Assembly (NCBI RefSeq): GCF_000513995.1
Contig: NZ_AZVB01000011.1
Span: 138-64,137, forward strand
Reading direction: 5' to 3'
DNA: 64,000 bases
From: Pseudoxanthomonas sp. J35
Lineage (GTDB): Bacteria > Pseudomonadota > Gammaproteobacteria > Xanthomonadales > Xanthomonadaceae
A model generated the notes under the pieces. The model was not told the DNA's origin. It did no database searches and saw only the letters and a program-made list of their open reading frames with translations. The stretch's first letter is position 1; the number at the start of each line of letters is the position of its first letter. Both the position numbers and the translations under genes were made by a program. Of this stretch, positions 1-64,000 are shown piece after piece.

Positions 1-324
1 GCGCGGCGACGTCTGTTGCTGCCGACGGGCTAAATCCGTCCGTTGGACGGGGAAACCCGTCGAAAAGCGCCAGAAATGGCGAGAAAGTGATCACATCGAG
101 GTCGATCAGGCGCCTTGGCGCTGAAATCCAAGCATCAGCGCGCTTTGATCAGACCTTCCCTAGGCTCGTATCTCTCCCGTTCCCGTTGGCGATCACGACA
201 AGCGAGGCAAGCCCGCACTCGGCTGCTTCAGACTGAAGGACTGGTTTCAACATTCCCATTGCCACACCATAAACGTGGGAACACCCGAATGACTTGAGCC
301 CCCTCGGCGATCTCGCTCCCGGAG
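1..324. other. Left-edge stretch without a recognisable gene
   Basis: I see no convincing gene here. The short open frames have no homology I recognise and no ribosome binding site. The only structure I can point to is a nested inverted repeat at 23-62: outer arms cgacggg/cccgtcg and inner arms ccgtcc/ggacgg around a 3-base loop. It could be part of an RNA or of a gene end lying outside the window. Confidence 0.4.
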
Positions 325-726
325 TCACGCTCCTTGGTTTAATTGGGATAAGATCAGAAGAAAAACAAAATTCCCGATGTTATATGAAAAATGAAAGATA
401 TAGCACGCCAGAAATCCAAGTCTTACATAAACAAAAGAGGCAATTAACGAAAAGGCGAAGACAGATAGCCACCGATCAGGATGCGCTGCGGCAAACATCG
501 AGCTTGCGACTATGGCCGAGAGCAGCGCCTCCTTCCCGTTCGATTTCCAAATGGCGACACCACGAAAGAAAAACTCCTCAATCAGCGGCGCGATAAGCGA
601 AGACAACAAGATACTTGAGAAAATGAATTTTCCATCGAAATTCCAGCCAGCTATCCTTTCCACATCCATGTTACTTAAAAGCACGTAGCACAAATGGAAG
701 GCGACGCCCCCGGCACACGCCAGCAC
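325..726 (-). CDS. CPBP-family intramembrane metalloprotease, probably 5'-truncated
   Basis: The 133-residue product carries the three marks of the CPBP (Abi/CAAX-like) membrane protease family: an EEFFFR motif at about residues 50-55, an FAAAH motif about 25 residues later, and HFSYN near the C-terminus, all inside hydrophobic segments. Family members are usually over 200 residues and have further membrane helices before the EExxxR motif, so the N-terminus seems to be missing. The start used is a GTG. The frame stays open upstream (it would read LDENPYGFDL just before the GTG, which looks coding) into the terminator and attachment site at 772-832, so the 5' end was probably lost by recombination at the tRNA. 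The gene is visibly AT-richer than the chromosome and looks acquired. Such proteins are often linked to bacteriocin immunity or prenyl-protein processing; which applies here is unknown. Confidence 0.6.
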   Translation of the reverse strand: MLACAGGVAFHLCYVLLSNMDVERIAGWNFDGKFIFSSILLSSLIAPLIEEFFFRGVAIWKSNGKEALLSAIVASSMFAAAHPDRWLSVFAFSLIASFVYVRLGFLACYIFHFSYNIGNFVFLLILSQLNQGA

Positions 727-771
727 AAGGTCGAACCCGTAGGGGTTCTCATCAAGTCCACTCCCGCCCCC

Positions 772-816
772 AGATACGCAAAAAGGGCCCCTTGTGGGGG
801 CCCTTTTTGCGTATCT
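772..816 (-). terminator. Perfect 20-bp inverted repeat, presumed original terminator of tRNA-Ser
   Basis: Two perfectly complementary 20-base arms (772-791 and 797-816) flank a 5-base loop, and each arm contains a run of five A or T. On the minus strand the structure ends in TTTTT after a GC-rich stem, as in a rho-independent terminator. It directly follows the 24-bp copy of the tRNA-Ser 3' end, so before the element inserted it would have sat just downstream of the tRNA gene. Today the element's own terminator at 6602-6635 takes that place. Confidence 0.75.
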
Positions 817-832
817 GGCGGAGAGAGGGGGA
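809..832. repeat. attL: 24-bp direct repeat of the tRNA-Ser 3' end
   Basis: These 24 bases are identical to 6638-6661; the match stops on both sides. On the minus strand they contain the 3' end of the tRNA-Ser acceptor and T-stem bases, the CCA and six bases downstream. This is the usual signature of the far attachment site left by a tyrosine integrase that uses a tRNA 3' end as target. Confidence 0.85.
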
Positions 833-1154
833 AGCCCCTAACCCGATACTAACCCCATGATTTCCCGAGAAAAGCGGCCGGGTGAGAGTTTGTACCAACT
901 GGCGTACCAGCGTCAGGGCATAGTCTAGCAGCCCTCATGCGCGGCGCGGAAGCGCCCGCGCCAAGCCCTGGCCCCAGGCCAGGACACGGTCGCCGCAGGC
1001 GGCCGCACCGGCAGCCCCCTGGGGGGCGTCCGCCAGGCGCGTAGCGCCGCAGCGGGCCGGCGGGGGCGGCTTGGTCTCTTACCTGTTCTATCTCTTACCC
1101 CCCTCACGAAACACCGCAAAACAAGCCTTTCAGGCTCATTTCCCCCTTGTTTCC

Positions 1155-1255
1155 ACAACCGCTAAAGGTAGTAAAAGCCACAGCCCCTGAAGGTTGTAGC
1201 CCTACAACCCCTGAAGGTTGTTGCCGAGGTTGTAGCGCCGACAACTTTCGGTTGT
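1155..1255. repeat. Array of GGTTGT / ACAACC half-sites
   Basis: Half-sites occur at 1155-1160 (ACAACC), 1192-1197, 1204-1209 (ACAACC), 1216-1221, 1228-1233 and 1250-1255, plus ACAAC at 1241-1245. The units at 1204-1221 form an 18-bp inverted repeat and those at 1241-1255 a 15-bp one. The context CCCCTGAAGGTTGT is repeated directly at 1184-1197 and 1208-1221. One half-site overlaps the -35 of the promoter for the 1327 gene, and another copy (1895-1900) lies inside the repL promoter. This looks like an operator or iteron array for an element-encoded DNA-binding protein. Confidence 0.6.
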
Positions 1256-1280
1256 TTCTCACCGCGGATGACATTGAAAT
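1252..1280 (+). promoter_or_regulatory. Candidate sigma-70 promoter for the 1327 gene
   Basis: TTGTTT (1252-1257) and TGAAAT (1275-1280) are separated by 17 bases. The -35 overlaps a GGTTGT half-site of the upstream array, so regulation through that array is plausible. The -10 is weak. Confidence 0.4.
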
Positions 1281-1326
1281 GCGGCTGGCATAGGATCGCC
1301 CCACAGGGGCTGACAGGGTGATTTTC

Positions 1327-1863
1327 ATGCGCGCATTGCTGATCGTATCGGCGTTCCTTTTGCTGGCAATGGTGGCTGGAGACGCCTCGGCACGACTTTG
1401 CCGGAAGAACACAAACTTCCCCTTGATCGACAAGGGGATGACGCTGGATGAAGTCACCAAGTTGATTGGCAAGCCCGTCAGCGCAGAAAGCGGACCAGAG
1501 GACTCGAAGGTTCTGTTTTACTGCCTTGCCTCGTCTTTCCTGGATACCGACGGCAGCGACACCCGCGAGTATTGGGTACAGATGATGGATGGCAAAGTCA
1601 TTGGCTACGGGGAGCGCAGTGACGCCGCCGCCATGCAACGTGCACAGCGCCAATATGCTGCGGCGTGGGGAAGCGCGAACATGATTGTAAACAGCGCTAA
1701 TCAAGCCGCAGACAGAATGACCTACACGGGCACTCCGGCCGTGAGTACGCAAGTCAATGTTCAGCAGAACACCGTTATCCAGCAGGCGGCTCCTGCGCCC
1801 GAAGCCACGCAATCAGCGGACGACCAATCAAAACCCGATTGGCGCAAGTGGAAGCCGCTCTAA
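1327..1863 (+). CDS. Exported protein of unknown function, SmpA/BamE-like turn motif
   Basis: The 178-residue product starts with a clear Sec signal peptide (MRALLIVSAFLLLAMVAGD, cleavage likely after ASA near residue 22). The mature part opens with two cysteines and a segment reading GMTLDEVTKLIGKP, which resembles the helix pair of SmpA/OmlA (BamE)-like domains. The last ~40 residues are Gln/Ala/Pro-rich and unstructured-looking. I chose the ATG at 1327, which has AGGGTG about 8 bases upstream; a GTG at 1318 in the same frame is the alternative. It lies just inside the left end of the element, before repL. The function is not recognised; a small periplasmic cargo protein is as far as the sequence goes. 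Confidence 0.7.
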   Translation: MRALLIVSAFLLLAMVAGDASARLCRKNTNFPLIDKGMTLDEVTKLIGKPVSAESGPEDSKVLFYCLASSFLDTDGSDTREYWVQMMDGKVIGYGERSDAAAMQRAQRQYAAAWGSANMIVNSANQAADRMTYTGTPAVSTQVNVQQNTVIQQAAPAPEATQSADDQSKPDWRKWKPL

Positions 1864-1888
1864 CCTGCGCGAACATAGTTTTTCACGC

Positions 1889-1918
1889 TTGACAGGTTGT
1901 GTTTATTTCGCCTAATGA
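1889..1918 (+). promoter_or_regulatory. Candidate promoter for repL, containing a GGTTGT half-site
   Basis: TTGACA (1889-1894) matches the sigma-70 -35 consensus. After 18 bases comes TAATGA (1913-1918); with 17 bases the hexamer would be CTAATG. The first six spacer bases are GGTTGT, the half-site of the array at 1155-1255, which suggests that repL is under the same control. Confidence 0.5.
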
Positions 1919-1941
1919 TTGGGCGAGGCTGGCGGGCTGCC

Positions 1942-1967
1942 TTCCTTCGCACTCTTGCGCGAAGGAA
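1942..1967 (+). promoter_or_regulatory. Hairpin that sequesters the repL ribosome binding site
   Basis: TTCCTTCGC (1942-1950) is perfectly complementary to GCGAAGGAA (1959-1967), with an 8-base loop. The right arm contains the repL Shine-Dalgarno AAGGAA, whose last base lies 5 bases before the ATG at 1973. In the mRNA the site would be fully paired, so translation should depend on opening this stem. Copy-number control of replication proteins by such structures is well known; the mechanism here is inferred. Confidence 0.6.
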
Positions 1968-1972
1968 CATTT

Positions 1973-2524
1973 ATGTCATTACAGACCCGAACCGAAACCG
2001 TCTCCGCCGCAGAGGTCCGCTACGAGTTGGAAGCAGATAGCGGCTTATCCGATGAAGCAAAACAGGCCCTGGCTGGCGCTGCCGCTGCCGGCGGTGTGCT
2101 CGAGAAGCGCACGACCTACCGCGAGACCTCGCCCATTGCCATCGAAAAAGGCGCGGGCTGGGTGCTGGCATTTCTCGACAATTTCCGCCAACTGCTCAAC
2201 GCGGGCATTACCACCCAGGAGATGAGGATCGTCGCCTATGTCCTGGACAAGATGGAATACGGCAACCTGGTTTGTTTGTCGCAAACGGCCACGGCCAAGG
2301 ATTTCAACTGCTCCCAGCAAGCCATCTCCAAGCACTTCAAATCGCTTGAAAAGCGCGGGTTTTTCGTCAAAAGCGGTGGACATCTGTTCGTGAACTCCAC
2401 CATCTTTGCCAAGGGCTTGGCCACCAGGATGGACGAGGAAAGGCGGCAACACTTGGCAGCCGCGCAGGACACGCGCGGCGGGCGGTTCAAGACGACGCTC
2501 AAGGTCAAGAAAGTCAAGACCTAA
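1973..2524 (+). CDS. RepL-like plasmid replication protein (winged helix)
   Basis: The 183-residue product has a central winged-helix region (about residues 75-150). A helix reads ITTQEMRIVAYVLDKM, followed by a helix-turn-helix-like stretch (TAKDFNCSQQAISKHFKSLE) and a wing ending in HLFVNSTIFAKG. The latter resembles the conserved end of the RepL family of replication initiators, whose members end this domain with a similar NP..F.KG motif. The C-terminal tail is Lys/Arg-rich. The start at 1973 is chosen because AAGGAA precedes it at the right distance; a longer frame starting at 1919 lacks one. RepL proteins start replication of small plasmids, so the element may once have been, or may still become, an extrachromosomal replicon. 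A plain transcription factor with the same fold is the alternative. Confidence 0.65.
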   Translation: MSLQTRTETVSAAEVRYELEADSGLSDEAKQALAGAAAAGGVLEKRTTYRETSPIAIEKGAGWVLAFLDNFRQLLNAGITTQEMRIVAYVLDKMEYGNLVCLSQTATAKDFNCSQQAISKHFKSLEKRGFFVKSGGHLFVNSTIFAKGLATRMDEERRQHLAAAQDTRGGRFKTTLKVKKVKT

Positions 2525-2570
2525 ACCCTGTAGCGGTTTAGACTAGACCTATCGACTGGCGGGGGGGCGT

Positions 2571-2954
2571 ATGGCGTTCTGGCTATTGACACTTCTCTAC
2601 TTGGCTGTGGCGGTTGCTGTTGTTCGGTGGACCCTGATCTCGGCGCTAGGCCTTTGGGTCTGTACCCCGCACGCGTTCATCAAGTACCCAACGGTATACA
2701 AGTTGGTACCGTTGGTGCTTCTAGCGATTGCGGCGATTGTTGGCCTCTCCTCGGATATTCCTTGGTATCTAGTGATCGTTGTGCTCTTGATCGCTAGGAC
2801 GCTAAGCATGTGGGTTGGGAAGAAACTAGCTTTTCAAAAGGTTCGGAAGGAATACGCAGAGTTTTCCGAGTCTGACGATACATGGGACCCGGCAAAAGCT
2901 AGCGATAGTGAGCTATGGGAGCTGGCCAAATCTAAACTCAAGTACGATCCCTGA
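2571..2954 (+). CDS. Small membrane protein of unknown function
   Basis: The 127-residue product has three hydrophobic segments (about residues 3-30, 43-59 and 62-80), then a charged, mainly acidic C-terminal tail ending in KSKLKYDP. The ATG has a G-rich stretch (ggcggggggg) upstream that can serve as a ribosome binding site. It follows repL by 46 bases on the same strand and could be co-transcribed with it. Its codon use is less GC-biased than that of the chromosome, which fits an acquired gene. I recognise no family; holin-like, immunity or entry-exclusion roles are all possible and none is supported. Confidence 0.6.
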   Translation: MAFWLLTLLYLAVAVAVVRWTLISALGLWVCTPHAFIKYPTVYKLVPLVLLAIAAIVGLSSDIPWYLVIVVLLIARTLSMWVGKKLAFQKVRKEYAEFSESDDTWDPAKASDSELWELAKSKLKYDP

Positions 2955-3003
2955 GCGCACGTTCCCCCCCCAACTATGTGCCCAGCGCTTCGACTTTTGG
3001 AAA

Positions 3004-3035
3004 AGCCCGCGTCTTTGGTGCGGGCTGTTGTTTTG
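3004..3035 (+). terminator. Rho-independent terminator after the small membrane protein gene
   Basis: AGCCCGC (3004-3010) pairs with GCGGGCT (3020-3026) around a 9-base loop and is followed by TGTTGTTTT. It lies about 50 bases after the stop at 2954 and probably ends the repL transcript. Confidence 0.6.
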
Positions 3036-3122
3036 GTGTGAGGGGAGGAGATAACAAGCGCTCCGCGCTTGCGCCTCCGGCCTGGTCTGTTAGTTGTGGT
3101 TACTCCCGCCCGGAGTACGCCC

Positions 3123-3371
3123 ATGCCCGACAACACCAAAGCGACCCACGCCGTCCTGCGCGCCCTGCTGGACGAAATGGCGAAATCCCTAACCGCGACG
3201 AAACCGCAACCCGTCGAGCCTGGCCCCGGCTATCGCACGCGCGTGAATGTGCGCGAGTTCCTGCGGGGCCAGGAGGGGGAGGATAGTTGGTGGGACGACA
3301 GCGGCGATGAGGATGCTTTCATCGGTTTGCGCCCCCGCCCGAAACCACGCGCGAAGCGCCGCCTCCGTTGA
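3123..3371 (+). CDS. Small hypothetical protein
   Basis: The 82-residue frame starts at an ATG preceded by CGGAG 7 bases upstream. The middle is acidic with tryptophans (EDSWWDDSGDEDAF) and the C-terminus is strongly basic (RPRPKPRAKRRLR). Its stop codon directly abuts the stop of the convergent recombinase gene at 3372, with no spacer. This tight packing supports both as real genes. The function is not recognised; the basic tail would allow nucleic-acid binding, which is only a guess. Confidence 0.45.
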   Translation: MPDNTKATHAVLRALLDEMAKSLTATKPQPVEPGPGYRTRVNVREFLRGQEGEDSWWDDSGDEDAFIGLRPRPKPRAKRRLR

Positions 3372-4607
3372 CTACCAGCGCGGGCGCGGACTGCGCCGCC
3401 GAGTCGGCGCATTGTTCGCAGTCTGCAAAGAAGTACGCGCGGCCAGCCGAGTAGCCACCTGGGCGAACCGTTCGGCCAGCGTGGGCGGTAGGGTTTTGGT
3501 CTGCCGAACCGGGCGCGACGCGGCGGCGGCTTTGATCGTCACTGCGCCCCTGGCGCTGCGAGCATGCCCGTAGCCCTGCTGGCTGCGGTCATTGGCATGA
3601 CCGAGCCAGGCCGCCGCCCCTGTGCGGCTCTGGGTGGCTTTCGCGTCTCCGGCTCGCGCATGCCTGTACGCATAGGGCGATAGACCAGGCTGGGCCTGGC
3701 GCATAGCGCGACGCACCGCCACCACGTCGGTAGGCGTGGCGGCCAGGTCGCCGCCCGTGTCATCGACATAAGCCCGGAGGAAGGCCACCGCCAAGCCCGA
3801 CAGGCCGCGCCGGGTTGGCTCCACATCCAGCACGCGCAGGGGCTGGCCACGCGCAGCGTCCACCTTGGCCCCGGCCACGGCTAGGCGCAGGCCCGTGGCG
3901 GTGTTTTCCAGCACCACGCCCCGCACCAGTTCCGCCGGGCGAATGCCGAACAGGGCAAAGACGCAGGCCAGGGCTTCCACCCGGGTACAGCGCCCAGGCT
4001 GACGGGCCAAGGCCACCAAGAGGCGATCCGGCGAGAGCGCCCGGCGGCCGGCCTGGCGCTTGGATTTGCTCGCGGGACGCTGGCCGGCCGCCCGTAGGGC
4101 CGCCGCCTTGTGCGCCCAGGTGGGGCGATCCGGGGCCAGGTACAGCGCCCGGAAGACGGTAGCCCGCTCGAAGGCAGCCAGGGTGTAGGCCCGCATGGCG
4201 TCGGTGTCCTTGGCCTTGCGTGCCGCCTCGGCCAGGGCACGGAGCCGGGCAATTTCCTGGGTCTCCACCCACCGACAGGCGCTGCGCAGGCGGTCGAAAT
4301 GCGCCCGCGTGCTGGCCACGTCCAAGGGCGTGGCCCCGGCGGCCCACAGCCGGGCATGGTCGCGCCCGTAGGCGCTCCGGCTGGCCGGCGAGGGGTTGGC
4401 CCCGGTCGCGCCCGCCTCGTCCAGGACCGCGCGGATGGCGCGATCCTGGGCGACGCCCACCGGCACGCGCAGGCGTAACCCCTCGGCTTGGGCGACGGCT
4501 TGGGCTTGGGCCAGGGTGTCGGCGTAGCGTGCCCGTAGTTCCGCTGGCAAGCCTGCGCCCAGGTTCTGGGTCGGCGGCGTGCTGGCCTGGGGGTTGTGGC
4601 TTTTCAT
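3372..4607 (-). CDS. Tyrosine-recombinase-like protein, second in the element
   Basis: The 411-residue product has, in its C-terminal half, the ordered marks of a tyrosine recombinase catalytic domain. These are box I arginine in GIRPAEL, a lysine in a beta-turn position (GAKVDAARG), box II as YAYRHARAG, and the WLGHANDR...GYGHAR segment with the LGH histidine and the putative nucleophilic tyrosine. The first histidine of box II (normally HxxR) is tyrosine here, a variation seen in some active relatives. The N-terminal half is helical and unlike the common SAM-like core-binding domain, so I cannot place a subfamily. The ATG at 4607 has GGGAGGG just upstream; a GTG at 4628 is in frame. The gene lies downstream of the hairpin cluster at 4651-4947, in the same direction as the main integrase. 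Confidence 0.65.
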   Translation of the reverse strand: MKSHNPQASTPPTQNLGAGLPAELRARYADTLAQAQAVAQAEGLRLRVPVGVAQDRAIRAVLDEAGATGANPSPASRSAYGRDHARLWAAGATPLDVASTRAHFDRLRSACRWVETQEIARLRALAEAARKAKDTDAMRAYTLAAFERATVFRALYLAPDRPTWAHKAAALRAAGQRPASKSKRQAGRRALSPDRLLVALARQPGRCTRVEALACVFALFGIRPAELVRGVVLENTATGLRLAVAGAKVDAARGQPLRVLDVEPTRRGLSGLAVAFLRAYVDDTGGDLAATPTDVVAVRRAMRQAQPGLSPYAYRHARAGDAKATQSRTGAAAWLGHANDRSQQGYGHARSARGAVTIKAAAASRPVRQTKTLPPTLAERFAQVATRLAARTSLQTANNAPTRRRSPRPRW

Positions 4608-4990
4608 GCCCTCCCACCCCCAGAGCACCGGGACGGCGGAGCCGTTCCGCGTCGTCGGGCGCCAGCCCGACGACAGACCACCGGCGCTCGCCGGTGGTCA
4701 GCGGCCAGCGCTGGCGCGCTGTCCGTCGCCCGGTCGCTCCCGCTTCCCCGTCGCCGCTGGACGCGGCAACGGGCCGGGCGGCCATTCTCCGGTCCTGGAC
4801 TCGCGCGCGATGACTCGCGCGCCCAGGTCCTGCGAATGGCCACATTGTCGGCCAGTGAGGCCGACAATGTGCGAGACAGCCAGCCAGAGAGAAACGCCAT
4901 CCGGCCAGGCTAGGCGCGAAACCTGGGCAGGCAATGGCCGCCCAGGTCCAAGAGCGCGAGCCAGCACGCAGGCCGAGCGCGCGGGGTCTG
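4608..4990. repeat. Intergenic hairpin cluster between the two recombinase genes
   Basis: No gene is apparent, but this stretch holds several strong inverted repeats: arms of 10 bases at 4651-4660/4665-4674, of 11 bases at 4676-4686/4689-4699 with a 2-base loop, the 12-bp palindrome gccagcgctggc at 4704-4715, arms of 13 bases (CACATTGTCGGCC and its complement) at 4841-4853/4859-4871, and of 8 bases at 4921-4928/4940-4947. GACTCGCGCGC occurs twice directly near 4798-4822. None ends in a T-run, so they are not ordinary terminators. A replication or transfer origin, a folded recombination site or a structured RNA are candidates. Confidence 0.75.
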
Positions 4991-6565
4991 TCAGGCCATC
5001 GCTTTCGACTGCTTCCGGCGGCCGCTCGTTGCCGTCTCCGGGGCCGCTCCAACGGCCAGCAAAGGCCGCAGGCCGTCCAGGTCGATGACTCCCTCGGCGG
5101 CCCAGTTCAGGGCCGGCAGGCAGGCGGCGGCCGTCGCTTTCAGCGCCGAACCGCCGGCCCCGTACGTGGCGGCGTGGTCGGTGTCCAGCGTGCTAGGCCC
5201 TTCGCTGCTCTCGTGGCCGACGAAGCGCTCGCGCCAGCCCTGGGCCACGCCTTTGCGGGTCATCGTCTGGATGACGGTGGCGCGGAAGGAGTGAAGCCCC
5301 ATCCGGCCCTTGCCGCGCGGGGCAATGCCCCACGCTTTCAGGGCCGACAGAAACGCCTTCTGACTGGACGCGGCCGGGCCGTTCTGCGTCAGCAGGTTGC
5401 CTGGGAAAAGCCGAGACTCCCCGGCGGCCTTCCTGGCCTCCACCCGATCCAGCAGGCCCAGGGCCAGCAGGTCGGGGTGGATTGGCACCAGGCGAATGCT
5501 GGCCTCGGCCTTTACGGCCTTGTCTTCGGCCAGTTCGTTGATGTCCAGGACGGGCACACCCTCGTGCTCGTCCGGCCCCACGTCCACCAGCTCCAACCGG
5601 GCCAGCTCGTTCGACCTGGCCCCGGTGTAAAGCGCCAGCACGGCCAGCCAGCGGTCTTTGAGCGTGGGCAGAACGGCGAACGCCTCGGGCGTAAACATCG
5701 CCTTGAGTTGCTCCGTCTTGAACGCCTGGAAGCCGGTACCGCGCCGGCTAGCCTTGTCGGCCCGGGTCAGGCGGATATGCCCGGCGGCCGGATTGGCTTT
5801 GTCGTCGGGGTAGTAGCCGCTGGACGCGGCCCAGGTAAAGAACCGTTTGAGGTAGGACTGGACGGACTGCGCGGTCTTGCGCGCCAGGCCGCCGGCCATC
5901 AAGTGGTTGTAGAAGCCTGCGCAGTCCGCGCGGCCCAGTGTGTAGAGCCGGGTTCCCGGCTTGACGTAGGCGGCGAAGGTTTCGCCGGTCTTCTTCAACT
6001 TGTGGTAGGTCTTCAAGCGGGCCGGCGTGGTGAAGTTCGGCCGCTCGGCTTTCAGCCAGAAGTCCACGGCGCTGTCTGTCCGGCTGTTGTGGACGCCAGG
6101 CGGTGGGCCAGGTGGCGGCGGTACCGGCAGGGCCGACGGCGGCGGCTGGTTCGCCAGTGGGCCGGCCCCGCCGTACAACTCGGCCAGGAACCTGGCCGCC
6201 TCCTTGGCGGCCGCCATGTCGGCCGCCCTGTCGTCGGTGTCCGGGCCTTCCATCGACATGCCGGAGGCGGCATGTACCACCTTCCACTCTTTCGGCTTGC
6301 GTCCGCCAGTCAGGCCCAGCGCTTGCGCCAGGTCGTCATCGTCCTGTTTCCGCCACACCATCCCCGACGCCTCCACCCGTGCGATAGCCGCATGGTAGGC
6401 GAGCAACAACGCGCCTGACCATGCCAGCGCCAGGCGCGGATCATGCGTGCGAAGGCTGCGCCGGATCTCGCCGCGTCCGTCGAATTGGCGGCGCAGGTGC
6501 TTGGGAACAACCAGGCGGAAGGTGTAGCCGCTAGGGCGGTGGAGCAAGTAGCGAGGCAGGCGCAT
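4991..6565 (-). CDS. Site-specific tyrosine integrase of the element
   Basis: The 524-residue protein starts with a short domain of the kind found at the N-terminus of many tRNA-targeting integrases (MRLPRYLLHRPSGYTFRLVVP), followed by a Pro-rich linker (about 138-157), a core-binding region and a C-terminal catalytic domain. The catalytic residues are visible in order: arginine in TGARSNELARL, lysine in the turn before IRLVPIHP, HxxR in LHSFRATV, histidine in FVGHE, and the tyrosine in ATYGAGG. It starts 80 bases from the tRNA 3' end and reads away from it, the standard layout for an integrase that recombines a tRNA 3' end. The two direct repeats at 6568-6587 abut its start and could be arm-type binding sites or an operator. 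Confidence 0.9.
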   Translation of the reverse strand: MRLPRYLLHRPSGYTFRLVVPKHLRRQFDGRGEIRRSLRTHDPRLALAWSGALLLAYHAAIARVEASGMVWRKQDDDDLAQALGLTGGRKPKEWKVVHAASGMSMEGPDTDDRAADMAAAKEAARFLAELYGGAGPLANQPPPSALPVPPPPGPPPGVHNSRTDSAVDFWLKAERPNFTTPARLKTYHKLKKTGETFAAYVKPGTRLYTLGRADCAGFYNHLMAGGLARKTAQSVQSYLKRFFTWAASSGYYPDDKANPAAGHIRLTRADKASRRGTGFQAFKTEQLKAMFTPEAFAVLPTLKDRWLAVLALYTGARSNELARLELVDVGPDEHEGVPVLDINELAEDKAVKAEASIRLVPIHPDLLALGLLDRVEARKAAGESRLFPGNLLTQNGPAASSQKAFLSALKAWGIAPRGKGRMGLHSFRATVIQTMTRKGVAQGWRERFVGHESSEGPSTLDTDHAATYGAGGSALKATAAACLPALNWAAEGVIDLDGLRPLLAVGAAPETATSGRRKQSKAMA

Positions 6566-6567
6566 GA

Positions 6568-6587
6568 ATGTACCAATCCATGTACCA
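6568..6587. repeat. Direct repeat ATGTACCA x2 between integrase start and tRNA
   Basis: ATGTACCA occurs at 6568-6575 and 6580-6587, 12 bases apart, directly upstream of the integrase start codon. Position and spacing fit arm-type integrase sites or an operator for the integrase promoter. Confidence 0.45.
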
Positions 6588-6601
6588 GGCGCGTTCTCTC
6601 C

Positions 6602-6635
6602 GAAAAAAGAAAAACCCCTGTAAAAACAGGGGTTT
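6602..6635 (-). terminator. Element-supplied terminator of tRNA-Ser
   Basis: On the minus strand AAACCCCTG and CAGGGGTTT (6627-6635 and 6612-6620) form a 9-bp stem, followed by a run of T and C (complement of the A-rich 6602-6614). It begins 9 bases after the CCA end of the tRNA and belongs to the inserted element, not to the original chromosome. Confidence 0.75.
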
Positions 6636-6637
6636 AG

Positions 6638-6661
6638 GCGTATCTGGCGGAGAGAGGGGGA
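6638..6661. repeat. attR: 24-bp copy inside the tRNA-Ser gene
   Basis: Identical to 809-832. It covers the last bases of tRNA-Ser including the CCA and six downstream bases, so integration leaves the tRNA intact. Confidence 0.85.
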
Positions 6662-6737
6662 TTCGAACCCCCGAAGCGGGGTTTAGCCGCTTACACACTT
6701 TCCAGGCGTGCTCCTTCAACCACTCGGACACCTCTCC
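6645..6737 (-). tRNA. tRNA-Ser (anticodon GGA)
   Basis: The 93-base gene on the minus strand begins GGAGAGG and its acceptor partner CTCTCC precedes G and an encoded CCA. The anticodon stem CACGC/GTGTG encloses the loop CTGGAAA with anticodon GGA. A long variable arm (GCGGCTAAACCCCGC region) and the T-loop GTTCGAATC mark it as a class II serine tRNA. It reads UCC and UCU codons. Its 3' end is the integration site of the element on its left. Confidence 0.96.
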
Positions 6738-6781
6738 GGAACCTGGCGGGGTCGCTTGGACGCCCGTTCAGGGGCGGGAAT

Positions 6782-6808
6782 TCTATAGCTTGCGGGCACT
6801 TGCCACAA
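6782..6808 (-). promoter_or_regulatory. Candidate promoter of tRNA-Ser
   Basis: On the minus strand TTGTGG (6808-6803) and TATAGA (6787-6782) are 15 bases apart, and the -10 is followed by a GC-rich discriminator, as in stringently controlled stable-RNA promoters. Transcription would start about 38 bases before the tRNA. Confidence 0.45.
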
Positions 6809-6817
6809 GCGCGGTCC

Positions 6818-6843
6818 GGGACGGGGACGGGGACGGGGACGGG
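6818..6843 (+). repeat. GGGGAC hexamer repeat upstream of dnaX, G-quadruplex-type
   Basis: Five runs of three or four G separated by AC form a tandem hexamer of about four units, 39 bases before the dnaX start. Four or more such G-runs with 2-base loops satisfy the usual G-quadruplex pattern on the coding strand. Confidence 0.7.
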
Positions 6844-6881
6844 CATGGCACAATGCCGGTCCTGGTCGAAACGGTTGCCCG

Positions 6882-8831
6882 ATGTCCTATCTCGTCCTTG
6901 CCCGCAAGTGGCGCCCGAAGCGGTTCTCCGAGCTGGTCGGGCAGGAACACGTCGTGCGCGCGCTGGGCAATGCCCTGGATACCGGGCGGGTCCACCACGC
7001 CTTCCTGTTCACCGGCACCCGCGGGGTGGGCAAGACCACCATCGCCCGCATCTTCGCCAAGTCGCTGAACTGCGAGAAGGGCACCAGCGCCGAGCCGTGC
7101 GGGGTCTGTCCGGCCTGCACCGACATCGACGCCGGCCGCTACATCGACCTGCTGGAGATCGACGCGGCCTCCAATACCGGCGTGGACGACGTCCGCGAGG
7201 TGATCGAGAACGCCCAGTACATGCCCTCGCGCGGGCAGTACAAGGTCTACCTGATCGACGAGGTCCACATGCTCTCCAAGGCGGCGTTCAACGCGCTGCT
7301 GAAGACCCTGGAGGAGCCGCCGGGCCACGTGAAGTTCCTGCTGGCCACCACCGACCCGCAGAAGCTGCCGGTCACGGTGCTGTCGCGCTGCCTGCAGTTC
7401 AACCTCAAGCGGCTGGACGAGGGCCAGATCGAAGGGCAGATGACGAAGATCCTGGCCGCCGAGGGCATCGAGGCCGATACGGCGGCGATCCGCCTGCTGG
7501 CGCGGGCCGCCGACGGCAGCCTGCGCGACGGCCTATCTCTGCTGGACCAGGCCATCGCCTATGCCGGCGGGGCGCTGCGCGAGGACGTGGTCCGGGCCAT
7601 GCTCGGCAGCGTCGACCGCACCCAGGTCGCGGCGCTGCTGGACGCGCTGGCCGAGGGCAACGGCGCGGCGCTGCTGGATACGGTGGCCACCCTGGCCGGG
7701 TTCGCCCCCGACTGGGGCAACGTGCTGGAGGCGCTGGCCGAGGCGCTGCACCGGATCCAGGTGCGGCAGCTGGTGCCGGGCGCGGCCCAGGAGAACGAGG
7801 GGCTGGACCTGGACCGCTACGCCTCGGCGCTGCGGCCGGAAGTGGTCCAGCTCTGGTACCAGATGGCGGTCACCGGCCGTCGCGACCTGGAACTGGCCCC
7901 GGCGCCGCGGGTGGGCTTCGAGATGAGCCTGCTGCGGATGCTGGCGTTCCGCCCGGAGGCCGATGCCGGTCCGCTGGGCAGCGGCGGTGCGGGGGCGGGG
8001 GCCAGCGGCAATGCCGGCGGTGCCGGTCCGCGTCGCGCGCCGGTCTCGGCTGCGGCCGGCGAGGGCGGGGCGGTGGCGCGCGAGGCTGCGGCGCCGGACC
8101 CTGAGCCAGTGCCGGCCCCCTCCATGGCCGCCCCGGTCGAACCGGCGCCCGTGCGCCCGGCCCCGGCCCCGGCCCCGGCCGACGATCCGCCGCCGTGGGA
8201 CCTGCCCGCGCCGCGCCAGGCGACGCCGACGCCCGTGGTGGCCCCGGAACTGGCCGCGGTGCCGCCGCCGGCCGCCTCGCGCGCGCCCACGATGGAGGAA
8301 ATCGACGCGCCGGCGCCCGCTAACGGAACCGCGAAGCCGGCCGCCGCCGAGACGCTGGCGCCGGGGATCGTCGTGTCGCCGTCGCCCGCGCCGGTGCAGG
8401 CCGCGCCGGCCGCCAATGCCGATGCCGGCGGGGTGGTCGTGGCCGACGCCGAGGACTGGCTGCAGCGCGTGGCCAGCTGCGACCTCAAGGGCCCGTCCAG
8501 GGAACTGGCCGGGCACACCGCCTTCGTCAGCCACGCCAACGGCGTGCTGACCCTGGCCCTGGATCCCGGCTTCGAATACCTGCGTACCGAACGCTCCACC
8601 GCGGCGCTGGCCGATGCGCTGGCCGCCACGCTGGGCGAGGCGCCGAAGATCGTCTTCACCACCGGCGACGCGCCGGCGGAGACACTGAACCAGCGCCGCG
8701 AGCGCGAGCGAGGCTCGCGCCAGGCCGCGGCCGAGGAGACCTTCCTCAACGATCCGGCGGTCAAGCGCCTGATCGAGAAACACGGCGCCCGCGTCGTGCC
8801 CGACTCCATCCGACCTTCAGACGGTAACTGA
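6882..8831 (+). CDS. dnaX: DNA polymerase III subunit gamma/tau
   Basis: This is the motor subunit of the clamp loader that places the beta clamp on DNA and links the replicative polymerases. The 649-residue product has the P-loop GTRGVGKT at residues 45-52, the zinc cysteines C64, C73, C76 and C79, the Walker B region IDEVHML, and the sensor SRC motif in TVLSRCLQF. After the AAA+ and domain III regions (to ~365) comes a long Ala/Pro-rich linker (about 370-515), then a conserved C-terminal tau region. I see no A-rich slippery heptamer like that of E. coli, so whether a short gamma form is made cannot be said. It is followed within 1 base by ybaB and then recR, the usual dnaX-ybaB-recR order. 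Confidence 0.97.
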   Translation: MSYLVLARKWRPKRFSELVGQEHVVRALGNALDTGRVHHAFLFTGTRGVGKTTIARIFAKSLNCEKGTSAEPCGVCPACTDIDAGRYIDLLEIDAASNTGVDDVREVIENAQYMPSRGQYKVYLIDEVHMLSKAAFNALLKTLEEPPGHVKFLLATTDPQKLPVTVLSRCLQFNLKRLDEGQIEGQMTKILAAEGIEADTAAIRLLARAADGSLRDGLSLLDQAIAYAGGALREDVVRAMLGSVDRTQVAALLDALAEGNGAALLDTVATLAGFAPDWGNVLEALAEALHRIQVRQLVPGAAQENEGLDLDRYASALRPEVVQLWYQMAVTGRRDLELAPAPRVGFEMSLLRMLAFRPEADAGPLGSGGAGAGASGNAGGAGPRRAPVSAAAGEGGAVAREAAAPDPEPVPAPSMAAPVEPAPVRPAPAPAPADDPPPWDLPAPRQATPTPVVAPELAAVPPPAASRAPTMEEIDAPAPANGTAKPAAAETLAPGIVVSPSPAPVQAAPAANADAGGVVVADAEDWLQRVASCDLKGPSRELAGHTAFVSHANGVLTLALDPGFEYLRTERSTAALADALAATLGEAPKIVFTTGDAPAETLNQRRERERGSRQAAAEETFLNDPAVKRLIEKHGARVVPDSIRPSDGN

Positions 8832-8832
8832 C

Positions 8833-9153
8833 ATGCGTGGCAACATCGCCCAACTGATGCAACAGGCGCAGAAGATGCAGGAAAACCTGCAGCGCGCCCA
8901 GGAAGAACTGGCCAGGCTCGAGGTCACCGGCAACGCCGGCGGCGGCATGGTCAGCGTCACCCTCACCGGCACCAAGGAGTGCCGCAAGGTGCGCATCGAT
9001 CCTTCGCTGCTGTCCGACCAGGAGATGGTCGAGGACCTGGTGGCCGCGGCGTTCAACGACGCCTCCAACAAGGTTGACGCCGAGTCCAAGGCGAAGATGG
9101 CGGCCGCTTCGGCCGGCATGCCGCTGCCGCCGGGCATGAAGCTGCCGTTCTAA
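8833..9153 (+). CDS. ybaB: YbaB/EbfC nucleoid-associated protein
   Basis: The 106-residue product has the typical family layout: an N-terminal coiled helix (IAQLMQQAQKMQENLQRAQEE), a central beta sheet with GGGMVSVTLTG, and a C-terminal helix ending in MPLPPGMKLPF. Family members are small dimers that bind DNA with little sequence preference and lie between dnaX and recR in most proteobacteria. The start is one base after the dnaX stop, so it is almost certainly translated from the same mRNA. Confidence 0.95.
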   Translation: MRGNIAQLMQQAQKMQENLQRAQEELARLEVTGNAGGGMVSVTLTGTKECRKVRIDPSLLSDQEMVEDLVAAAFNDASNKVDAESKAKMAAASAGMPLPPGMKLPF

Positions 9154-9156
9154 GGG

Positions 9157-9351
9157 CCGTAATTCGGGATTCGTGATTGGTGATTCGAGAGCCGTGATTC
9201 GGGATTCGTGATTGGTGATTCGTAACAGCAAGAGCAGGCGTTCGGTCCCTCTGGCGGAAACCGCAGGAGCGGATGCCTTGGTTCTTCGAATCACTAATTA
9301 CGAATTACCAATCACGAACCCACCAATCACGAACCCAATCACGAACCACCA
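9157..9351. repeat. Repeats of the ATTCGGGATTCGTGATTGG family between ybaB and recR
   Basis: A 31-base unit occurs at 9157-9187 and, with one mismatch, at 9192-9222. The complement of the same motif (CCAATCACGAA) recurs three times between 9308 and 9346, after a spacer of about 65 bases. The two halves could form a long imperfect hairpin. The right half runs up to the recR start codon, so it also forms the recR leader. I recall such pieces as common intergenic repeats in this bacterial family. Confidence 0.75.
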
Positions 9352-9948
9352 ATGACGGCTCTTCTCGAACAGCTGATCGAAGCCCTGCGCGTGCTGCCGG
9401 GCGTGGGGCGCAAGAGCGCCCAGCGCATGGCCTACCACGTGCTGGAGCGCGGCCGCGATGGCGGCCGCCAGCTGGCGGCGGTGCTGGCCGAGGCGGTCGA
9501 GCGCATCGGTCATTGCAGCCAGTGCCGCGACTTCAGCGAGACGCCGGTGTGCGCCACCTGCGCCAGCGCCAGCCGCGACCGCCAGCAGCTGTGCGTGGTC
9601 GAGTCGCCGGCCGACCGCCTGGCGATCGAGACCGCCACCGGCTACCGCGGCCTGTACTACGTGTTGCAGGGCCGGCTGTCGCCGCTGGATGGGATCGGCC
9701 CGCGCGAACTGGGCCTGGATGCGCTGGCCACGCGCCTGGCCGGTGGCGAAGTCGCCGAGCTGATCGTCGCCACCAGCGCCACGGTCGAAGGCGAGGCCAC
9801 CGCGCATTACCTGGCGCAGCTGGCACGCCAGCACGGCGTGCGCCCCAGCCGGCTGGCCCAGGGCCTGCCGCTGGGCGGCGAGCTGGAGTACGTCGACCGC
9901 GGCACGCTGTCGCACGCCTTCGGCAGCCGCGGCGAGATGCGCGAATAG
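9352..9948 (+). CDS. recR: Recombination mediator RecR
   Basis: RecR works with RecO and RecF to load RecA at gaps. The 198-residue product has the helix-hairpin-helix LRVLPGVGRKSAQRMAYH at residues 13-30, a C4 zinc finger (CSQC...CATC, about 57-72) and a TOPRIM domain starting at LCVVESPADRLAIE, with the C-terminal GGELEYVDRGTL motif. The ATG has no visible Shine-Dalgarno; the bases before it belong to the repeat family described above. recO is also in this window, at 42590. Confidence 0.96.
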   Translation: MTALLEQLIEALRVLPGVGRKSAQRMAYHVLERGRDGGRQLAAVLAEAVERIGHCSQCRDFSETPVCATCASASRDRQQLCVVESPADRLAIETATGYRGLYYVLQGRLSPLDGIGPRELGLDALATRLAGGEVAELIVATSATVEGEATAHYLAQLARQHGVRPSRLAQGLPLGGELEYVDRGTLSHAFGSRGEMRE

Positions 9949-10024
9949 CCCACGCCGCGTGGGCCGGCGCGGGGCAGGGCGCTATGCTTGCGCCTTCCTT
10001 CGGCGAACCACGGACCGGAACACC

Positions 10025-10378
10025 ATGAGCGACACCCTCTTCGGCAAGATCATCCGCCGCGAGATTCCCGCCACGATCGTCTACGAGGACGAGGACATCC
10101 TCGGCTTCCGCGACATCGCCCCGCAGGCGCCGGTGCACGTGCTGTTCATCCCGAAGCAGAAGGTCATCCCGACCCTCGACGACGCCACTGCCGAAGACGC
10201 CGAACTGCTCGGCAGGCTGATGCTGGCCGCGGCCCGCTGGGCGCGCGACGAGGGCCTGGCGCAGGACGGCTACCGGGTGGTGATGAACTGCCGCGAGCAT
10301 GCCGGCCAGACCGTGTTCCACCTGCACCTGCACCTGCTCGCCGGTGCGCACCTGGGACGGTTCGGCACGCCGGGCTGA
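10025..10378 (+). CDS. HIT-family (HinT-like) nucleotide hydrolase
   Basis: The 117-residue product has the histidine triad HLHLHLLAG near the C-terminus (about residues 102-110) and the N-terminal FGKIIRREIPATIVYEDE typical of HinT proteins, which hydrolyse purine nucleoside phosphoramidates. The ATG at 10025 is chosen over an upstream in-frame ATG at 9959 because the family starts at this point. TATGCT at about 9983-9988 could be its -10. A bidirectional terminator follows at 10404-10437. Confidence 0.9.
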   Translation: MSDTLFGKIIRREIPATIVYEDEDILGFRDIAPQAPVHVLFIPKQKVIPTLDDATAEDAELLGRLMLAAARWARDEGLAQDGYRVVMNCREHAGQTVFHLHLHLLAGAHLGRFGTPG

Positions 10379-10403
10379 GCGCGCCGCGACAGGCAGGCCG
10401 CAA

Positions 10404-10437
10404 ATGAAAACGCCGCCCCGGAGGGCGGCGTTTTCAT
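10404..10437. terminator. Bidirectional rho-independent terminator
   Basis: Arms atgaaaacgccgcc and ggcggcgttttcat flank a short GC-rich loop. An A-run on one side and a T-run on the other let it work in both directions. It lies between the HIT gene and the convergent lipoprotein gene. Confidence 0.9.
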
Positions 10438-10459
10438 TCGGGTCAACGAACAGGGCGGC

Positions 10460-10993
10460 TTACCAGCCCCACCAGCTCCAGCGCCCCCACGGACCGCCCC
10501 ACGGGCCCCAGGGCCCCCACGGGTCGTGGTGGATGACGCGGACCTCGTTGACCACCGGCCACAGGTAGACCACGTCGGCGGCCATGCGCGGCAGGGTGTA
10601 GTCGTACTCGCCGATCTTCACCTTATCGGTGCCCTGCACGCGGCCGACGAAGGTGACCTCGCGGCCGGGGGTGAACACCGCCGGGTCGTAGAAGCCGGAG
10701 CGGCAGGCGAGGAAGCGGCCCTGGGCCACGTCGCGCGAGCCGCTGGCCGGGCGGCCGCTGGCGTCCAGCGGGATCGACACCACCTGGAAGCAGGTGCTGT
10801 CCGGGCCCGGCGTGGTCTGCACGATGCGCCCGCCCCAGCGCACGCTGGCGCCGAGCTGCTGGCCGGCCACGGCCTGTTCGGGCGTGAGCGGGAGGAAGGC
10901 GCCCTGCAACGGCTGGGGCGCGGTAGCGCAGGCGCCAAGCAGCGCGAGGGCGCTGGCGGCGATGGCGATGCGGAACGGGATGCGTAGCGACAT
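10460..10993 (-). CDS. Slp-family outer-membrane lipoprotein
   Basis: The 176-residue precursor has a lipoprotein signal (IAIAASALALLGAC) with the lipobox cysteine at residue 22, followed by a Slp-type beta domain (GASVRWGGRIVQT... CFQVVSIPLDASGRP... ARSGFYDP-like core). Slp proteins are starvation- or stress-induced outer-membrane lipoproteins of unclear function. The C-terminus is odd: an HHDP and then a run of Trp, Gly, Pro and Arg with WGP repeats, down to WSWWGW. The ATG at 10993 has GGAGG 8 bases upstream, so the longer frame starting at 11059 is not used. It may be transcribed with the operon upstream, since only 16 bases separate them. Confidence 0.88.
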   Translation of the reverse strand: MSLRIPFRIAIAASALALLGACATAPQPLQGAFLPLTPEQAVAGQQLGASVRWGGRIVQTTPGPDSTCFQVVSIPLDASGRPASGSRDVAQGRFLACRSGFYDPAVFTPGREVTFVGRVQGTDKVKIGEYDYTLPRMAADVVYLWPVVNEVRVIHHDPWGPWGPWGGPWGRWSWWGW

Positions 10994-11009
10994 GGCGGCC
11001 TCCGGAAGG

Positions 11010-12977
11010 TCAGGGGCGGTGCCGTTCCAGCGCTTCCCGCAGCCGGCGCGTCCCCCCATGCGCCGGAGCGTATCGCGCGGCGACGAAACGCCGGCTGAGC
11101 GCCAGCAGCTCCTCGGCCGAACGCGGGTGCGCGGCGGCCACGCGCTGCGCCCAGGCCAGCGCCGGCTCGTGCGGGGCGCGGCCCAGGCCCAGCCGCGCGT
11201 AGCGGCGGCCGAGGCGGTGCCAGGCGCGCAGCAGCGGATCGCGCTCGCGCTCGCCGCGGGCCAGCAGCCAGATCATCCCGGCCATGGCCAGTGCGGCGAA
11301 GGCGGCGAACAGCAGCAGCAACTGCGAAGGCTCCAGCCGGCCCAGGCCCAGCGGGCTGAGCAGGGCCTGCTGGCGTTGCGCGTCGAAGCCCAGCACCAGG
11401 TCGTTCCAGCCGCGGCGCATGAAGTCGACGAGGTCGCCGAGGCGTGCGCCGCGCAGTGCGTCGATGCCGTCGGCCGCCGGGCCGCCAGCGCCCAGGCGCG
11501 CGTCGAGCGTGTCGTAGATGCGCTCCGGCGCCACCGCCGCGGTCGGGTCCACGCGCACCCAGCCGCGTCCTTCCAGCCACACCTCGCTCCAGGCGTGGGC
11601 GTCCATGCGCCGCACGATCCAGTAACCGCCGAACGGGTTGCGGTAGCCGCCGGCATAGCCGGTGACCACGCGCGCCGGGATGCCGGCGGCGCGCATCAGC
11701 ACGGTGAAAGCCGAGCTGAAGTGTTCGCAGTAGCCGGTGCGGGTCTCGAACAGGAACTCGTCGACCGCGTGGCGGCCGGGCAGCGGGGTGTCGAGGGCGT
11801 AGGCGAAGTCGGCGCGGATCATCGCCAGGGCGCGCTCGATGATGGCCTCGTCGTTGTCGCCGAGTTCGCGCCGCCACTGCGCGGCCAGCGCCCGGGTACG
11901 CGGATCGCGGTCGCGGGGCAGGGCCAGCGCGTGCTGGCGCAGGATCGGGCGCAGCTCCGTCTCGAAGCGCCGCGGTGGTGCCGATTGCAGGCGCCAGCGG
12001 CTGGGCGCGGCCAGCGGGCGGTCGGTGCGCAGGCCGCCGCCGTGGCCGGGATGGGTGCCTTCGGGCGCGATGAGCGGCAGGTCGAGGGCCGGCAGGTCGC
12101 GGCGGTCGGTGGCTTCCACTTCCAGCGCGTAACTCCAGCGGGCCGGCGCGGGCTCCCATGACGGAGGGGGCAGGTCCTCGATCCAGCGGTTGCGGGTCCA
12201 GGTGCGGCCGTCGTAGTCCAGCAGCACCGGCCCGCGCCAGTACAGCTGCTCCACCGGCGGCACCGGGCCGTCGAACTCCGCGCGCAGCGCCGGCGCGTCG
12301 TCGGTCATCAGGTCCAGCCAGCCGCCCGGGCTCATGCTGTCCGACAGTCCGGGCCGGCCCAGCGCACGTTCGGGCACGCCCCACAGCGGCGTGGACAGGC
12401 GCGGGAACAGCCAGAACGCGACCAGCGCCAGCGGCAGGCCGATCGCCACCAGCCGGCCCATCGTGCCCAGGCGCTGCTTCACCGGCGGCGCGGCCACGCC
12501 GGCTTCCAGGTCGGACAGCCGCTGCAGGGCGAGCAGGCCGGCCAGCACCGCGGCCAGCGCCGCGGCCATCACCTGCGGGCTCTGGTCGAGCAGGAAGGCG
12601 GCGAACGGCGCGAACAGGGCGAAGCCGACAAGGCTGCGCGCATCGCGTAGGGTGCGCAGTTCGGTGGGCTTGATCGCCAGCATCGCCGCCAGCAGCGCGC
12701 TGCCGGTATCGCGGCCCAGGCGCGTGCCCATCATCGCCAGCACGCCGGCGATCACCGCCAGCGCGATCACGCCGCGCAGCAGGCCGGGCATCGGCCGCCG
12801 CCATGCGATCGCGGCCATCGCCGGCGCGGTCAGGGCGAAGCCGACGCCCAGTGTCGGCGGCAGGTTGATCAGCAGGGGCAGCAGCGCCAGCGCGGCGGCG
12901 GCCAGCGCCCAGATGCGGCTGCCCGCATCCAGCGGCGTGGTCCCGTCCTGCGGCGGAAGCGGCGGCACGGTGCTCAT
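11010..12977 (-). CDS. tgpA: TgpA-type transglutaminase-like membrane protein (DUF3488/DUF4129)
   Basis: The 655-residue product has an N-terminal block of membrane helices (about 22-185, DUF3488), a periplasmic transglutaminase-like domain and a further helix near 535-555 followed by a cytoplasmic DUF4129-like tail. The catalytic triad is visible: Cys in TRTGYCEHFSSAF, His in MDAHAWSEVWL, and Asp in WVRVDPTAAV. The homologue in Pseudomonas aeruginosa, TgpA, is essential and acts on the envelope. The start overlaps the stop of the DUF58 gene as ATGA, and the order moxR-DUF58-tgpA is the one usual for this system, in which the MoxR ATPase is thought to act as a chaperone for the other two. Confidence 0.92.
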   Translation of the reverse strand: MSTVPPLPPQDGTTPLDAGSRIWALAAAALALLPLLINLPPTLGVGFALTAPAMAAIAWRRPMPGLLRGVIALAVIAGVLAMMGTRLGRDTGSALLAAMLAIKPTELRTLRDARSLVGFALFAPFAAFLLDQSPQVMAAALAAVLAGLLALQRLSDLEAGVAAPPVKQRLGTMGRLVAIGLPLALVAFWLFPRLSTPLWGVPERALGRPGLSDSMSPGGWLDLMTDDAPALRAEFDGPVPPVEQLYWRGPVLLDYDGRTWTRNRWIEDLPPPSWEPAPARWSYALEVEATDRRDLPALDLPLIAPEGTHPGHGGGLRTDRPLAAPSRWRLQSAPPRRFETELRPILRQHALALPRDRDPRTRALAAQWRRELGDNDEAIIERALAMIRADFAYALDTPLPGRHAVDEFLFETRTGYCEHFSSAFTVLMRAAGIPARVVTGYAGGYRNPFGGYWIVRRMDAHAWSEVWLEGRGWVRVDPTAAVAPERIYDTLDARLGAGGPAADGIDALRGARLGDLVDFMRRGWNDLVLGFDAQRQQALLSPLGLGRLEPSQLLLLFAAFAALAMAGMIWLLARGERERDPLLRAWHRLGRRYARLGLGRAPHEPALAWAQRVAAAHPRSAEELLALSRRFVAARYAPAHGGTRRLREALERHRP

Positions 12978-13926
12978 GCGGACGGCAGCAGCGCGAGGGC
13001 GCGCAGGCAGGCGTGGCGGTGGTCGGGACCGCGGCCCGGGCCCAGGGCGAGGCCGGGCAGGCGCAGGTGGTAGCGGCGGCCTTCGCGCTCGGCCTGGTCG
13101 ACCCAGGCGGCCAGGCGCGAGATCCGCGCCTCGTGGCCGAGGTGGCGCAGCGCGTTCCAGTCCAGCAGCACGTCCTGCTGGCGCGCGCGTTCGTACTCGC
13201 GCACCACCAGGCTGTCGCGGCGCGCGCTGTGCTTCCAGGCGATGGTGCGCGGCGCATCGCCGCTGCGGTACGGGCGCAGCTGGTGCGGCTCGTCGCCGAG
13301 CGGATGCACGCGGCTGTGCTGCACGCCCTCGCCGCTGTCGGGCAACGGCGGCGGCTGCGGCTCGGCGCGTGGATAGACCAGCAGGCGCTGCCGTGGCCAG
13401 GCCCGCGACCAGGCCCGCGCCAGGCCCAGCGGCTGGGTGGTGGAGATGCGGAGGCGGCCCGGTTCCAGCCAGCCGCGCTGGCGCGTCGGCAGCGGCAGCG
13501 CCACGTCGGCCAGGCCGTCCTCGCCGGTGCTGGCCCCGGCGACGGTGTGGTCGTGTTGCAGGCGCAGGCCGCGCCGGCGGCGGCCGTCGCGGGTGGAGAA
13601 GGTCATGCGCAGCCACAGGGTCTGGCCGGCGGCGACCGGGTCGGCGGACACCGCGTCCAGCTGCAGGCCCGACAGCTGCAGGTGCGCGGCGACCAGGCTG
13701 GCCAGCCCGGCCGTACCCAGCAGCAGGGCCAGCAGCAGCGCCGGGTTGTTGTTGTAGTTGAGCGCGCCGAGCACCATCGCCAGCACCAGCAGCCCGTAGA
13801 ACAGGCCGAAACGGGTGGGCAGCACGTAGATGCGGCGGCGGTCGATCCGCAGCGGCAGGGACTCGGGCGCGCGCGGGCGTTCGAACGACTCCAGCCACGT
13901 GCGCAGTTCGCGCCACGTGCGGGGCA

Positions 13927-13927
<1 letters not shown>
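12974..13927 (-). CDS. DUF58 membrane-anchored protein
   Basis: The 317-residue product has two hydrophobic helices near residues 40-80 (FGLFYGLLVLAMVLGALNY and the following segment) and a C-terminal DUF58 domain with the signature block containing HPLGDEPHQLRPYRSGDAPRTIAWKHSARR. DUF58 proteins resemble von Willebrand factor A domains and almost always pair with a MoxR ATPase. It overlaps moxR by one base and tgpA by four, so the three genes are translationally coupled. Confidence 0.92.
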
Positions 13928-14883
<956 letters not shown>

Positions 14884-14924
14884 CGTCTTCCTGGGTACCG
14901 GGTCCGGAGGGAGTGTAGCGGCTG

Positions 14925-16787
14925 ATGGAGGCGGAGTACCGCGCGCAACGCACGTTCATTGTCTGGTGGATGCTGGCCTGCGTGCTCAAGCTGGTGGTGG
15001 CGGCGCGTTTGCCGCTGTTCGTCGACGAGGCGTTCTACTGGCAGGAAGGGCGGCACCTGGCGGCGGCGTACTCCGACCTGCCAGGGATGACCGCGTGGCT
15101 GGCGCGGCTGGGTACGTCGCTGGGCGGCGACCACGTGCTGGCGCTGCGGATGCCGTTCCTGCTGATGGGCGCGCTGCTGCCGTGGTGGGTGGCGCGGATC
15201 GGCCGGCGCTGGTTCGGCGCGATCGCCGGCTGGCGCGCCGGCACCCTGGCGGTGCTGCTGCCGCTGCTGGGCATGCTCGGCGTGCTGGCGCTGCCGGACG
15301 TGCCGCTGGCGCTGGCCACGGTGCTGTGCCTGCATGCGGGCATGCGCATGCTCGAGGAGGTCACGCCGCTGGCGGTGATGGAGCTGGCCTTCGGCCTGGC
15401 GCTGGGCGCGCTGAGCCATTACCGCTTCGCCGGGGTGTGGGGCGCCGGCATCGTGGTGCTGCTGCTGTTGCCGCAGGGCCGGCGGCTGCTGCGCGACCCG
15501 CGCGTGCTGCTGGCCGGCGCGTTCGGCCTGCTGGCCTGGCTGCCGCTGCTGCTGTGGAACCTGGAGAACGGCGAGGCCGGCCTGCGCTTCCAGCTGGTCG
15601 AGCGGCATCCGTGGGCGCTGCATGGCGGCGGCTGGGCCTTCGTCCCGGTGCAGGCCCTGCTGGTCACGCCGCTGCTGGCGGTGGCGCTGCTGCAGGCGGC
15701 GTGGGTGACCGGCTGGAAGCGGCGCCCGGCGCGGCCGCAATGGCGGTTCCTGGCGCTGTTCGGTTCGATCATCCTCGGCGGGCTGTTCGTGCTGGGCTTC
15801 GTCGCCGATGCCGAACGGGTGAGCTTCCACTGGCCGGTGCCGGCGTACCTGGCGCTGCTGCCGGCGGCCGCGCGGGTGCTGGAAACCTGGCCGGTGCAGT
15901 GGCGGCGGGCAACGTGGACCGTCACCGGGCTGGGCCTGCTGGCCGCGCTGGGCTGGTGCCTGGCGGTGTCGGTGCCGGCGCTGCGCGAGGCCAGTGCCGG
16001 GTCCAAGCATTACCCGCGCAACTTCGCCGGCTGGGAGCCGCTGGCCAGGGCGGTGCGCGAGGAGCTGGAGGCGATGCCGCCGGGCACGCAGCTGCTGGCC
16101 GACGACTTCAAGGTGGGGGCCGAGCTCGGCTTCGCGCTCGGCGATCCGGACATCGCGGTGCTGGACCACCCGCTCAACCATGCCCATGGCCGCGCGCCAC
16201 AGCTGCGCAAGTGGGACCTGCTGGCCGAGGGCCTGCCGCAGGCGCCGGCGCTGCTGGTGCTGGCACCGGGCGACGTGTCGTTCCGTGACCTGCTGCGCCG
16301 CTACCACGCGCTGTGCCAGCGCCTGGGGCCGTTGCCGCCGCCGTCGCGCACGGTGCTGGTCGACCATGGCGCCACGCGTTTCCTGCTGGTCCGCCTGCCG
16401 GGTGGCAAGCCGGTGCCGGCGGCCGGTTGCGTCGCCCCGGCCCTGGCCTGGATCGATGCGCCGGAGCCGGGCGCGCGGGTGTCGCCGCGCTTCGAGGTCG
16501 GCGGCTGGGCGTTCAGGGAAGGCATCGGCCTGTCCCGGATCGAGGTGCTGCTGGACGAGGCGGTGGTGGCCGAGGCCGAGTACGGGCTGCCGTTCGACGT
16601 TTCCGGGCACTTCCCCGGCTCGACGGATCCGAACCAGCCGCGCGTGGGCTTCCGCGCGCAGGTCGACCTGCCGGCAAGCCAGGCCGGCACGCGCTGGCTG
16701 GGCCTGCGCCTGCACGGGACCGATGGCAGCGTGGAGGAATGGCCGCGGCAGCGCGTGCGGATCGTGGCGGGGGACGACGGCAGGTAA
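14925..16787 (+). CDS. GT39-type membrane glycosyltransferase (ArnT/PMT-like)
   Basis: The 620-residue product starts with a helix and the loop motif LFVDEAFYW (about residues 32-40), where the acidic pair matches the catalytic DE of GT-C enzymes of family 39. At least nine membrane helices follow to about residue 335. The C-terminal third is soluble and periplasmic-looking, ending with a beta-rich domain from about 520. Such enzymes move sugars from polyprenyl-phosphate carriers to proteins, lipids or glycans outside the inner membrane. The substrate cannot be read from the sequence. It is divergent from moxR and followed after 29 bases by a GT2 transferase that would make the lipid-linked donor. 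Confidence 0.85.
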   Translation: MEAEYRAQRTFIVWWMLACVLKLVVAARLPLFVDEAFYWQEGRHLAAAYSDLPGMTAWLARLGTSLGGDHVLALRMPFLLMGALLPWWVARIGRRWFGAIAGWRAGTLAVLLPLLGMLGVLALPDVPLALATVLCLHAGMRMLEEVTPLAVMELAFGLALGALSHYRFAGVWGAGIVVLLLLPQGRRLLRDPRVLLAGAFGLLAWLPLLLWNLENGEAGLRFQLVERHPWALHGGGWAFVPVQALLVTPLLAVALLQAAWVTGWKRRPARPQWRFLALFGSIILGGLFVLGFVADAERVSFHWPVPAYLALLPAAARVLETWPVQWRRATWTVTGLGLLAALGWCLAVSVPALREASAGSKHYPRNFAGWEPLARAVREELEAMPPGTQLLADDFKVGAELGFALGDPDIAVLDHPLNHAHGRAPQLRKWDLLAEGLPQAPALLVLAPGDVSFRDLLRRYHALCQRLGPLPPPSRTVLVDHGATRFLLVRLPGGKPVPAAGCVAPALAWIDAPEPGARVSPRFEVGGWAFREGIGLSRIEVLLDEAVVAEAEYGLPFDVSGHFPGSTDPNQPRVGFRAQVDLPASQAGTRWLGLRLHGTDGSVEEWPRQRVRIVAGDDGR

Positions 16788-16816
16788 GATGCTGCCGGTT
16801 TTCCAGGAAACGCCCG

Positions 16817-17908
16817 ATGCAAGGTCCAGGGGAAGGGTCCAACGCCGAGGCCGCGCAGGGCTTGCGCATCGCGTTGCTGGTCCCGTGCCATAACGAGGCG
16901 GCGACGGTGGCCGCGGTAGTGGAGGCGTTCGCCCGCAGCCTGCCTTCGGCGCGCTGCCACGTGTTCGACAACCGCTCCGTCGACGCCACCGCCGAGATCG
17001 CCCGCGCCAGCGGTGCGCAGGTGCACCCGGTGGCGCTGCGCGGCAAGGGCAACGTCATCCGCCGCGCCTTCGCCGACATCGAGGCGGACGTCTACGTGAT
17101 GGCGGACGGCGACGCGACCTACGACGCGGCCGCCGCTCCGGAAATGGTGCGGCGCCTGGTCGAGGACGGCCTGGACATGGTGGTGGGCGCGCGCGTGGAC
17201 CAGGACCCGGCGGCGTACCGCGCCGGCCACCGCTTCGGCAACCGTCTGCTCACCCGCTGCGTGGCCATGCTGTTCGGCGACAGCTTCGACGACATGCTGT
17301 CCGGTTACCGGGTGTTCTCCCGGCGCTATGTGAAGTCGTTCCCGGCGCACGCGGCCGGGTTCGAGATCGAGACCGAGCTGGCGGTGCACGCGCTGCAGCT
17401 GCGCATGCCGGTGGCCGAGGTGCCGGCCGCCTATGGTGCGCGGCCGCAGGGCTCGACCAGCAAGCTCAACACCTGGCGCGATGGCGCGCGCATCCTCGGC
17501 ACCATCGGCCGGCTGGTGATGGCCGAGCGGCCGCTGCTGTTCTTCTCCGCCTGTGCCGCGGCGACGTTGCTGCTGTCGCTGCTGCTGGCCGCGCCGCTGC
17601 TGGCCACGTACCTGGAGACCGGCCTGGTGCCGCGTTTCCCGACCGCGATCCTGTGCGCGGCGCTGGTGCAGCTGGCGGCGATGCTGTTCGGCTGCGGCCT
17701 GGTGCTCGACACGGTCACGCGCGGGCGCATCGAGGCCAAGCGCCTGGCCTACCTGGCGATCCCGGCCACGCGCGGGCACCTGCCGGCGGCGGAAACGCCG
17801 CTGGGGCTGCCGGTCGCTGGCGTGCCGGTGGCGGACGTGGCCGTGGCGGGCATGCCGGTGGTCGCGCCGGAGCCGGCGCCTCCGGCGACGGGCGAGGGCG
17901 GGGAATGA
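16817..17908 (+). CDS. GT2 family glycosyltransferase (polyprenyl-phosphate sugar transferase-like)
   Basis: The 363-residue product has a GT-A domain with LLVPCHNEAATV (about 19-30), a DNRSVDAT motif, ADGDATYD (the DxD-type metal motif) and GARVDQDPAAYRAGHRFGN, typical of dolichyl-phosphate-mannose synthase-like enzymes. Two C-terminal membrane helices (about 238-300) follow. The tail is an unusual Val/Ala/Pro-rich stretch with near-repeats (VAGVPVADVAVAGMPVV). AGGAA lies 8 bases before the ATG. The gene overlaps the next one as ATGA and sits between two membrane proteins, which fits supply of a lipid-linked sugar. Confidence 0.88.
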   Translation: MQGPGEGSNAEAAQGLRIALLVPCHNEAATVAAVVEAFARSLPSARCHVFDNRSVDATAEIARASGAQVHPVALRGKGNVIRRAFADIEADVYVMADGDATYDAAAAPEMVRRLVEDGLDMVVGARVDQDPAAYRAGHRFGNRLLTRCVAMLFGDSFDDMLSGYRVFSRRYVKSFPAHAAGFEIETELAVHALQLRMPVAEVPAAYGARPQGSTSKLNTWRDGARILGTIGRLVMAERPLLFFSACAAATLLLSLLLAAPLLATYLETGLVPRFPTAILCAALVQLAAMLFGCGLVLDTVTRGRIEAKRLAYLAIPATRGHLPAAETPLGLPVAGVPVADVAVAGMPVVAPEPAPPATGEGGE

Positions 17909-19794
17909 GCCTGGTGGACATGCGCGCGCGCCGGCGCGGGGCGCAGGCGGCATGCGTGCGCGTTTTCGGCTTCGGTTCGCGTGCCGGCATGGTGCGGGCC
18001 GCCGTGGCGGTGGCGCTGCTGGGCGCGGTGGCCTCGCTGCTGCGCGGGCAGGACGCCAACTGGGACCTGCGCAACTACCACCTGCACAACGGCTGGGCCT
18101 GGTTGCACGGGCGGCTGGGCATGGACCTGGCGCCGGCGCAGCTGCAGACCTGGTTCGTGCCGTTGATGGACGTGCCGTACTTCCTGCTGGTTCAGCATGC
18201 GCCGGCGCCCGTGGCCGGCGCGCTGCTGGGACTGGTGCACGGACTGGCGTTCCTGCCGGTGGCCTGGATCGGCTGGCGCGCGCTGGCCGGCGACCCGCGC
18301 CGCGACTGGCTGGCGCCGCTGCTGGGCCTGGCCGGCCTGGCCAGCGCCGCGTTCCTGTCCGAACTGGGCACGACCATGGGCGACAACACCACCGCACCGC
18401 TGGTCCTGGGCGCGCTGGCGCTGTGCCTGCCGGTGGCGGGGCGGTGGCGCAACGGCCGCACCGTGCTGGCCGGCGTGCTGCTCGGTGCGGCGGTCGGGTT
18501 GAAGCTGACCAACGCGCTCTACGCGGTCGCCCTGGGCCTGGCGGTGCTGGCCGCACCGCTGCCGTGGCGCGCGCGGCTGCGCACCGGCGTGCTGCTGGCC
18601 GGCGTGGCGCTGCTGGTCTTCGCCGTGCTGGCCGGGCCGTGGCTGCATGCGGTGTGGCAGGCCTATGGCAATCCGCTGTTCCCGCAGTACAACACCTGGT
18701 TCCAGGCGCCGCTGGCGTCGCCGGAGGCCACGGCCGACCTGCGCTGGCGGCCGCATGGCCTGGGCGAGGCATTGCTGCGGCCGCTGCTGTTCACCGCGAA
18801 GCCGCATCTGGTCAGCGAGCTGGCGTTGCTGCAGGCGATCTGGGCGGTGCTGTACATCGTCGCCGTGCTTGCGGCCGTCGCCTGGCTGTGGCGGCGTTTG
18901 CGCGGACGCGCGCAGGTACACGCGCAAGGCCGCGATGCGGCGGTGCTGCGCATGCTCGGGGTGTTCTTCGTGGTCGGCTTCGTGCTGTGGCTGTGGATGT
19001 TCAGCATCCACCGCTACCTGGTGGTGCTGGAACTGCTGGCGCCGCTGGTGCTGTGGTGGCTGCTGCGCACGCTGCTGCCGGGGCGCGCCGGTTCGCTCGT
19101 GGCCGGCGCCGCGGTGCTGCTGTGCGCGGTGGTGGCGCTGGTCGGCTGGAACGACTGGGGCCATGCGCGCTGGACCCGTGAGGCCTTCCGCGTCGAGGCC
19201 CCGGCTGGGCCGCCGCCGGGCCTGGTCCTGCTGGCCGGGGACGATCCACAGTCCTGGCGCATCCCGTTCCTGCCGAAGGGGCCCGTGTATGCCGGCGTGG
19301 CGACCAACTTCCCCGAGTCGCCGGCCTATGCCGCGCAGGTGCGCGCGCTGGTGGCCGCGCACGACGACGTGCGGGTCATGCTGCCGGCCGAAGCCGATCC
19401 TTCCGGCGGCGGCAAGCTGATGGAGAAGCTCGAGCGCGCCGACCGCCAGAACCGCTGGGCCGGGCGCCTGGGCCTGGATCGCGACGACTGTCCGGCGATG
19501 CGCTGGATCGTCGAACGCAGCCGCAATCGTGGGCTGCTGGGATCCGGGGAGTCGCCGACCGGCCGCTGCCGTTTCGTTCCGCTTGAAGGCGGGAAGCCGC
19601 TCGATCCGCGGGCGACGCAGGCCCTGCGCGAGGCGCAGGACCGCGAACGCCTGGCGGGCATGGCGGCGACGCTCGAACAGCGCTACGGCCTGCACGTCGA
19701 CCGCGACAGTTGCCAGGTGCTGCGCAGCTGGATCGGCGCCAAGGCGTTCCCGTACCGGTTGTGCCGGGTGGGCCTGGTGGAGGCGGCCGGCTGA
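17905..19794 (+). CDS. Polytopic membrane protein, GT-C-like, unrecognised family
   Basis: The 629-residue product has a basic N-terminus, one helix, then a first periplasmic loop reading DANWDLRNYHLHNGWAW, whose acidic and aromatic residues resemble the catalytic loop of GT-C glycosyltransferases. Around ten more hydrophobic segments follow to about residue 410. The last ~220 residues are soluble and contain four cysteines spaced like two disulfide pairs (DDC, GRC, DSC, RLC). It overlaps the GT2 gene by 4 bases and so is co-translated with it. A second lipid-linked sugar transferase is the best guess, but I do not recognise the family. Confidence 0.7.
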   Translation: MSLVDMRARRRGAQAACVRVFGFGSRAGMVRAAVAVALLGAVASLLRGQDANWDLRNYHLHNGWAWLHGRLGMDLAPAQLQTWFVPLMDVPYFLLVQHAPAPVAGALLGLVHGLAFLPVAWIGWRALAGDPRRDWLAPLLGLAGLASAAFLSELGTTMGDNTTAPLVLGALALCLPVAGRWRNGRTVLAGVLLGAAVGLKLTNALYAVALGLAVLAAPLPWRARLRTGVLLAGVALLVFAVLAGPWLHAVWQAYGNPLFPQYNTWFQAPLASPEATADLRWRPHGLGEALLRPLLFTAKPHLVSELALLQAIWAVLYIVAVLAAVAWLWRRLRGRAQVHAQGRDAAVLRMLGVFFVVGFVLWLWMFSIHRYLVVLELLAPLVLWWLLRTLLPGRAGSLVAGAAVLLCAVVALVGWNDWGHARWTREAFRVEAPAGPPPGLVLLAGDDPQSWRIPFLPKGPVYAGVATNFPESPAYAAQVRALVAAHDDVRVMLPAEADPSGGGKLMEKLERADRQNRWAGRLGLDRDDCPAMRWIVERSRNRGLLGSGESPTGRCRFVPLEGGKPLDPRATQALREAQDRERLAGMAATLEQRYGLHVDRDSCQVLRSWIGAKAFPYRLCRVGLVEAAG

Positions 19795-19812
19795 AGCCGC
19801 CGCCCGCGCCAG

Positions 19813-20379
19813 TCAGGGCAGGGCGTAGCCGGCCTCGCGCAGCAGGCCGGACAGGGCGATCAGCGGCAGGCCGATGAGTGCGGTCGGGTCGCGGTTCTCG
19901 ATCGCCTCGAACAGGCTGATGCCCAGGCCCTCGCACTTGAAGCTGCCGGCGCAGTCGAACGGCTGCTCGGCATCGACGTAGCGTTCGATCTCGTCGGCGG
20001 CCAGGGTCCGGAAGTGCACCTGGGTCAGGTCGACCGTGGCCAGCTCATGGGCGCCGCGGCGCAGGCATACGGCCGTATGGAAGCGCACCGTGCGCCCGCT
20101 CATCTGCGTCAGCTGGGCGATCGCCGCCTCGCGGCCGCCGGGCTTGCCCAGCACCTGCCCGTCGAGTTCGGCGGCCTGGTCCGAGCCGATCACCCAGGCG
20201 TCCGGGAACCGTTCAGCCACCGCGTCGGCCTTGGCCTGGGCCAGGCGCCGGACCAGCTGGGGCGGGCTCTCGGCGCGCAACGGGGTCTCGTCGATCCCCG
20301 GGCTGGCGCATTCGAAGGGCAGCCGCAGGCGCTGCAGCAGCTCGCGGCGGTAGCGCGAAGTGGAAGCGAGGATCAACAT
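19813..20379 (-). CDS. Maf-family nucleotide pyrophosphatase (YceF-like)
   Basis: The 188-residue product has the Maf signatures: ASTSRYRRELLQRL at residues 5-18, the ETPLRAESP loop, VIGSDQAAELDG and the substrate loop KPGGREAAIAQL. Maf proteins hydrolyse modified or canonical nucleoside triphosphates; those next to yceD-rpmF are usually the YceF subtype acting on 7-methyl-GTP. The ATG at 20379 matches the family start (MLILASTSRYRR); the longer open frame upstream is not used. It is divergent from yceD. Confidence 0.92.
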   Translation of the reverse strand: MLILASTSRYRRELLQRLRLPFECASPGIDETPLRAESPPQLVRRLAQAKADAVAERFPDAWVIGSDQAAELDGQVLGKPGGREAAIAQLTQMSGRTVRFHTAVCLRRGAHELATVDLTQVHFRTLAADEIERYVDAEQPFDCAGSFKCEGLGISLFEAIENRDPTALIGLPLIALSGLLREAGYALP

Positions 20380-20461
20380 ATGGGGGTACGGCAGGTGGGC
20401 CGGCCAGTGTCGGCCGCGCCGCGGCCGCCGGCAATGGCCCGTTTCCACGCCCGGGCCGGGT

Positions 20462-20490
20462 TTGACATGGCCCGGTCCGGTCCTTAACAT
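20462..20490 (+). promoter_or_regulatory. Strong sigma-70 promoter of the yceD-rpmF-fab operon
   Basis: A perfect TTGACA (20462-20467) is followed after exactly 17 bases by TAACAT (20485-20490). The predicted start is about 20496-20498, only a few bases before the yceD ATG at 20501. Confidence 0.75.
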
Positions 20491-20500
20491 TCAGCGGCTT

Positions 20501-21022
20501 ATGTCCGCAGGTGCATCCGTCGTGCAGGTCCCCGAAACGCTGGATGCTTGGAGGATGGTCGCCGCGAGGCGGCAGTTCGAAGGGCGGATGCCGCTGTCGG
20601 CGATGCCCCGGCTGGGCGGGAGCCTGGCCGACACGGATGGCGAATGCCGCTTCGCGCTGGAGTTCGGGCACGACGCGTTGCAGGTGCCCTACGTCGAACT
20701 GTCGATCGATGCCGGTCTGCCGCTGGTGTGCCAGCGCAGCCTGGAGCGGTTCGTGTTCCCGGTGAAGACCGTGCAGCGGCTCGGTCTGATCCGCGACGAG
20801 GCCGGGGAGGCCGCGTTGCCGCCAGGCTACGAGGCGCTGCTGGTGCCGGAGGACGGCCTGTTGCGGCCGGCCGAGCTGGTCGAGGACGAGCTGGTGCTCG
20901 CCCTGCCGGTGGTGCCGGTGGCCCCGGGCAGCGAACCGGTCGAGCAGACCTGGTCGGCGGGCGAGGAAGAGTTGCAGGCGGCCAGCCCGTTCGCGGCGCT
21001 GGCGGCCCTGAAGAAGAAGTAA
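20501..21022 (+). CDS. yceD: YceD / DUF177 protein
   Basis: The 173-residue product belongs to the YceD family, recognisable by the VPYVELSIDAGLPLVCQRSLERFVFPV core and the acidic segment ELVEDELVLALPVVP. In nearly all proteobacteria it lies directly upstream of rpmF. In plants and E. coli the family is linked to 23S rRNA accumulation and processing. The ATG lies only about 4 bases after the predicted transcription start and has no Shine-Dalgarno, so the mRNA may be nearly leaderless. Confidence 0.92.
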   Translation: MSAGASVVQVPETLDAWRMVAARRQFEGRMPLSAMPRLGGSLADTDGECRFALEFGHDALQVPYVELSIDAGLPLVCQRSLERFVFPVKTVQRLGLIRDEAGEAALPPGYEALLVPEDGLLRPAELVEDELVLALPVVPVAPGSEPVEQTWSAGEEELQAASPFAALAALKKK

Positions 21023-21130
21023 CAAGCAGGACACACGGTCGCGCCGCCGCCGAAGGCGCCCTGGAACGGCACCGGCGGGTGGCTTCGAGGTCCAACAAGA
21101 CACGCACTACAACGAGTTTGGAGCAATCCC

Positions 21131-21325
21131 ATGGCTGTGCAGAAATCCCGAGTCACTCCGTCCCGCCGCGGCCAGCGCCGTTCCCATGACGCGCTGACGG
21201 CCAAGCAGCTGGCGACCGACCCGACCACGGGCGAGACCCACCTGCGCCACCACGTCACCGCCGACGGCTACTACCGCGGCAAGAAGGTCATCGCCACCAA
21301 GACCTCGGTGGTCGAGGAAGACTGA
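21131..21325 (+). CDS. rpmF: 50S ribosomal protein bL32
   Basis: The 64-residue product starts [20 protein letters not shown], the standard bL32 N-terminus, and has the family's short basic body ending in a VVEED tail. The cysteine pairs of zinc-binding L32 variants are absent. The gene lies between yceD and fabH; plsX, which often follows rpmF, is not here. Confidence 0.97.
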
Positions 21326-21408
21326 TGCCTGGCGGGCGCGCCCCGTGCGCGCCCGTCCGCGGTGAAACACATCCAGGTCCTCGCCGAGGGCCGCAAGCGG
21401 GAATGCGC

Positions 21409-22389
21409 ATGAGCGAACGGATCTATTCGCGCATCGCCGGAACCGGCAGCTACCTGCCGGCGAAGGTGGTGACCAACGACGACCTGGCCAAGGTGGTCGA
21501 CACCAGCGACGAATGGATCCGCACCCGCACAGGCATCGCCGAACGGCGGGTCGCCGCCGAAGGCGAGACCACCAGCGACCTGGGCCACCAGGCCGCGCTG
21601 CGTGCGCTGGAAGCCGCCGGCGTCGAGCCGTCCGAGATCGACCTGATCGTCGTCGGCACGACCACGCCGGACGTGGTGTTCCCGTCCACCGCCTGCCTGA
21701 TCCAGCAGAAGCTGGGCATCGCCGGCTGCGCGGCGTTCGACGTCAACGCGGCCTGCTCGGGCTTCGTGTTCGCGCTGAGCGTGGCCGACAAGTTCATCCG
21801 CACCGGCGCGGCGAAGACCGCGCTGGTGGTCGGTGCCGAGACCCTGACCCGCATCGTCGACTGGAGCGACCGCACCACCTGCGTGCTGTTCGGCGACGGT
21901 GCCGGCGCGGTCGTGCTCAAGGCCGACAGCGAGACCGGCATCCTTTCCACGCACCTGCATGCCGACGGCAGCAAGCGCGACCTGCTGTGCTGCCCGGCGG
22001 GCGTGTCGGCCGGCTTCAAGCCGGAGGAGACCAATGCCGGCGTGCGCATCCTCATGGCCGGCAACGAGGTGTTCAAGCATGCGGTCAAGGCGCTGGACGG
22101 CGTGGTCGACGAGACCCTGGCCGCCAACGGCCTGGACAAGCGCGACCTCGACTGGCTGATCCCGCACCAGGCCAACCTGCGCATCATCGAAGCCACGGCC
22201 AAGCGCCTGGACATGCCGATGGACCGCGTCGTCGTCACCGTCGACCGCCACGGCAACACCTCGGCCGGTTCGGTGCCGCTGGCGCTGGACGAGGCGGTGC
22301 GTTCCGGCCGCGTGCAGCGCGGCCAGCTGCTGCTGCTGGAGGCGTTCGGCGGCGGCTTCACCTGGGGCTCGGCGCTGCTGCGCTACTGA
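21409..22389 (+). CDS. fabH: 3-oxoacyl-ACP synthase III (FabH)
   Basis: FabH starts fatty-acid synthesis by condensing an acyl-CoA primer with malonyl-ACP. The 326-residue product has the catalytic triad Cys116 (NAACSGF), His253 (IPHQANLR) and Asn283 (HGNTSAGS), and the C-terminal [13 protein letters not shown]. The ATG at 21409 gives the usual start ([17 protein letters not shown]); an ATG at 21403 is also possible. A 16-bp palindrome, gcggcctgcaggccgc, lies just after the stop (22395-22410). Confidence 0.97.
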
Positions 22390-22587
22390 GCCGCGCGGCC
22401 TGCAGGCCGCGGCTGCTTCAACCCGCATTCCGCGAACACCGCACGGCCTCCAGGGCCGCGCGGCGTCGTCGTGCGTGTCCACCGGGCGCATCCCGCGCCG
22501 CAGGAGGCATCAGGCATACGCAACAGTACAGACGAAGCACCGCTTTCGCCCGTATCATCGGCATTCGTTCCTGATCTGCGACAGCGC

Positions 22588-23529
22588 GTGACCGACCCGA
22601 CGCTCGCCTTTGTTTTCCCCGGCCAGGGCTCCCAGTCCGTAGGGATGCTGGCCGAACTGGCCGAACTGCACCCGCAGGTGCGCGAAGCTTTCGCCGAAGC
22701 CTCCGAAGGCGCAGGCGTCGACCTGTGGAGCCTGTCCCAGGGCGGCCCCGAGGAAATGCTCAACCGCACCGAATACACCCAGCCGGCGCTGCTCGCCGCG
22801 GGGATCGGCGTGTGGCGTGCGTGGAACGCGCAGGGCGGCGCGCAGCCCTCGATGCTCGCCGGGCACAGCCTGGGCGAATACACCGCGCTGGTCGCCGCCG
22901 GCGCGCTGTCGCTGGCCGACGGTGCGCACCTGGTGCGCCTGCGCGGCCAGCTGATGCAGGATGCCGCGCCCGCCGGCACCGGCGCGATGGCCGCCGTGCT
23001 CGGCGCCGACGACGCGCTGGTGCAGGAGGTCTGCAACGAGGCGTCCGGCAGCCAGGTGGTGGTGCCGGCCAATTTCAATTCCCCCGGCCAGATCGTCATC
23101 GGCGGCGACGCGGCGGCGGTCGACCGTGCGCTGGCGCTGCTGGCCGAGCGCGGCGTGCGCAAGGCGGTGAAGCTGGCGGTGAGCGTGCCTTCGCACACCC
23201 CGCTGATGCGCGAGGCGGCCAACCGCCTGGCCGAGGCGATGGCCGGCCTGCGCTGGCACGCGCCGTCGCTGCCGGTGGTGCAGAACGTGGACGCGCAGGT
23301 GCACGGCAGCGTCGAGGCGATCCGTGACGCGCTGGTGCGGCAGCTGTACCTGCCGGTGCAGTGGACCGGCTGCGTGCAGGCGCTGGCCGCGCGCGGCGCG
23401 ACCCGCGTGGCCGAATGCGGCCCGGGCAAGGTGCTGGCCGGCCTGGTCAAGCGCATCGACAAGTCGATCGACGCGCGCGCGCTCGGCACCGCCGGCGACT
23501 TCGGCGCGGCGCTGGACGACTGGCGCTGA
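22588..23529 (+). CDS. fabD: Malonyl-CoA:ACP transacylase (FabD)
   Basis: FabD loads malonate onto ACP. With the GTG at 22588 the product is 313 residues and begins VTDPTLAFVFPGQGSQSVGM, matching the family; the open frame extends further upstream but not with conserved residues. The catalytic Ser94 lies in AGHSLGEYTA, with Gln13 in PGQGSQ and His in SVPSHTPLM. About 200 bases separate it from fabH, with TATCAT at about 22553-22558 as a possible internal -10, so fabD may have an extra promoter. Confidence 0.96.
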   Translation: MTDPTLAFVFPGQGSQSVGMLAELAELHPQVREAFAEASEGAGVDLWSLSQGGPEEMLNRTEYTQPALLAAGIGVWRAWNAQGGAQPSMLAGHSLGEYTALVAAGALSLADGAHLVRLRGQLMQDAAPAGTGAMAAVLGADDALVQEVCNEASGSQVVVPANFNSPGQIVIGGDAAAVDRALALLAERGVRKAVKLAVSVPSHTPLMREAANRLAEAMAGLRWHAPSLPVVQNVDAQVHGSVEAIRDALVRQLYLPVQWTGCVQALAARGATRVAECGPGKVLAGLVKRIDKSIDARALGTAGDFGAALDDWR

Positions 23530-23596
23530 TACCTTTGCGGCGGCGCGCCGGCCGGCGCGCCACGCCCTCCACGAACGCGAGAAGAAGAGACCCACC

Positions 23597-24349
23597 ATGA
23601 CTGCAAGCAGCCTGCCCCTGAGCGGCGAAATCGCCCTGGTCACCGGCGCCAGCCGCGGCATCGGCGCGGCGATCGCCGACGAACTGGCGGCGCGCGGCGC
23701 CACCGTGATCGGCACCGCCACCAGCGACGCTGGCGCCGCGGCCATCGGCGCGCGCCTGGCGGGGCAGGGCGGCCACGGCCGCAAGCTGGACGTCACCGAC
23801 GCCGCCGCGGTCGAGGCGCTGATCGACGGCATCGCCAAGGAGTTCGGTGCGATCTCCATCCTGGTCAACAACGCCGGCATCACCCGCGACAACCTGCTGA
23901 TGCGGATGAAGGACGAGGACTGGCAGGCGATCATCGACACCAACCTGACCAGCGTGTTCCGCACCTCCAAGGCGGTGATGCGCGGGATGATGAAGGCGCG
24001 CAAGGGCCGCATCATCAACATCGCCTCGGTGATCGGGGCCACCGGCAACGCCGGCCAGGCCAACTACGCCGCGGCCAAGGCCGGCATCATCGCCTTCAGC
24101 AAGTCGCTGGCCAAGGAGATCGGCAGCCGCAACGTCACGGTGAATGTCGTGGCGCCGGGCTTCATCGACACCGACATGACCCGCGAGCTGCCGGAGGACG
24201 CGAAGAACGCGATGCTCGGCCAGATCGCGCTGGGCCGTTTCGGCGAACCGGCGGACATCGCCCGCGCGGTGGCGTTCCTGGCCGGACCTGACGCGGCCTA
24301 CATCACCGGCGAAACCCTGCATGTGAATGGCGGCATGTACATGGCCTGA
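23597..24349 (+). CDS. fabG: 3-oxoacyl-ACP reductase (FabG)
   Basis: An NADPH-dependent short-chain reductase for the first reduction of each elongation round. The 250-residue product has the nucleotide loop GASRGIG (17-23), NNAG (91-94), and catalytic Ser144, Tyr157 and Lys161 (NYAAAKAG), with GETLHVNGGMYMA at the end. GAAGAAGAGA upstream provides the ribosome binding site. Confidence 0.97.
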   Translation: MTASSLPLSGEIALVTGASRGIGAAIADELAARGATVIGTATSDAGAAAIGARLAGQGGHGRKLDVTDAAAVEALIDGIAKEFGAISILVNNAGITRDNLLMRMKDEDWQAIIDTNLTSVFRTSKAVMRGMMKARKGRIINIASVIGATGNAGQANYAAAKAGIIAFSKSLAKEIGSRNVTVNVVAPGFIDTDMTRELPEDAKNAMLGQIALGRFGEPADIARAVAFLAGPDAAYITGETLHVNGGMYMA

Positions 24350-24370
24350 GCCTGGCGCCCGCCAGAAGAA

Positions 24371-24401
24371 GGATCTCAAAAGCCACGTAAGCTTTTGATC
24401 C
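24371..24401 (+). terminator. Hairpin between fabG and acpP
   Basis: CAAAAGC (24377-24383) pairs with GCTTTTG (24391-24397), extended by ggat/atcc with a 2-base bulge. There is no clean T-run after it, so it may be an attenuator or mRNA-processing site rather than a full terminator. Confidence 0.4.
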
Positions 24402-24435
24402 GGCTGCGGTTCCCGGCCAGTGCCAGGCCCGCGGC

Positions 24436-24466
24436 TTTTGACTACACTATCCGCCCTGTGGAAAGT
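24436..24466 (+). promoter_or_regulatory. Possible acpP promoter region
   Basis: The stretch TTTTGACTACACTATCC contains TACACT (24443-24448) as a candidate -10. The -35 is unclear, and TTGACT (24438-24443) overlaps it. acpP needs far more expression than its neighbours, so a separate promoter is expected. Confidence 0.35.
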
Positions 24467-24534
24467 GATCCTCCCGTACCGGCGCGTGCCGCGGCGGTCC
24501 GAACAACAACCACTCCATCCGGAGCAGCAAACCC

Positions 24535-24774
24535 ATGAGCACCATCGAAGAGCGCGTCAAGAAAATCGTCGTCGAACAGCTCGGCGTCAAGGAAGAGGAA
24601 GTGACCAACAGCGCATCGTTCGTCGACGATCTGGGCGCCGACTCGCTCGACACCGTCGAGCTGGTGATGGCCCTCGAGGAAGAGTTCGAGTGCGAGATCC
24701 CGGACGAGGAAGCCGAGAAGATCACTTCCGTCCAGCAGGCGATCGACTACATCAAGGCCCACGTCAAGAGCTGA
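24535..24774 (+). CDS. acpP: Acyl carrier protein
   Basis: The 79-residue acidic protein carries the [19 protein letters not shown] segment with Ser37 as the site of the 4'-phosphopantetheine arm. It carries growing acyl chains for FabD, FabG, FabH and FabF, all encoded here. Two GC-rich hairpins (24791-24807 and about 24825-24845) follow the stop and may stabilise or separate the acpP message. Confidence 0.98.
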
Positions 24775-24914
24775 CGCGAGCCGTGCCTCCGGGCCGCCTG
24801 GCGGCCCGTGGCCAAAAACCGTCCGGGGCCGCCGCGTGCGGCCCCGTGCGCGTCCGGCCAGCCGCGCCGGGTGCGTCCGCTACACCTCATCCGCCGTATA
24901 CGCAGGAGCCGTCT

Positions 24915-26153
<1,239 letters not shown>

Positions 26154-26194
26154 CCCGGGCGCGGCGCATCGCGGCCGCACCCACAGGACGACCA

Positions 26195-26237
26195 GGGGCC
26201 GGCGGCTCCGCCCGCAGCGAGGGCGGGCGCCGGCCCC
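26195..26237. repeat. Large GC-rich hairpin between fabF and pabB
   Basis: ggggccggcg (26195-26204) pairs with cgccggcccc (26228-26237), with inner complementary bases ccgccc/gggcgg. No T-run follows. It may limit read-through into pabB. Confidence 0.5.
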
Positions 26238-26260
26238 GTCCATTCCACCCAGCAGGACGC

Positions 26261-27619
26261 ATGCTCCGCCCCCATCCGCTTCCCGCCGACACCGACCTGC
26301 TGGCGCTGCACCGGCTGGCGCCGGCGCGCTATCCGCTGCTGCTGGAGTCGGTGGCCGCCGGCACGGTGCAGGGGCGCTGGGACCTGCTGCTGGCCACCGG
26401 CGGCGAAGGCCTGCGCCTGGATGGCGACGGGACGACCCGCGACCTGCGCGGGCAGGCACAGGCCGGCAGCTTCCTCGAGGCGCTGGACGCCCAGTGGCGC
26501 CAAGCGCGCATCGAGCCGGAGGAGCCGCGCTGGCCGTTCCGCGGCGGCTGGGCGCTGCTGCTGGACTACGAACTGGCCGCACAGGTCGAGGCGGTGCTGC
26601 GCCTGCCGCGGCGTGCCGGCGACGGCCGCCCGCAGGCGCTGGCGCTGCGCTGCCCGGCGGCGGTGCTGCGCGACCGCGCCAGCGGCGAATGCGTGGCCCT
26701 GGCCGAGGACGGGCACGCGCCGCTGCTGGACGCGATCCTGGACGACCTGCGCGCCTCGGCCGCGCTACCGCCGCTGCCGCAATGGGCGCCGCCGGCGAGC
26801 GTCACCGAAGACGAACCGCGGCGCTTCATCGACGGCGTCGAACGCATCCTCGACTACCTGCGCGCCGGTGACGTGTTCCAGGTGAACCTGTCGCGCGCGT
26901 GGCAGGCGCGGTTCGACGCGCCGCTGGACCCGGCCGCCCTGTACGCGCGCCTGCGCCAGGCCAACCCGGCGCCGTTCGCCGGCCTGTTCGCCGGCGACGG
27001 CTGGGCGGTGGCCAGTTCCTCGCCGGAACGGCTGGTGTCGGTGCGCGGGCGCGTGGCCGAGACCCGGCCGATCGCCGGCACCCGCCCGCGCTTCCCGGGC
27101 GACGACGACGCGGCGCGGATCCGCGAGCTGGTCGGCCATCCCAAGGAGCGCGCCGAGCACGTGATGCTGATCGACCTGGAGCGCAACGACCTGGGCCGGG
27201 TCTGCACGGCCGGCAGCGTCCAGGTCGACGAACTGATGACGGTGGAGAGCTATGCCCACGTCCACCACATCGTCAGCAACGTGCGCGGCATCCTCCGCGA
27301 CGACGCCACGCCAGGCCAGGTGATCGCCGCGGTATACCCCGGAGGCACCATCACCGGCTGCCCGAAAGTGCGCTGCATGCAGATCATCGCCGAGCTGGAA
27401 GGCGTGCCGCGCGGCGCCTATACCGGCGCGATGGGCTGGCTCAACCGCGACGGCGACCTGGACCTCAACATCCTGATCCGCAGCGCCGAAGTGCAGGGCG
27501 CCGACGTGGTGTTCCGCACCGGCGCCGGGATCGTCGCCGACTCGGTGCCGGAGCGCGAACTGGACGAGACCCGGGCCAAGGCGCGCGGCCTGCTGCGCGC
27601 CCTCGAACCGCAGGCATGA
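26261..27619 (+). CDS. pabB: Aminodeoxychorismate synthase component I
   Basis: PabB aminates chorismate on the route to p-aminobenzoate and folate. The 452-residue product has the chorismate-binding domain with FQVNLSRAWQARF, SSSPERLVSVRGR, TRPIAGTRPR, the HVMLIDLERNDLGRV block and YPGGTITGCPKVRCMQII near the C-terminus. PIAGT rather than PIKGT at the lysine position fits PabB-type enzymes with a variant residue. The N-terminal 180 residues are the divergent half of the barrel. GCAGGA precedes the ATG. Confidence 0.93.
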   Translation: MLRPHPLPADTDLLALHRLAPARYPLLLESVAAGTVQGRWDLLLATGGEGLRLDGDGTTRDLRGQAQAGSFLEALDAQWRQARIEPEEPRWPFRGGWALLLDYELAAQVEAVLRLPRRAGDGRPQALALRCPAAVLRDRASGECVALAEDGHAPLLDAILDDLRASAALPPLPQWAPPASVTEDEPRRFIDGVERILDYLRAGDVFQVNLSRAWQARFDAPLDPAALYARLRQANPAPFAGLFAGDGWAVASSSPERLVSVRGRVAETRPIAGTRPRFPGDDDAARIRELVGHPKERAEHVMLIDLERNDLGRVCTAGSVQVDELMTVESYAHVHHIVSNVRGILRDDATPGQVIAAVYPGGTITGCPKVRCMQIIAELEGVPRGAYTGAMGWLNRDGDLDLNILIRSAEVQGADVVFRTGAGIVADSVPERELDETRAKARGLLRALEPQA

Positions 27620-27691
27620 GCGGGACCTGGCACACGACAGGGCTCCGGCGTCGCGCGGTATGCTGGGCGCCGGTCGAGCGAAGAGGTGGAC

Positions 27692-28813
27692 GTGGCTGGC
27701 GGATGTAGGAGCGCGCTGCGCTGGATGCTGGGAATCGCGGGCGTGGCGGTGCTGCTGGCGGCGCTGCTGGCCGGCTGGGGCTGGACCCGTTACCAGGCCT
27801 TCGCCGATGCCCCCGTGGCCAGCGGCCAGACCGCCGACAGCGTGCGCATCGAGCGCGGCGACGGCTTCGTCCGCGTGCTGGGCCGCCTGCGCGCGGCCGG
27901 CGTCGATGCCGGCCATGACCTGGAATGGCGCTTGCTGGCGCGGCAGATGGACGTGGCCGGCCGGCTCCGCGTCGGCGAGTACGCGCTGTCGCCCGACCTG
28001 ACCCCGCGCCAGCTGCTGCAGCGCATGCGCGACGGCCGGGTGATCCAGTACCGGGTGACCATCGTCGAAGGCTGGAACTTCCGCCAGCTGCGCGCGGCCC
28101 TGGCCGCCGCCGAACCGCTGCTGCACGAGACCGCCGGCATGGACGACGCGGCGGTGATGGCCGCGCTCGGCCATCCCGGCCAGCATCCGGAAGGTCGCTT
28201 CCTGCCGGAGACCTACCTCTACCAGCGCGGCGACAGCGACCTGGACATCCTGCGCCGCGCCTACGAGGCGATGGAGCGTGCCTTGGCCGAGGCCTGGGAG
28301 GCACGCGCGGCGGACGCGCCGCTGAAGTCGCCGGAGGAGGCGCTGATCCTGGCCTCGATCGTGGAGAAGGAAACCGGGCAGGCGCACGAGCGCCCGCAGA
28401 TCGCCGGCGTGTTCGCGCGCCGCCTGCGCAAGGGCATGCTGCTGCAGACCGACCCGACCGTGATCTACGGCCTCGGCAGCGCCTACGACGGCAACATCCG
28501 CAAGCGCGACCTCACCACCGATACCCCCTACAACACCTACACCCGCCCGGGCCTGCCGCCCACCCCGATCGCCATGCCCGGCCGCGCCGCGCTGCAGGCG
28601 GCGGTGAACCCGGCCCCTGGCGACGCCCTGTACTTCGTCTCGCGCAACGACGGCAGCCACGTGTTCTCGGCGACCTATGCCGAACACAGCGCCGCGGTCG
28701 ACTGCCACCAGCGCCGGCGTTGCCGGCCGGGCACGGCGGCCGCGCCCGCGGCCGGCGATGCCGTCGGCGAGGCGAAGCCGGAGGCGACCGACGGCAAGGA
28801 CACGCGTCGATGA
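27692..28813 (+). CDS. mltG: Endolytic murein transglycosylase MltG
   Basis: MltG is an inner-membrane enzyme that cuts nascent glycan strands and is thought to end their elongation. The ~373-residue product has one N-terminal membrane helix, a LysM-like region and the YceG domain with EGWNFRQLR, EGRFLPETYLY, the catalytic glutamate in SIVEKETGQAHERPQIAGVF and LLQTDPTVIYGLG, and IAMPGRAALQAAVNP. The C-terminal ~30 residues are a low-complexity tail. The start is uncertain: AAGAGG (27681-27686) best fits the GTG at 27692, but the GTG at 27686 is possible. pabB-mltG-tmk-holB is the usual order. Confidence 0.95.
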   Translation: MAGGCRSALRWMLGIAGVAVLLAALLAGWGWTRYQAFADAPVASGQTADSVRIERGDGFVRVLGRLRAAGVDAGHDLEWRLLARQMDVAGRLRVGEYALSPDLTPRQLLQRMRDGRVIQYRVTIVEGWNFRQLRAALAAAEPLLHETAGMDDAAVMAALGHPGQHPEGRFLPETYLYQRGDSDLDILRRAYEAMERALAEAWEARAADAPLKSPEEALILASIVEKETGQAHERPQIAGVFARRLRKGMLLQTDPTVIYGLGSAYDGNIRKRDLTTDTPYNTYTRPGLPPTPIAMPGRAALQAAVNPAPGDALYFVSRNDGSHVFSATYAEHSAAVDCHQRRRCRPGTAAAPAAGDAVGEAKPEATDGKDTRR

Positions 28814-29481
28814 GCAGGCTTCCCACCCACCCGCGCTTCATCAGCCTCGAGGGAGGCGAGGGCGCGGGCAAGAGCACCGCGCTGGCGTCGCTGCGCGAGG
28901 CCTTGCAGCGCCACGGCCACGACGTGGTGCTGACCCGCGAGCCCGGCGGCACGCCGCTGGCCGAGAAGATCCGCAGACTGATGCTCGACAACCGCGAAGC
29001 CCTGCGCGGCGAGGCCGAGGCCGAACCGCTGGCGGCGGAGACCGAGCTGCTGCTGGTGTTCGCCGCCCGCGCCCAGCACGTGCGCCAGGTGGTACTGCCG
29101 GCGCTGGAGCGCGGCGCCTTCGTGGTCAGCGACCGCTTCACCGATTCCAGCTACGCCTACCAGGGCGACGGCCGCGGCCTCGATCCGGACTGGATCGCCG
29201 ACCTGGAGCGCCGCGCCGTCGGCCTGCGCCCGGGCCTGACCCTGCTGCTGGACCTGGACGTGCGCGAGGGCCGCGCCCGCACCAGCGGCCGCGACCTGTG
29301 GCCGGACCGGATCGAGAGCGAGCAGGACGAATTCTTCGAGCGCGTGCGCGCCGGCTTCCGCCGCCGCGCCGGGGCCGAGCCGGAACGCTTCCGCGTGATC
29401 GACGCCTCGCGCTCGCCTGCCGAGGTCGGCGCTGCGGTCGCCGCGGCGGTGGACGCCTGGCTGGAGGGGCAGGGTCGATGA
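28810..29481 (+). CDS. tmk: Thymidylate kinase
   Basis: Converts dTMP to dTDP. The 223-residue product has the P-loop LEGGEGAGKST (about 13-23), the DR(F/Y) motif in VSDRFTDSSYAYQG, the TREPGGTPLAE motif and a short LID region before DRIESEQDEFFERVR. It overlaps the mltG stop as ATGA and the holB start in the same way, so the three are translationally coupled. Confidence 0.97.
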   Translation: MSRLPTHPRFISLEGGEGAGKSTALASLREALQRHGHDVVLTREPGGTPLAEKIRRLMLDNREALRGEAEAEPLAAETELLLVFAARAQHVRQVVLPALERGAFVVSDRFTDSSYAYQGDGRGLDPDWIADLERRAVGLRPGLTLLLDLDVREGRARTSGRDLWPDRIESEQDEFFERVRAGFRRRAGAEPERFRVIDASRSPAEVGAAVAAAVDAWLEGQGR

Positions 29482-30440
29482 GCACGGCGCTGGCGCCCTG
29501 GCAGCAGCGCATCCATGACCAGGCGATGGCCTCGCTGGCCGCCGGCCGGCTCGGCCATGCGCTGCTGCTGTGCGGCCCTGCCGGGCTGGGCAAGCGCGCG
29601 GTGGCCGAACAGCTGGCCGCCTACGTGCTGTCCGGCGGCGACCCGGCCGCCGATGCGCGCAACCGCCCGCTGATCGCCGCTGGCACCCATCCGGACCTGC
29701 ACGTGGTCGGGCTGATCCCCAACCGCGAAGGCACGCGGATTCGCACCGAGATCGTGATCGAGCAGATCCGCGAACTCGGCCAGCAGCTGGCGCTCACCCC
29801 GCAGTACGGCAGCGCCCAGGTCGCGATCATCGATCCGGCCGACGCCCTCAACACCGCCGCCTGCAACGCGCTGCTGAAGACCCTCGAGGAGCCGGCCCCG
29901 GGCCGCTACCTGTGGCTGGTCAGCAGCCGTCCCGGACGGTTGCCGGCGACCATCCGCAGCCGCTGCCAGCGCCTGGAGTTCCGCCTGCCGCCGCGCGAGG
30001 AATCACTGGCCTGGCTGGCCTCCCGCGGCCACGCCGCCGCCGGGGCGGCCGAGGCCCTGGACGCCGCCCGCGGCCACCCCGGGCTGGCCGACGAATGGCT
30101 CAGCGGCGACGGCCTGGGCCTGCGCCGCGAGGTCGGCGCCGACCTCGACGCGCTGGAAACCGGCCGCGCCGACCCGCTGGAGGCGGCCCTGCGCTGGGCC
30201 GGCGACGAGCGCGCCGCCGAACGCCTGGCCCATGCCGCCGAGCACGCGCGCGACCGCGCCGCCGCGCTCGGCTTGACCGATCCGGAGCGATTGCACAAGC
30301 TGGCGTCCTGGTTCGACGATGCCAACCGTGCCCGCGAACTGTTGCGCAGCACGGTGCGCGCCGACCTGGTGGTCGCCGATCTTCTGCTGGCCTGGCGCGA
30401 CGGCGCGCGGGCCCAGGCAGGCAAGGGGGAAATCCGATGA
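29478..30440 (+). CDS. holB: DNA polymerase III subunit delta'
   Basis: Delta' is the rigid stator of the clamp loader and partners the dnaX product at 6882. The 320-residue product has a P-loop-like GPAGLGKR, the LLKTLEEPAPGRYLWLVSS segment and SRC in IRSRCQRLEF. The zinc-finger cysteines found between the P-loop and the AGTHPDL motif in E. coli delta' are not present: this stretch has no cysteine. Start and stop overlap tmk and pilZ by 4 bases. Confidence 0.93.
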   Translation: MSTALAPWQQRIHDQAMASLAAGRLGHALLLCGPAGLGKRAVAEQLAAYVLSGGDPAADARNRPLIAAGTHPDLHVVGLIPNREGTRIRTEIVIEQIRELGQQLALTPQYGSAQVAIIDPADALNTAACNALLKTLEEPAPGRYLWLVSSRPGRLPATIRSRCQRLEFRLPPREESLAWLASRGHAAAGAAEALDAARGHPGLADEWLSGDGLGLRREVGADLDALETGRADPLEAALRWAGDERAAERLAHAAEHARDRAAALGLTDPERLHKLASWFDDANRARELLRSTVRADLVVADLLLAWRDGARAQAGKGEIR

Positions 30441-30790
30441 GTGCTGTAAGCGGACGCCAGGGCATCCTGTCGCTGGCGGTGAAGGACAAGGCTGCCCTGT
30501 ACAGCGCCTACATGCCGTACATCCGGCACGGCGGCATCTTCGTGCCCACGCCCAAGCGCTACTTCCTCGGCGACGATGTGTTCCTGCTGCTGACCCTGCC
30601 CGATTCCAGCGACCGCCTGCCGATCGCCGGCAAGGTGGTATGGGTCACCCCGGCCGGCGCCCAGGGCAACCGCACCGCCGGCATCGGCGTGCAGTTCCCG
30701 GAAGGCAACGAGGGCGAGATGGTGAAGAACCGGATCGAGACCCTGCTGGCCGGTACCCTCAACGCCGACAAGCCGACCCAGACCATGTAA
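30437..30790 (+). CDS. pilZ: PilZ-domain type IV pilus protein
   Basis: The 117-residue product is a short PilZ domain protein of the type needed for type IV pilus assembly in pseudomonads and xanthomonads. The core segments YMPYIRHGGIFVPTPKRYFLG, VVWVTPAG and RTAGIGVQFP match. The c-di-GMP-binding RxxxR and D/NxSxxG motifs are absent, as in the xanthomonad PilZ that acts through protein partners instead. The location after tmk-holB is the usual one. Confidence 0.94.
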   Translation: MSAVSGRQGILSLAVKDKAALYSAYMPYIRHGGIFVPTPKRYFLGDDVFLLLTLPDSSDRLPIAGKVVWVTPAGAQGNRTAGIGVQFPEGNEGEMVKNRIETLLAGTLNADKPTQTM

Positions 30791-30819
30791 CCCGGCCCCG
30801 CCGGGGAGGAGTGCCTCGG

Positions 30820-31869
30820 ATGCGTCGCTGGATCCTTGCCGTAGCGCTGCTGGGGTCCCTGCCGGCCGCCGCCCCCCTGGTCGCCGCGGAGCCCGCGTCC
30901 CCGGCGCGCGTGCGCCTGGAGAACCCGTCGCTGGTGCTGGAGGTCTCGCCGCGCCTGGGCGGGCGCATGCTGCATGTCGCGCTGCCCGGCGCGCCGAACC
31001 TGCTGCTGGTGGGCGAAGCCGTCGACAGCCAGCCGGATCCGCGCGTGGGCGCGGATGCCGGGAACATCCCCTACATGGGCCACGAGGTCTGGGTCGGCCC
31101 GCAGGCGGACTGGTGGAAGTTCCAGGCGCTCAACCCGGCGCGGCGCAAGGCCGCGGCGGTGTGGCCGCCGGATCCGTGGCTGGCCTACGCGCCGGCGAAG
31201 GTGCTGGAGCAGGGCGCGGACCGGCTGCTGCTGGAAGGCGCGGCCAGCCCGGTCAGCGGCGTGCAGCTGAGCTACGGCTTCGAGCTGCCGCCGGACCGGC
31301 CCGGTACCGCCGGGTTGGCGGTGGAGATGCGCAACATCCGCAAGGAACCGGTCGCGCGCGACATCTGGTTCAACTCGCGGGTGCCGCCGCAGACGCGCGT
31401 GTACGTACCGGTGGCCGCCGACGGCGGCGGCGTGCGCGTGCGCTCCGATACCGAAGACGGTTACGACAGCCTGGTCAGCCGCCACGAGGACGGGCTGTTC
31501 TCGCTGGAGCTGCTGCCGCCGGGCGAGGGCCTGGTGGGCCGGCGCGGCAAGGTCTTCATCCAGCCCGAAGCGGGCTGGCTCGCCGGCTTCCACGCCGGCC
31601 AGGCCTTCGTGATCCATTTCGAGCGGCAGCCGGCCGAGCGCATCCATCCGGACCAGGGCCAGGTCGAGCTGTACCTGGACTGGCGACCTGATGCGGCCTA
31701 TCCGGGCCTGATGGAACTGGAAGTGCACGCGCCCTACGTCACCCTTGAACCGGGTGCCTCCACCAGTGCACGCGAGTGGTGGCTGGTGCGCCGCTACGAC
31801 GGCCCCGACCGGCGCGACGCGCAGGTGGCCTTCCTGCGGCGGATGCTGGACGAGGCGGGTATCGAATGA
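30820..31869 (+). CDS. Exported DUF4380-type protein
   Basis: The 349-residue product has a Sec signal peptide (ILAVALLGSLPAAAPLVAA, cleavage near residue 23). The mature part is a beta-rich domain like DUF4380, whose fold resembles galactose-mutarotase (aldose-1-epimerase-like) sheets, with LGGRMLHVALPGAPNLL, GHEVWVGPQADWW and FVIHFERQP. GGGGAGGA lies 9 bases before the ATG. It follows pilZ by 29 bases and may be the last gene of that operon. A sugar-related periplasmic role is possible but unproven. Confidence 0.75.
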   Translation: MRRWILAVALLGSLPAAAPLVAAEPASPARVRLENPSLVLEVSPRLGGRMLHVALPGAPNLLLVGEAVDSQPDPRVGADAGNIPYMGHEVWVGPQADWWKFQALNPARRKAAAVWPPDPWLAYAPAKVLEQGADRLLLEGAASPVSGVQLSYGFELPPDRPGTAGLAVEMRNIRKEPVARDIWFNSRVPPQTRVYVPVAADGGGVRVRSDTEDGYDSLVSRHEDGLFSLELLPPGEGLVGRRGKVFIQPEAGWLAGFHAGQAFVIHFERQPAERIHPDQGQVELYLDWRPDAAYPGLMELEVHAPYVTLEPGASTSAREWWLVRRYDGPDRRDAQVAFLRRMLDEAGIE

Positions 31870-31977
31870 GCGCGGCGGTGGCGGGCGGGCCGCAGGACCG
31901 CACGCCGGCGCCGGCCAGGTCGCGCAGCCGCTGGCCGTGGCGCGCGATGGGGCATGTTCCGTGCTGTGGGCGGGAGC

Positions 31978-32115
31978 AGCGGGGCGAGCCCCGCTCTGCA
32001 GGGGCGGCGGACATCGCGCTGTCGCACTTCGATGCGTGCCGGCTGCAAACGGAATGGCCGGCGCATTGCGCCGGCCATTGTCGTGGGGCGTGACCGGCTT
32101 GCGGGGCCGGTCACG
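31978..32115. repeat. REP-like hairpin plus two terminator-like hairpins before the fadJ-like gene
   Basis: AGCGGGGC/GCCCCGCT (31978-31985/31988-31995) has the same arms as the REP at 44971. Arms of 13 bases at 32053-32079 (1-base loop) and of 10 bases at 32089-32098/32106-32115 follow. They lie between two convergent genes, so the last two may end transcription from both sides although no T-run is present. Confidence 0.6.
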
Positions 32116-32133
32116 ACCATGTGCCGTGGCCGC

Positions 32134-34197
32134 TTACTCCGGCGGCTGGCGCAGCAGCGGGTTGTCCCAGCCCGGGCGCGGGGCGAAGCGGTCGCCGTAG
32201 CGGCCCTGCAGGGTGCGCAGCTTCTCCAGCAGGCCGTCCACGCCTGTGGCGCGGATGTGCTGGATCGGGCCGCCACGGAACGGGGCGAAACCGGTGCCGA
32301 AGATCACGCCGGCATCGAGCAGGTCGGCATCGGCGACGACCTTGTCATGGAGGCAGGCGACCGCCTCATTGAGCAGCGGCAGGATCAGGCGGTCCTCCAG
32401 ATCCGAAGGCGCGGTATAGCCCTGCGGCACCTCCGGCTTGACCGCCTTGCCGTTCTCCCACTTGTACAGGCCCTGGCCGTCCTTCTTGCCGCGCTTGCCC
32501 GGCTCGACCGTGGACAGCGCCGCCGGCAGCTGCAGGCCGAGGAACGGCGACAGCTCCGCGCCCACGCCCTGGGCCACGTCCAGGCCGACGGTGTCGATCA
32601 GTTCGATCGGGCCCATCGGCATGCCGAACTTCACCGCCGCCTTGTCGATCACCGCGCCGGGGATGCCCTCGGCCCAGGCGTGCGCCGCCTCGAGCATGTA
32701 CGGGAACAGCACGCGGTTGACCAGGAAGCCCGGGGTGCCGGCGACCGGCACCGGGAACTTGTCCAGCGCCTTGCAGAACGCCGCCAGGCGTTTGACCACC
32801 GCCGGATCGAGGCGGTCGTGCTGGACGATCTCCACCAGCGGCATCTGCGCCACCGGGTTGAAGTAGTGCAGGCCGGCGAAGCGGTCCGGGCGGGCGATGT
32901 GCTCGCGCAGTTCGTCCAGCGGGATCGACGAGGTGTTGGTGGTCAGCAGCGCATCGGCCTTCAGGCGCGGCTCGATCGATTCGTACAGGGCGCGCTTGGC
33001 TTCCGGGTTCTCGATGATCGCCTCGATCACCAGGTCGGCCTTCGCGACGCCGTCGCCGGCCAGGTCGCCCTGCAGGCGCGCGGCCACCGCCGGGCGCTTG
33101 CTCTCGTCCTTGACCCGCTTGGCGAACAGTTCGCTGGCGCGGCCCAGCGCGCCGTCGATGAAGCGCTGCTCGCGGTCCTGCAGGGTCACGTTGAAGCCCT
33201 TGTAGGCCGACCAGGCGGCGATGTCGCCGCCCATCACGCCGGCGCCGACCACGTGCACGTGCGAGATGCCGTGGTCCTTGCCGCCCAGGCCCTTCAGGCG
33301 CTCGGTGAGGAAGAAGATGCGGATCAGGTTGCGCGCGGTCGGGCTGGCGGCCAGCTTGACCACCGCGCGGCGTTCGGCGTCCAGGCGCGCCTGGATGCCC
33401 GCGCCGCCGCTGCGTTCCCAGGTCGAGATCAGCGCGTACGGGGCCGGGTAGTGCTCCTTGCGCGCCTTGCGCGCGACCTGCTTGGCCATCTGCGGGGCGA
33501 GGATCTTCCGCGCCAGCCAGGTGTTCGTGGCCCAGCCCTTGAAGCGCTGGCCGAACGGACGTTGCAGGCCCTTCAGCGCCAGCGCCGCGGCCGCGTCCTC
33601 CAGCAGCGCCGGTTCGACCACCTTGTCGACCAGGCCGATGCCGCGCGCGGCCGACGCCGACAGCGTGCGTCCGGTCAGCATCATGTCCATCGCCGCCGGC
33701 GCACCGACCAGGCGCGGCAGGCGCGCGCTGCCGCCCCAGCCGGGGAAGATGCCCAGCTTGACCTCGGGCAGGCCGATCCGGGTGGACGGGTCGTTGCTGG
33801 CCACCCGGTAGTCGCAGGCCAGCGCCAGTTCGGTGCCGCCGCCCATGCAGAAGCCGTGGATCGCGGCCACGGTCGGGCAGGGCAGTTCGGCGACCTTCTG
33901 GAACACGGCCTGGCCGCGGCGGATCGCGTCGTTGACCGTGCCCTTGCGGTCGAACTCCTGGAACTCCTTCAGGTCGGCACCGGCGATGAAGCCGGAGGGC
34001 TTGGCCGAGCGGAACACCACGCCCTTGGGCGGGTCGATCGCCAGCCGCTCGAGGATGTCGTCCAGCTCGATCAGCACGTCCTGCGAGAGCGCATTGACCG
34101 GCGCGTCCTGCCGGTCCAGCGACAGCACCACCACGCCGTCGTCGCGCTGCGCGGCTTGCCAGTGGCTGAATCGCAGTCCATCGAAGCCTGGGAGCAT
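32134..34197 (-). CDS. Fatty-acid oxidation multifunctional protein (FadJ/FadB alpha-type)
   Basis: The 687-residue product joins an N-terminal enoyl-CoA hydratase/isomerase domain to a 3-hydroxyacyl-CoA dehydrogenase. The hydratase part shows SGFIAGADLKEF, HGFCMGGGTELALACDYR and PEVKLGIFPGWGGSARLP with both catalytic glutamates. The dehydrogenase part shows the NAD-binding VVGAGVMGGDIA (about 310-321), NTSSIPLDEL, the catalytic FAGLHYFNPVAQMPLVEI histidine and PGFLVNRVLFPYM. It carries out the hydration and dehydrogenation steps of beta-oxidation. No thiolase (fadA/fadI) is next to it. I used the ATG at 34197, where homology begins. Confidence 0.9.
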   Translation of the reverse strand: MLPGFDGLRFSHWQAAQRDDGVVVLSLDRQDAPVNALSQDVLIELDDILERLAIDPPKGVVFRSAKPSGFIAGADLKEFQEFDRKGTVNDAIRRGQAVFQKVAELPCPTVAAIHGFCMGGGTELALACDYRVASNDPSTRIGLPEVKLGIFPGWGGSARLPRLVGAPAAMDMMLTGRTLSASAARGIGLVDKVVEPALLEDAAAALALKGLQRPFGQRFKGWATNTWLARKILAPQMAKQVARKARKEHYPAPYALISTWERSGGAGIQARLDAERRAVVKLAASPTARNLIRIFFLTERLKGLGGKDHGISHVHVVGAGVMGGDIAAWSAYKGFNVTLQDREQRFIDGALGRASELFAKRVKDESKRPAVAARLQGDLAGDGVAKADLVIEAIIENPEAKRALYESIEPRLKADALLTTNTSSIPLDELREHIARPDRFAGLHYFNPVAQMPLVEIVQHDRLDPAVVKRLAAFCKALDKFPVPVAGTPGFLVNRVLFPYMLEAAHAWAEGIPGAVIDKAAVKFGMPMGPIELIDTVGLDVAQGVGAELSPFLGLQLPAALSTVEPGKRGKKDGQGLYKWENGKAVKPEVPQGYTAPSDLEDRLILPLLNEAVACLHDKVVADADLLDAGVIFGTGFAPFRGGPIQHIRATGVDGLLEKLRTLQGRYGDRFAPRPGWDNPLLRQPPE

Positions 34198-34427
34198 GGC
34201 CTGACCATCCGGTTGTGTATGGAGTAGGCCGCTATCATCCCGAGGTTGTTTCGGCGGCGTCAAATCCCGATCCGGGATCCGGCCCATCGCGGACGGCGGC
34301 GTGCCCGACCATACTGGGCGCGCGGTTAAGGTCACGCATGAAGCGCCTGCGGGTGGCGCGGCGCGGCGCGCGGACGGGCACGACGCCCCCGTCCGGCCCA
34401 TCCGGACAGCGGCTTCCGCCGGCCGCT

Positions 34428-34455
34428 GAACTTTTTCCGGCCACGGCGGTCACAA
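34428..34455 (+). promoter_or_regulatory. Candidate sigma-E autoregulatory promoter of rpoE
   Basis: TGAACTT with GAACTT at 34428-34433 and TCACAA (34450-34455) are 16 bases apart. Sigma-E promoters have GAACTT at -35 and TCnnA-like -10 elements at this spacing. The start would lie about 30 bases before the rpoE ATG. Confidence 0.55.
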
Positions 34456-34492
34456 GCCCCGGAACGCCGGGACGACAGGAGTGTGGCCCGGC

Positions 34493-35122
34493 ATGGCCGA
34501 AGGAACGCCGAAGGATCCGACCCAGGAGCTGGACCTCGAACTGGTCCGCCGCGCGCAGCGTGGCGACAGCGCCGCATTCGACCTGCTGGTGCGCAAGTAC
34601 CAGCACCGGATCACCGGGCTGATCGGGCGCTACATCGCGGACTGGAGCGAATGCCAGGACGTGGCCCAGGAGACCTTCATGCGCGCCTACCGCGCGTTGG
34701 GGAATTTCCGCGGCGACGCCCAGTTCTATACCTGGTTGCACCGCATCGCAGTGAATACCGCCAAGAACCACCTGGTCGCCCACAACCGCCGTCCGCCCAC
34801 GGACGACATCGACGCCAGCGACGCCGAGCAGTACGAGACCGGCGCGCGCCTGCGCGACAACGACACGCCCGAGCGCGAAGCCATGCGCGAGGAGCTGGAG
34901 CGGACCGTGATGAAGGCGGTGGACGCGCTGCCGGAGGAACTGCGGACCGCCATCACCCTGCGCGAGGTCGATGGGCTGAGTTACGAGGAGATCGCGCGGA
35001 AGATGGATTGCCCGATCGGGACGGTGCGCTCGCGCATCTTCCGGGCGCGCGAAGCCATCGATGCCGAACTTCGGCCCCTGCTTGATGTCCAAAGCGCCAC
35101 ACGCGAACGAAACCGTCCATGA
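34493..35122 (+). CDS. rpoE: RNA polymerase sigma factor RpoE
   Basis: The 209-residue ECF sigma factor has region 2 (FDLLVRKYQHRITGLIGRYI, ECQDVAQETFMRAYRAL, FYTWLHRIAVNTAKNHL) and region 4 (LPEELRTAITLREVDGLSYEEIA, CPIGTVRSRIFRAREAI). It controls the envelope stress response. AGGAG 10 bases before the ATG at 34493 supports this start. The gene overlaps rseA by 4 bases, and a sigma-E-like promoter precedes it, so it probably drives its own transcription. Confidence 0.96.
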   Translation: MAEGTPKDPTQELDLELVRRAQRGDSAAFDLLVRKYQHRITGLIGRYIADWSECQDVAQETFMRAYRALGNFRGDAQFYTWLHRIAVNTAKNHLVAHNRRPPTDDIDASDAEQYETGARLRDNDTPEREAMREELERTVMKAVDALPEELRTAITLREVDGLSYEEIARKMDCPIGTVRSRIFRAREAIDAELRPLLDVQSATRERNRP

Positions 35123-36018
35123 GCCACGATCCCCGCAACACCGACGACAAGTTCGAACTCCATTACCGGCAGCAGCTGTCGGCACTGGTCGACGGCGAAC
35201 TGGCCCCGGACGAGGCGCGCTTCCTGCTGCGTCGCCTGGAGCACGACACCGAGCTGTCCGGCCGCTTCGAGCGCTGGCAGCTGTGTGGCGACGTGCTGCG
35301 CGGGCAGGTCCGGCGCGCCGCCGGCCCCGACCTGGCCGACCGCATCGCCGCGGCCGTCGCCGCCGCACCGATGGGCGCCGAGGCGGCCGCGGCTGCCGCG
35401 CCGCAGCGCCGCCGCCAGCTCTGGACCCGCTGGGGCGGGGGCGCCGCGCTGGCCGCCTCGGTCGCGGCGGTGGCGATGTTCGTCGGCCGCCCGGCCCAGA
35501 CCGGCCCGGATTTCGCGCCCGCGCCGGCGGTAGCGGTGCTGCCGTCGACCGAGGCGGTCCTGCCTGATGCCGCCGCCGCGCCGGCCACCGCCATCGCCCA
35601 GGCGGCGGAAGTGGCGGCCGCCGCTGCGGCGCGGCTCGCCGCGTCGCGCCCGGCGCCGCGCCAGGTGGCTTCGGCCCCGCGCCCGCGTCGCGCCGCCACT
35701 GCTGCGGCCACCCCTGCCGTGTCCGCGCCTGCTTCCCCCATCGCGCCGCTGGCCGACGCGGTGGCCGAGGCCCCCGTCGCCGCCCCCGGGACGGCCCTGC
35801 CGGCCGATCCGTTCGCCTCGGCGGTGCCGCTGGAAGCCCGGCCGTGGCCGCGCGCGGCGCTGCCGCGCACTGGCAGCGCCTATACCGCCAGCTTCGGCCA
35901 GGCCGGTGGCGGCAGCCCGTTCTACCCGTTCGAGCCGAGCCTGGCCGCACCGCAGGCCAGCGAGTCGGCGGAGGAGCCCGGCCTGCCGGAACCGCCGCCG
36001 CAGGACCTGCAACGCTGA
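35119..36018 (+). CDS. rseA: Anti-sigma-E factor RseA
   Basis: The 299-residue product begins with the RseA N-terminal domain (LHYRQQLSALVDGELAPDEA ... FERWQLCGDVLRG, about residues 14-62) that binds RpoE. A membrane helix follows at about 112-125 (GGAALAASVAAVAMFVG) and then a long Ala/Pro-rich periplasmic part without the compact structure of the E. coli protein. It is usually destroyed stepwise by proteases to release sigma-E. There is no rseB between it and the protease gene, as in xanthomonads. Confidence 0.9.
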   Translation: MSHDPRNTDDKFELHYRQQLSALVDGELAPDEARFLLRRLEHDTELSGRFERWQLCGDVLRGQVRRAAGPDLADRIAAAVAAAPMGAEAAAAAAPQRRRQLWTRWGGGAALAASVAAVAMFVGRPAQTGPDFAPAPAVAVLPSTEAVLPDAAAAPATAIAQAAEVAAAAAARLAASRPAPRQVASAPRPRRAATAAATPAVSAPASPIAPLADAVAEAPVAAPGTALPADPFASAVPLEARPWPRAALPRTGSAYTASFGQAGGGSPFYPFEPSLAAPQASESAEEPGLPEPPPQDLQR

Positions 36019-36119
36019 TCCCGCCGGCGGCCCGGGCCATCGCCCGGGACCGCCTCCCGTTCCGTCCCAAGGTGCGCCCGCACGGCCACTCTCCCCCTCG
36101 CTCTGAAGGCAAGCATTTG

Positions 36120-37640
36120 ATGAACCCACGAGTCCGTCCCAGTCTTCTCGCCGCCCTGGTCCTGACCGCGCCGCTGGCCGCCTGCGCCCGCGCGCCCGAA
36201 GCCGCCGATGCGCCCATCGCGACCGCTGCCCCGGCCGCGGTGACCGCGCCGGCCACCCCGCTGGTCAGCGGCCTGCCGGACTTCACCCGGCTGGTCGAGC
36301 AGGTCAGCCCGGCGGTGGTCAACATCGAGGCCAAGGTCGGCGCGCGCCGCTCCGCGCGCTCGGCCGGCGGCATTCCCGAGGACCAGATCCCGGAGATCTT
36401 CCGCCGCTTCTTCGGCCCGGACTTCCCGGGCGGGCCCGGCCAACCGGGTCCGGGTGGCCCGTCGGCGCGTTCCGTCGGCTCGGGTTTCATCATTTCCGAT
36501 GACGGCTACATCCTGACCAACCACCACGTGGTCGACGGCGCCGAGGAAGTCACCGTGCGCCTGTCCGACCGCCGCGAGTTCACCGCCAAGGTGGTCGGCA
36601 GCGATCCCACCTACGACGTGGCCCTGCTCAAGGTCGAAGGCAAGGCCCTGCCGGTGCTGCGCCAGGGCAAGTCCGCGGCGCTCAAGCCCGGCCAGTGGGT
36701 GGTGGCGATCGGCTCGCCGCTGGGCCTGGACCAGTCGGTGACCGCCGGCATCGTCAGCGCGGTCGGCCGCACCACCGGTGCCGGCCAGCAGTACGTGCCG
36801 TTCATCCAGACCGACGTGGCGATCAACCGCGGCAATTCCGGCGGGCCGCTGCTCAACACCTCCGGCGAGGTGGTCGGGATCAACTCGCAGATCCTGAGCA
36901 ACTCCGGCGGCTACATGGGCGTGAGCTTCGCCATCCCGATCGACCTGGCGATGAGTGCGGTCGACCAGATCAAGAAGACCGGCAAGGTCAGCCGCGGCAT
37001 GCTCGGCGTGACCATCGAGCGGATCGATTCGGCCAAGGCCAAGGCCCTGGGCCTGAACAAGGGCGCGCTGGTCAACCGGGTCGAGCCGGGCAGCGCGGCG
37101 GAGAAGGCCGGCATCGAGATCGGCGACGTGATCGTCTCGATCAACGGCCAGGAAGTGGCGACCAGCGCTGACCTGCCACCGCTGGTGGGCATGCTGCCGC
37201 CGGGCACCAAGGCCCGGGTCGGCATCATCCGCGACGGCAAGTCGCGGACCCTGGACGTGGTCCTGGGCGAGCTGCCGATCGACGGCCAGCAGGCCTCGGC
37301 GAGCCCGGACAGCGGCCAGGGCGGCGCGCCGGCGCCCGCCTCGAAGGTGGACCTGCTGGGTCTGAGCGTGACCGAGATCGACGCGCGCAGCCGCCGCCAG
37401 CTCGGCCTGGAGGCCGGCGAGGGCGTGCTGATCACCGGCGTGGATGGCGCCGAGGCCCGCGAGGCCGGGGTCGAGCCGGGCATGGCGATCCTGCAGGTCG
37501 GGCGCACCCCGGTCGGCAGCGTGGCGGCGCTGGAACGGGCCCTGCGCGACCTGCGCAAGGGCGACACGGTGATGCTGCTGATCCGCGGCGCGGCCGGCGT
37601 GAACCAGTTCGTCGCCATCACCGTCGGCGCGGAAGACTGA
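36120..37640 (+). CDS. mucD: MucD/DegP-type periplasmic serine protease with a lipobox
   Basis: The 506-residue HtrA protease has the catalytic His in [11 protein letters not shown], Asp in [11 protein letters not shown] and Ser in [11 protein letters not shown], followed by two PDZ domains (about 290-385 and 410-500). It degrades misfolded envelope proteins. The signal sequence ends LTAPLAAC, a plausible lipobox with the cysteine at residue 21, so it may be lipid-anchored rather than free. GAAGG lies 12 bases upstream of the ATG. The rpoE-rseA-mucD order matches Xanthomonas. Confidence 0.95.
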
Positions 37641-37646
37641 CCGCCA

Positions 37647-37675
37647 GGCGCGGCGTCCCCCCGGGGCGCCGCGCC
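37647..37675 (+). terminator. Hairpin after mucD
   Basis: GGCGCGGCG (37647-37655) pairs with CGCCGCGCC (37667-37675), with an inner CCCC/GGGG pairing. It lies 7 bases after the mucD stop but has no T-run. Confidence 0.45.
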
Positions 37676-37709
37676 ATTCCGGGGGCAGGGGCGGGAGCCG
37701 CTCCGGGCA

Positions 37710-37718
37710 TGCGATAAT
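37710..37718 (+). promoter_or_regulatory. Extended -10 promoter candidate for lepA
   Basis: TGCGATAAT matches an extended -10 (TG-N-TATAAT with one mismatch). The same nine bases occur on the minus strand upstream of metG, at about 59519-59527. No -35 is evident. Confidence 0.45.
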
Positions 37719-37758
37719 CCGCCGTTACCCGACGACGGCACGAGACCGCCGCCCCCAC

Positions 37759-39567
37759 ATGTCTTCCGATCCGATGCGGTTCATCCGCAACTTCTCCATC
37801 ATTGCCCACGTCGACCACGGCAAGTCGACCCTCGCCGACCGCATCATCCAGCTGTGCGGCGGCCTCGAAGCGCGCGAGATGGAAGCGCAGGTGCTCGATT
37901 CGAACCCGATCGAGCGCGAGCGCGGCATCACCATCAAGGCGCAGTCCGTGTCCCTGCCGTACAAGGCCAAGGACGGGAACACCTATTTCCTGAACTTCAT
38001 CGACACCCCCGGGCACGTCGACTTCTCCTACGAGGTCAGCCGCTCGCTGGCCGCCTGCGAGGGCGCGCTGCTGGTGGTGGACGCCGCCCAGGGCGTGGAA
38101 GCCCAGTCCGTGGCCAACTGCTACACCGCGGTGGAGCAGGGCCTGGAAGTGGTGCCGGTGCTGAACAAGATCGACCTGCCGACCGCCGACATCGAACGCG
38201 CCAAGGCCGAGATCGAGGCGGTGATCGGCATCGACGCCTCCGACGCGGTCGCGGTCAGCGCCAAGACCGGCCTCAACGTCGACCAGGTGCTGGAGGCGAT
38301 CGTCCACCGCATCCCGCCGCCGAAGCCGCGCGACACCGACCGGCTGCAGGCGCTGATCATCGACTCCTGGTTCGACAACTACCTGGGCGTGGTCTCGCTG
38401 GTGCGGGTGATGCAGGGCGAGATCACCCCCAGGAGCAAGATCCTGGTGATGTCGACCGGCCGCACCCACGAGGTGGACAAGGTCGGCGTGTTCACGCCCA
38501 AGCGCAAGGAACTGCCTGCGCTGAAGGCCGGCGAGGTGGGCTGGATCACCGCCTCGATCAAGGACGTGCACGGCGCCCCGGTGGGCGACACCCTGACCCT
38601 GGCCAGCGCGCCGGCGGCGGCGCCGCTGCCGGGCTTCCAGGAGATGCAGCCGCGCGTGTTCGCCGGCCTGTTCCCGGTCAACGCCGAGGACTACCCGGAC
38701 CTGCGCGAGGCCCTGGAAAAGCTGCGCCTGAACGACGCGGCGCTGCGCTTCGAGCCGGAGAGCTCGGAGGCGATGGGCTTCGGCTTCCGTTGCGGCTTCC
38801 TCGGCATGCTGCACATGGAAATCGTGCAGGAGCGCCTGGAGCGCGAGTACGACCTGGACCTGATCACCACCGCGCCGACGGTGGTCTACGAGGTACTGAA
38901 GACCGACGGCACGGTGATGCCGCTGGACAACCCGGCCAAGCTGCCGCAGGCCAACCTGATCTCCGAGATCCGCGAGCCGATCATCCGCGCCAACATCCTC
39001 ACCCCCGAGGAGTACATCGGCAACATCATCAAGCTGTGCGAGGAAAAGCGCGGCGTGCAGATCGGCATCACCTACATGGCCAGCCAGGTGCAGATCAGCT
39101 ACGAGCTGCCGATGGCCGAGGTGGTGCTGGACTTCTTCGACAAGCTCAAGTCGGTCAGCCGCGGCTACGCCTCGCTGGACTACCACTTCCTGCGCTTCGA
39201 GGCCGGTCCGTTCGTGCGGGTGGACACGCTGATCAACGGCGACCGCGTCGACGCGCTGAGCATCATCGTCCACCGCAGCCACGCCGACCGTCGCGGCCGC
39301 GAGCTGTGCGAGAAGATGAAGGACCTGATCCCGCGCCAGCAGTTCGACGTGGCGATCCAGGCCGCGATCGGCTCGCAGATCATCGCCCGCTCCACGGTCA
39401 AGGCGCTGCGCAAGAACGTGCTGGCCAAGTGCTACGGCGGCGACATCACCCGCAAGAAGAAGCTCCTCGAGAAGCAGAAGGAGGGCAAGAAGCGGATGAA
39501 GCAGGTCGGCCGCGTCGAGATCCCGCAGGAGGCCTTCCTGGCGGTGCTGCAGGTGGACAGCAAGTGA
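37759..39567 (+). CDS. lepA: Elongation factor 4 (LepA)
   Basis: LepA is a ribosomal GTPase that can move the ribosome back by one step. The 602-residue product has the P-loop AHVDHGKST (16-24), [14 protein letters not shown], and the LepA-specific C-terminal domain ending [12 protein letters not shown]. It begins the run lepA-lepB-DUF4845-rnc-era-recO on the plus strand. Confidence 0.98.
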
Positions 39568-39654
39568 CGTCCCGGGCGACGCTAGCGGCCGCGTGGCGTG
39601 GCGTCGCCTGTTCCCCCGTTCCCCGTTCCGGTTCCGACCCGCTAAGGACATCGA

Positions 39655-40455
39655 ATGAAATGGTTTGAGCTCGGCCTGGTCGTGCTGACCTTCGCCACCG
39701 GCCTGATCTGGCTGCTCGACAGACTGTTCCTGGCCAGGCGCCGCGCCGCCCGCGACGGACTGCTGGCCGAGGAGCCGGTGGTGGTGGACTACTCGCGCGC
39801 GTTCTTCCCGGTGCTGGCCGCGGTGCTGGTGCTGCGCAGCTTCGTCGCCGAGCCGTACAAGATCCCGTCCAGCTCGATGATGCCGAACCTGCTGATCGGC
39901 GACTTCATCCTGGTCAACAAGTTCGCCTACGGCCTGCGCCTGCCGGTGACCAATGCCAAGTTCGTCGACCTGGGCGAGCCCGAACGCGGCGACGTGGTGG
40001 TGTTCAAGCCGCCGCACGCCCCGGACCAGAACTGGATCAAGCGGGTGATCGGCCTGCCGGGCGACCGCATCGGCTTCCACGGCGACACCCTGTACGTGAA
40101 CGGCGAGGCGGTGGAATACGTGGAGCTGGGCGAGTTCATCGGCCAGGGCCGCGGCGCGGAGATGAACGGCGCGACCCTGCTGCTGGAGAAGCTGCCGGGC
40201 CGCGAGCACGAGGTGCTGGAGTGGCTGGGCCGCGCCAACCCCGCCGGCCAGGGCGAATGGACCGTCCCCGAGGGCCACTATTTCGTCATGGGCGACAATC
40301 GTGATAATAGCGAGGACAGCCGGTTCTGGGCCCAGACGCACTTCCTGCCCGAGGAAAACCTCCGCGGCCGTGCGTTCCTGATCTGGCTCAACTGCGAGGG
40401 CTGGTTCTGCAAGGGGAGTTTCGATCCTTCGCGGATCGGGACGAAGATCAAGTAA
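39655..40455 (+). CDS. lepB: Signal peptidase I
   Basis: Cleaves Sec and Tat signal peptides at the outer face of the inner membrane. The 266-residue product has two N-terminal membrane segments, the catalytic Ser74 in IPSSSMMPNLL and Lys129 in WIKRVIGLPGD, and the GDNRDNSEDSRFWA box. It is expected to process the many exported proteins encoded in this window. Confidence 0.97.
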   Translation: MKWFELGLVVLTFATGLIWLLDRLFLARRRAARDGLLAEEPVVVDYSRAFFPVLAAVLVLRSFVAEPYKIPSSSMMPNLLIGDFILVNKFAYGLRLPVTNAKFVDLGEPERGDVVVFKPPHAPDQNWIKRVIGLPGDRIGFHGDTLYVNGEAVEYVELGEFIGQGRGAEMNGATLLLEKLPGREHEVLEWLGRANPAGQGEWTVPEGHYFVMGDNRDNSEDSRFWAQTHFLPEENLRGRAFLIWLNCEGWFCKGSFDPSRIGTKIK

Positions 40456-40516
40456 CGGGCGGCTGCGCCGGCGTAGGGTATGCGCCGGTCTCACCCAGCA
40501 TCGAGGTCACGGGGAA

Positions 40517-40903
40517 ATGGCAAACAAGCGCAAGCAAAGCGGTCTGAGCCTGGTGGGGTTCCTGGTCGTGCTGGCCGTGGTCGGCTTCGCCGCCTACGTC
40601 GGCATGAAGCTGTTCCCCATGTACCAGGAGTACTACGCTGTCACCTCGGCGATGAAGGGCCTGGCCAACGAGCCGGGCGTGGCCGACATGGACCCGGCCC
40701 GGGTCCAGGACCTGTTCTTCCGCCGCCTGTACATCAACTACTCCGAGAACGTGAAGCCGCAGAACGTCAAGTTCGAGCGCACCAACGGCGGCTGGAAGAT
40801 GCGCGTGAACTACGAGGTGCGGCGTTCGCTGGTCGGCAACCTGGATGTGGTGGGCAAGTTCGACCGCACCCAGGAACTCACCCGGCGCGGTGGTGGCGAG
40901 TGA
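40517..40903 (+). CDS. DUF4845 membrane protein
   Basis: The 128-residue product starts with a pilin-like segment, [24 protein letters not shown] (shown here as one membrane helix at about 8-30), followed by a soluble domain with [16 protein letters not shown] and [10 protein letters not shown]. The family lies between lepB and rnc in many gammaproteobacteria; its function is unknown. The basic N-terminus and helix suggest an inner-membrane anchor with the rest outside. Confidence 0.88.
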
Positions 40904-40913
40904 CCGCACCGTG

Positions 40914-41582
40914 ATGCGCGACAGGATCGGCCACCGGTTCGCCGATCCGTCGCTGCTGGCCCAGGCGCTGACCCACCGCAGCGCCGGCACGCCGCACAAC
41001 GAGCGGCTGGAATTCCTCGGCGACGGCGTGGTCAACCTGATCGCCGCCGAGGCGCTGTACCGGCGCTGGCCGCAGGCTGACGAGGGCGTACTGACCCGCG
41101 CCCGCGCCGAACTGGTCCGCGAGGCCTCGCTGGCCGCCATCGCCCGCCAGCTGGACCTGGGCTCGCGCCTGACCCTGGGCCCGGGCGAGCTGAAGTCCGG
41201 CGGCTTCCGCCGCGATTCGATCCTGGCCGACGCGCTGGAGGCGGTGGTCGCCGCCATCTACCTGGACGCCGGCTGGGACGCCTGCCGCGAGGTGGTCCTG
41301 CCCTGGTTCGAGCAGTCTCTGGCCGCGCTGCCGGCCGGCAAGCCCGAAAAAGACGCCAAAACCCGCCTGCAGGAATGGCTGCAGGCGCGGCAGCGGCCGC
41401 TGCCGGGCTACGAGCTGGTTTCCGAGAGCGGGGAGGAACACGCCAAGGTGTTCCTTGCCCGGTGTACCCTGAGCGAGCCTCCGGTCAGCGCCGAGGGGCA
41501 GGGCACGTCCCGCCGGCTGGCCGAACAGGCCGCCGCGGCGGCGGTGCTGGAAAGGCTGGAGCCTTCGCCCCGGCATCCATAA
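40914..41582 (+). CDS. rnc: Ribonuclease III
   Basis: Cuts double-stranded RNA, including the rRNA precursor. The product (222 residues from the ATG at 40914) has the signature [12 protein letters not shown] (28-39) with the catalytic acidic residues, a second acidic site in [13 protein letters not shown], and a double-stranded-RNA-binding domain from about residue 150. The start is uncertain: GTGs at 40893 and 40911 are in frame, the first overlapping the DUF4845 stop. Confidence 0.95.
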
Positions 41583-41594
41583 GCGGTCCCATAC

Positions 41595-42515
41595 GTGAAT
41601 TCCGAACACACCGAAGATTCCCACCGCTGCGGCAGCGTCGCGGTGATCGGCCGGCCCAATGTCGGCAAGTCGACCCTGGTCAACGCCCTGGTCGGTGCCA
41701 AGGTCAGCATCGTCTCCAACCGGCCGCAGACCACCCGTCACCGCCTGCTGGGCATCGCCACCGTGCCGGGCGGCCAGCTGCTGCTGGTCGACACCCCCGG
41801 CCTGCACCGTAGCGAGGGCCGGTTCAAGGCCTCGGCGATGAGCCGGGTGATGAACCGCGCCGCGCGCGGCGCGCTGGAAGACGTGGACGTCGGCCTGATG
41901 GTGGTCGAGGCCGGGCGCTGGGACGAGGAGGACAGCCTGGTGTTCAACGTCCTGCGCGACGCCGGCATCCCGGTGGTGCTGGCGGTGAACAAGGTCGACC
42001 GGCTCAAGGACAAGACCGTGCTGCTGCCGTTCCTGGCCCAGGTCAGCGAAGGCCGCGACTTCGCCGCGATCCACCCGCTGTCGGCGCTCAAGCGCAAGGG
42101 CCTGGAGGCGCTGGTCCGCGACCTGCTCAGGCTGCTGCCGGAGGCCCCGCCGGTGTTCGACGAGGACGAGATCACCGACCGCAGCCAGCGCTTCCTCGCC
42201 GGCGAGCTGGTCCGCGAGCAGCTGATGCGCCAGCTCGGCGACGAGCTGCCGTACGCGACGACGGTGGAGATCGAGCGTTTCGCCGAGGACGGCGAGCTGC
42301 TGCGCATCGGCGCGGTGGTGTGGGTCGAGCGCGAGGGCCAGAAGCCGATCGTTATCGGCAAGGGCGGCGCGCGCCTGCGCGAGATCGGCAGCAAGTCGCG
42401 CCAGCAGATGGAGCGGCTGTTCGGGCGCAAGGTGTTCCTGGAGACCTGGGTGCGCGTGCGCGAAGGCTGGTCCGACGACGAGGCGGCGCTGAAGGCCTTC
42501 GGCTACGGCGACTGA
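41595..42515 (+). CDS. era: GTPase Era
   Basis: Era binds the 3' end of 16S rRNA and helps 30S assembly. The 306-residue product starts at a GTG and has GRPNVGKST (19-27), DTPGLH, NKVD and a C-terminal KH domain with [16 protein letters not shown]. It follows rnc by 12 bases, as in most proteobacteria. Confidence 0.97.
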
Positions 42516-42589
42516 GCCGCCACATGCGGAGGAACAGGTGACGGCGACCGTCGGACCGCTTCCGCTTTCCAGTCCGCGACGGTGCTGAC

Positions 42590-43321
42590 ATGCGCCTGGA
42601 AGGCGAGACCGGCTTCGTCCTGCACGCCCGGCCCTGGCGCGAGACCAGCCTGCTGGTGGAGGTGCTCAGCGCCGGCCACGGCCGCATCGGCCTGGTCGCG
42701 CGCGGGGTGCAGTCGCCGAAGCGGCAGGTGCTGCGCGCGGCGCTGCAGCCGCTGCAGCACATCCGCTTCGACGCGGTGATGGCCGGCGAACTGGCCCAGC
42801 TGCGCGGCGCCGAGGCGCTGGACGCGGCGCCGCAGCTGGCCGGCGACGCGATCCTCGCCGCCTTCTACGTCAACGAGCTGGTGCTGCGCCTGGCGCCTCG
42901 CCAGGACCCGCTTCCCGAACTCGACGCGGCCTACGCGCGCACCCGCGCCCGCCTGGCCGGCGACGCCCCATTGGCGTGGACCCTGCGCCGCTTCGAGCGC
43001 GACCTGCTCGGCGCGCTGGGCCTGGGCTTTGAACTGCACGTGGACGGCGACGGCGAGCCGATCGATCCGGCGGCGCGTTACCGCCTCGATCCGGAGCACG
43101 GTCCGCGCCGCCTGCTCAGCGACCGCGGCCAGTCCGATCGCAGCGCCGCCGCCACCGGCAGCGCGCTGCTGGCGCTGGCCGCCGACGAACGCCCCGGCCC
43201 GGCGGACCTGGCCAGCCTGCGCCTGCCGCTGCGCGCGGTGCTGGCGCACCACCTCGGGCCGCGCGGACTGAAGTCGTGGGAGATGGCCGCGTCGCTGGGG
43301 CGCATCGCTCCGTCGCGCTGA
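42590..43321 (+). CDS. recO: DNA repair protein RecO
   Basis: RecO anneals single strands and loads RecA with RecR. The 243-residue product has an N-terminal OB fold ([32 protein letters not shown]) and a helical C-terminal part ending [18 protein letters not shown]. No complete zinc-finger cysteine set is visible, as in many proteobacterial RecO proteins. Confidence 0.95.
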
Positions 43322-43368
43322 GCGTCGCGGTGGCCTCGCCCGCGTGCGTCGCCGGCGCGCGCGCCGGC

Positions 43369-43383
43369 TAGAATCCACGCATG
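43369..43383 (+). promoter_or_regulatory. -10-like TAGAAT exactly 6 nt before an ATG
   Basis: TAGAATCCACGCATG is identical, base for base, to 47830-47844 upstream of nnr. With the start 7 bases after the hexamer the mRNA would begin at the A of ATG. No -35 is clear. Confidence 0.5.
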
Positions 43384-43989
43384 TCCACGATTCCCGAAAT
43401 CCGTCGCCTGCGCGGTGCCGAGATCGCGCCCTGGCTGGACGACGTCGCCCGCCTGCGCATCGAGGTGTTCCGCGAATGGCCCTACCTCTACGACGGCGAC
43501 GACGCCTACGAGCGCGAGTACCTGACCGCCTACCTCGAATCGCCCGGCAGCGTGCTGGTGCTGGCGCTGGATGGCGACCGCGTTGTCGGCGCTTCTACCG
43601 GGCTGCCCCTGGCCGACGACCAGGAAGCGTTCCGCAAGCCGTTCGAGCAGGCCGGCCTGCCGGTGCGCGAGGTGTTCTACTTCGGCGAATCGGTGCTGCT
43701 GCCGGCGTACCGCGGCCGCGGCGTCGGCCACGCCTTCTTCGACCAGCGCGAGGCGCATGCGCGCGAACTGGGCGGCTTCCGCTGGACCGCGTTCTGCGCG
43801 GTGGACCGCGCGCCTGACGATCCGCGCCGGCCACCCGGCTACCGGCCCAACGACACGTTCTGGCACGGCCGCGGCTACGCGCGCCTGCCGGGGATGACCT
43901 GCATGCTGCCGTGGAAGGAGCCGGGCGACCACGAGGAAACCCTGCATCCGCTGACCTTCTGGCTGCGCGACTGGGCGGCTGCGCCATGA
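43381..43989 (+). CDS. GNAT family N-acetyltransferase
   Basis: The 202-residue product has the GNAT fold with the acetyl-CoA loop in LLPAYRGRGVGHAFFDQREAHA (about 102-123; Q/RxxGxG/A pattern RGRGVG) and a preceding beta strand EVFYFGESV. The substrate is unknown. It overlaps the next gene by 4 bases; a GNAT and a nitrilase-type amidase fused in one chain are known from other bacteria, so the two products probably act together. Confidence 0.88.
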   Translation: MSTIPEIRRLRGAEIAPWLDDVARLRIEVFREWPYLYDGDDAYEREYLTAYLESPGSVLVLALDGDRVVGASTGLPLADDQEAFRKPFEQAGLPVREVFYFGESVLLPAYRGRGVGHAFFDQREAHARELGGFRWTAFCAVDRAPDDPRRPPGYRPNDTFWHGRGYARLPGMTCMLPWKEPGDHEETLHPLTFWLRDWAAAP

Positions 43990-44900
43990 AGGTCGCCGCC
44001 TGCAAGTACCCGGTGGGCAAGCCGGCCTCGTTCGACGAGTTCGCCGGGAAGCAGCGCCGCCTGCTCGGCGAGGCCGCCGCGCGCGGCGCGCAGGTGGCGG
44101 TGCTGCCCGAATACCTGTCGCTGGAACTGGCGGCGACGTTCCCGCCGGACATCCACGCGGACCTGCATGCCTCGCTCGCGGCGATCCAGCCACTGCGCGC
44201 GCAGTGGCTGGCGCTGTTCGCGGGCCTGGCCCGCGAGACCGGCATGTACGTGGTCGCCGGCAGCTTCCTGCTGGCCCAGGCCGATGGCCGCTACCGCAAC
44301 CGCTGCGACGTGTTCGCGCCAGACGGCAGCCATGCCTGGCAGGACAAGCTGCAGCTGACCGGTTTCGAGAAGGCCACCGGCGTGATCGACGGCGGCGACG
44401 CGCTGAAGGTGCTGGACATCGCCGGCGTGCGTACCGGCGTCTCGATCTGCTACGACAGCGAGTTCCCCCTGCCGGTACGCGCGCAGTACGAGGCCGGCGC
44501 ACGCCTGCTGCTGGTGCCCAGCTGCACGGATACCGGGGCTGGTGCGACGCGGGTGCGCGTGGGCTGCCTGGCGCGCGCGCTGGAGAACCGCATGTTCGTG
44601 GTGCAGTCGGTGACCGCCGGGTCGGCGCCGTGGAGCCCGGCGCTGGACGAGAACACCGGCGAGGCGGCGCTGTTCGCGCCGATGGACGCCGGCTTCCCGG
44701 CCGACGGCGTGCTCGCCAGCACGCAGGGGGACGAAACCTGGGCCGTGGCCGAACTGGATTTCGGACTGCTGGAAGGCACCCGCGGCAAGGCGCAGGTCGC
44801 CAACGACCGCGATTGGCCCGGACAGCTGGCGCCGGCGCTGGTGCGGGCGCGCGTGGCGGGTTTCGAGTCAGGTTTCGAGGCGGGGCCGCCGGCGGAGTAG
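43986..44900 (+). CDS. Carbon-nitrogen hydrolase (nitrilase superfamily)
   Basis: The 304-residue product has the nitrilase-superfamily triad: Glu in AVLPEYLSLE, Lys in WQDKLQLTGFEK and Cys in SICYDSEFPLPVRAQ. Such enzymes hydrolyse amides or transfer acyl groups with ammonia release. It is translated after the GNAT gene with an ATGA overlap. The substrate cannot be inferred. REP elements follow its stop. Confidence 0.88.
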   Translation: MKVAACKYPVGKPASFDEFAGKQRRLLGEAAARGAQVAVLPEYLSLELAATFPPDIHADLHASLAAIQPLRAQWLALFAGLARETGMYVVAGSFLLAQADGRYRNRCDVFAPDGSHAWQDKLQLTGFEKATGVIDGGDALKVLDIAGVRTGVSICYDSEFPLPVRAQYEAGARLLLVPSCTDTGAGATRVRVGCLARALENRMFVVQSVTAGSAPWSPALDENTGEAALFAPMDAGFPADGVLASTQGDETWAVAELDFGLLEGTRGKAQVANDRDWPGQLAPALVRARVAGFESGFEAGPPAE

Positions 44901-44924
44901 CGCTGAAGGCTCTGCAAGCGTCGT

Positions 44925-45064
44925 CCCGGATGCGCTTCGCTTATCCGGGCTACGCATTCGACCGGCCCCCGTAGAGCGGGGCTTGCCCCGCTGCCTTTCC
45001 TTGCCCCGCTGCCTTTCCGGCACGCCGCTTCGGTGGGCGCGTAGTCGGGCAAGCCCGACTCTAC
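44925..45064. repeat. Cluster of three GTAG-headed REP palindromes and an 18-bp tandem duplication
   Basis: On the minus strand GTAGCCCGGATAAGCGAAGC starts a hairpin (arms 44925-44931/44943-44949). On the plus strand GTAGAGCGGGGCTTGCCCCG (44971-44990) starts a second (arms 44975-44982/44985-44992). On the minus strand GTAGAGTCGGGCTTGCCCGA starts a third (45064-45041). The 18-mer at 44983-45000 is exactly duplicated at 45001-45018. REPs with a GTAG head in paired inverse orientation are known from Stenotrophomonas and relatives. Confidence 0.8.
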
Positions 45065-45079
45065 GAGGGGCGCTGCGCT

Positions 45080-46441
45080 CTAGCGGTTCTTGTCGTCTTC
45101 GCCCGGCTGCACGGCCTGCACCGTCAGTGCCAGGCCGCCGTCGCGCAGCCGCGCCTGCAGGCGGTCGCCAGGGGCGACCTGCTGGACCGACTGGACCAGG
45201 TGTCCGTCGTCGGCGCGGGTGAGGATCGAGTAGCCGCGCGCGACCGTGGCCAGCGGGCTGCAGGCTTCCAGCGAACGGGCCAGGCCGCGCAGGCGCAACG
45301 CGTCGCGCTGGAGGACGCGCGTGATGCAGGCCTGGGGACGCGGTTGAAGCTGCTGCAGGCGTGCCCGCAACTGGGCGAGGCGGCGCGCGGGATGATGCGC
45401 GCGCAGCACCGCGCCGGCATGGCGCAGGCGCGAAGCGCGCTGCTGCAGTTGGCGCTGCCACAGCGCGTCGATGCGCCGCTGCAGTTCGGCATGGCGCTGG
45501 CGCAGCAGGTGCAGGCGCGCCTGCGGCGACTGCGCCTGCAGGCGCAGCGCGGCGCGGTCGGCGCGCTGCATGGCCTGGACCAGGCGCTGGCGCTGCAGGG
45601 CGCGCAGCCGCGACTGCAGCATGCGCAGGCGCTGCGCCAGGTCGCGCCGGTCCGGTACCAGCAATTCGGCGGCGACCGAAGGCGTGGGCGCGCGCACGTC
45701 GGCGGCGAAGTCGGCGAGGGTGAAGTCGGTCTCGTGGCCGACCGCCGACACCACCGGCACCGGCGAGGCGGCGATCGCACGCACCAGGCGTTCGTCGTTG
45801 AACGCCCACAGGTCTTCCAGCGAGCCGCCGCCGCGGGCCAGCAGGATGGCGTCATAGCGGCCGCTGGCGCCGGCGCGCTGCAGCAGGTCGGTGATCTGCG
45901 CCGCGGCGGTGTCGCCCTGGACGAGGCTGGGCAGGATTTCCACGTCCAGCAGCGGCAGGCGGCGGCCGAGCACGCTCAGCACGTCGCGCACGGCGGCGCC
46001 GGTGGGCGAGGTGATCACGGCCAGGCGACGCACCCAGTGGGGCAGGGGGCGCTTGCGGCCTTCATCGAACAGGCCTTCGGCGGCGAGCTTCGCGCGCAAC
46101 GCTTCGAACGCGCGGCGCAGGGCGCCTTCGCCGGCTTCCTCGAGGTGGTCGAACACCAGCTGGTAGTCGCCGCGCGCTTCGTACAGGGTGAGGCGGCCGC
46201 GGCCGAGCACCTTGAGGCCTTCGCGGGGCGCGAACTTCAGCCACTGGCTCTTGGGCCGGAACATGGCGCAGCGCACCTGCGCGCGCGCGTCCTTGAGGGT
46301 GAAGTACAGGTGGCCGGAGCCCGGGCGGGTGACGTTGCCCAGCTCGCCCTCGACCCACACCAGCGGGAACGCGCTCTCCAGCAGGTCGCGCGCCAGGGTG
46401 TTGAGCTGGCTGGGCGTGAGGATGGGGTTCTGCTCGGACAT
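45080..46441 (-). CDS. xseA: Exodeoxyribonuclease VII large subunit
   Basis: Degrades single-stranded DNA together with XseB. The 453-residue product has an N-terminal OB fold ([37 protein letters not shown]), the catalytic core with [27 protein letters not shown] and [14 protein letters not shown], a long Arg/Gln-rich coiled coil (about 275-400), and the C-terminal [10 protein letters not shown] segment. xseB is not next to it. Confidence 0.96.
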
Positions 46442-46552
46442 CGGCGGGTGGGGCTTGGCGGGACAGGATAGCGCGGTGGAGTGCGTGGTGCCGGACGGGG
46501 GCGCGGCGTCAGCTCTCGCCATGGCGCGGCGGAAGGTAGCGGTAGCCGCAAA

Positions 46553-46643
46553 GGCAAAGGCGTCCAGGGGATCGGCTCCGTCCGAAGCCCATGCCCTGGA
46601 CGCCTTTGCCGTTGCCGTTGCCGTTGCTGTTGCTGTTGCTGTG
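46553..46643. repeat. 17-bp-arm hairpin joined to a GCCGTT/GCTGTT tandem repeat
   Basis: ggcaaaggcgtccaggg (46553-46569) is perfectly complementary to 46594-46610, with a 24-base loop. Directly after it comes GCCGTTGCCGTTGCCGTT followed by GCTGTT units (to about 46643). It lies between xseA and queG, has no ordinary T-run, and reads like a copy of a dispersed repeat. Confidence 0.75.
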
Positions 46644-46692
46644 TTCCTGCTGTGGATGTTCTCACCACGCCAACGCGTGCAGTGCAGCGACA

Positions 46693-47772
46693 TCAAGCCC
46701 CGTGATGCCGTTCCAGCGCCCACGCCACGTGTTCCCGCACCAGCTCCGACGGATGCTCCCGGCGCGATTCCAGCGCGGCGATCACTTCGGGCTTGGACGG
46801 TGCGTTGCCCAGCGCCACGGCGATGTTGCGCAGCCAGCGTTCGTGGCCGCTGCGGCGGATCGGGCTGCCTTCGGTGCGGCGCAGGAACTCGTCTTCCTCC
46901 CAGGCGAACAGCTGCGGCAGGGTGGCCACGTCCAGGTCGTTGCGCGCGCGGAAATCCGGCTCGTCGGTGCGGCGGGCGAACTTGTTCCAGGGACAGACCA
47001 GCTGGCAGTCGTCGCAGCCGAAGATGCGGTTGCCGATCGCCGGGCGCAGTTCCTCGGGGATCGGGCCTTCGTGCTCGATGGTGAGGTAGGAAATGCAGCG
47101 CCGCGCGTCGAGCCGGTACGGCGCGACGATCGCACCGGTGGGGCAGACCTCGATGCAGCGCGTGCAGGTGCCGCAGTGCGCGCTGGCCGCCGCGTCGACC
47201 GGTAGCGGCAGGTCGACGTAGATCTCGCCGAGGAAGAACCAGGAGCCGCCGTCCTTGTCGATCAGGCAGGTGTGCTTGCCGATCCAGCCCAGGCCGGCGT
47301 TGCGTGCCAGCGCGCGCTCGAGCACCGGCGCCGAGTCGACGAACACGCGGTGGCCGAACGGACCGATCTCGGCCTGGATCCGGTCGGCCAGCTTCTGCAG
47401 GCGGTTGCGCATCAGCTTGTGGTAATCGCGGCCAAGCGCGTAGCGCGCGACATAGGCGCGGGTCCCGTCGGCGAGGGTCTGCCAGGCCTCGTCGCCGTCG
47501 TTGCGGCCATAGTCCAGGCCGACCGAGATGACCCGCAGCGTGCCGGGCACCAGCTCCTGCGGGCGGCTGCGGCGGTCGCCGTGGCGGGCCATCCATTCCA
47601 TGGTCCCGTACAGGCCCTGCTGCAGCCAGTCGCGCAGGTAGGCCTCGTCCTCGCCCAGTTCCACGCCGGAAATGCCGCAACGCTGGAAGCCGAGCTCGCG
47701 CGCCAGCTCGCGCACGCGGCGGGCGACGGCCAGCGGGTCGGCGTGGGCGGCAGGGGCGGCGGGCAGGAACAT
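46693..47772 (-). CDS. queG: Epoxyqueuosine reductase QueG
   Basis: Catalyses the last step of queuosine synthesis in tRNA, using cobalamin and two [4Fe-4S] clusters. The 359-residue product has [20 protein letters not shown], the cluster motifs [13 protein letters not shown] and [13 protein letters not shown], and a C-terminal HEAT-like part. On the minus strand TATAAT lies exactly 6 bases before the ATG (47784-47779), so the mRNA may be leaderless. It is divergent from nnr over 69 bases. Confidence 0.96.
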
Positions 47773-47841
47773 GCGCGGATTATAGGGAGCGGCCGCTACA
47801 CGCCCGCGAAACGGCGCCCTGGGCGGCGGTAGAATCCACGC
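47773..47841. promoter_or_regulatory. Divergent promoter region with two leaderless-type starts (queG and nnr)
   Basis: On the minus strand TATAAT-CCGCGC-ATG opens queG. On the plus strand TAGAAT-CCACGC-ATG opens nnr. In both the spacing from the -10 end to the ATG is 6 bases, and no Shine-Dalgarno is possible in between. Confidence 0.6.
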
Positions 47842-49323
47842 ATGGCCTTCCTCCATTCCGCCGCCGCCGCGCGCGAGATCGACCGCCTCGCCACGGCCGC
47901 GCTCGGCGGCGACGGCTACCGGCTGATGCAGCGTGCCGGCCAGGCCGCCTGGCGCGTGCTGCTGCAGCGCTGGCCGCGCGCGCAGCGCATCGTGGTCGCC
48001 TGCGGCAGCGGCAACAACGGTGGCGACGGTTACGTGCTGGCGCGGCTGGCGCTGCAGTCCGGCCGCCAGGTGCGGGTGGTGCATCCGCCCGGGGGTGGTC
48101 CGCGCAGTGGACTGGCGCAGCGCGCCTGCACCGATTATCTCGCCGCCGGTGGCCACGTCGAGCTGTTCCCGTCGCCGCTGGACGATGCGGACGTGCTGGT
48201 CGATGCGCTGTTCGGCATCGGCCTCGAACGCGCGCCAAAGCCCGAGTACGCCGCGCTGGTCGAAGCGCTGGACCAGGCGGAGGCGCCGCTGTTCGCGCTG
48301 GACGTGCCCAGCGGCATCGACGCCGATCGCGGCTGCGCGCCGGGCGTGGCGCTGCACGCCGGATGCACCTTGCAGTTCATCGTCGAACACGTGGGCCTGC
48401 GAACCGGCATCGCCCTGGACCATGTCGGCGAGCTGCTGCTCGACACGCTGGATGTGGACGCCGCGGAATACGCGGAGACTGCGCCGGCGAGCGCCACGCT
48501 GCTGCGCGCCGACGCATTGCGCCAATGGCTGCTGCCGCGGCGCCGCGATACGCACAAGGGCGAATCCGGACGCGTGCTGTGCATCGGCGGCGAACTGGGC
48601 GGTGGCGGCGCGGTGCTGCTGTGCGCGGAAGCCGCGTTGCGCGCCGGCGCGGGCCTGGCGATCATTGCCACGCGCGAAGCGCACGTGGCGGCGATCCTCG
48701 CGCGGCGCCCGGAAGTGATGGTGCGCGCGGTGCATGACGCCGGCGGGCTCTCGCCGCTGCTCGCGAACGCAGGCGTGGTCGCCTGCGGCCCGGGCCTGGG
48801 CCAGCAGGCCTGGGGCGAATCGCTGTTCCGCGCCGCGCTTGCCAGCAACAGGCCGCTGGTCCTCGATGCCGACGCGCTCAACCTGCTGGCCGCATCCGGC
48901 CTGCGCCCACCGGCCGACGCGATCCTGACGCCCCATCCGGGCGAAGCCGCGCGCCTGCTCGATACCGACATCGCCGGCATCCAGCGCGATCGCTTCGCCG
49001 CCGCCGCGGCGCTTGCAGCGCGCTACGGCTGCACCGTGGTGCTGAAAGGCGCCGGCACGATCATCGCCTCGCCCGGCCGGATTCCCGCCGTGCTCGACGC
49101 CGGCAATCCCGGCATGGCCACCGGTGGCATGGGCGACCTGCTCACCGGTACGATCGCGGCGGCGCGTGCGCAGGGCCTGTCTGCGTTCGAAGCGGCCTGT
49201 GCCGGCGCGCTGCTGCATTCGCTGGCCGGAGACGCGGCCGCCAGCGAAGGCGGGCAGCGCGGCCTGCTGCCTTCGGACCTGCTGCCATGGCTGCGCCGCC
49301 TGTCCAATCCCGAGGAAGCCTGA
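47842..49323 (+). CDS. nnr: Bifunctional NAD(P)H-hydrate epimerase / ADP-dependent dehydratase
   Basis: Repairs hydrated NADH and NADPH. The 493-residue product joins an N-terminal YjeF_N epimerase domain (VACGSGNNGGDGYVLAR at about 52-68; DALFGIGLERAP) to a C-terminal ribokinase-like dehydratase (KGESGRVLCIGGELGGGGA, LTPHPGEAARLL, NPGMATGGMGDLLTG). tsaE overlaps its stop as TGATG, an arrangement found in many proteobacteria. Confidence 0.95.
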   Translation: MAFLHSAAAAREIDRLATAALGGDGYRLMQRAGQAAWRVLLQRWPRAQRIVVACGSGNNGGDGYVLARLALQSGRQVRVVHPPGGGPRSGLAQRACTDYLAAGGHVELFPSPLDDADVLVDALFGIGLERAPKPEYAALVEALDQAEAPLFALDVPSGIDADRGCAPGVALHAGCTLQFIVEHVGLRTGIALDHVGELLLDTLDVDAAEYAETAPASATLLRADALRQWLLPRRRDTHKGESGRVLCIGGELGGGGAVLLCAEAALRAGAGLAIIATREAHVAAILARRPEVMVRAVHDAGGLSPLLANAGVVACGPGLGQQAWGESLFRAALASNRPLVLDADALNLLAASGLRPPADAILTPHPGEAARLLDTDIAGIQRDRFAAAAALAARYGCTVVLKGAGTIIASPGRIPAVLDAGNPGMATGGMGDLLTGTIAAARAQGLSAFEAACAGALLHSLAGDAAASEGGQRGLLPSDLLPWLRRLSNPEEA

Positions 49324-49799
49324 TGCAGTTCGTCCTGCCCGACAGCGAAAGCACCGAAGCGCTGGGCCGCGCCCTGGCCGCGACCCGTCCGCCCCGCGCG
49401 GTGGTGCACCTGCACGGCGACCTCGGCGCCGGCAAGTCCACGCTGGCCCGCGCCCTGCTGCGCGCGCTCGGCGTGCAGGGGCCGATCCGCAGCCCGACCT
49501 ACACCCTGGTCGAACGCTACCCGGTGCCGGGCGGCGAGGCCTGGCACCTGGACCTGTACCGCATCGGCCATGCCGGCGAACTGGATTTCCTGGGCCTGGA
49601 CGGGGACGAGGCCACGCTGTGGCTGGTCGAATGGCCGGAGCGGGGCGCCGGGGCGCTGCCGGCGGCCGACCTGCGGATCGAGCTGGCCCAGGAGGGGATG
49701 GGGCGCCGGGCCGGGCTGCTGGCCGGGTCGGAAACCGGGCGGGAATGGCTGGCCGCACTGGCCGAAACCGGCGGTTTGCGGCCCCTTGTTGCCGGGTGA
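49323..49799 (+). CDS. tsaE: tRNA threonylcarbamoyladenosine ATPase TsaE
   Basis: Supports TsaB/TsaD in making t6A at position 37 of ANN-decoding tRNAs. The 158-residue product has the P-loop GDLGAGKST (33-41), SPTYTLVERY, and the HLDLYRI...LVEWPERG block. It is translationally coupled to nnr and followed by amiC after 81 bases. Confidence 0.96.
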   Translation: MQFVLPDSESTEALGRALAATRPPRAVVHLHGDLGAGKSTLARALLRALGVQGPIRSPTYTLVERYPVPGGEAWHLDLYRIGHAGELDFLGLDGDEATLWLVEWPERGAGALPAADLRIELAQEGMGRRAGLLAGSETGREWLAALAETGGLRPLVAG

Positions 49800-49845
49800 C
49801 CCTAGGAAGGTATCCCAGGCCTCGGATTATTAAGGAAAAAAGTTC

Positions 49846-49874
49846 TTGCAATCCCCGGGCCGCGGTGCTTGAAT
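49846..49874 (+). promoter_or_regulatory. Promoter of amiC with TTGCAA-17-TTGAAT, leaderless type
   Basis: TTGCAA (49846-49851) and TTGAAT (49869-49874) are 17 bases apart, and the ATG begins 6 bases after the -10. The region before it is AT-rich (gattattaaggaaaaaag), which would suit an UP element. Confidence 0.6.
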
Positions 49875-49880
49875 CGCGCC

Positions 49881-51509
49881 ATGCGCCAGCGGATTGCCCG
49901 GACAGGATGCCTCGGGGTGGGCTTGATGCTCGCCGCCCTCGCGTTCGTCGCGCCGGCCTGGGCCGGCCAGGTCCGCTCGTTGCAGCTCGAGCAGGGCGCC
50001 ACCGGCACCCGCGCCGAGATCGACCTGCAGGGCGCCGGCAAGTACAAGACCCTCTCGCTGACCGGACCGCACCGCCTGGTGGTGGACCTGCCCGATTCGC
50101 AGGCCGCGCGCGGGCTGAAGCTGCCGGCCCCGGCGGGAGTAGTCACCGCGGTCCGCACCGGCCAGCCGGTGCCGGGCACCTTCCGCATCGTTTTCGAACT
50201 GGCCCAGCCGGTGGCGGCGCTGCCCGCCCGGATGGAGCCGGCGGCCGACGGTGCGCGCCTGCTGATCGAATGGCCGGGCGATGGCCCGGCGCCGGCGACT
50301 GCCGCGGCGACCAGGTCGCCGGCCCCCGCAACCGTCGTCACCGCTCCCGTGCCGACCCAGGCGCCGGCCGTCGACCCGGAAGAGGCCGCGCGCGCCACCG
50401 CGCTGCTGGCGGGCCAGGCTGCGCAGGCGGCCCGGATGCAGGCAACGCCGCCGAACCCGCCGGCCGCCATCCCGGCGGCGACCGTCCCGGCCAGCGCGAC
50501 CGCGACCACCACGGCCGCCAACGCCGGGCCGTCGCCGCGCGAAATCCTCGAAGGCCGCGCCAACGCCCCGGTCGTGGCCGAAGCAGGCCCGCCGGGGAGC
50601 ATCCCGACGGCTGCCAACCCGGCAGCCACCGCCCCGCCGCCGGCGGCCGGCCCCTCGTCCGCCGTCGCCACCGGCCCGTCGGCCGAGACCACGCCGGCGC
50701 CCGCGGCCACCACCGCCCCGGCACCGGCCAAGCCGGCCGCACTGGGCAAGGGCATGCGCCCGCTGATCGTGGCCATCGACGCCGGACATGGCGGCCAGGA
50801 CCCGGGCGCGATCGGCCCGACCGGCAAGCGCGAGAAGGACGTCACCCTGGCCATGGCCCGCGAACTGGCCCGCCAGGTCAACGCCACGCCCGGCCTGAAG
50901 GCCTTCCTGGTCCGCGATTCGGACGTGTTCATCCCGCTGCCGATGCGCGCCCAGCGCGCGCGCCAGGCCAAGGCCGACATCTTCGTCTCGCTGCATGCCG
51001 ACGCGGCCGAGAACCGCAGCGCGCGCGGCTCGTCGGTGTACGTGCTGTCGACCAAGGGCGCCTCGTCGCAGCGCGCGCGCTGGCTGGCGGACAAGGAGAA
51101 CGCGGCCGACCTGGTCGGCGGCGTGCGCCTGCAGCAGACCGAGAACGTGCTGGCCAGCGTGCTGCTGGACCTGGCCCAGAGCGGGCACATGCGCGCCTCC
51201 GAGGACGCGGCCAACCACGTGCTCGGTGGCCTCAAGCGCGTCGGCAACAACCACAAGCCGAACATCGAGCGCGCCAACTTCGCCGTGCTGCGCACCTCCG
51301 ACATGCCGGCGATGCTGGTGGAGACGGCCTTCATCTCCAATCCGGAGGAGGAGAAGCGCCTGGTCGACCCGGCCTACCAGCGCAAGGTCGCCAGCGCGGT
51401 GGTCGACGGGCTCAACACCTATTTCAGCCGCCAGCCGCCGCCGGGCACGCTGTTCGCCGCGCGCGCCGAAGCGGCGACGGTGGCGATGGCCGGGGGCGGC
51501 ACGCCCTGA
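49881..51509 (+). CDS. amiC: N-acetylmuramoyl-L-alanine amidase (AmiC/AmiB type)
   Basis: Splits septal peptidoglycan during cell separation. The 542-residue product has a signal peptide (cleavage near AWA, about residue 28), an AMIN domain (about 29-130) for septal targeting, an Ala/Pro/Thr-rich linker of about 160 residues (130-290), and an Amidase_3 domain with the zinc ligands in IDAGHGGQDPGA, KREKDVTL and VSLHADAA and the catalytic glutamate in MLVETAFISN. A TTG at 49869 is in frame but coincides with the -10, so the ATG at 49881 is preferred. Confidence 0.95.
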   Translation: MRQRIARTGCLGVGLMLAALAFVAPAWAGQVRSLQLEQGATGTRAEIDLQGAGKYKTLSLTGPHRLVVDLPDSQAARGLKLPAPAGVVTAVRTGQPVPGTFRIVFELAQPVAALPARMEPAADGARLLIEWPGDGPAPATAAATRSPAPATVVTAPVPTQAPAVDPEEAARATALLAGQAAQAARMQATPPNPPAAIPAATVPASATATTTAANAGPSPREILEGRANAPVVAEAGPPGSIPTAANPAATAPPPAAGPSSAVATGPSAETTPAPAATTAPAPAKPAALGKGMRPLIVAIDAGHGGQDPGAIGPTGKREKDVTLAMARELARQVNATPGLKAFLVRDSDVFIPLPMRAQRARQAKADIFVSLHADAAENRSARGSSVYVLSTKGASSQRARWLADKENAADLVGGVRLQQTENVLASVLLDLAQSGHMRASEDAANHVLGGLKRVGNNHKPNIERANFAVLRTSDMPAMLVETAFISNPEEEKRLVDPAYQRKVASAVVDGLNTYFSRQPPPGTLFAARAEAATVAMAGGGTP

Positions 51510-51604
51510 GGCGCGGGCCGCGACGCCGGTCGCGACCCCATTCGCCGCTACGGCGGCTATCATCGATGCACTACTTTGCAGCCGGCGCATGACGCCGCGA
51601 TCCA

Positions 51605-53436
<1,832 letters not shown>

Positions 53437-53440
<4 letters not shown>

Positions 53441-54381
53441 GGCGGTTCTGCCGCGCCGCGGGGACGGCGTTGCTGGCAGGCGTGCTGCTGGGCGCCTGCG
53501 GTGGCGGCGACGGCGACGACAAGGCGAAGACGATCGCCGACCCGGCCTTCCTGGCCGAGCAGCAGGCCTGGCGCGACGGACGCCTCGAAGACCTGCTGCG
53601 GCCGGACGGCTGGACCAGCCTGGTCGGCCTGCACTGGCTGGAACTGAAGGCGCACTACATCGGCAGCGGCGAGCGCATCGGCAATGGCGTGCGCCTGGCC
53701 TTCGGCCCTGAAAAGATGGGCCTGCTGCAGCTCGGGCGCGATGGCAGCTGGAGCTTCACCCCGGAGCAGGGCGTGGAGCTGACCTTCGACGGCGAGCCGC
53801 TGAAGGGCAGGGTCGTGCTGCGCAACGACCGCGATCCGCAGCCGAGCGTGATCGGCTTCGACGAGGGCAAGGGCCTGGTGACCCTGCTGCGCCGGGGCGA
53901 TCGCGATGCGCTGCGCGTCAAGCATGCCGACGCGCCGACCCGGCTGCAGTTCGCCGGCCTGGAATACTGGCCGGCCGACCCGTCGTGGCGCATCGAGGGC
54001 CGTTTCATCCCGCACCCGCCGGGCAAGACCCTGCCGATCGGCGACATCGTCGGCACGCTCGGCGATTCGCCCAACCCCGGCGTGGTGGAATTCGAGCGCG
54101 ACGGCCGCACCTTCCGCCTCGAAGCGCTGGGCGAACCCGGCGGCGAGCTGTTCTTCGTGCTCGCCGACCGCACCAGCGGCCATGGCAGCTATCCGGCCGG
54201 ACGCTTCCTCGATGCGGCCTGGCCCGGTCCCGACGGCAAGGTGGTGCTGGACTTCAACCGCGCCTACAACCCGCCGTGCGCCTTCACCCTGTTCGCGACC
54301 TGCCCGCTGCCGCCGCCGGAGAACCGGCTGGACCTGCAGGTGACCGCGGGCGAGAAGAACTATGTCTCGCCGGTGCACTGA
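53437..54381 (+). CDS. DUF1684 lipoprotein
   Basis: The 314-residue precursor has a lipoprotein signal ending [10 protein letters not shown] with the lipobox cysteine near residue 22, and the DUF1684 domain with [15 protein letters not shown] and, near the end, the hallmark [20 protein letters not shown]. Its function is unknown. It overlaps mutL as ATGA. Confidence 0.9.
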
Positions 54382-54422
54382 CCGCCTTGCATCTGTGCCG
54401 GCCTTCATGGAGTGCTGAAACG

Positions 54423-55325
54423 ATGAACCGTGCCGCCGGCTGGTGCGTGGCCCTCCTGCTGGTCCTGGCCGGAGCGGCGCCCGTGCATGCCGAGCCGCCG
54501 GTGCCGCTGCTGTGGAAGGTGTCCGACGCCGACAACGCGGTCTACCTGCTCGGCTCCTTCCACCTGCTGTCGCAGGAGGACTATCCGCTGTCGCCGGACG
54601 TGGATGCGGCCTTCGCCGATGCCGAGTCGCTGCTGTTCGAGCTGGCGCCGGGCGAGGCGGATTCGCCGGAGCTGGCCACGCGCCTGGCCCGGGCCGGCAC
54701 GCGCAGTGGGCCGGGCTCGCTGCAGGAGGACCTGGGTCCGGAGCTGTGGGCGCGCCTGGAGCGCTACGCGCGCGACAACCAGATGTCGCTGGAAGGGCTG
54801 GCGCGTTTCGAGCCCTGGTTCATCGGCCTGAGCATCGGCATGGTCGAGATGGGCCGCCAGGGACTGGATCCGGAGCTGGGCCTGGACCGCCACCTGATGG
54901 CCGCCGCCGTGCGCGCGGGCAAGCCGGCCGCCGGCCTGGAACGGGCCGAGGACCAGCTGGCGGTGCTGGCCGGGATGGCGCTGGAGGAACAGAAGCAGTT
55001 GCTGGCCGAGGCGCTGGACGAGGCCGGACAGCCGTCGCAGTCGCGCGAGCTGTACAAGGCCTGGCGCGCCGGCGACGCGCAGCGCCTGTGGCAGGAAATG
55101 GCCGCGGAGATGAAGCGCCGGTACCCGGCGCTGTACCGGCGCATCAACATCGAGCGCAACGATGCCTGGGTGCCGCAGCTGGAGGCGCGCCTGGCGCTGG
55201 GCGAAGGCCAGGACACCCTGGCCGTGGTCGGCGCGCTGCACCTGCTTGGCGAGGACGGCGTGGTCGAGAAGCTGCGCGCGAAGGGCTACCGGGTCGAGCG
55301 GATCTGCTCGGCCTGCGCCGACTGA
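54423..55325 (+). CDS. TraB/GumN family protein
   Basis: The 300-residue product has a signal peptide (cleavage near VHA, about residue 23) and the family's two motifs: [16 protein letters not shown] near the start (GxxH) and [21 protein letters not shown] near the end (GxxHxxG). The Tiki/TraB fold is a putative metal-dependent peptidase; the bacterial members have no firm role. GumN is the xanthomonad namesake. Its last 40 bases overlap the 3' end of the convergent ferredoxin gene. Confidence 0.9.
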
Positions 55326-55765
55326 GCGGTGATACCCGCCGGCGGTGCCGGTTCCATCACGATGCAGTCCACCGGGCAGGCCGGCACGCACAGTTCGCAG
55401 CCGGTGCACAGCGGATCGACCACCACGTGCATGAGCTTGGCGGCGCCGACGATCGCGTCGACCGGGCAGGCCTGGATGCACTTGGTGCAGCCGATGCAGT
55501 CCGGCTCGACGATCACCGCGACCTGCGGCGGCTTGCACTCGCCGCGGCGGCGGTCGAAGGGTAGGGGCGGCACGCCCAGGAGCAGGGCCAGCGCGCGTGC
55601 GCCCTCGTCGCCGCCGGGCGGGCAGCGGTCCGGGCCGGCCTCGCCGCGCGCCATCGCCTCGGCATAGGGCCGGCAGCCGGCGTAGCCGCACTGGCCGCAC
55701 TGGGTCTGCGGCAGCAGGCGATCGAGGCGTTCGACCAGGTCGGCGGGGGCGGAGGACGGGACCAT
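55286..55765 (-). CDS. Stand-alone RnfB-like soluble ferredoxin
   Basis: The ~159-residue product has the four-cysteine iron-sulfur domain of RnfB (CGQCGYAGC then a distant CPPGG) at about 22-55, and two 4Fe-4S ferredoxin motifs, [13 protein letters not shown] and [13 protein letters not shown]. The N-terminal membrane helix of real RnfB is absent, and no other rnf gene is here, so it is a soluble electron carrier. The ATG at 55765 gives [19 protein letters not shown], the form I expect for the family; an in-frame ATG at 55807 is an alternative. Its partner is unknown. Confidence 0.85.
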
Positions 55766-55834
55766 GCGTGGCTGTACGAGTGCCGCGGCGCGGGCGCGGG
55801 CAGGCATTATCGCCTGCCTGCGTGCGCGGCGGGT

Positions 55835-57323
55835 TCAGGCGATACGCTTGCCGCGGTACCAGCGTTCGTGGGCGAGGGACAGCATCGGCAGGTCCTTGCG
55901 CCTGTCGCCGTAGGCATGGATGCGCGTGTAGCGGGACAGGTCGTAGCGCGCGCGGATGTCGGCGGCCTTGTGCGCGCCGCGGTCGCCGCCGAGGTGCCAG
56001 TGGGCCATCAGCCGGCGATAGCCGACGAAGTACCCGGCCAGTTCGGCCTGGTCGTAGGAGAACGGGTACATGTTGAAGAACAGCGTCTTGTACATCGCGT
56101 AGCAGCTGTCCAGCGGGTCGCGCACCAGGTGGATGATCCTGGCCTCCGGCAGGGCCTTGAGGATCGCGCCGCAGAACATGAAGTTTGCTGGCATCTTGTC
56201 GATGAACAGCGTGCTGCCGGGAATGATCTCGCGCAGGCCGCGCATGTACTCGCGGCCGATCGCGGCCAGGTCCAGGCCTGTGCTGGCCTGGGCCAGGGTC
56301 CGGGTGGTGTCGGCGCCGCGCATGCGGGCGCTGTTGTACAGCAGCAGGTGGCCGAAGTCCTGCGGTTCGCCCGCCGAAACCACCTGCCCGGACTGCACCA
56401 GCAGCCGTTCGACCAGGGTCGTGCCGCTGCGCGGCATGCCGACCACGAAGACCGGGCCGGCCTCCTGGTGGCCGGGTGTGGGCGCGGCCATGAAGGCCGC
56501 GTCGTAAGCCTCGGCCATCTCGGCCATGCCGGCGCACTCGGCGGCGACGTCGAACTCGAAGGTGCCGCGCATCAGGCGCGCACCTTCCTCCAGCGCCTGG
56601 AACGACGCCGCGTCCTGGCCCAGGTCCTCCACAGTTCCTTGCCCAGCGCGTACAGCGCGGCGGCGCGGTCGTTGGGCCGGGCCGAAGTGCTGCCCTGGAG
56701 CCGCTGGCGGAGGTCGGCGACGTTGTTGCGCTCCGGCGTCTGCTGGCGCACGCAGGCGCGGAGGTAGAGCGCCGATCCGCAGCCCGGATCGCGTGCCAGC
56801 AGGCGGTCCAGGTCGGCTTCGGCGGCGGCGAAATCGCCGCCGTAGAAGCGGGAGAACGCCAGTTCGTAGAGCAGGGCGGGCGGATGGTCGAGGAGCCTGG
56901 CCGCGTCGGCCAGGCAGGCGATCGCCTCGGCCACCAGGTCGTTGCGGAAGCAGAGGGATCCGGCGTGCCAGAGCAACTCGCCGTTGCCGCCGGCCATCGC
57001 GCGCACTTCCGCGACGATGTCGCGCAGTTCGCGCCGGCGCCGCATCGCGGCCAGCACCCGGGCCTTCCTCAGCTTGACCGACGGGGCGCCGCCGCTGCGC
57101 GTCAGGGCGCGCTCGGCCAGCGCCAGCGATTGCCGGGGATTGCCCGTGGCCAGCATCGCGTCCGTCCCCAGCAGCAGGACGTTGACGTCATCCGGGTGCA
57201 GCTGCAGCAGCTGCCGGGTGAGCCGGACCGCCTCGGCATCACGGTGCTGCCTCAGCAGTCCGAAACGTGGGCGAGCTGGCGCTGGAGCGGGCTGGGGGTG
57301 TCGGGGACGGTCGCGGTCGGCAT
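55835..57323 (-). pseudogene. TPR-sulfotransferase gene broken by two frameshifts
   Basis: Read together, three frames give one protein of about 496 residues: a TPR region followed by a Sulfotransfer_3 domain. The start (MPTATVPDTPSPLQRQLAHV) runs into a stop at 57252. The TPR part continues in another frame (LLRQHRDAEAVRLTRQLL) to YALGKEL at about 56632. The sulfotransferase part begins EDLGQDAASFQALEEGARL in a third frame and carries the PAPS loop VVGMPRSGTTLVERL and IIHLVRDPLDSCYAMYK. Each junction is repaired by inserting one base (near 57255 and 56633). It is either a true pseudogene or carries two sequencing errors. Intact homologues sulfate small molecules or glycans. Confidence 0.75.
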
Positions 57324-57376
57324 CGATCCAGTGTATGTGGCCGACTGCGTTTGCGGCACCCACCGGCCGTCACGGT

Positions 57377-59491
57377 TCAGCGCACCGGCATGCCCGGCTG
57401 CGCGCCGGCGTCGGCATCCAGCAGCGCCAGGGCGCCGCCGTCGAAGCCGGCCGACAGGATCATGCCCTCGCTGATGCCGAAGCGCATCTTGCGCGGGGCG
57501 AGGTTGGCGATGAACACCACGTTGCGGCCGACCAGCTTCTCCGGTTCGCCGTAGCTGGCGCGGATGCCGGAGAAGATCTGGCGCTGGCCCAGTTCGCCGG
57601 CGTCCAGCAGGAAGCGCAGCAGCTTGTCCGAACCTTCGACGAAGCCGCACTCCAGTACCTTGCCGATGCGCAGGTCGAGCTTTGCGAAGTCCTCGATACC
57701 GATGTACTGCGGCGCGTCCGTGGCCGGGGCGGCCGGCGCGGCCTCCTTCTTCGCCTCGGCCTTCTTCCCCGGCTGGGCGGCGGCGGGAGCGGGGGCGAGG
57801 GTGTCCTTGGAGGCTTCGGTCATGGCGTCGATGAGCTTGGGGTCGATACGGGTGAACAGCGGGGCGTAGGCGGCGAGCGTGCGTCCGGCCAGGTCGATGC
57901 GGCGGTCCACCGCCAGCTCCGTGCCCAGCCAGCTTTCCGCGCGGGCGATGGTCGCCGGCACGATCGGCTTGAGCACGCCGGCGATGTCGGCGAAGGCCTG
58001 CAGCGCGGTGGTCAGCACCAGGTGCAGGTCGGCGCGGCGCGCCGGATCCTTGGCCAGCGCCCACGGCGCGGTGCGGGCGATGTATTCGTTGGCCAGGTCG
58101 GCGGCGGCCATGGCGTTGCGGGTGACCGCGGCGTAGTTGTCCTGCGCGTACAGCTCCGGCGCGGTGCCGAGCAGGGCGCGCACCTGGTCCAGCAGCTGCG
58201 CGGCGTCCTGCGCCCAGCCTTCGCTGGCGACCGCGTCGTCGCCGGCCGCGCGCAGCACGTTGCCGAAATGCACGTCCAGCAACTTCGCGCAGCGGCTGGC
58301 GATGTTGACGAACTTGCCGACCAGGTCGCTATTCACGCGGGCGACGAAGTCGGACAGGTTGAGGTCCAGGTCGTCCACGCCGCCGGAGGTCTTGCAGGCG
58401 AAGTAGTAGCGCAGCGCGTCCGGGTCCAGGCCCACGTCCAGGTAGGTGCGGGCCATGATGAAGGTGCCGCGCGACTTGGACATCTTCGCGCCGTCCACGG
58501 TCAGGTAGCCGTTGACGTGCAGGCGGTCCGGCTTGCGCAGGCCGTTGCCTTCCAGCACCGCCGGCCAGAACAGGCCGTGGAAGTTGACGATGTCCTTGCC
58601 GATGAAGTGGTGCAGCTCGGCGTGGTCGCCCGGCTTGAGCAGCCGTTCCATCGCCGCTTCGTCGAAGCCGGCCTTGTCGCCGCTGCGGGCCAGCGCCAGC
58701 AGGCTGGAGAAGTAGCCGATCGGCGCGTCCAGCCAGACGTAGAAGTACTTGCCCGGGTGGCCGGGGATCTCGAAGCCGAAGTAGGGCGCGTCGCGGGAGA
58801 CGTCCCAGTCGCGCAGGCCGCCCTCGCCCTCGATCCATTCGGCCAGCTTGGCCTTGACCCCGGGCAGGGCGACGTCGCCCTTGAGCCACTCGCGCAGGCC
58901 TTCGGTGTACTGGCCGAGCTTGAAGAAGAAGTGCTCCGACGCGCGCAGTTCCGGCGTGGCCCCGGACACCGCCGAATGCGGGTCGATGAGGTCGGTCGGC
59001 GCGTAGGTGGCGCCGCAGACCTCGCAGTTGTCGCCGTACTGGTCCGGCGACTTGCAGTTCGGGCAGGTGCCCTTGACGTAACGGTCGGGCAGGAACATCT
59101 GCTTGACCGGGTCGTAGAGCTGCTCGATGGAGCGGCGCTCGATGCTGCCGCGCGCGTCCAGGGCCGCGTAGAAGCGCTCGGTCAGGGCGCGGTTCTCGTC
59201 CGAGTGGGTCGAGTGGTACCAGTCGAAGGCCACGCCGAACTCGCGGAAGTCGCGCTCGTGGCTGGCCTTGATCGCGGCGATGAAGGCCTCCGGGGTGACC
59301 CCGGCCTTCTCGGCGGCCAGCATGATCGGCGTGCCGTGGGTGTCGTCGGCGCAGACGTAGTGCACCGTGTCGCCGCGCATGCGCCGGGCCCTTACCCAGA
59401 TGTCGGCCTGGATGTAGCCGACCAGGTGGCCCAGGTGCAGCGGGCCGTTGGCGTAGGGCAGGGCGTTGGTAACGAGCGCGGAACGGGACAT
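57377..59491 (-). CDS. metG: Methionyl-tRNA synthetase
   Basis: Charges initiator and elongator tRNA-Met. The 704-residue product has HLGH (19-22), the zinc cysteines C143, C146, C156 and C159, KMSKS (336-340), an anticodon-binding domain and a C-terminal tRNA-binding domain (about 590-704, IEDFAKLDLRIGKVLECGFV) after an Ala/Lys-rich linker. An extended -10 TGCGATAAT precedes it on the minus strand. Confidence 0.98.
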   Translation of the reverse strand: MSRSALVTNALPYANGPLHLGHLVGYIQADIWVRARRMRGDTVHYVCADDTHGTPIMLAAEKAGVTPEAFIAAIKASHERDFREFGVAFDWYHSTHSDENRALTERFYAALDARGSIERRSIEQLYDPVKQMFLPDRYVKGTCPNCKSPDQYGDNCEVCGATYAPTDLIDPHSAVSGATPELRASEHFFFKLGQYTEGLREWLKGDVALPGVKAKLAEWIEGEGGLRDWDVSRDAPYFGFEIPGHPGKYFYVWLDAPIGYFSSLLALARSGDKAGFDEAAMERLLKPGDHAELHHFIGKDIVNFHGLFWPAVLEGNGLRKPDRLHVNGYLTVDGAKMSKSRGTFIMARTYLDVGLDPDALRYYFACKTSGGVDDLDLNLSDFVARVNSDLVGKFVNIASRCAKLLDVHFGNVLRAAGDDAVASEGWAQDAAQLLDQVRALLGTAPELYAQDNYAAVTRNAMAAADLANEYIARTAPWALAKDPARRADLHLVLTTALQAFADIAGVLKPIVPATIARAESWLGTELAVDRRIDLAGRTLAAYAPLFTRIDPKLIDAMTEASKDTLAPAPAAAQPGKKAEAKKEAAPAAPATDAPQYIGIEDFAKLDLRIGKVLECGFVEGSDKLLRFLLDAGELGQRQIFSGIRASYGEPEKLVGRNVVFIANLAPRKMRFGISEGMILSAGFDGGALALLDADAGAQPGMPVR

Positions 59492-59518
59492 GGGAGGCCG
59501 GGTGCTGGGGGACCGCGA

Positions 59519-59527
59519 TTATCGCAC
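59519..59527 (-). promoter_or_regulatory. Extended -10 promoter candidate for metG
   Basis: TGCGATAAT on the minus strand, the same nine bases as upstream of lepA (37710-37718), lies about 27 bases before the metG ATG. Confidence 0.45.
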
Positions 59528-59569
59528 GCGGGCGGGCCCGGCCCGGCTCCGGTGGCTTTCCGGGACTGG

Positions 59570-59601
59570 AAAAAGCGGCGACCCGGCAGGGGCCGGGTCG
59601 C
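59570..59601 (-). terminator. Rho-independent terminator after the DUF2147 gene
   Basis: On the minus strand GCGACCCGGC and GCCGGGTCGC form a 10-bp stem with a 4-base loop, followed by CGCTTTTTCC. Confidence 0.8.
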
Positions 59602-59628
59602 CGGGTCATGCGGGGCGGCGCGGGAGTC

Positions 59629-60081
59629 CTACTGCCGCAGCCAGGTCTGCGACTTGCAGATGAAGGCCACGCAGCCGGACACCTCCAGCTTCTTGCCGCC
59701 TTCGACCAGCTCCATCTTCGACTTGTAGACCTTGCCCTCGTCGGGCTTGAGGATGGTGCCGCCGGAATACTGGCCACCGCCCTCGGCCTTCATGCCGCGG
59801 ATGATCTCCATGCCGGTGATCGGCTGGTTCTTGCGGTCGTCCTTGCACTTGTCGCACACCGGGTTCGGCTTGCTCGGGTTGAGCAGCTCGACGATGCGGC
59901 CGGTGATGGTGCCGTTCGGCGCCTGGGTGATCTCCACGATCGACTTCGGCTTGCCGGTGTCGCCGTCGATGGTCTTCCAGCGGCCGACCACCGGGTCGGC
60001 GGCCAGGGCCGAGCCGGCGGCGAACAGCGCCGGCAGCAGCAGGGCGATGACGGAAAGCTTCTTGGAACCGGTACTGCGCAT
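59629..60081 (-). CDS. Exported DUF2147 protein
   Basis: The 150-residue product has a signal peptide (cleavage after ALA, about residue 27) and a DUF2147 beta-barrel-like domain with VGRWKTIDGDTGKPKSIVEI, GTITGRIVELL and a CDKC pair. The remaining two cysteines (SGCVAFIC) near the C-terminus could form disulfides. The function is unknown. Confidence 0.88.
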   Translation of the reverse strand: MRSTGSKKLSVIALLLPALFAAGSALAADPVVGRWKTIDGDTGKPKSIVEITQAPNGTITGRIVELLNPSKPNPVCDKCKDDRKNQPITGMEIIRGMKAEGGGQYSGGTILKPDEGKVYKSKMELVEGGKKLEVSGCVAFICKSQTWLRQ

Positions 60082-60202
60082 ATCCCCTCCAGGACGTGGA
60101 AAGCCCGGCCATCGCGGCCGGGCCGTGGCCCCACTCTAGCGCAGGGGAAGCGCTCTGCCTACGCCCGCGTACGGTTCGCGCGGGCGCGGCATGAACCCCG
60201 GG

Positions 60203-60985
60203 TTAAGGGGTCTCGCGGGCCGGCACTTCCGGCTCCGGGGCGTCGCTCTGCGGCGCGGTCGGCGGCACGCGGCTGGCCTCGACCGTCTCCACGCCGCCGA
60301 CCTCGACCTTGCCGGTGCGCGGTTTCATCCACACCTCGTCCTGCCACTGCCGGTACTGCACCGGATCCCAGTACCTGTCGTTGTAGAAGTGGGTGCCGTC
60401 GATCTGCATCGGCACGTCGCCGGGGCCGGTGACGTAGACCTTCACGTTGCCGGCGAAGCCGGTGAGGCTGCCGGTGCCGCGGCGGCGCTCGCGACGCAGC
60501 GCGGTGGCCAGGCGTGGCTCGGCCGCCGCGTCTCCGTAGCGGGCGTACACCTCCTGGCCGACCTCGATGGCCCGCTTCTGGCTGGCTTCGTCCAGTTCCT
60601 TCCAGTAGCGCTCGCGCAGCACCAGGAAGCCCTCGTAGCCGCGTTCGGCGGCCAGGTCCATCCAGGCGTAGGCCAGCGGGCGGTCCTGTTCGACGCCGCG
60701 GCCGTCCCACAGCATCTCGGCGACCATCGCCTGGGAGGGCTTGTCGGCGTACCAGGCGGCGCGCTTGAAGTAGGCGAAGGCCTCCTCGGGCTCGTCCTGC
60801 CTGAGCGCCTCCTGGGCGAGGTTGCGGAAACGCAGGTCGGGGTGGCCGGACAGGAATGCATCGGTCGACATGACCTCGTCGGCCATGGCCGGGGTCTTGG
60901 CCTGCTGGGGGGCGGCGTACGCGGCCGGCGCGCAGAGCGCGGCCAGCAGCAGCCAGCCGGCGTTCAGGACGTGCTTGCGGTCCAT
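60203..60985 (-). CDS. Exported Sel1-repeat-like protein
   Basis: The 260-residue product has a signal peptide (cleavage after AYA, about residue 24) and helical repeats of Sel1/TPR type: EEAFAYFKRAAWYADKPSQA, MLWDGRGVEQDRPLAYAWMD and LAAERGYEGFLVLRER. A C-terminal part contains tryptophans and tyrosines (FYNDRYWDPVQYRQWQDEVW) and ends in a Pro/Glu-rich tail. Function unknown; Sel1 repeats usually bind proteins. Confidence 0.75.
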   Translation of the reverse strand: MDRKHVLNAGWLLLAALCAPAAYAAPQQAKTPAMADEVMSTDAFLSGHPDLRFRNLAQEALRQDEPEEAFAYFKRAAWYADKPSQAMVAEMLWDGRGVEQDRPLAYAWMDLAAERGYEGFLVLRERYWKELDEASQKRAIEVGQEVYARYGDAAAEPRLATALRRERRRGTGSLTGFAGNVKVYVTGPGDVPMQIDGTHFYNDRYWDPVQYRQWQDEVWMKPRTGKVEVGGVETVEASRVPPTAPQSDAPEPEVPARETP

Positions 60986-61124
60986 CGGTGTGTCCTCCTG
61001 GACGAGGCGCCTGCCGGCGCCAATGCGGGCATTCTCCGGCCGCCACGGGGGCGGCCGGAATGGCCATTGGTCATTGCGACGAGGGTCACGGATGGCCGGC
61101 GTGGCCGGCCATCCGCGCCCTGGG

Positions 61125-63116
61125 TCAGTCGGCGCGGGTCGGGGTGCCGACGGTGGCCTTGCCGCCGATGTGGCGGCCGAAGAAGTCCAGCATCTTCGTG
61201 TACAGGTTCACCCGGTTCGGCACGTCGTAGAAGCCGTGCATCTCGCCGGACTGGATGATCATGCCCTCCGGCGGGTTGCCCGCCGCGATCAGCGCCTTGT
61301 TCATCAGCTCGGTCTGCTCGGGCACGGCGCGTTCGTCGCGCGCACCGGCGGCCAGGTAGACCGGGATCTTCACCTCCGCCGCGCGGCGGGCCGGCGAGTT
61401 CTCCGCCCACTCCTTCGTGTCGGTGCCGTGGGTGCGGCGCAGGTAGCGCAGGCCCGACTCGCGCTGCGGGATGTCGCCCTTCTTGAACAGCATGTCCACG
61501 TCGTACACGCCGACGTAGCCGAAGGCGCACTTGAACAGGCCCGGGGCGCGGATCGGCGCCATCAGCGCCGAATAGCCGCCGAAGCTGCCGCCGTAGATGC
61601 AGATGCGCTCCTTGTCGGCGTAGCCGTTGCTGATCGCCCAGTGGGTGGCGTCGACGATGTCGTTCTGGATGCCCTGGCCCCACTGGCGGTGGCCGGCATC
61701 CTGGAAGGCCTTGCCGTAGCCGCTGGAGCCGCGGAAGTTCACCTGCAGGACGGCATAGCCGCGCGAGGCGAACAGCTGGGTTTCGCCGTTGAAGCGCCAG
61801 TGGTCGCGCGGGCCGATCGGGCCGCCGTGCGGGTTGACGATCAGCGGCAGGTTCCGGCCGTCCGAGCCGTTGGGGATGGTCAGGAAGCCGTGGACCCGCA
61901 TGCCGTCGCGGGCGGTGAAGCTGAACGGCTTGACCGTGGCCATCCCGGCCTTGTCCAGCTGCGGGCGGCTCTGCATCAGGAAGCGCGCCTGCCTGGTGTC
62001 GCGGTCGTACAGGTACAGCTCGCCCGGATTGCTGTCGCTGTAGACGGCGACGATGATCTTGCGGCCGTCCTGGGTGTGGCTGGAGAAGTCGACCATCTCG
62101 CCCGGGAACGCGTCGGCCAGCGACACGTACAGCTCGGCGTCCGGATGGGTCTCGTCGATCAGCTGGACCTGCGGCGCGCCGGCCTCGGTGACTACGCCCA
62201 GCAGGGTCTTGCCGTCGGTGGACCACAGGTAGTCGGAGATCTCCGCGACCGGATCCTGGAACAGCTGCCTGAACTCGCCGGTGGCCACGTCCAGGGTGCC
62301 GATGGCCGGCGGCGACTTGTTGTCGCTCTGGATGGCGTAGACGGTGCCGTCCTCGGTGACCTGCTCGACCCACAGGTGCTTGCCGTCGGTCCTGGAGGCA
62401 TTCACCAGGGTCCATTCGCGGCCGTCGCGGCGGTACAGCTCGGTGCGCTCGTCGTATTCGCCTTCCTCGTCGCGGCTGGACGAGCACACCGAGAAGCGCG
62501 GCTGCTTCTGCGCGTCGAGGACGATGTCGCAGTTTTCCTTGGGCGCGCGGGCCAGCGGGGTGCGGCGGCCGCTGATGGTGTCCAGCAGGACCAGCTCGGT
62601 GCCGGCGCCTTCGGTGGAGCGCGGCGTGGACGCGCGCATGACCACGTTCACGTCGTCGTCCTTGAGCGTGTCGACCAGGCTGAAGCGGGCGCTGCCGACG
62701 GCCTTGCTGCGCTGGGTGGCGTCGCGGGTGCCGTAGAAGATCAGCGGGCGGGGCAGGGTGCCGTCGGCGTTGACGGCGAACCATTCGCCGGTGGAGAACG
62801 GCTGCGCATAGCCGCCCATCTTGCGCACGGCGTTGAACATCAGCCGTTCCGGACTGACCCAGTAGAAGGCGCCGACGCTCTTCTTGTCCGGGAGCTGGTT
62901 GACCTTGAGGATCTTCAGGTCGGAGGTGCGCATCACGGTCAGCACGTCCTGGTCGCCGTAGTCGACGGTGATGGCCAGGTAGTCGCCGTTGGGCGAGATC
63001 TTCGCGGTGCTGTACAGCGGATGCTTGACGAATTCCTCGACCGGCAGCGGCTGGGCCGCGGCGGCCACGCCGGGCAGGAGGGCCAGCGCCAGCAGGGCTG
63101 CGTGCATCTTCTTCAT
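61125..63116 (-). CDS. S9-family prolyl oligopeptidase-like peptidase
   Basis: The 663-residue product has a signal peptide (cleavage near AAA, about residue 21), a beta-propeller N-terminal half and an alpha/beta-hydrolase C-terminal half. The catalytic residues are Ser in YGGSFGGYSALM, Asp in GARDERAVPEQ and His in SGEMHGFYDVPN. NPHGGPIGPRDHWRFN forms the oxyanion-side loop. It is a periplasmic or cell-surface peptidase. The gene lies behind that of a TonB-dependent receptor with a terminator between them; such pairs occur in peptide-using xanthomonads. Confidence 0.92.
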   Translation of the reverse strand: MKKMHAALLALALLPGVAAAAQPLPVEEFVKHPLYSTAKISPNGDYLAITVDYGDQDVLTVMRTSDLKILKVNQLPDKKSVGAFYWVSPERLMFNAVRKMGGYAQPFSTGEWFAVNADGTLPRPLIFYGTRDATQRSKAVGSARFSLVDTLKDDDVNVVMRASTPRSTEGAGTELVLLDTISGRRTPLARAPKENCDIVLDAQKQPRFSVCSSSRDEEGEYDERTELYRRDGREWTLVNASRTDGKHLWVEQVTEDGTVYAIQSDNKSPPAIGTLDVATGEFRQLFQDPVAEISDYLWSTDGKTLLGVVTEAGAPQVQLIDETHPDAELYVSLADAFPGEMVDFSSHTQDGRKIIVAVYSDSNPGELYLYDRDTRQARFLMQSRPQLDKAGMATVKPFSFTARDGMRVHGFLTIPNGSDGRNLPLIVNPHGGPIGPRDHWRFNGETQLFASRGYAVLQVNFRGSSGYGKAFQDAGHRQWGQGIQNDIVDATHWAISNGYADKERICIYGGSFGGYSALMAPIRAPGLFKCAFGYVGVYDVDMLFKKGDIPQRESGLRYLRRTHGTDTKEWAENSPARRAAEVKIPVYLAAGARDERAVPEQTELMNKALIAAGNPPEGMIIQSGEMHGFYDVPNRVNLYTKMLDFFGRHIGGKATVGTPTRAD

Positions 63117-63145
63117 CGGGAGTCCTTTCGATGGTGGGTGACAGA

Positions 63146-63173
63146 GAAAAGCCCGGCTTGCACCGGGCTTTTC
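63146..63173 (-). terminator. Rho-independent terminator after the TonB-dependent receptor gene
   Basis: On the minus strand gaaaagcccgg and ccgggcttttc form an 11-bp stem with a 6-base loop, followed by TCTCTG. It lies between the receptor gene and the peptidase gene. Confidence 0.8.
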
Positions 63174-63199
63174 CCTTGTTGCAGGTCCTTCGCCGGGGC

Positions 63200-64000
63200 T
63201 TAGAACCGGTACGCGATGCTCACGTAGTAGCGGCGACCCAGCGGGTCGGCGCCCAGCCAGGGATTGAAGAACGGATAGGCGGTGTAGCTGTTGTCCTCGC
63301 GGTACTGGTTGTCCAGCACGTTGACGACCTGCAGCTGGGCCTGGACGTTCGGGCCGAACTTCTTGGCCAGGGTCAGGTTGTACAGCATGTACGGCTGCAG
63401 GCGCGGACCGTAGTAGCCGCCGGCCGAGTTGCGGCCGGCCACTTCGGCGCGCGACCAGGCCGAGCCGTAGCGGGTGCCGAACACGGTGGTGGTCCAGTCG
63501 CCGTACATCCAGCTCACGCTGCCGCGGGCGCGGCTACGCTCCGGATACCAGTAGTTCTGGCTCGGCGGCAGGTCGCGGTAATCGACCAGGTCGTCCGTCG
63601 GCTCCTGCTTGAACTTGTTGCTCAGCTGCAGCGAGTACGACAGGTCGAAGTTGAACGAACCCAGGCGGTCGGTATTCAGACGGTACTTGTAGCTCGCGTC
63701 GATACCGGTGGTGTCCTGCAGCGCGGTGTTGATGTACGAGTTGTTGATCCGCTGGATGCGCAGGTGGTCCGGGGTGCCGGGGGCGTCGATACGGGTGATC
63801 AGGCCGTACAGGCTCTGGCAGAACGCGTTGTCCGGAGCCGGCGAACCGTCGGCGTAGGTACCCAGGCGGCAGGCGGCTTCGCGCTGCAGCAGGGTGCCCG
63901 CGTCGAACTGCGAGGCAGCGTCCTTCAGGCGGATGCGGTACCAGTCGACCGACAGGGACATGTCGTCGACGATGTCCCACACGAAGCCGGCGGTCCAGGA
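63200..64000 (-). CDS. TonB-dependent receptor, C-terminal part (gene continues beyond the window)
   Basis: The last ~266 residues are visible, with no start before the window edge (the frame is open at 64000). They show alternating aromatic beta strands of an outer-membrane barrel (SVDWYRIRLKDAA, ASYKYRLNTDRLGSFNFDLS, YMLYNLTLAKKFG, QLQVVNVLDNQYRED) and end in YYVSIAYRF, the terminal phenylalanine typical for barrel insertion by BAM. Two cysteines lie in an extracellular loop (CRLGTY and FCQSLYG). It belongs to the large OAR-like receptor group common in Xanthomonadaceae; the ligand is unknown. Confidence 0.9.
   Translation of the reverse strand, partial: SWTAGFVWDIVDDMSLSVDWYRIRLKDAASQFDAGTLLQREAACRLGTYADGSPAPDNAFCQSLYGLITRIDAPGTPDHLRIQRINNSYINTALQDTTGIDASYKYRLNTDRLGSFNFDLSYSLQLSNKFKQEPTDDLVDYRDLPPSQNYWYPERSRARGSVSWMYGDWTTTVFGTRYGSAWSRAEVAGRNSAGGYYGPRLQPYMLYNLTLAKKFGPNVQAQLQVVNVLDNQYREDNSYTAYPFFNPWLGADPLGRRYYVSIAYRF

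Follow-up and report, generated by a model that had tools for sequence, protein, structure and literature searches.

Predicted leaderless starts of queG and nnr and a candidate bidirectional promoter with one shared -10 element in Xanthomonadaceae

The divergently transcribed genes queG and nnr of Pseudoxanthomonas sp. J35 each carry a -10-like hexamer exactly 6 nt before the start codon, and in the majority of the relatives examined the two hexamers are merged into one short pseudo-palindrome. We hold it to be very probable that such hexamers are -10 elements of housekeeping-sigma (sigma-70 type) promoters giving rise to leaderless mRNAs, and that the ancestral queG-nnr promoter was bidirectional, with a single 10-bp pseudo-palindrome serving both genes. 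The first transcribed base would be the A of the start codon, leaving a leader of 0 to about 2 nt, and the ribosome would initiate directly on the leaderless mRNA. The stretch analysed, hereafter the window, comprises 64,000 nucleotides with a GC content of 0.71 and belongs to a draft genome of 3.24 Mb in 33 contigs. Its relevant features are as follows:

43369..43374, plus strand: TAGAAT, -10 hexamer of the GNAT gene, 6 nt before its ATG
43381..43989, plus strand: gene for a GNAT-family acetyltransferase of 202 aa (Pfam Acetyltransf_1), predicted to be leaderless
46693..47772, minus strand: queG, epoxyqueuosine reductase of 359 aa (Pfam QueG_DUF1730 + Fer4_16), ATG at 47772-47770, predicted to be leaderless
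47779..47784, minus strand: TATAAT, -10 hexamer of queG, read in the sequence 6 nt before its ATG
47785..47829, no strand: 45-bp spacer between the two -10 boxes, absent in relatives with the compact form, where the boxes share 2 bp
47830..47835, plus strand: TAGAAT, -10 hexamer of nnr, 6 nt before its ATG
47842..49323, plus strand: nnr, NAD(P)HX epimerase/dehydratase of 493 aa (Pfam YjeF_N + Carb_kinase), predicted to be leaderless
49866..49874, plus strand: TGC TTGAAT, element of the extended -10 type before amiC, 6 nt before its ATG
49881..51509, plus strand: amiC, N-acetylmuramoyl-L-alanine amidase of 542 aa (Pfam AMIN + Amidase_3), predicted to be leaderless or nearly so

An earlier note on this DNA had placed TATAAT and TAGAAT exactly 6 bases before the ATGs of queG and nnr, and the letters bear this out on both strands: for queG, TATAAT at 47784-47779 is followed by the spacer CCGCGC and the ATG at 47772-47770, and for nnr, TAGAAT at 47830-47835 is followed by CCACGC and the ATG from 47842. 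The same note had drawn attention to the 15-mer of nnr (47830-47844) being repeated before the GNAT gene. The copy at 43369-43383 on the plus strand is indeed exact; a special meaning of the repeat was rejected, and we regard it as incidental, since four GC-rich spacers each occur twice among the 33 TAGAAT/TACAAT sites with a 6-nt spacer (N6) of this genome and the nnr spacer letters differ among relatives. As for amiC, counted in the note as a further start of this kind, the spacing holds (TTGAAT at 49869-49874, spacer CGCGCC, ATG at 49881) and the box is conserved, TTGAAT or TTCAAT being present at N6-8 in 16 of 20 relatives (at N8 in 9 of these 16); the hexamer itself departs from TANAAT and has TGC directly 5' of it, as in extended -10 elements.

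In the window, TANAAT-N6-ATG is found three times; 100 shuffles yielded 0.05 on average (sd 0.22), and never as many as three. In the whole genome, it is found 35 times, as compared with no match for the reversed-pattern control. When spacers of 0-30 nt are searched for TAGAAT or TACAAT before ATG in this genome, 33 sites fall at N6, 11 at N7, 3 at N8, and 4 at N9, over a background averaging 1.4 per spacing at N10-18. The sharp N6-7 peak is the signature of -10 boxes whose transcripts would start at the ATG. Counts climb again, over a wider span, at N27-30 (26 sites, 30 being the upper end of the search), consistent with promoters whose leaders measure about 21-24 nt. In the family, 25 genomes were searched, and each showed 17-39 matches to the strict pattern against 0-2 for controls; in a survey of 369 genomes of the class, compiled as raw counts, many displayed an excess over the reversed control, also beyond Xanthomonadaceae.

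The sites are nevertheless few. A 464-kb set made up of the window and a 400-kb sample outside it held three strict matches, all inside the window; about four would be expected in the outside sample from 35 per genome, and as it held none, the strict sites must be unevenly spread and the window unusually rich in them. The relaxed hexamer TANNNT at N6 gave a weak excess in the same 464 kb (15 against a mean of 9), and GTG and TTG starts preceded by TANAAT showed no N6 peak there (0 for GTG and 1 for TTG). It could be argued from the scarcely enriched relaxed motif and the empty 400 kb that AT-rich hexamers merely happen to precede some start codons in a GC-rich genome. Given the counts in the window and the genome and the conservation across genera, we assign this explanation a negligible probability, and at the level of the strict motif chance is already refuted. 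The small relaxed-motif excess and the empty outside sample do imply a minority device, which in its strict form would cover about 35-50 genes. Hence, the suggestion of the earlier note that leaderless mRNAs are a regular device in this genome is upheld by the genome-wide and family-wide searches, and needs the restriction that only a small minority of genes appear to use it.

Genes with strict sites include recN, uvrD, polA, lpxH, lpxL, queF, ispG, hflD, nfuA, and that for thymidine kinase, as named by the first-listed NCBIfam models, which do not all exceed curated cut-offs, and with some of the open reading frames (ORFs) cut by the end of the locus. Two of the 35 sites were left out throughout, and a third with an ORF of 26 aa (L022) was excluded from the comparisons that follow. 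Of 30 site proteins scanned, 6 had no NCBIfam match at 1e-10; in 17 of the 24 that matched, the alignment to the first-listed profile starts no later than residue 10 and profile position 10, in support of the assigned start codons. Another genome of the family from a different genus (G017) has 36 sites, 30 of which were used; three ORFs shorter than 30 aa were omitted from the protein comparison, in which 9 of 32 site proteins, nnr included, match one of 27 from G017.

For the letters upstream, we pooled the 32 sites with 25 from G017 (five sites with ORFs below 100 aa being omitted) and compared these 57 predicted leaderless sites with 38 leadered TANAAT sites of the J35 genome. Shine-Dalgarno (SD)-like cores precede the ATG in 2/57 of the former and 7/38 of the latter; the leaderless class is in this way distinguished by a -10-like hexamer at the start-point spacing, with its N6-7 peak and conservation, together with a dearth of SD cores before the start codon. 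The TG of an extended -10 was found in none of the 57 and in 4 of the 38. TTG at -35, sought with spacers of 15-20, was absent from all 57 leaderless sites and present in only 2 of the 38 leadered ones; the missing -35 was accordingly rejected as a trait special to leaderless sites, and because the leadered sites are nearly as poor in it, it neither helps nor hurts the reading as promoters. The leaders of those 38 sites often contain pyrimidine-rich runs resembling CTTTCC, as judged by eye.

The relatives were taken as the best 80 named queG loci of a longer list obtained by scanning named genomes with QueG; in-frame ATG or GTG codons within 18 codons of the homology-predicted start were tested, with hexamers sought at spacings of 0-30. 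As the loci share ancestry, the counts are not independent. Among these best 80, 74 loci with an N-terminal match could be scored for nnr, 71 of which have TANNNT at N6-7; queG has it at this spacing in 59 of 79 loci (at N5-9 in 69 of 79), and no spacing outside 6-9 accounts for more than three loci for either gene. In 40 loci hand-picked from 145 genomes with a match to span eleven other families of the order, the box stands at N6-7 of nnr in 22/36 and of queG in 13/40. Hence, the N6-7 box at nnr seems to be of long standing in the order, even if some families have lost it or never had it. In Escherichia coli K-12, the order and divergence of the two genes are the same, the annotated starts overlap by 2 bp, and the 40 nt before nnr contain no TANNNT; queG there (L161) has TATGGT at N5, not counted as the same spacing, and TATACT at N31.

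In 54 of the best 80 loci, both -10 boxes lie within a single 10-bp pseudo-palindrome, ATT[CT]TATACT, which reads TATACT for queG on one strand and TAGAAT or TAAAAT for nnr on the other, the two boxes overlapping by the central TA (2 bp). By record title, the carriers of this compact form include Xanthomonas, Stenotrophomonas, Lysobacter, Luteimonas, Arenimonas, and Alkalisalibacterium, along with three Pseudoxanthomonas records (L085, L100, and L138). A Stenotrophomonas-like queG-nnr locus is also present in a record titled Bacillus subtilis SK7B5 (L127), probably through contamination or mislabelling. The nnr ATG follows the compact element at N6 in 31 loci, N7 in 22, and N8 in 1, that is, at N6-7 in 53/54 and at N6-8 in all 54. 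On the queG side, in-frame starts are found at N6 (12 ATG and 9 GTG), N7 (14 ATG and 2 GTG), and N8 (1), as well as farther off at N9 (10 GTG) and N10 (1 ATG), the last two implying about 3-4 nt of leader; in all, 37/54 loci have the start at N6-7, with GTG in 11/54, and 49/54 at N6-10. The remaining five (L094-L096, L099, and L151) have no in-frame queG start at N5-10. Both starts are present in 49 compact loci, where the start codons, measured from first base to first base, are separated by 23-28 bp (23-25 bp in 38 and 26-28 bp in 11); in these 11, the start point may be nearer the box than the start codon is.

These farther starts bear on a rival explanation, namely, that the hexamers are promoters whose transcripts begin a few bases before or inside the ATG, and that another start codon is used in translation, so that the mRNAs are short-leadered or internally initiated. 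It draws on the GTG at N9 in 10 of the 54 compact queG loci and the single ATG at N10, on the clustering of amiC relatives at N8 noted above, and on the split of an Amidase_2 gene, described below, among N6, N7, and N8 (11, 11, and 7 of the best 30 loci). The dominance of spacings 6-7 in many unrelated genes and the first-listed family profiles, which begin no later than residue 10 in 17 of 24 proteins, weigh against it, and we deem it improbable in comparison with leaderless initiation.

Some of the aberrant queG loci are of interest in their own right. The N9 GTG is found in L086, L088, L089, L107, L120, L122-L125, and L137, and in some of these loci an in-frame ATC occupies N6, which would fit the loss of an ATG there and a shift of the start to the next codon. 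The Stenotrophomonas loci L094-L096 and L099 contain extra sequence between TATACT and the queG ATG, placing the queG start 72 bp from that of nnr, which keeps N6; these amount to a natural experiment. In Stenotrophomonas mori (L151), queG matches from residue 79 only and its frame is not that of the ATG at N6, so that the queG start seems to have been lost or altered.

In the window and five other Pseudoxanthomonas loci (L081-L084 and L087), the boxes are split: the gap between the start codons ranges over 36-116 bp, the queG box is TATAAT instead of TATACT, and N6 is maintained on both sides. In the window copy, the predicted starts are 70 bp apart; among the named matches listed, its queG comes closest to the one of Pseudoxanthomonas suwonensis J47 (97% identity). 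Since the spacing holds even when the boxes are apart, the distance from box to start appears to be what selection keeps, and this is our best argument. We infer that the compact form is ancestral and was split later. A 10-bp palindrome between the boxes of the window, AGCGGCCGCT, was entertained as an operator and dropped; within the 24 nt upstream of each gene that were compared, it recurs in the nearest relative (L081) but not in L082-L084 or L087.

With the compact form, written as AGTATAGAAT on the nnr strand and ATTCTATACT on the queG strand, TAGAAT would serve nnr and TATACT would serve queG, and RNA polymerase would bind the shared element in either orientation to produce one of the two leaderless mRNAs. 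Where the boxes lie apart, as in the window and closely related Pseudoxanthomonas, each retains its 6-nt spacing; the boxes of the window do not overlap, and hence no single element would be used there in both directions. QueG functions in the synthesis of tRNA queuosine, and Nnr in the repair of NAD(P)HX. As a guess, the arrangement might keep the expression of these two maintenance enzymes low and unregulated.

Leaderless mRNAs and bidirectional promoters have usually been studied apart. For the former, Zheng et al. 2011 (PMC3160421) predict leaderless genes in Xanthomonadales, preceded at about 10 bp by a TA-like signal, and a table there puts the average share of leaderless genes at 4.5% across the 15 gamma genomes (of 239) in which they occur. 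The signal and spacing are the same as those found here; queG/nnr, divergent pairs, and shared -10 boxes do not figure in the passages considered. For the latter, Warman et al. 2021, as related in the main texts of PMC12825309 and PMC10268837, described bidirectional promoters, defined as having starts 7-25 bp apart, in which one symmetric -10 element is shared; the commonest distance is 18 bp, with 10 and 23 bp also common (PMC12825309). The compact queG-nnr loci likewise place two -10s on opposite strands of one short sequence, and by sequence they fall under this definition of overlapping -10s and starts 7-25 bp apart. Their start codons, at the distances given above, are near the 23-bp class, two N6 spacings around a 10-bp element giving exactly 23 bp. 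The window copy, in contrast, with its starts 70 bp and its boxes 45 bp apart, falls outside it. The compact loci would differ from the promoters of that kind in that both transcripts would be leaderless, so that the symmetry would also set both start codons; the word "leaderless" is absent from the main text of either paper. In Deinococcus-Thermus, according to the relevant parts of PMC12340547, -10 regions adjacent to ORFs yield leaderless mRNA and promoters function without a -35. TANNNT stands a few bp before the ORF in both cases; that system belongs to another phylum and concerns about 30% of ORFs as opposed to a few percent at most here, and those parts mention no divergent pairs.

Leaderless Xanthomonadales genes, as predictions (PMC3160421), and bidirectional promoters (PMC12825309 and PMC10268837) are thus the known parts of the system. 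Among the titles and abstract openings listed, with few subscription journals covered, we found no paper joining leaderless and bidirectional transcription for a bacterial gene pair. We therefore read two predicted leaderless mRNAs from a bidirectional promoter as a new combination of two known devices. If this is true, hardly any smaller regulatory region could serve two genes: among the best 80, the compact loci in which both starts are present have 22-27 bp between the start codons. Its parts could be examined in natural variants, such as compact and split boxes, ATG and GTG starts, spacings of 6 and 9, and the Stenotrophomonas loci with a leader on one side only; further, the start-codon evidence is usable for gene re-annotation in Xanthomonadales.

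A search of 79 genomes of the family with CAT-N6/7-ANNNTANNNT-N6/7-ATG pointed to further candidates, the mixed N6/N7 arrangement giving 40 matches against 7 for controls, N6/N6 38 against 9, and N7/N7 19 against 3. Besides queG-nnr, the most repeated element among the matches listed was ATGCTAGCAT, present in 22 of the 79 genomes between an Amidase_2 gene and a divergent gene that either encodes a MOSC domain or has no Pfam match at 1e-5. We regard these loci (L182/L261, L162-L173, and L262-L290) as a second candidate for a bidirectional, doubly leaderless promoter. The J35 genome itself carries ATGCTAGCAT on contig C14 near position 14,750 (L182/L261), with spacings of N8 and N7, and the MOSC frame opens at the ATG so placed. 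When 30 amidase loci, the best 30 of 58 genomes with a match, were fetched by protein similarity rather than by motif, TAGCAT stood at N6-8 before the Amidase_2 ATG in 29, the full palindrome was present in 19, and ATG or GTG occurred at N5-9 on both sides in 12. Two of these 12 (L283 and L289) have short divergent ORFs, of 10 and 39 codons, when read from such a start.

Dimeric regulators often bind palindromes, and ATGCTAGCAT is a perfect one. Its high recurrence beside the Amidase_2 gene, with TAGCAT in nearly all of the best 30 loci and the whole palindrome in almost two-thirds, might hence be taken to indicate that this element and AGTATAGAAT are operators of transcription factors, with their closeness to the ATG being secondary. 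Such elements, however, vary between loci, with TANNNT alone in common; a distance of 6-8 nt to the start codon on both sides is a rule of promoters and not of operators; and in the split Pseudoxanthomonas loci, the window included, the boxes are separate with each spacing kept. We consider the operator explanation quite unlikely, with only chance rated lower. Returning to the hexamers as -10 elements, we favor, with some reserve, the proposal that one pseudo-palindrome constitutes the complete intergenic signal for two leaderless genes, expressed in exclusive events, and that this arrangement originated separately at the Amidase_2/MOSC locus. There would be no leader, no SD sequence, and no room outside the genes for a separate -35 or operator; QueG and Nnr would be made from mutually exclusive events at one site; and the arrangement would have been kept across many Xanthomonadaceae, with the symmetry of the promoter fixing both start codons.

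Divergent pairs with non-overlapping boxes, counted where TANNNT lies at N5-9 of a partner ORF of at least 90 aa, were found in 3 of 30 site loci of the J35 genome (L011, L021, and L026); the same count in G017 gave 2 of 30 loci, L070 and L080, the latter being the compact queG-nnr locus. lpxL is paired with a 448-aa ORF across a gap of 57 bp in J35 (L026) and with a 438-aa ORF across 66 bp in G017 (L070), in each case with separate boxes at N6, and a gamma-carbonic-anhydrase-like gene is paired with a 490-aa ORF across 41 bp, also with separate boxes at N6 (L021). In one genome (G491), TAGAATTGGGTTATG is present in at least six copies and is probably a repeat or insertion sequence. Finally, two genomes that belong to one genus (G020, contig C42, and G208, contig C73) have the conserved palindrome ACCCTAGGGT flanked by CAT and ATG; the G020 copy, the one examined for ORFs, has a 542-codon ORF downstream.
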